Shown piece by piece: positions 1 to 13,009 of a DNA stretch of 13,009 bases (position 1 is its first letter; the number at the start of each line of letters is the position of its first letter). Where the stretch lies: assembly GCA_019347855.1 (NCBI GenBank), contig JAHWKO010000069.1, forward strand, positions 1-13,009, written 5' to 3'. The notes under the pieces are model-generated. The model was not told the origin of the DNA and made no database searches. It worked only from the letters and a program-made list of their open reading frames with translations. Origin of the DNA: Actinomycetota bacterium. GTDB taxonomy: Bacteria; Actinomycetota; Nitriliruptoria; Nitriliruptorales; JAHWKO01. The translations under genes and the position numbers were made by a program.

Positions 1-26
1 CCGTCCACGTGACCGGCCGGAACGCC

Positions 27-56
27 CGGAACAGACCCGGTCGTGGGCTGGTTCCC
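27..56. promoter_or_regulatory. SigR/SigH-like promoter dyad, copy 1
   Basis: CGGAAC (27-32), then 18 bases, then GTTCCC (51-56). On the + strand this fits the actinobacterial thiol-stress ECF consensus GGAAY-N18-GTT. The same bases read on the - strand give GGGAAC-N18-GTT. The + strand -10 would start transcripts at about 59-62, essentially at the ATG at 62, so that message would be leaderless. What lies to the left on the - strand is outside the window. The same dyad recurs four more times here. Promoter activity is inferred from consensus and position. Confidence 0.6.
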
Positions 57-61
57 TGGAC

Positions 62-238
62 ATGAGGGAACTCCTGCTGCCGCGGACGGATGCGGGCGTG
101 GCCATCCAGGTCGTCGTAGCTGTGGTGTTCTTCGTGATGTTGTTCGTGCTGACCCGTGACCGACGTGACCTGCGGTTCCTTGTGGGGGCGGCGGCGTTCG
201 TCACGTTCGCGGCCTTCGGCTTGCGGGCAGCCCACTGA
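62..238 (+). CDS. Small two-helix membrane protein of unknown function
   Basis: A 58-residue protein starting with MRELLLPRT. Two hydrophobic stretches (about residues 12-30 and 39-54) are separated by a short basic loop, TRDRRDLR, so a two-pass inner-membrane hairpin is likely. No Shine-Dalgarno sequence precedes the ATG. Instead the -10 element of promoter dyad copy 1 ends only a few bases upstream, which suits leaderless translation, common in actinobacteria. Codon use is strongly GC-biased at third positions, as in the neighbours, which supports it being real. No family is recognised. It ends 21 bases before the convergent AhpD-like gene. Its control by a stress-type promoter suggests an envelope role, but this is only inferred. 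Confidence 0.6.
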   Translation: MRELLLPRTDAGVAIQVVVAVVFFVMLFVLTRDRRDLRFLVGAAAFVTFAAFGLRAAH

Positions 239-259
239 AGGCGGTCGGGTCGGTTCCCG

Positions 260-814
260 TCAGTCCTCGTCGAGTCCGGGGGCGAGCGGGAGGTCGATCC
301 CGGTGCCGGTCAGGTGGTTGAAGTAGTTGGTCACGATCGCGCGGATCGTGTCCGCGAACGCTTCGAGGATCTCCACGTCCGACCAACCTGCATCGGTCGC
401 GGCCTGCCAGGTCCGGTCGTCGACGTAGCCGTTGTTGGCGGCGATCTCCCGGGAGACGTCGAGCAGTGCCGACAGCCTGTCGTCGAACTCGGCTTCTCGC
501 CCCCCACGGATCGCGACGGTCTGGTCCTCGTCGAACCCGGCCCGCTTGCAACCGACCGTGTACGCCGACTGGCAGTAGCCGCAGTCGTTGACCGCGGAGA
601 CCGCGAGGTGGATCGCCTTGCGGGTTGCGGTGTCCAGGGAGGTCTGGGCGCCGATGGCCTTCTCGGCGGACTCGTACAGGTCGATCACCGCGGGGGCGTG
701 CGCCATCTCGCCGTGGATGTTCAAGACCTTGCCGTGTTTCTCCTTCAGTCCTTCCAGCAGATCCCGGCTCGCCTGAGGTGCGTCGTCGACGGTGTGGACG
801 GGTACGCGTGGCAT
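260..814 (-). CDS. Carboxymuconolactone decarboxylase / AhpD-like family protein
   Basis: A 184-residue protein. The start at 814 (MPRVPVHTV) has a strong GGAGGA ribosome site just upstream, so the longer upstream reading was rejected. The body is the all-helical AhpD/CMD fold, with the redox signature NDCGYCQSAY at residues 76-85 (C78 and C81). In AhpD the CxxC cysteines act as a peroxidase-linked disulfide and a His four residues after the second Cys serves as proton relay. Here that place is Tyr85. The protein therefore probably keeps CxxC redox chemistry but not the standard relay. Related proteins are usually annotated as alkylhydroperoxidase-like. It is divergent from the GH15 gene across a 202-base gap holding promoter dyad copy 2. 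The exact substrate is unknown. Confidence 0.85.
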   Translation of the reverse strand: MPRVPVHTVDDAPQASRDLLEGLKEKHGKVLNIHGEMAHAPAVIDLYESAEKAIGAQTSLDTATRKAIHLAVSAVNDCGYCQSAYTVGCKRAGFDEDQTVAIRGGREAEFDDRLSALLDVSREIAANNGYVDDRTWQAATDAGWSDVEILEAFADTIRAIVTNYFNHLTGTGIDLPLAPGLDED

Positions 815-954
815 GTCGGTTCCTCCGTGTGGGCGTCGTGTCGCGTGGCGGGGTCTCGCGCATGCCAACACGCGGCCCGCCGTATCCCTTCCGTCGACCT
901 GGACGGACGTCGGGCATCTGCCGGTCACAGGGCACACCCTGGAGGCTGGCGGGG

Positions 955-984
955 AGGAATGCCTGTCGGCTTCCGCCGGTTCCC
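955..984. promoter_or_regulatory. SigR/SigH-like promoter dyad, copy 2
   Basis: AGGAAT (955-960), 18 bases, GTTCCC (979-984). The + strand reading GGAAT-N18-GTT is an exact match to the SigR consensus and would start transcripts near 990, about 27 bases before the GH15 gene at 1017. The - strand reading is GGGAAC-N18-ATT. It has one mismatch in the -10 and would serve the AhpD-like gene with a long leader of about 135 bases, so it is the weaker direction. Apart from this dyad I see nothing else in the intergenic region 815-1016. Confidence 0.65.
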
Positions 985-1016
985 GGACCGGACCAGCCAG
1001 CGACCGAGGAGAGCGG

Positions 1017-2849
1017 ATGTCCGACCGGCCGATCGCTGACCACGCGCTGTTGAGCGATTGCCAGTCGGCGGCGTTGGTGGACCGTGACGGGTCGGTGGAG
1101 TGGTTGTGCTTCCCGCGCTTCGATAGTCCGTCGGTGTTCGCGAGGCTGCTGGATGACAGCGATGGTGGGCACTTCTCGGTGCGTCCGATCGGCGATGCGG
1201 AGGTGACCCGCCGGTACGTCGACGGGTCGATGGTGCTGGTGACGAGGTTCCAGACGACCGATGGGGTGCTGGAACTGACGGATGCGTTGGCGATGGCCGA
1301 GGGTGTCCGTGGCCACGACCTCGGGGATGGGTCGCCGCACGTGCTGTTGCGTCGTGCGGCGTGTACCGAGGGGCGGGTCGACCTGTCGGTGTCGTTCGCG
1401 CCGCGTTACGAGTACGGGTTGACGACCCCGTTGGTGCGTGAGGTTGATGCAGGCGTGATCGCCCGAGGCGGGCCGGTGACGTTGCGTCTCTCGAGCGACG
1501 TGCCGCTGGTCGTCGAGGGTCCGGTGGTGCACGCGACGGTGAGCTTGTCGGCACGCGAGAGCGCGTCGTTCGCGGTGTCGTACGGCTCGAGCTGGCAACC
1601 CCCTGCCGAGCCCTGGAGCCCGGCGCAGGTGGCCGACCGCTTGGACGACACGGTCGCCGCCTGGCGATCCTGGAGGGAGCAGCACCAGCGCTACGAAGGT
1701 CCGTACGCCGACCTCGTGGAGCACTCGGGTCGGGTGCTGCAGGCGTTGACGTTCCAGCCGACCGGAGCGGTGGTCGCGGCTCCTACGACTTCCCTTCCAG
1801 AGGTCGTAGGAGGCGGACGCAACTGGGATTATCGGTACGCCTGGGTGCGTGACGCGAGCCTGGCGCTGGATGCGTTGTGGGTTGCGGCCTGTCCTGATGA
1901 GTCGCGGGCGTTCCTCGACTACCTCACGACGGCGGCTAGCTCGGTGTACCGGCGCCGGGAGCTGCAGATCATGTTCGGGGTGGGTGGGGAGCGTGACCTG
2001 TCCGAGCGTCAGTTGGGCCATCTCTCAGGCTGGCGGAACAGCAGCCCGGTACGGGTCGGCAACGGTGCCTGGCAGCAGAAGCAGCTGGACGTGTACGGCG
2101 AGCTACTCGCCGCGGTCCACCGGTTGCGGCATCAGTTGGGCGAGCTCGATGACCAGGAACGACGGTTCCTGATCACGCTGGCGGACACGGCCGCCGAGGT
2201 CTGGACCGAGACCGATCAGGGGATCTGGGAGGTCCGCGGCGAGCCCCGTCATTACGTGTACTCGAAGCTGATGTGCTGGGTCGCGCTGGACCGCGCGATC
2301 GACCTCGCCGAGCAACTGGACGCTGGCGACCGGGTCGAGGCCTGGAAGCGGATCCGAGGCGAGATACGCGGGGCGATCCTCGACCGCGGGTGGAGCGACG
2401 ACGTCGGCGCGTTCACCCAGGCGTTCGAGACGACCGCCCTCGACGCGTCCAACCTGGTGATCCCCATCGTCGGGTTCCTCCCCGCGAACGATCCTCGGGT
2501 GCTGGCCACGATCGACGCGACCGCCGAGCGGCTGACCGACGAGCGCGGGCTGGTCTACCGCTACCGCGCTCACGACGGTCTGCCCGGGGAGGAGGGCACC
2601 TTCCTACTGTGCACCTTCTGGCTCGCCGAGGCTCACGCCCGCTCGGGCAAGACCGATCGGGCTCGGGAGGTCTTCGAACGTGCCGCCGGGTTCGTCAACG
2701 ACGTCGGGTTGCTGGCCGAGGAGGTCGCCCCGGACACCGGCGAGCTGATCGGCAACTTCCCGCAGGCCTTCAGCCACATCGGCCTGATCAACGCCGCGTG
2801 GGCGATCGACCAGACCGAACAGGGCACTGGCCGCGACCGCCCGGAATAG
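1017..2849 (+). CDS. GH15 family glycoside hydrolase (glucoamylase/trehalase type)
   Basis: A 610-residue cytoplasmic enzyme, the usual length for the actinobacterial GH15 group. The start at 1017 has GAGGAG six bases upstream and gives the standard N-terminus of this group (IADHALLSDCQSAALVDRDG). Order: an N-terminal beta-sandwich domain to about residue 240, then the (alpha/alpha)6 barrel. Recognisable blocks are GGRNWDYRYAWVRDA at 266-280 (substrate pocket), GIWEVRG with E405 (likely general acid), EEGTF at 525-529 (likely general base) and NFPQAFSHIGLINAAW near the end. The catalytic roles are assigned from the family pattern and were not checked by alignment. The family hydrolyses alpha-glucosidic bonds; several actinobacterial members are trehalases, so trehalose or maltodextrin is the likely substrate. 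There is no signal peptide. It is preceded by promoter dyad copy 2, and its last codons contain copy 3. Confidence 0.92.
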   Translation: MSDRPIADHALLSDCQSAALVDRDGSVEWLCFPRFDSPSVFARLLDDSDGGHFSVRPIGDAEVTRRYVDGSMVLVTRFQTTDGVLELTDALAMAEGVRGHDLGDGSPHVLLRRAACTEGRVDLSVSFAPRYEYGLTTPLVREVDAGVIARGGPVTLRLSSDVPLVVEGPVVHATVSLSARESASFAVSYGSSWQPPAEPWSPAQVADRLDDTVAAWRSWREQHQRYEGPYADLVEHSGRVLQALTFQPTGAVVAAPTTSLPEVVGGGRNWDYRYAWVRDASLALDALWVAACPDESRAFLDYLTTAASSVYRRRELQIMFGVGGERDLSERQLGHLSGWRNSSPVRVGNGAWQQKQLDVYGELLAAVHRLRHQLGELDDQERRFLITLADTAAEVWTETDQGIWEVRGEPRHYVYSKLMCWVALDRAIDLAEQLDAGDRVEAWKRIRGEIRGAILDRGWSDDVGAFTQAFETTALDASNLVIPIVGFLPANDPRVLATIDATAERLTDERGLVYRYRAHDGLPGEEGTFLLCTFWLAEAHARSGKTDRAREVFERAAGFVNDVGLLAEEVAPDTGELIGNFPQAFSHIGLINAAWAIDQTEQGTGRDRPE

Positions 2850-2872
2850 CTCCGGCCGCGTCGGGGGTTCCC
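2842..2872 (+). promoter_or_regulatory. SigR/SigH-like promoter, copy 3 (N19 spacing)
   Basis: CGGAAT (2842-2847) overlaps the last codons of the GH15 gene. After 19 bases comes GTTCCC (2867-2872). This is the only copy in a tandem rather than divergent setting. It lies about 40 bases before the membrane protein start at 2910, so the membrane protein and DUF3179 pair probably have their own promoter besides read-through. Spacing of 18-19 is accepted for SigR-type promoters. Confidence 0.5.
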
Positions 2873-2909
2873 GCCACGCAGAGGAACCGGACCGACAGAG
2901 GGGATGCAC

Positions 2910-3422
2910 ATGGGCACGTCCACGAGGAACACGACCGTTGAGCGAGGCGGCATGTCGACGCGGAGCGCGGTGGCCCGAGGCGTGCTCGGCGGGCTGGTGG
3001 CTGGGACCGTCTTCATCGCGGTCAACGCGTGGTTCGCATCGTCGGTGGGGAACCCGGCGAACGGACCGCTGATGATGATCTCGACTATCCTGCAGGGTGA
3101 GGAGGCCATGGCGTCAGGCACGGCCAACCCGGCGTTGGGCGCGGTGATCCACACGGTGCTCTCGGTCGGGTTCGGCCTGGTGTTCGCCTCAATCGCCGCG
3201 CGGCTTCGGGGGAACGGGGCACGGGCGCTGGCAGGGACCGTGTACGGGGCGTTGCTGTACGTGGTCAACTTCCTGATCATCTCGCCCCTCGTGTTCCCGA
3301 TCTTCGGCAACGCCAACCAGCCGTTCGAGTTCGTCGCGCACATCGCCTTCGGGACGGTGTTGAGCTTCGCCTTCTACGAGTCGACGGGCGAGACGCGCTC
3401 GCTGACCGCACAGACGGCCTGA
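2910..3422 (+). CDS. Four-helix integral membrane protein of unknown function
   Basis: A 170-residue protein. The ATG at 2910 was chosen because AGAGGGG lies six bases upstream; an ATG at 2904 is directly against that site, and one at 2952 is a weaker alternative. Four hydrophobic segments are seen: about residues 20-45 (ending NAWFASSVG), 77-99, 105-133 (with LLYVVNFLIISPLVFPIFG) and 139-158. The extension before the first helix is short and basic. It resembles small uncharacterised four-pass membrane proteins, but I cannot assign a family with confidence. It ends three bases before the DUF3179 lipoprotein, so the two are almost certainly one transcript acting at the membrane. Confidence 0.8.
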   Translation: MGTSTRNTTVERGGMSTRSAVARGVLGGLVAGTVFIAVNAWFASSVGNPANGPLMMISTILQGEEAMASGTANPALGAVIHTVLSVGFGLVFASIAARLRGNGARALAGTVYGALLYVVNFLIISPLVFPIFGNANQPFEFVAHIAFGTVLSFAFYESTGETRSLTAQTA

Positions 3423-3425
3423 CCG

Positions 3426-4682
3426 ATGCGTGGAGCGGTCGCCGCCCTCGCCCTCGGGGCGCTGATGGCGGCCGCCTGCGGGGGGACCGGCGGCACGTCC
3501 TCCTCTCCGGGGGCCGGGTCGACAGCGTCCGACGCGGCGCCCCCCGGCACGTGCCCCGAGGGGACGCTGCTGCACGGCGGCGAAGCGCCGATCGAGGAGT
3601 CCACCGGCGACCCGGATGCGCAGTTCCCGTGGTTGCGTGACGATCCGGTCGTGGCCGAGGGGTTCGACGACGACGAGATCATCTCCGGGGGGCCGCCTCC
3701 TGACGGGATCGAGCCGATCGAGCGTCCGTGCTTCGAAGAGGTCGACGCCGCGGGGGAGTGGTTGGAACCGCAGAGCCCCGTGTTGGACATCGAGGTCGAC
3801 GGCGACCGGCGCGCCTACCCGCTGGCGATCATGACCCAGCACGAGATCGCCAACGATGTGATCGGTGGCCAGCCGGTCGTGGTGACGTACTGCCCGCTGT
3901 GCAACTCCGGGCTGGCGTTCCACCGGGAGGTCGACGGGCAGGTCCTGGATTTCGGCACCAGCGGGATGTTGTACCGGTCGAACCTGGTGATGTACGACCG
4001 GCAGCACAAGAACCTGTGGGTGCAGTTCACCGGCCGTGCGGTGGTCGGCGAACGCTGGGTTGGTACGGAGCTGGAGCGCATCCCCACCGCGCTCGTGTCC
4101 TTCGAGGAGTTCGCCGAGGCGTCACCCGACGGGATGGTGCTGTCGCCGGCGACCAACCCGGACCGTGACTACGGCCGCAACCCGTACCCGGGCTACGAGA
4201 ACCGGGCGTCGGACTTCCTGTTCGAGGGCCCGACCGACGACCGGCTGCCGCCGAACACCCGCGTGGCCGGGGTGGCCGGACCCGATGGTCAGGATCCGAA
4301 GGCGATCCCACTGGAACGGTTGCGGGAGGACCACGTCGTGCACACGGATCTGGACGGTGAGCCGGTGGTGGTCTGGTGGGCCCCCGGGGCGTCCAGCGCC
4401 GTCGACGCGAACACGGTCGCGGGGGGCAAGGACGTCGGGCAGACCAGCGCGTTCCGACGTGACGGTGCGCACGGCTCCCAGCTGACGTTCCGTCCGTCAC
4501 CGGACGTCGAGGACCGGTTCGTCGACGAGGAGACCAGGTCGACGTGGAGCTTCGACGGTCGGGCGGTCGACGGGCCGCTACAGGGCACCCAGCTCGAACG
4601 CGTCGCGGTCGACGACACGTTCTGGTTCGTGTGGTTCGCGTTCCGCCCCGACACCACGGTGCTCGACGGTGGAGGTTCCTGA
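3426..4682 (+). CDS. DUF3179 domain lipoprotein
   Basis: A 418-residue protein with a short signal sequence and a lipobox LMAAAC (Cys18), so it is expected to be lipid-anchored outside the membrane. A Thr/Ser/Gly-rich linker follows. The core is DUF3179: YPLAIMTQHEIANDV at 131-145, then TYCPLCNSG at 154-162 with Cys156 and Cys159, and DFGTSGMLYRSNLVMYDR at 175-192. The conserved His139, Glu140 and the CPLC pair look like a metal or redox site, but the family has no established activity that I know of. No clear ribosome site is present. The start is three bases after the stop of the membrane protein, suggesting translational coupling. Its stop is two bases from the end of the convergent selenoprotein gene, with no room for a separate terminator. 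Confidence 0.9.
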   Translation: MRGAVAALALGALMAAACGGTGGTSSSPGAGSTASDAAPPGTCPEGTLLHGGEAPIEESTGDPDAQFPWLRDDPVVAEGFDDDEIISGGPPPDGIEPIERPCFEEVDAAGEWLEPQSPVLDIEVDGDRRAYPLAIMTQHEIANDVIGGQPVVVTYCPLCNSGLAFHREVDGQVLDFGTSGMLYRSNLVMYDRQHKNLWVQFTGRAVVGERWVGTELERIPTALVSFEEFAEASPDGMVLSPATNPDRDYGRNPYPGYENRASDFLFEGPTDDRLPPNTRVAGVAGPDGQDPKAIPLERLREDHVVHTDLDGEPVVVWWAPGASSAVDANTVAGGKDVGQTSAFRRDGAHGSQLTFRPSPDVEDRFVDEETRSTWSFDGRAVDGPLQGTQLERVAVDDTFWFVWFAFRPDTTVLDGGGS

Positions 4683-4684
4683 AC

Positions 4685-5401
4685 TCATCCGCGGTCGCTC
4701 CAGATCCGTTCGGCCTCGCGGAACTCGGCTAGCGAGCGGGGCCCGTTGCGTTGCTCGAGGTGCCGGTAGAACGCCTGCCGGTCGACCTCTCGGTGCTCGA
4801 GCTGCTCGGTGACGTACGGCGCCAGGGTGACGCCGGCGGTCCGCTCACCGCGGGTGTCGGTGTGACGGTCGACGAAGGCCTCGACGTTGGTCGCGCTGGT
4901 CCACTCGGCCTTGTAGACCAGTCGCCCGCCCCGTCCGACCACCCAGGTCATGTTGGGCATGGATCCGTACGCGCGGTGGGCGGTCCCGTCGAGGTCGTCG
5001 ACGAGGATCGGTCGGCTGATCCCGAACACGTCGCGCAGCTGGCCCGCGGCCGCCAACTTGTCGTCGAACGTGGCATGGGCGGGCACGTGCGCGCCAGGAT
5101 GGGCTTCACGGGTGTAGACGAACACCCACGACCCGGCGGTGTGCCGGCCCGCAGCTTCGTCGAGCAGAGGACCCTCCGCCGCGCAGTACGGTCAGGTGAA
5201 GGACCCGAACTCGAGCACCGCGTACGAGTCGGACCACAACGAGGACAGCGCGACCTGCTCGCCGTCGTCCAGACGCGTTAGCGCGGCATCCGGTGCGGCT
5301 TCGCCGACGTGGAGGTGGTCGGCGAACCCGGCGAACTCGGCCTGGTCTGCGCCGTCACGGACGTACGCATCGAAGTGCTCGTAGTTGTAGGTGTCCGTCA
5401 C
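4685..5401 (-). CDS. Deiodinase-like thioredoxin-fold selenoprotein (in-frame UGA = Sec70)
   Basis: Read through the TGA at 5194-5192, this is one 238-residue protein. Conventional translation splits it in two and deletes the active site. The GTG start at 5401 overlaps the stop of the preceding ZAS-2 gene (GTGA), with GGGGAG upstream. Order: a redoxin-like lead-in HVGEAAPDAALTRLDDGEQV (31-50), the strand AVLEFGSFT (61-69), then U70-P-Y-C73, the motif EAH (99-101), VDDLDGTAHRAYGSMPN (134-150), and a roughly 60-residue helical tail. FGSxTU and EAH are hallmarks of iodothyronine deiodinase-like proteins. U70 and C73 form a UxxC selenylsulfide motif. A SECIS-like hairpin follows the UGA. The likely role is a thiol/selenol redox enzyme rather than thyroid hormone deiodination. 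A sequencing error or pseudogene is the alternative, but the stop falls exactly on the family's Sec position. Confidence 0.85.
5163..5194 (-). promoter_or_regulatory. Bacterial SECIS element following Sec UGA
   Basis: Counting the U of UGA (5194) as 1, nucleotides 15-21 pair with 26-32 (GGCGGAG with CUCUGCU, including two G-U pairs), closing a GGUC loop at 22-25 (5173-5170). Bacterial SECIS elements are hairpins placed at this distance with G in the first loop positions. From memory, E. coli fdhF has the same GGUC loop at 22-25, whose G23 and U24 are bound by SelB. The bulged U17 of fdhF is absent here. The hairpin lies within the coding sequence (P71 to about D81). Confidence 0.75.
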
Positions 5402-5673
5402 GTCGCTCCCCGTTCGGTCAGCTCGGCAACCAGGCTCTCCAGTCGCGCCAGTTGGCTGTGGTCCACCTCGGTCCGCAGACGAGCCAGCGCCCGCTTCAGC
5501 AGACGGTAGTCGCCGGCATCCGTGCCGCATGTGGAACAGGCGTCGAGGTGGTCGGCGACCGCGATCGCGCCAACGGGGTGCAGCTCACCGTCGAGGTAGG
5601 ACTGCAGGACGCGCCGCACCTCCCGGCAACGATGCTGGCGTCCTCGTCGAGACCGACGGTCGCTCAGTGCCAC
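5398..5673 (-). CDS. ZAS-family zinc-binding anti-sigma-like protein (ZAS-2)
   Basis: A 91-residue protein. The GTG start at 5673 overlaps the end of the upstream membrane protein gene by ten bases and has GGAG eight bases upstream. The zinc motif is C16, H42, C46, C49 (HLDACSTC), the same spacing as in RsrA-type redox-sensing anti-sigma factors. Next comes SYLDGEL, then a helical C-terminus ending LVAELTERGAT. It is clearly a paralogue of ZAS-1 (6670-6942): the spacing of the four ligands and the YLDGEL and ELTE blocks match. Unlike ZAS-1 it has no adjacent sigma gene in its operon. It is translationally coupled to the selenoprotein instead. It could bind the same sigma factor, bind another, or serve as a redox partner of the selenoprotein. 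Confidence 0.85.
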   Translation of the reverse strand: MALSDRRSRRGRQHRCREVRRVLQSYLDGELHPVGAIAVADHLDACSTCGTDAGDYRLLKRALARLRTEVDHSQLARLESLVAELTERGAT

Positions 5674-5993
5674 GCCGCCCACTCCGCCCCGAAGGCGATC
5701 CCCACCGCGAAGGCGACGAACATCGCCACGGTCAACGATCCCACGACGGGATGGGTGCCGTGGCCGGAACGCGCCACCCCGACGTGGAAGGTCCCCGCGG
5801 CCGCGGCTACGAGAAGCCACCACACGACCCGAGCTGGGGTCGGCCAGCCCAGGGGGATCAGCGCCGACGACCAGCCGGGAGCGGGCGAGTTCGCCCACCC
5901 GCCGCCGAGGACCTCGAGTCCGACCGCCGCCAGCACGAACCCGGCGGCACCCAACGCCCACCAGGGCATCGGAGTGTTCTCGTCCCGGCTCAT
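5664..5993 (-). CDS. Three-helix membrane protein, first gene of selenoprotein operon
   Basis: A 109-residue protein starting MSRDENTPMPWW. Hydrophobic segments lie at about residues 11-31, 55-72 and 84-104. Trp is frequent, and the loops carry Gly/Pro and several His (HGTH near 78-81). No family is recognised. Long upstream extensions of this frame were rejected because they cross the divergent promoter region and show no membrane or domain pattern. The ribosome site before 5993 is weak (GGGG), and the predicted transcript start from promoter dyad copy 4 is only a few bases upstream, so translation may be near-leaderless. A later ATG (residue 9) is possible. It overlaps ZAS-2 by ten bases, so the two are made together. 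It may anchor the redox proteins at the membrane, which is inference. Confidence 0.7.
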   Translation of the reverse strand: MSRDENTPMPWWALGAAGFVLAAVGLEVLGGGWANSPAPGWSSALIPLGWPTPARVVWWLLVAAAAGTFHVGVARSGHGTHPVVGSLTVAMFVAFAVGIAFGAEWAAWH

Positions 5994-6001
5994 CACACCC
6001 C

Positions 6002-6031
6002 GGGAACCCGCTGCCACGTGCCGTTGTTCCC
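6002..6031. promoter_or_regulatory. Symmetric bidirectional SigR/SigH-like promoter, copy 4
   Basis: GGGAAC (6002-6007), 18 bases, GTTCCC (6026-6031): a perfect dyad in which each -35 element is the reverse complement of the other strand's -10. The + strand reading would start the sigma factor/ZAS-1 operon near 6035, giving a leader of about 70 bases. The - strand reading would start the membrane protein/ZAS-2/selenoprotein operon near 5998, a few bases before its ATG. It fits the SigR-type consensus exactly in both directions, so autoregulation by the adjacent sigma factor is likely. An E-box-like CACGTG sits at 6015-6020, near the centre. Confidence 0.7.
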
Positions 6032-6106
6032 CGGGAGCGCGGAACGCGATCCACGACCTCGTCGGAGGAGTGGAATGCGGCGGACCGGTCGCGGGTTGCC
6101 TCATAC

Positions 6107-6673
6107 GTGGGAGCAGACACGGCTGAAACGACCGAGTCAGCGGAACGCGACGAGGCGTTCCGCGAGTACGTCGTGCCCGAACTGGAGATCCTGCTGCGGG
6201 TCGCCCGCAGGATGATGGGCGATACGCATACCGCCGAGGACATCGTGCAGGAGACCCTGCTGCGCGCCTACCGGGCGATCGACCGGTTCGACGGGCGTCA
6301 CCCACGGGCGTGGCTGCTGACGATCCTGCGCAACACCGCCAAGAACCACTGGCGGAAGCAGAAGAAGGTCTCGGACTTCTCCGAGGAGATCCTCGAGTCA
6401 ACCGCCGCCCCCGGCGCCGACGGCCGAACCGGACCGCAGGAGATCGTCCTCGACGAGATGCTCGACCCACCCGTGGCCAACGCGCTGCGGTCGCTGTCCG
6501 ACAGGTTCCGAGCGGTCGTCATCCTCGTCGACGTCGACGGGCTCACCTACCAGGAAGCGGCTGACACGCTCGACATCCCGATCGGAACCGTCATGAGTCG
6601 CCTGCACCGCGCCCGCAACCGCATGCGCGATCAGCTCCGCGAGGGGGGCTACCTGCCAGGAGGTGCATCGTGA
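6107..6673 (+). CDS. ECF sigma factor, SigR/SigH-like
   Basis: A 188-residue RNA polymerase sigma factor. Region 2 (about residues 20-86) contains AEDIVQETLLRAYRAIDRF and PRAWLLTILRNTAKNHWRKQKK, for core binding and -10 recognition. Region 4 (about 123-177) carries the helix-turn-helix GLTYQEAADTLDIPIGTVM, for the -35. There is no region 1.1 or 3, as expected for ECF factors. The partner gene encodes a zinc anti-sigma factor and overlaps the stop (GTGA), the arrangement of sigR-rsrA in Streptomyces and sigH-rshA in mycobacteria. The GTG start at 6107 lacks a clear ribosome site and is the least certain part. Promoter dyad copy 4 upstream and its repeats across the window are the natural candidates for its targets. 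Confidence 0.93.
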   Translation: MGADTAETTESAERDEAFREYVVPELEILLRVARRMMGDTHTAEDIVQETLLRAYRAIDRFDGRHPRAWLLTILRNTAKNHWRKQKKVSDFSEEILESTAAPGADGRTGPQEIVLDEMLDPPVANALRSLSDRFRAVVILVDVDGLTYQEAADTLDIPIGTVMSRLHRARNRMRDQLREGGYLPGGAS

Positions 6674-6942
6674 GACTGCCGTGGCGACGGAACGACCCCG
6701 AGCAGCTCGAGTGCCACGAGGTGGCCGAGGTCATGCAGCACTACCTCGACGGTGAGCTCGACCGGTCCACCGCACGCAAGGTCGCTTCGCACCTCGATGA
6801 CTGCCGCCGCTGTGGCCTCGAAGCCGAGACCTACGAGGAGCTCAAGCGACGCCTGTCTCGCTTCTCCGGGCAGGTGGAGCCGGAGGCCGTCGAGCGTCTG
6901 CGCGAGTTCGTCGACGAGCTCACCGAGGGTGCCGACGCTTGA
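6670..6942 (+). CDS. ZAS-family anti-sigma factor (ZAS-1), RsrA-like
   Basis: A 90-residue protein starting at GTG 6670 with AGGAGG five bases upstream. It has C15, H41, C45 and C48 (HLDDCRRC), the H-x3-C-x2-C zinc anti-sigma signature with the N-terminal Cys 26 residues before the His, as in RsrA. YLDGELDRSTARKVASHL precedes the motif, and a helical tail ends VDELTEGADA. In the family, disulfide formation between these cysteines expels zinc and frees the sigma factor, so this is the expected redox switch for the sigma factor encoded just upstream. It overlaps the sigma stop by four bases. The paralogue ZAS-2 lies on the divergent operon. Confidence 0.92.
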   Translation: MRLPWRRNDPEQLECHEVAEVMQHYLDGELDRSTARKVASHLDDCRRCGLEAETYEELKRRLSRFSGQVEPEAVERLREFVDELTEGADA

Positions 6943-6965
6943 TCAGCCACTCCCGAAGGCGGCGA

Positions 6966-6988
6966 CGTCTGGTCGGAGGGGACAGACG
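6966..6988. terminator. Possible bidirectional terminator hairpin
   Basis: CGTCTG (6966-6971) and CAGACG (6983-6988) form a six-pair stem with an 11-base loop in the 47-base gap between the convergent ZAS-1 and DUF427 genes. There is no U-tract, so it is a weak candidate supported mainly by position. Confidence 0.3.
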
Positions 6989-6989
6989 A

Positions 6990-7274
6990 CTAGAGCTCCA
7001 CCTTCACGCCACGCCAGAACGCGACGCGGCCTTCGATCTTCCGTGCTGCCCGGGAAGGATCGGGGTAGTACCAGGCCGCGTCGCGGTTGATCTGTCCGTC
7101 GACCACCACATCCAGGTAACGCGCCCGTCCTTTCCAGGGGCAGCGACTCGTCGAATCGGACTCCTGGAAGTACTCGTCCTTGAGGGACTCGCGCGGGAAG
7201 TAGTGGTTGCCCTCCACGACGACCGTGTCGTCGCTGTCGGCGAGGACGGTGTCGTTCCAGATCGCGGTGGGCAT
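6990..7274 (-). CDS. DUF427 family protein
   Basis: A 94-residue protein, the usual length for DUF427. It carries the signature SRCPWKGRARY at residues 43-53 (Cys45, Trp47, Lys48, Gly49), with VVEGNHYFPRESL before it and DAAWYYPDP and GRVAFWRGVKVE after it. The start at 7274 has GAGGA five bases upstream. Larger readings in this strand were rejected as they lack family pattern. The family is a small beta-rich fold of unknown biochemical function, common in actinobacteria. The - strand reading of promoter dyad copy 5 would start its transcript about 20 bases upstream, which ties it to the same stress regulon. Confidence 0.9.
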   Translation of the reverse strand: MPTAIWNDTVLADSDDTVVVEGNHYFPRESLKDEYFQESDSTSRCPWKGRARYLDVVVDGQINRDAAWYYPDPSRAARKIEGRVAFWRGVKVEL

Positions 7275-7299
7275 GCACGTCCTCGTGATGGCTCACCCA

Positions 7300-7329
7300 G
7301 GGAACCCGGCTCCCGGCGCAGGTGTTCCC
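7300..7329. promoter_or_regulatory. Symmetric bidirectional SigR/SigH-like promoter, copy 5
   Basis: GGGAAC (7300-7305), 18 bases, GTTCCC (7324-7329), the same perfect dyad as copy 4 with unrelated spacer sequence. The - strand reading would start the DUF427 transcript near 7296, leaving room for its ribosome site. The + strand reading would start near 7334, about 135 bases before the Tat lipoprotein. A weaker GGGATG-N18-GTTCCC (7414-7443) nearer that gene is a poorer alternative. Nothing else was recognised in the intergenic region 7275-7469. Confidence 0.7.
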
Positions 7330-7469
7330 ACCTGCGAGGCGCTGCGGATGCGCCGTTCTGGCGTGGCGCTGTGCGCACGGTCGCGTACGAGGGCCGCACG
7401 GATGGGGCCCGGAGGGATGAGGCCATCGAAAGCACCGGTTCCCGGGCCGATCCGATGAAGGGGAACGAG

Positions 7470-8621
7470 ATGGACGGGACAGGTTCAGGGCGCCTCGAGC
7501 GTCGCGAGTTCTTGCGCCTCGTCGGCCGGGGCGGAGCCGGGCTGTACGTCGCATCCGGTGCTGCGGCACTGCTCGCGGCCTGCGGTGTCGACGACGGGCA
7601 GACGGGCACGGCAGCGTCGCCCGCCGGTGTCTCGCCGGGCGCTACCGGGACGCCTGAGCAGGTAGCCCGTGCCATCGTCGGTGACGTGGTGGACTTCTCG
7701 CTGGAACCCGATGGTTGGGAAGGCGCCTTCGGGTTCGTGACGCTGCGGCTGCACCGGGGACTGGTCGATGGCCAGGACGTCCACCTCATCCGTACCGACA
7801 CGTCCGACGAGTCCTTCGCCTCCGAGCAGGAACTGGTGTTCGCGCCGAAGATCGGGGGGCTGCTCGACACGGGTGACACCGGGACGCTGTACCTGATCGA
7901 GGGAGCAGAGGATCAGCCGGCCGTGCTGTCCTCGCAGCCGGGGCGCGACGACTACACCCCCGCCTGGCAGGTCGTGCGGGCCTCGTGGTCCGGTTCGGCG
8001 CGACCGCTGTCGTCGGCCGACGAGGTCGCCGCCGCCGCCGACCAGGGTGACCTCCAACTGGACGAGACCGACATCGTGCTCAACGCGGCGGTGATCAGCT
8101 GGCCCGGCGGCGAGCTACCCGCCGACGAGGAACGCACCGCCTACCTGGGGCCGGGTCAGCTGCTGGAACCGCCGGACCTGGACGCGCTGGAGGTCACGTT
8201 CAAACTGCACGAGTGCTACCCCGGGTCGCGCTACATCGTGGTGGACACCGCCCTGGCGCCGATGGCCGAAGGCATGGCCGTGGCCCACACACCAGCGCTG
8301 GCGGCAGCGACGGGCACCGAGGCGGTCGGGCGCACCAACGTGTTCATGAACGGCATCGAAGGGCCCGGCCCGATGGGGTTCCAACCGTCCGTGTTCGATG
8401 CCCAGGCCGGCGATCCCGCCTGGAGCCCTTTCTGGGACCACTACACCTACGGGTGGGGCGACGGTGTGGACCCGCAGGTCCTCGCCACCCAGGACGAGAT
8501 CCACGCGGCCCGCGACGCCGGCGACCTCGACGAGTTCCCCGGTACCCCCAAGACCGATGGCAACACGTTCACCGTCAACTGTCCCGTTCCCGTCGTTGCG
8601 CCCAACACCTTCACCGCATGA
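7470..8621 (+). CDS. Tat-exported lipoprotein of unknown function
   Basis: A 383-residue protein. The ATG at 7470 was chosen for the AGGGG site seven bases upstream; an ATG at 7455 is less well placed. The N-terminus combines a twin-arginine motif (RREFLR at 11-16), a hydrophobic stretch and a lipobox LLAAC (Cys38), so it should be exported folded and lipid-anchored outside the membrane. The mature part has beta-rich stretches such as FGFVTLRLHRGL, DVHLIRTDT and VTFKLHECYPGSRYIVVDT, and a Trp/Tyr-rich block (DPAWSPFWDHYTYGWGDG). Only two Cys occur in the mature domain (LHECYPG and VNCPVP). No family can be named with confidence. Folded export suggests a bound cofactor or metal. Its stop overlaps the start of a cupredoxin gene (ATGA), hinting at a copper redox partnership. 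Confidence 0.85.
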   Translation: MDGTGSGRLERREFLRLVGRGGAGLYVASGAAALLAACGVDDGQTGTAASPAGVSPGATGTPEQVARAIVGDVVDFSLEPDGWEGAFGFVTLRLHRGLVDGQDVHLIRTDTSDESFASEQELVFAPKIGGLLDTGDTGTLYLIEGAEDQPAVLSSQPGRDDYTPAWQVVRASWSGSARPLSSADEVAAAADQGDLQLDETDIVLNAAVISWPGGELPADEERTAYLGPGQLLEPPDLDALEVTFKLHECYPGSRYIVVDTALAPMAEGMAVAHTPALAAATGTEAVGRTNVFMNGIEGPGPMGFQPSVFDAQAGDPAWSPFWDHYTYGWGDGVDPQVLATQDEIHAARDAGDLDEFPGTPKTDGNTFTVNCPVPVVAPNTFTA

Positions 8622-8986
8622 GCCAGGTCCACGCAGCACGGATGACGGTCGTTGTCGCGCTGGTCACGCTGGTCCTCGCCGCGTGTGGTTCGGGGGACGG
8701 GGGAGGCGGCACCACGACCCTGTCGGTGACAGGTACGAACGAGCTGGGTTACGAGCCCGAACAGCTGGCCGGTGACGCTGGCTCCGTCACGATCGAGCTG
8801 ACCGCAGAGGACGCCGTCGAGCACACCTTCGTGATCGAGGACCTCGGCGATCGGCAGGTCGTGGCGGCCGATGCAGGATCGACCGCCACCGGGACGGTCG
8901 CGCTCGAGGCTGGCACCTACACGTTCTACTGCGATGTCCCAGGTCACCGGGACGCTGGTATGGAAGGCACCCTCGAGATCAGGTGA
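8618..8986 (+). CDS. Cupredoxin-like (plastocyanin-type) copper lipoprotein
   Basis: A 122-residue protein starting in an ATGA overlap with the Tat lipoprotein. A signal sequence ends in the lipobox LAAC (Cys23), then a Gly-rich linker, then a cupredoxin domain. Type 1 copper ligands are all present: His69 (EHTFVIE), Cys105, His110 and Met115 in YCDVPGHRDAGM. The C-x4-H-x4-M spacing is typical of auracyanin- and sulfocyanin-like small blue copper proteins. It should carry electrons at the outer face of the membrane. An ATG at residue 9 is an alternative start. The coupled lipoprotein is the likely partner. A respiratory or nitrite-reductase role has no support in this window. Confidence 0.9.
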   Translation: MSQVHAARMTVVVALVTLVLAACGSGDGGGGTTTLSVTGTNELGYEPEQLAGDAGSVTIELTAEDAVEHTFVIEDLGDRQVVAADAGSTATGTVALEAGTYTFYCDVPGHRDAGMEGTLEIR

Positions 8987-9103
8987 ACGATCCCCCGCGG
9001 CGCCCACGTGTTCCGTCGATCCTCCTCCCCTTCAGCCGTGTCATCCCGCCGGTCACTCGTGGAGGGTTCGTAACGTGGTCAGGAACCGGGGACAGGTCCA
9101 GCG

Positions 9104-9952
9104 ATGCAACGCTCAAGCGGCTCAGAGCTCGCGGGGACGCCGGAACGCCGGCGGGCACGACTCGATGGCGTGCCCGTGCAGTGGGTCGAGTCCGGTGACG
9201 GGTTCCCGGTGGTGCTGATCCACGGGATCCCGACCGGGCCGGCACTGTGGCGCGACGTGATCCGACAGCTGGGCGACGTCCGGTGTCTGGCCTTCGAGAT
9301 GGTGGGCTTCGCTGACAGCATCCCGGCGGGACGCGGCAGGGACATCTCGGTGGCGCGCCAGGCCGAGTACCTGCTGGCGTGGCTGGACGAGCTGGAGATC
9401 GACGGCGCCGTGTTCGTCGGGCATGACCTCGGCGGCGGGGTCGCACAGATCGCGGCCGTGCGTGCCCCTGAGCGCTGTGCCGGGCTCGTGCTCATCAACT
9501 CGATCGGGTACGACTCGTGGCCGATCCCCAGCGTCAAGGCGCTACGCGCGGTCGCTCCCGGGTTCGCCAAGCTGCCGGCCGCGACCGTCTACCCGATCAT
9601 GGCCACCCTGTTCGCCCGAGGTCACGACGATCTGCAGACGGCGCGCGAGTCGCTCGACGTGCACTGGCACCCCTACGCGCACCACGACGGTGCGGCCGCG
9701 TTGGCCAGGCAGGTTCGGTCGCTGGACGTCACCGACACGTTGGCTGTCGCCGACGAGCTGCACGGGCTGGATGTGCCGGCCAGGGTGGTGTGGGGTGCCG
9801 CGGACCGCTTCCAGAAGGTGAAGTACGGACGTCGGTTCGCCGACGACCTCGACGCCGAACTCGTCCGCATCGAGGGTGGCAAGCACTTCGTCCCCGAGGA
9901 CCACCCCGACGAGGTGGTTGCGGCCATCAGCCACGTCCTGGTGGAGGTCTGA
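9104..9952 (+). CDS. Alpha/beta hydrolase, haloalkane/haloacetate dehalogenase-like
   Basis: A 282-residue alpha/beta-hydrolase. HGIPT at 40-44 supplies the oxyanion turn. GHDLGG at 106-111 places Asp108 as the nucleophile, which marks the haloalkane dehalogenase, fluoroacetate dehalogenase and epoxide hydrolase branch rather than Ser esterases. The likely acid is Asp234 (WGAADRF), and the catalytic His is His261 (GGKHFVPEDHP). There is no signal peptide, so it is cytoplasmic. It is followed three bases later by a type II haloacid dehalogenase-like gene. The genomic context favours dehalogenation, but sequence alone cannot exclude an epoxide hydrolase. The start ATG has only a poor ribosome site. 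I saw no convincing promoter in the 117-base gap before it. Confidence 0.85.
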   Translation: MQRSSGSELAGTPERRRARLDGVPVQWVESGDGFPVVLIHGIPTGPALWRDVIRQLGDVRCLAFEMVGFADSIPAGRGRDISVARQAEYLLAWLDELEIDGAVFVGHDLGGGVAQIAAVRAPERCAGLVLINSIGYDSWPIPSVKALRAVAPGFAKLPAATVYPIMATLFARGHDDLQTARESLDVHWHPYAHHDGAAALARQVRSLDVTDTLAVADELHGLDVPARVVWGAADRFQKVKYGRRFADDLDAELVRIEGGKHFVPEDHPDEVVAAISHVLVEV

Positions 9953-9955
9953 GGG

Positions 9956-10624
9956 ATGGTCGGTCTGGTCCTCCTGGACGTCAACGGCACGTTGTTCTCG
10001 CTGGACGCCGTCGCCGACCGCCTCACGGAGGTCGGGCTCGACGGCGCGTTGGACGGGTGGTTCGCCCGCATCCTGCGTGACGGGTTCGCGGCGGCCGCTG
10101 CCGGCACGTTCGCTGCCTTCCCGGACCTGGCGCGCCACCTGCGGGTGTTGTTCGACGACGACGGCCAGCAGGACACCGACGGGAAGGCCGACCGGGTCAT
10201 CGACGGGTTCACGCAGGTGACCGCACACGAGGACGTGGAACCGGGACTGCGCCGCCTGCGTGACGCGGGGGTGACCGTCGCGACCATGACCAACGGGACC
10301 GTCGAGATCACCCGGGACTTCCTGCACCGTGAGGGACTCGACGGCCTGGTCGATGTGACCTACGACGCCGAGATGGCCGGCCGCTGGAAGCCCGCCGCCG
10401 ACGCGTACCAGCACGTGCTGAACGCCCACGATGTTCAGGCTGGCGATGCTGCCCTGGTCGCCGTTCACCCATGGGACGTCCACGGAGCGATCCAGACCGG
10501 GCTCGTTGGCGCGTGGGTCGACCGCGCCGGTGAGCCCTACCCACATCCTCTGGCGCAGCCTGACGTCGAGGCCGGCTCGTTCGACGGTGCGGTCGAGCAG
10601 CTCCTCGCCGAACGCGTGACGTGA
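9956..10624 (+). CDS. HAD-superfamily hydrolase, type II haloacid dehalogenase-like
   Basis: A 222-residue HAD hydrolase with GGAGG nine bases before the ATG. Motif I is DVNGTLF (nucleophile Asp8). WFARILRDGF (35-44) holds the Arg41 that resembles the halide-side Arg of L-2-haloacid dehalogenases. Motif II is MTNG (111-114). WKPAADAY (144-151) reproduces the K-x5-Y spacing of the dehalogenase branch (Lys145, Tyr151). Motif III is AVHPWDVHGA (169-178) with Asp174. The second motif I residue is Asn10, where phosphatases have Asp and classical dehalogenases have Tyr. The likely reaction is hydrolytic dehalogenation of 2-haloacids, but a phosphatase-like activity is not excluded. It sits between two other dehalogenase-type genes and overlaps the next by four bases. 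Confidence 0.85.
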   Translation: MVGLVLLDVNGTLFSLDAVADRLTEVGLDGALDGWFARILRDGFAAAAAGTFAAFPDLARHLRVLFDDDGQQDTDGKADRVIDGFTQVTAHEDVEPGLRRLRDAGVTVATMTNGTVEITRDFLHREGLDGLVDVTYDAEMAGRWKPAADAYQHVLNAHDVQAGDAALVAVHPWDVHGAIQTGLVGAWVDRAGEPYPHPLAQPDVEAGSFDGAVEQLLAERVT

Positions 10625-11424
10625 GCGGACCCGACATCGTGGCCGACGCGAGGCTGACTCCGGCCACGTACCCGATGGTCGAGGAGTCCGATGCGGAAGG
10701 GCTGGTCGCGTCGATCTACGTGCGGATCCTGCGGTCGTTGCCGATGGTCCCGAGCCTGTTCAAGTCCCTCGCGGTGTGTCCGACGTACCTGGCCCTGTCC
10801 TGGGACCAGACCGCGGGCGTCCTGGATGACGACCGCTTCCGCGCGGTCGCTGACGAACTGGTCGGCGAGGTCGCCGGCACGGTGCCGCCACCTCCTGGAC
10901 AGCGTGTGCGCGAGCTGCTGGCGCCGTTCGTCGATCCGCTGGCCCGGATGCTGTTGGTCACCGCAGGCCTGCGTCTGGGACTCGACGGACGGCTCGATGG
11001 AGCTCCGGCACAGATCCCACCGACCGGCGACCGCGACAGACCGCAGCCTCAGATCGACGTGCCATCCACCGGCGACCTCGACGGGGGACTCGTCGGCGCC
11101 ATCCGTCGCGACCTCGGCACCCCCATCGTGAACAGCGTGTGGCGTTGGGCCGCCGTGCAAGGCGTCCTCGCCGACGCATGGCAGCACCTCGGGCCCCACG
11201 CACGCGACCCCGGGTTCGCTGCGACGAGCAGCCAGTTGCGCGACTCGACCCACACAGCGGCACGCCGGATCGACTGGCCCGTCGTCGCCACGCCCGGAAC
11301 GCTGGGACACCACGGCGCGGGAGACGCCGCCCCCGGCATCGTCTCCGTCCTCGACGCCTACCTCACGACCTTGCCTCGCGTCCTGGTCCTCGTCGCGAGC
11401 GTGCGAGGAGACCGCCACAGCTGA
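10621..11424 (+). CDS. DehI-like (2-haloacid dehalogenase fold) protein
   Basis: A 267-residue mostly helical protein whose GTG start overlaps the previous stop (GTGA). It shows the two-fold internal repeat typical of DehI-type proteins: VEESDAEGLVASIYVRILRSL followed by MVPSLFKSLAVCPTYLALSW (about 20-61), then GGLVGAIRRDLGTPIVNSVW with WAAVQGVLADAWQHLGP (about 155-192). Classical DehI hydrolyses both D- and L-2-haloacids without a covalent intermediate. I cannot map its catalytic Asn and Asp here, and many family members are uncharacterised. The first-repeat helix and the Pro/Asp-rich linker at 128-155 are intact, so it is not obviously degenerate. Its place as third gene in an operon of dehalogenase-type enzymes supports, but does not prove, the assignment. 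Confidence 0.7.
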   Translation: MSGPDIVADARLTPATYPMVEESDAEGLVASIYVRILRSLPMVPSLFKSLAVCPTYLALSWDQTAGVLDDDRFRAVADELVGEVAGTVPPPPGQRVRELLAPFVDPLARMLLVTAGLRLGLDGRLDGAPAQIPPTGDRDRPQPQIDVPSTGDLDGGLVGAIRRDLGTPIVNSVWRWAAVQGVLADAWQHLGPHARDPGFAATSSQLRDSTHTAARRIDWPVVATPGTLGHHGAGDAAPGIVSVLDAYLTTLPRVLVLVASVRGDRHS

Positions 11425-11463
11425 GGCAGGCCCCCGAGGGGTACTCACCGGTCCACCGCTCCG

Positions 11464-11478
11464 GGTCGTCCTACGACC
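11464..11478 (+). terminator. Short hairpin after the dehalogenase-type operon
   Basis: GGTCGT (11464-11469) and ACGACC (11473-11478) form a perfect six-pair stem with a three-base loop in the 67-base gap after 11424. No U-tract follows. It may weakly terminate the operon or simply lie in the leader of the next gene. Confidence 0.3.
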
Positions 11479-11491
11479 TCCCTGGGTCCTG

Positions 11492-12021
11492 ATGACGGGG
11501 GGGCCGATGACGTCAGGTGGCCAGGCGCGGGGACCAGATCCGGTCAACTACGCGTTCGACGCTGAACGACGGGATCGTGGCCGCCGTCACCTCGGGGCTC
11601 AGGCTGCCCTCTCCGGACGTCAGCGCCGGTGGCTGCGGATCGGGCTCGTCCTCGCGGGAGTGGCCGGGGTCATCGGGCTTTGGATGCTCCTGACGAGCGA
11701 ACCGGGAAGTCGTTCAGAGATCAGACCGTTCGAGATCGTCGAGGAGAGCGGCGCGAACCTCTCGCTGCAGTGTTCGGCCCAGCCTGCGAGCGCGCAGACC
11801 CGCGAGAGACGTCCGTGACCGAAACGTCGTCGGAGGTGAACATCGCGCTCCACGTCGAGGTTCCCCCCGGATGTGACGGAGCGGCCGGAGACGGGGAGAC
11901 GCATCGAACGCAGGTCCAACTCGAGCAGGCACTCGAGGGGCGGACCGTCAACGATCGAGCCTGCTCGCTCCCCGGCTACCTCGACCACCGGTCCTGCGCT
12001 GACCGAGGCACTCCTGGGTAG
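11492..12021 (+). pseudogene. Membrane-anchored protein with apparent frameshift
   Basis: The first frame (11492-11818) encodes a basic N-terminus, one transmembrane helix (RIGLVLAGVAGVIGLWMLL, about residues 49-67) and an outside start, FEIVEESGANLSLQ, then loses pattern and stops. From about 11770 another frame continues with VFGPACERADPRETSVTETSSE and VNIALHVEVPPGCDG, and on to LEQALEGRTVNDRACSLPG, ending at 12021. The second part resembles the C-terminal beta domain seen in many short membrane-anchored actinobacterial proteins, so the two pieces look like one gene with one base lost near 11768-11770. Alternatives are a sequencing error, programmed frameshifting, or a separate gene starting at GTG 11815 in the GTGA overlap. 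No function is known. Confidence 0.55.
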
Positions 12022-12024
12022 AAC

Positions 12025-12057
12025 CCCGCGCTTTGCTCCTCGACGAACCAGCGCGGG
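12025..12057. terminator. Probable bidirectional terminator hairpin
   Basis: CCCGCGCT (12025-12032) and AGCGCGGG (12050-12057) form a perfect eight-pair GC-rich stem with a 17-base loop, filling the 47-base gap between convergent genes. No long U-tract follows on either side. Position and stem strength are the support. Confidence 0.5.
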
Positions 12058-12068
12058 TCCTTCGGGCC

Positions 12069-12758
12069 TCAGCCGTGCGGTTCCTCAAGGGACTCGATCG
12101 GTAGGCCGGCGACGTCCCATTCGGGGTACCCGTCCTCCAGCCGACGGGCGGACCGGCCCCGGTCGGTCAGGGTGCGTACGGCTTCGTCGGCGTAGACGCA
12201 GTACGGACCGCGGCAGTAGGCGACGATCTCGGTGTCGTCGGGAAGCTCGCGAAGTCTCTGGTCGAGGTCCTCGACCGGGACGGAGATCGCTCCGCTGATG
12301 TGGCCCGCTCGGTACTCGGGTTCGGGGCGTACATCGATCACGACGACGTCACCCCGGTCGATCCGATCTGCGAGCTCATCGCGGCTGATCGTCTCGAGGT
12401 GGTCACGGTCGCCGAGGTAGGCGGCTGCGAGCTCTTCGACGCCGTCGACCTGCTCCGCCGCTACGTCGCGCATCGCCCGCCACAGTGCGGCGACCTGCGG
12501 GTTGGCCAGGCGGTAGTGGATGTGGGTTCCCGCCCGGCGGGTTGCCACGAGCCCAGCGCGGGCAAGCGTGCGCAGGTGGTGGGAGGTGTTGGCGACCGAC
12601 TGGTCGATGGCGTCGGCGACCTCCTCCACGGTTCGCTCACCCTGGGCGAGTAGTTCCACGATCTCGGCACGTCGGCCGCTGGACAGCGCCTTCGCGACGG
12701 AGGCGAGCGCAGCGAACAGCCGATCCTTGGCCGCTCTCGATCCTGCCTGGCCGCGCAC
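12069..12758 (-). CDS. ArsR-family regulator fused to a rhodanese domain
   Basis: A 229-residue fusion. The GTG start at 12758 has AGGGGG upstream. Residues about 15-95 are an ArsR winged helix; the recognition region SVANTSHHLRTLARAGLVATRR is followed by the wing GTHIHYRLA. Residues about 122-225 are a rhodanese domain with the active-site loop YCRGPYC (Cys182, Cys187) and the family blocks VVIDVRPEPEYRAGHI and EDGYPEWDVAGLP. The winged-helix part has no Cys, so metal or persulfide sensing by known ArsR cysteine sites is unlikely. The rhodanese cysteines are the obvious candidates for sensing sulfane sulfur. It is divergent from a metallo-beta-lactamase-fold gene, with three matching inverted repeats between them. 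It likely represses that gene and itself (inference). Confidence 0.9.
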   Translation of the reverse strand: MRGQAGSRAAKDRLFAALASVAKALSSGRRAEIVELLAQGERTVEEVADAIDQSVANTSHHLRTLARAGLVATRRAGTHIHYRLANPQVAALWRAMRDVAAEQVDGVEELAAAYLGDRDHLETISRDELADRIDRGDVVVIDVRPEPEYRAGHISGAISVPVEDLDQRLRELPDDTEIVAYCRGPYCVYADEAVRTLTDRGRSARRLEDGYPEWDVAGLPIESLEEPHG

Positions 12759-12769
12759 GCCACCCCCTC

Positions 12770-12787
12770 TTCAAGCATCCATTTGAG
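12770..12787. promoter_or_regulatory. ArsR-type operator 1
   Basis: TTCAA-N7-TTTGAG, an imperfect inverted repeat 12 bases before the ArsR-rhodanese start codon. It is one of three copies of TTCAA-N7-TTTGAA in the divergent gap, and is placed to control the regulator's own gene. Confidence 0.6.
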
Positions 12788-12834
12788 GTTACGTGTGGTC
12801 CAGCCCTGGTTCCAGTCCTGCGCCCCCGGGGGTG

Positions 12835-12852
12835 TTCAAGAGATCGTTTGAA
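12835..12852. promoter_or_regulatory. ArsR-type operator 2
   Basis: TTCAA-N7-TTTGAA, the best of the three inverted repeats. Its right half overlaps the -35 element of the rightward promoter, so bound repressor would block RNA polymerase. Confidence 0.65.
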
Positions 12853-12876
12853 CGTCCGGGTTCCATGCGTTACCCT
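12848..12876 (+). promoter_or_regulatory. Housekeeping-type promoter for the MBL-fold gene
   Basis: TTGAAC (12848-12853), a 17-base spacer and TACCCT (12871-12876) fit a group 1 sigma promoter. The transcript would start near 12883, inside operator 3 and about 28 bases before the GTG at 12911. It is unlike the GGAAC/GTT promoters elsewhere in the window. Confidence 0.55.
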
Positions 12877-12880
12877 CCAA

Positions 12881-12898
12881 CTCAAGTGGACGTTTGAA
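12881..12898. promoter_or_regulatory. ArsR-type operator 3
   Basis: CTCAA-N7-TTTGAA, the third copy of the inverted repeat. It covers the predicted transcript start of the MBL-fold gene. Together with operator 2 it brackets the promoter. Confidence 0.6.
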
Positions 12899-12910
12899 GA
12901 AGGGATCGCC

Positions 12911-13009
12911 GTGTCGTTCCACGTGCACCGCATCGCTGATCCCGGTCTCGGCAACAGCGCCTGGCTGGTGGACCTCGGTGATGGTTCGGCGCTGGTCGTC
13001 GATCCGTCT
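12911..13009 (+). CDS. Metallo-beta-lactamase-fold hydrolase, N-terminus only (runs off window)
   Basis: Thirty-three residues are visible from GTG 12911, with GAAGGGA upstream. The sequence RIADPGLGNSAWLVDLGDGS and ALVVDPS matches the first strands of MBL-fold proteins of the persulfide dioxygenase/ETHE1 type, often fused to rhodanese domains. The metal-binding HxHxDH motif lies beyond the window, so the call rests on these first strands and on the divergent ArsR-rhodanese neighbour. A role in removing sulfane sulfur or persulfide is inferred. Confidence 0.6.
   Translation, partial: MSFHVHRIADPGLGNSAWLVDLGDGSALVVDPS

Follow-up and report, generated by a model that had tools for sequence, protein, structure and literature searches.

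An in-frame UGA, very probably read as selenocysteine, in an unannotated deiodinase-like gene of an Actinomycetota bacterium

We analysed a 13,009-nucleotide stretch of DNA from an Actinomycetota bacterium (the window). Its minus strand carries a deiodinase-like gene with a TGA codon in frame and a hairpin in the coding region just past it, in the following setting:

4685..5401, minus strand: probable deiodinase-like selenoprotein gene, 238 codons, GTG start at 5401, stop TGA at 4687-4685
5406..5411, minus strand: GGGGAG, possible ribosome-binding site ahead of the GTG start, by sequence inspection
5192..5194, minus strand: in-frame TGA, codon 70, presumed selenocysteine; TGA in 80 of 80 related loci, Cys in database proteins P0008, P0123, P0125, P0126 and P0203
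5183..5185, minus strand: Cys73, partner cysteine of the U-P-Y-C motif, invariant in the alignment
5099..5107, minus strand: Glu99-Ala100-His101 (EAH) deiodinase motif, invariant in the alignment, aligning to EAHP of Dio2/Dio3
5164..5179, minus strand: SECIS-like upper hairpin, nucleotides 16-21 paired with 26-31, loop GGUC at nucleotides 22-25 (5173-5170), from the fold and relatives
5158..5183, minus strand: lower, bulged extension of the hairpin, nucleotides 12-37, from the minimum free energy (MFE) fold; the upper part alone was counted across relatives
5398..5682, minus strand: zf-HC2 anti-sigma-like gene directly upstream (Pfam PF13490), start uncertain (5682, 5673 or 5619 among others)
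6107-6942, plus strand: ECF sigma factor and second zf-HC2 gene, on the other strand from the first zf-HC2
3426-4682, plus strand: DUF3179 gene with a CPLC motif, converging on the deiodinase-like gene and ending at 4682
9956-10624, plus strand: haloacid dehalogenase (HAD) type II gene
12069-12758, minus strand: ArsR-rhodanese fusion protein, its rhodanese part resembling selenium-related rhodanese models below their cut-offs

DUF3179 relatives flank the deiodinase-like gene at four of the 80 related loci described below (L024, L047, L061, L065), and relatives of a small gene at 6990-7274, which has no NCBIfam match and which we take to be DUF427-like, occur near nine of the 80. An anti-sigma-like ORF lies just upstream of the gene in L005 (5560-5820). 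Because each is near few loci, we claim none of these neighbors (the small gene, DUF3179, HAD type II, ECF sigma/anti-sigma) as a partner.

Conventional ORF calling splits the gene into frames at 5530-5192 and 5125-4685. The initial annotation had proposed that these two short frames join through the TGA at 5194-5192 into one 238-residue protein; they do, from the GTG at 5401, and the read-through product contains the predicted motifs GSFT-U70-PYC and E99-A100-H101, 29-31 residues apart. The expected family similarity on both sides of the TGA was likewise found: Pfam T4_deiodinase (PF00837) spans residues 26-165 at 40 bits, above its curated cut-off of 27, with AhpC-TSA also over its cut-off (31.7 bits against 26). 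Alone, the downstream piece scores 23 bits for T4_deiodinase (cut-off 27) and the upstream piece matches no Pfam family. The NCBIfam deiodinase family model NF038285 stays below its cut-off (65.2 bits against 250). G+C content by codon position is alike before (0.70/0.42/0.88) and after (0.72/0.51/0.88) the TGA, and that of the gene resembles four other window genes. The GTG start and the stop codon of the upstream frame overlap in the sequence GTGA; no signal sequence was seen by eye, and the protein is probably cytoplasmic.

The best solved-structure matches of a model of the protein are deiodinases 2 and 3 (Dio2/Dio3; 9h48, 4tr3), with which it shares the animal-type fold and the FGSxTU and EAHP motifs. 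It differs from these mammalian enzymes in its active site, which is UPYC where theirs is UPPF (CPPF in solved Sec-to-Cys forms), in a shorter stretch after EAHP, and in a hairpin within the coding region in place of a 3'-UTR SECIS. A C-terminal helical tail lies outside the range spanned by most structure matches. Thiol oxidoreductases of the ResA/AhpC/Bcp type and peroxiredoxins score lower than deiodinases, and we know of no EAH motif in either.

Relatives were collected by a profile scan of genome contigs with two peptide patterns away from codon 70 (YTREAHPG and G[LST][LM]PNM...), and the best 80 of 180 relatives were analyzed (L001-L080), ranked against a query carrying Cys at residue 70, which should favor Cys forms. 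TGA occupies the same codon in all 80 kept loci, a position left untouched by the scan patterns, and TGC or TGT in none, and the codon is therefore no sequencing slip. None of the 80 ends there: every frame stays open for 162 codons or more past it (that of L035 up to the end of the locus without a stop), both halves around the TGA are conserved, and a start codon lies 64-77 codons upstream in 79, the remaining locus, L052, being cut by a contig end. By record title the carriers include Nitriliruptoraceae, Euzebyaceae, Acidimicrobiia, Thermoleophilia, Streptosporangiales, Haloechinothrix aidingensis YIM 98757, many Chloroflexi and some others. L014, whose record is titled Acidobacteriota, carries an actinobacterial-type gene with the 42 nt from the TGA onward identical to L012 and L018, either a transfer or a binning mix-up.

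Residue 70 was also checked in database proteins. Among ten full-length relatives there, five have Cys at this residue (P0008, P0123, P0125, P0126 and P0203, where PPAVF comes next), four have Trp (P0004, P0005, P0124, P0128) and P0127 is without the site. The gene combines three of the features by which selenoproteins are judged: an in-frame UGA, similarity on both sides of it, and homologs with Cys at the same residue. The window has the motif UPYC, and the matched copy in each of the 80 loci has either UPYC or UPFC. Beside the UPYC gene, two loci hold extra deiodinase-like copies (L039:4826-5500; L045:3858-4535 and 6747-7256) with UPPF-type motifs as in animals; two have TGA and one, in L045, has TGG and reads WPPF.

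The hairpin past the TGA is constrained as RNA. The initial annotation had described seven pairs closed by a GGUC loop at nucleotides 22-25 from the UGA; the loop stands at that place, and the stem proved to have six continuous pairs with four more below, separated by bulges. Its likeness to the SECIS of E. coli fdhF was upheld, the 47-letter fdhF sequence used for comparison matching E. coli fdhF at 100% with GGTC at 22-25, so that loop and distance are the same in both; the bulged U17 that we take to be present in fdhF corresponds to C17 within the stem here. The window hairpin (GGUC, six pairs, 18 nt spacing, -12.6 kcal/mol) lies within published bacterial SECIS limits of a 3-9 nt loop with G in the first two places, a 4-16 bp stem, 16-37 nt from the UGA and MFE of at most -7.5 (PMC13188914), as do 74 of 81 sequences (window plus 80 loci); the seven whose MFE folds miss them include the weakly folding L031 and L051. 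The same limits also admit 536 of 3000 sampled TGAs from L001-L018, folding energy is ordinary against shuffles (z -0.08), and an Rfam scan of the window for SECIS returned no match; these therefore prove nothing alone.

More telling is the exact hairpin, GGTC at 22-25 with six pairs, which follows one of 255 TGAs in the window, the gene's own, and 18 of 3350 in L001-L018, every one of them the TGA of the gene. Codons 76-78 read GAG GGT CCT in all 19 sequences (window plus L001-L018), while elsewhere in these genes both GGT and CCT are uncommon, encoding 38 of 366 Gly residues and 8 of 213 Pro residues. The same-codon rate at codons 76-78 is 1.0 against 0.74, 0.36 and 0.38 expected; by comparison, Pro102 (0.25) and Ala100 (0.30) fall below their expected 0.38 and 0.36, and rates above expectation occur in certain other columns too, 85 and 89 among them. 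Pairing in the 19 sequences is 100% with one double change, in L007, which is the whole of the compensatory signal in that set, a result that 30 of 500 shuffles match. The other 62 loci, more distant, form a different helix, nucleotides 14-20 with 24-30 around a loop of 3, that is 94.8% paired with compensatory double changes at two pairs in 31 cells, a count inflated by kinship among the sequences. Covariation there is 0.304 against 0.010-0.081 in slid versions, and none of 500 shuffles reaches the pairing percentage, the cells or the score; two of five measures (pairs with a double change, further pair types) are not above shuffles.

Machinery for selenocysteine was sought in the genomes of relatives (G001-G018, the closest, and those of L019-L068) rather than in the window's own genome; the 13 kb window itself holds no tRNA gene. 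Models for selA, selB and tRNA-Sec exceed their cut-offs in 16, 13 and 17 of the 18 closest genomes (16 of the 17 tRNA-Sec matches at 58 bits or more), against 1, 2 and 5 of 14 control genomes; the selB and tRNA-Sec models also match related factors and tRNAs weakly. The 16 of 18 for selA compares with 19 of 59 members of one actinobacterial class, a background of one class for carriers from several. In the class of G013, selA occurs in 20 of 60 members and the deiodinase-like gene as a strong match in one, the centre, with two weak matches near 1e-4. Among the genomes of L019-L068, selA was found in 42 of 50 (41 over cut-off) and in 88 of 100 members of the class of G085; class members have selA as often as the Chloroflexi-type carriers, so co-occurrence there says nothing, and we rejected it as evidence. 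Six of the 11 genomes lacking a full selA have tRNA-Sec and five have selB. At least one of the three genes is present in 63 of 68 carriers; all three are absent, at the limits used, from G005, G087, G092, G110 and G127. The last (L068, CP070790.1) is a Planctomycetota MAG with the TGA gene, its contig given as a 4.28-Mb "chromosome." In two loci the machinery adjoins the gene: in Haloechinothrix (L013), selC, selA and selB (from 550251, plus strand) face it (553490-554182, minus strand) across about 80 nt, and L010 holds the gene, a PrdB-like gene, selB, selA and selC in one locus.

We conclude that the UGA at codon 70 very probably encodes selenocysteine in a bacterial deiodinase-like (PF00837, UxxC), thioredoxin-fold protein, most likely a selenol/thiol oxidoreductase with a U-P-Y-C active site; the proposal of a selenylsulfide redox enzyme fits the UxxC motif. 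In such a scheme SelB with Sec-tRNA would bind the GGUC-loop hairpin, which starts 12-16 nt past the UGA, as in E. coli fdhF. Sec70, at the N-terminal end of the first active-site helix and a turn ahead of Cys73, would attack an oxidized or halogenated compound, with a peroxide or a disulfide as the likeliest substrate. A selenylsulfide would then link it to Cys73, and the enzyme would be reset by thioredoxin or by a low-molecular thiol. Judging from the alignment and the roles of these residues in deiodinases, Ser67, Tyr96, Glu99 and His101 may help in the reaction as they do there. With a zf-HC2 anti-sigma gene directly upstream, the gene may be under redox-stress control.

Of the other readings, a true dehalogenase, which like the animal deiodinases would strip off iodine or a different halogen, whether from an aromatic compound or from a halo-acid, fares best and is still improbable. 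The fold and active-site residues of Dio2/Dio3 would suit it, but UPYC in place of UPPF adds a resolving Cys, which is usual in thiol redox enzymes. HAD type II genes, over the TIGR01428 cut-off, adjoin the gene at three places:

L008:5264-5941
L011:5238-5960
L061:5129-5926

Together with the one about 4.6 kb away in the window these count in its favor, but the link amounts to 3 of 80 loci, and the HAD type II model presumably covers many phosphatase-like proteins. Passages of two reviews state that gut bacteria have deiodinase activity, mentioning it in passing with no data or family named there (PMC12521424, PMC9101513); against this, a 2005 paper anticipates that the bacterial proteins differ in function from those of animals (PMC1088965).

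That UGA is read as tryptophan, by a code of the 4 or 25 type, we consider very improbable. The four full-length Trp entries and the WPPF paralog of L045 agree with it, but those entries may stem from pipelines reading TGA as W, and TGA also serves as the terminal stop codon in the window gene and in 32 of 80 relatives, among them 13 of the 18 closest. A Trp codon needs no conserved hairpin, most carriers tested have sel genes, and deiodinases carry Sec at this place. On balance we rank the tryptophan and dehalogenase readings below a selenocysteine redox enzyme. A TGA ending a decaying gene (nonsense mutation, sequencing error or pseudogene) would account for the two conventional ORFs and for database entries beginning after codon 70, but is refuted by the 80 loci, all of which have the TGA at the same codon between two conserved halves, runs against the RNA-level constraint just past it, and can be set aside with near certainty.

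Near the deiodinase-like selenoprotein gene, a second UGA-containing gene recurs. A stretch resembling PrdB/GrdB, selenoproteins of a different family, is found no more than 1.3 kb away in 11 of 80 loci, by title seven Nitriliruptoraceae or Euzebyaceae, two Chloroflexi or Anaerolinea, one Gammaproteobacteria and one "bacterium":

L001:2369-3343, L004:6740-7705, L005:6814-7719, L008:6760-7497, L009:6698-7654, L010:6773-7705 and L054:2455-3348: matched stretch -13 to 100 nt downstream
L055:1325-2206: 121 nt upstream
L029:7438-8367: 745 nt away
L031:7585-6887: 355 nt away, other strand
L006:7927-8232: 1228 nt away, a piece at the locus end

TGA stands at the PrdB-like U-P-x-C site in all ten loci covering it. 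The TIGR04483 match reaches 95.8 bits, under its cut-off of 300, and Pfam GRDB is over its cut-off in five loci; the window has no PrdB-like match. In L010, the deiodinase-like and PrdB-like genes adjoin selB and selA. An apparent inverted repeat follows the PrdB-like TGA in several loci; in L001, the one locus folded, the fold after it is no better than shuffles (z 0.19). The pair is a candidate two-selenoprotein operon, and we tentatively suggest, at rather less than even odds, that it forms a two-selenoprotein redox unit across several phyla, in which the PrdB-like reductase may draw selenol reducing power from the deiodinase-like protein, or the two may act on a shared substrate. The operon passages of PMC13188914 name other pairs.

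This is not a new family, since bacterial UxxC deiodinase-like selenoproteins have been described since 2005. Passages of the original paper describe Sec and Cys proteins from the Sargasso Sea and suggest a redox role (PMC1088965), and passages of later work count such selenoproteins (2008; PMC2398784) and list deiodinase-like as UxxC (2022 and 2026 reviews; PMC9312934, PMC13188914). As far as these passages describe them, the known proteins share with ours PF00837, UxxC, Sec and Cys forms and a bacterial SECIS; the 19 closest sequences here are set apart by a nearly fixed GAGGGUCCUC hairpin, and this branch by its C-terminal helical tail. The words "actinobacteria" and "chloroflexi" are absent from the main texts of PMC9312934 and PMC13188914, and in the passages of the literature searched we found no experimental study of a bacterial family member. 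The initial annotation correctly picked out an unannotated gene that belongs to a known selenoprotein family, in a branch that we did not find described; what we add is the branch, its fixed hairpin, its database truncation, and the nearby PrdB-like UGA gene in 11 of 80 loci.

Automatic annotation does break the gene, as had been anticipated: among 120 listed matches, 117, the window's own included, are downstream pieces of 143-165 aa whose first residue lies past codon 70. A search for the branch returned 1399 database proteins at E <= 1e-10 (7998 candidates scored), and 110 of the best 120 listed are pieces of 145-176 aa beginning after codon 70. The branch is common in databases yet hidden as half-genes. 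Haloechinothrix aidingensis, a named strain with selC-selA-selB beside the gene, makes both decoding and enzyme directly testable, and the differing hairpins of the two groups are a natural variant set for studies of SelB recognition.
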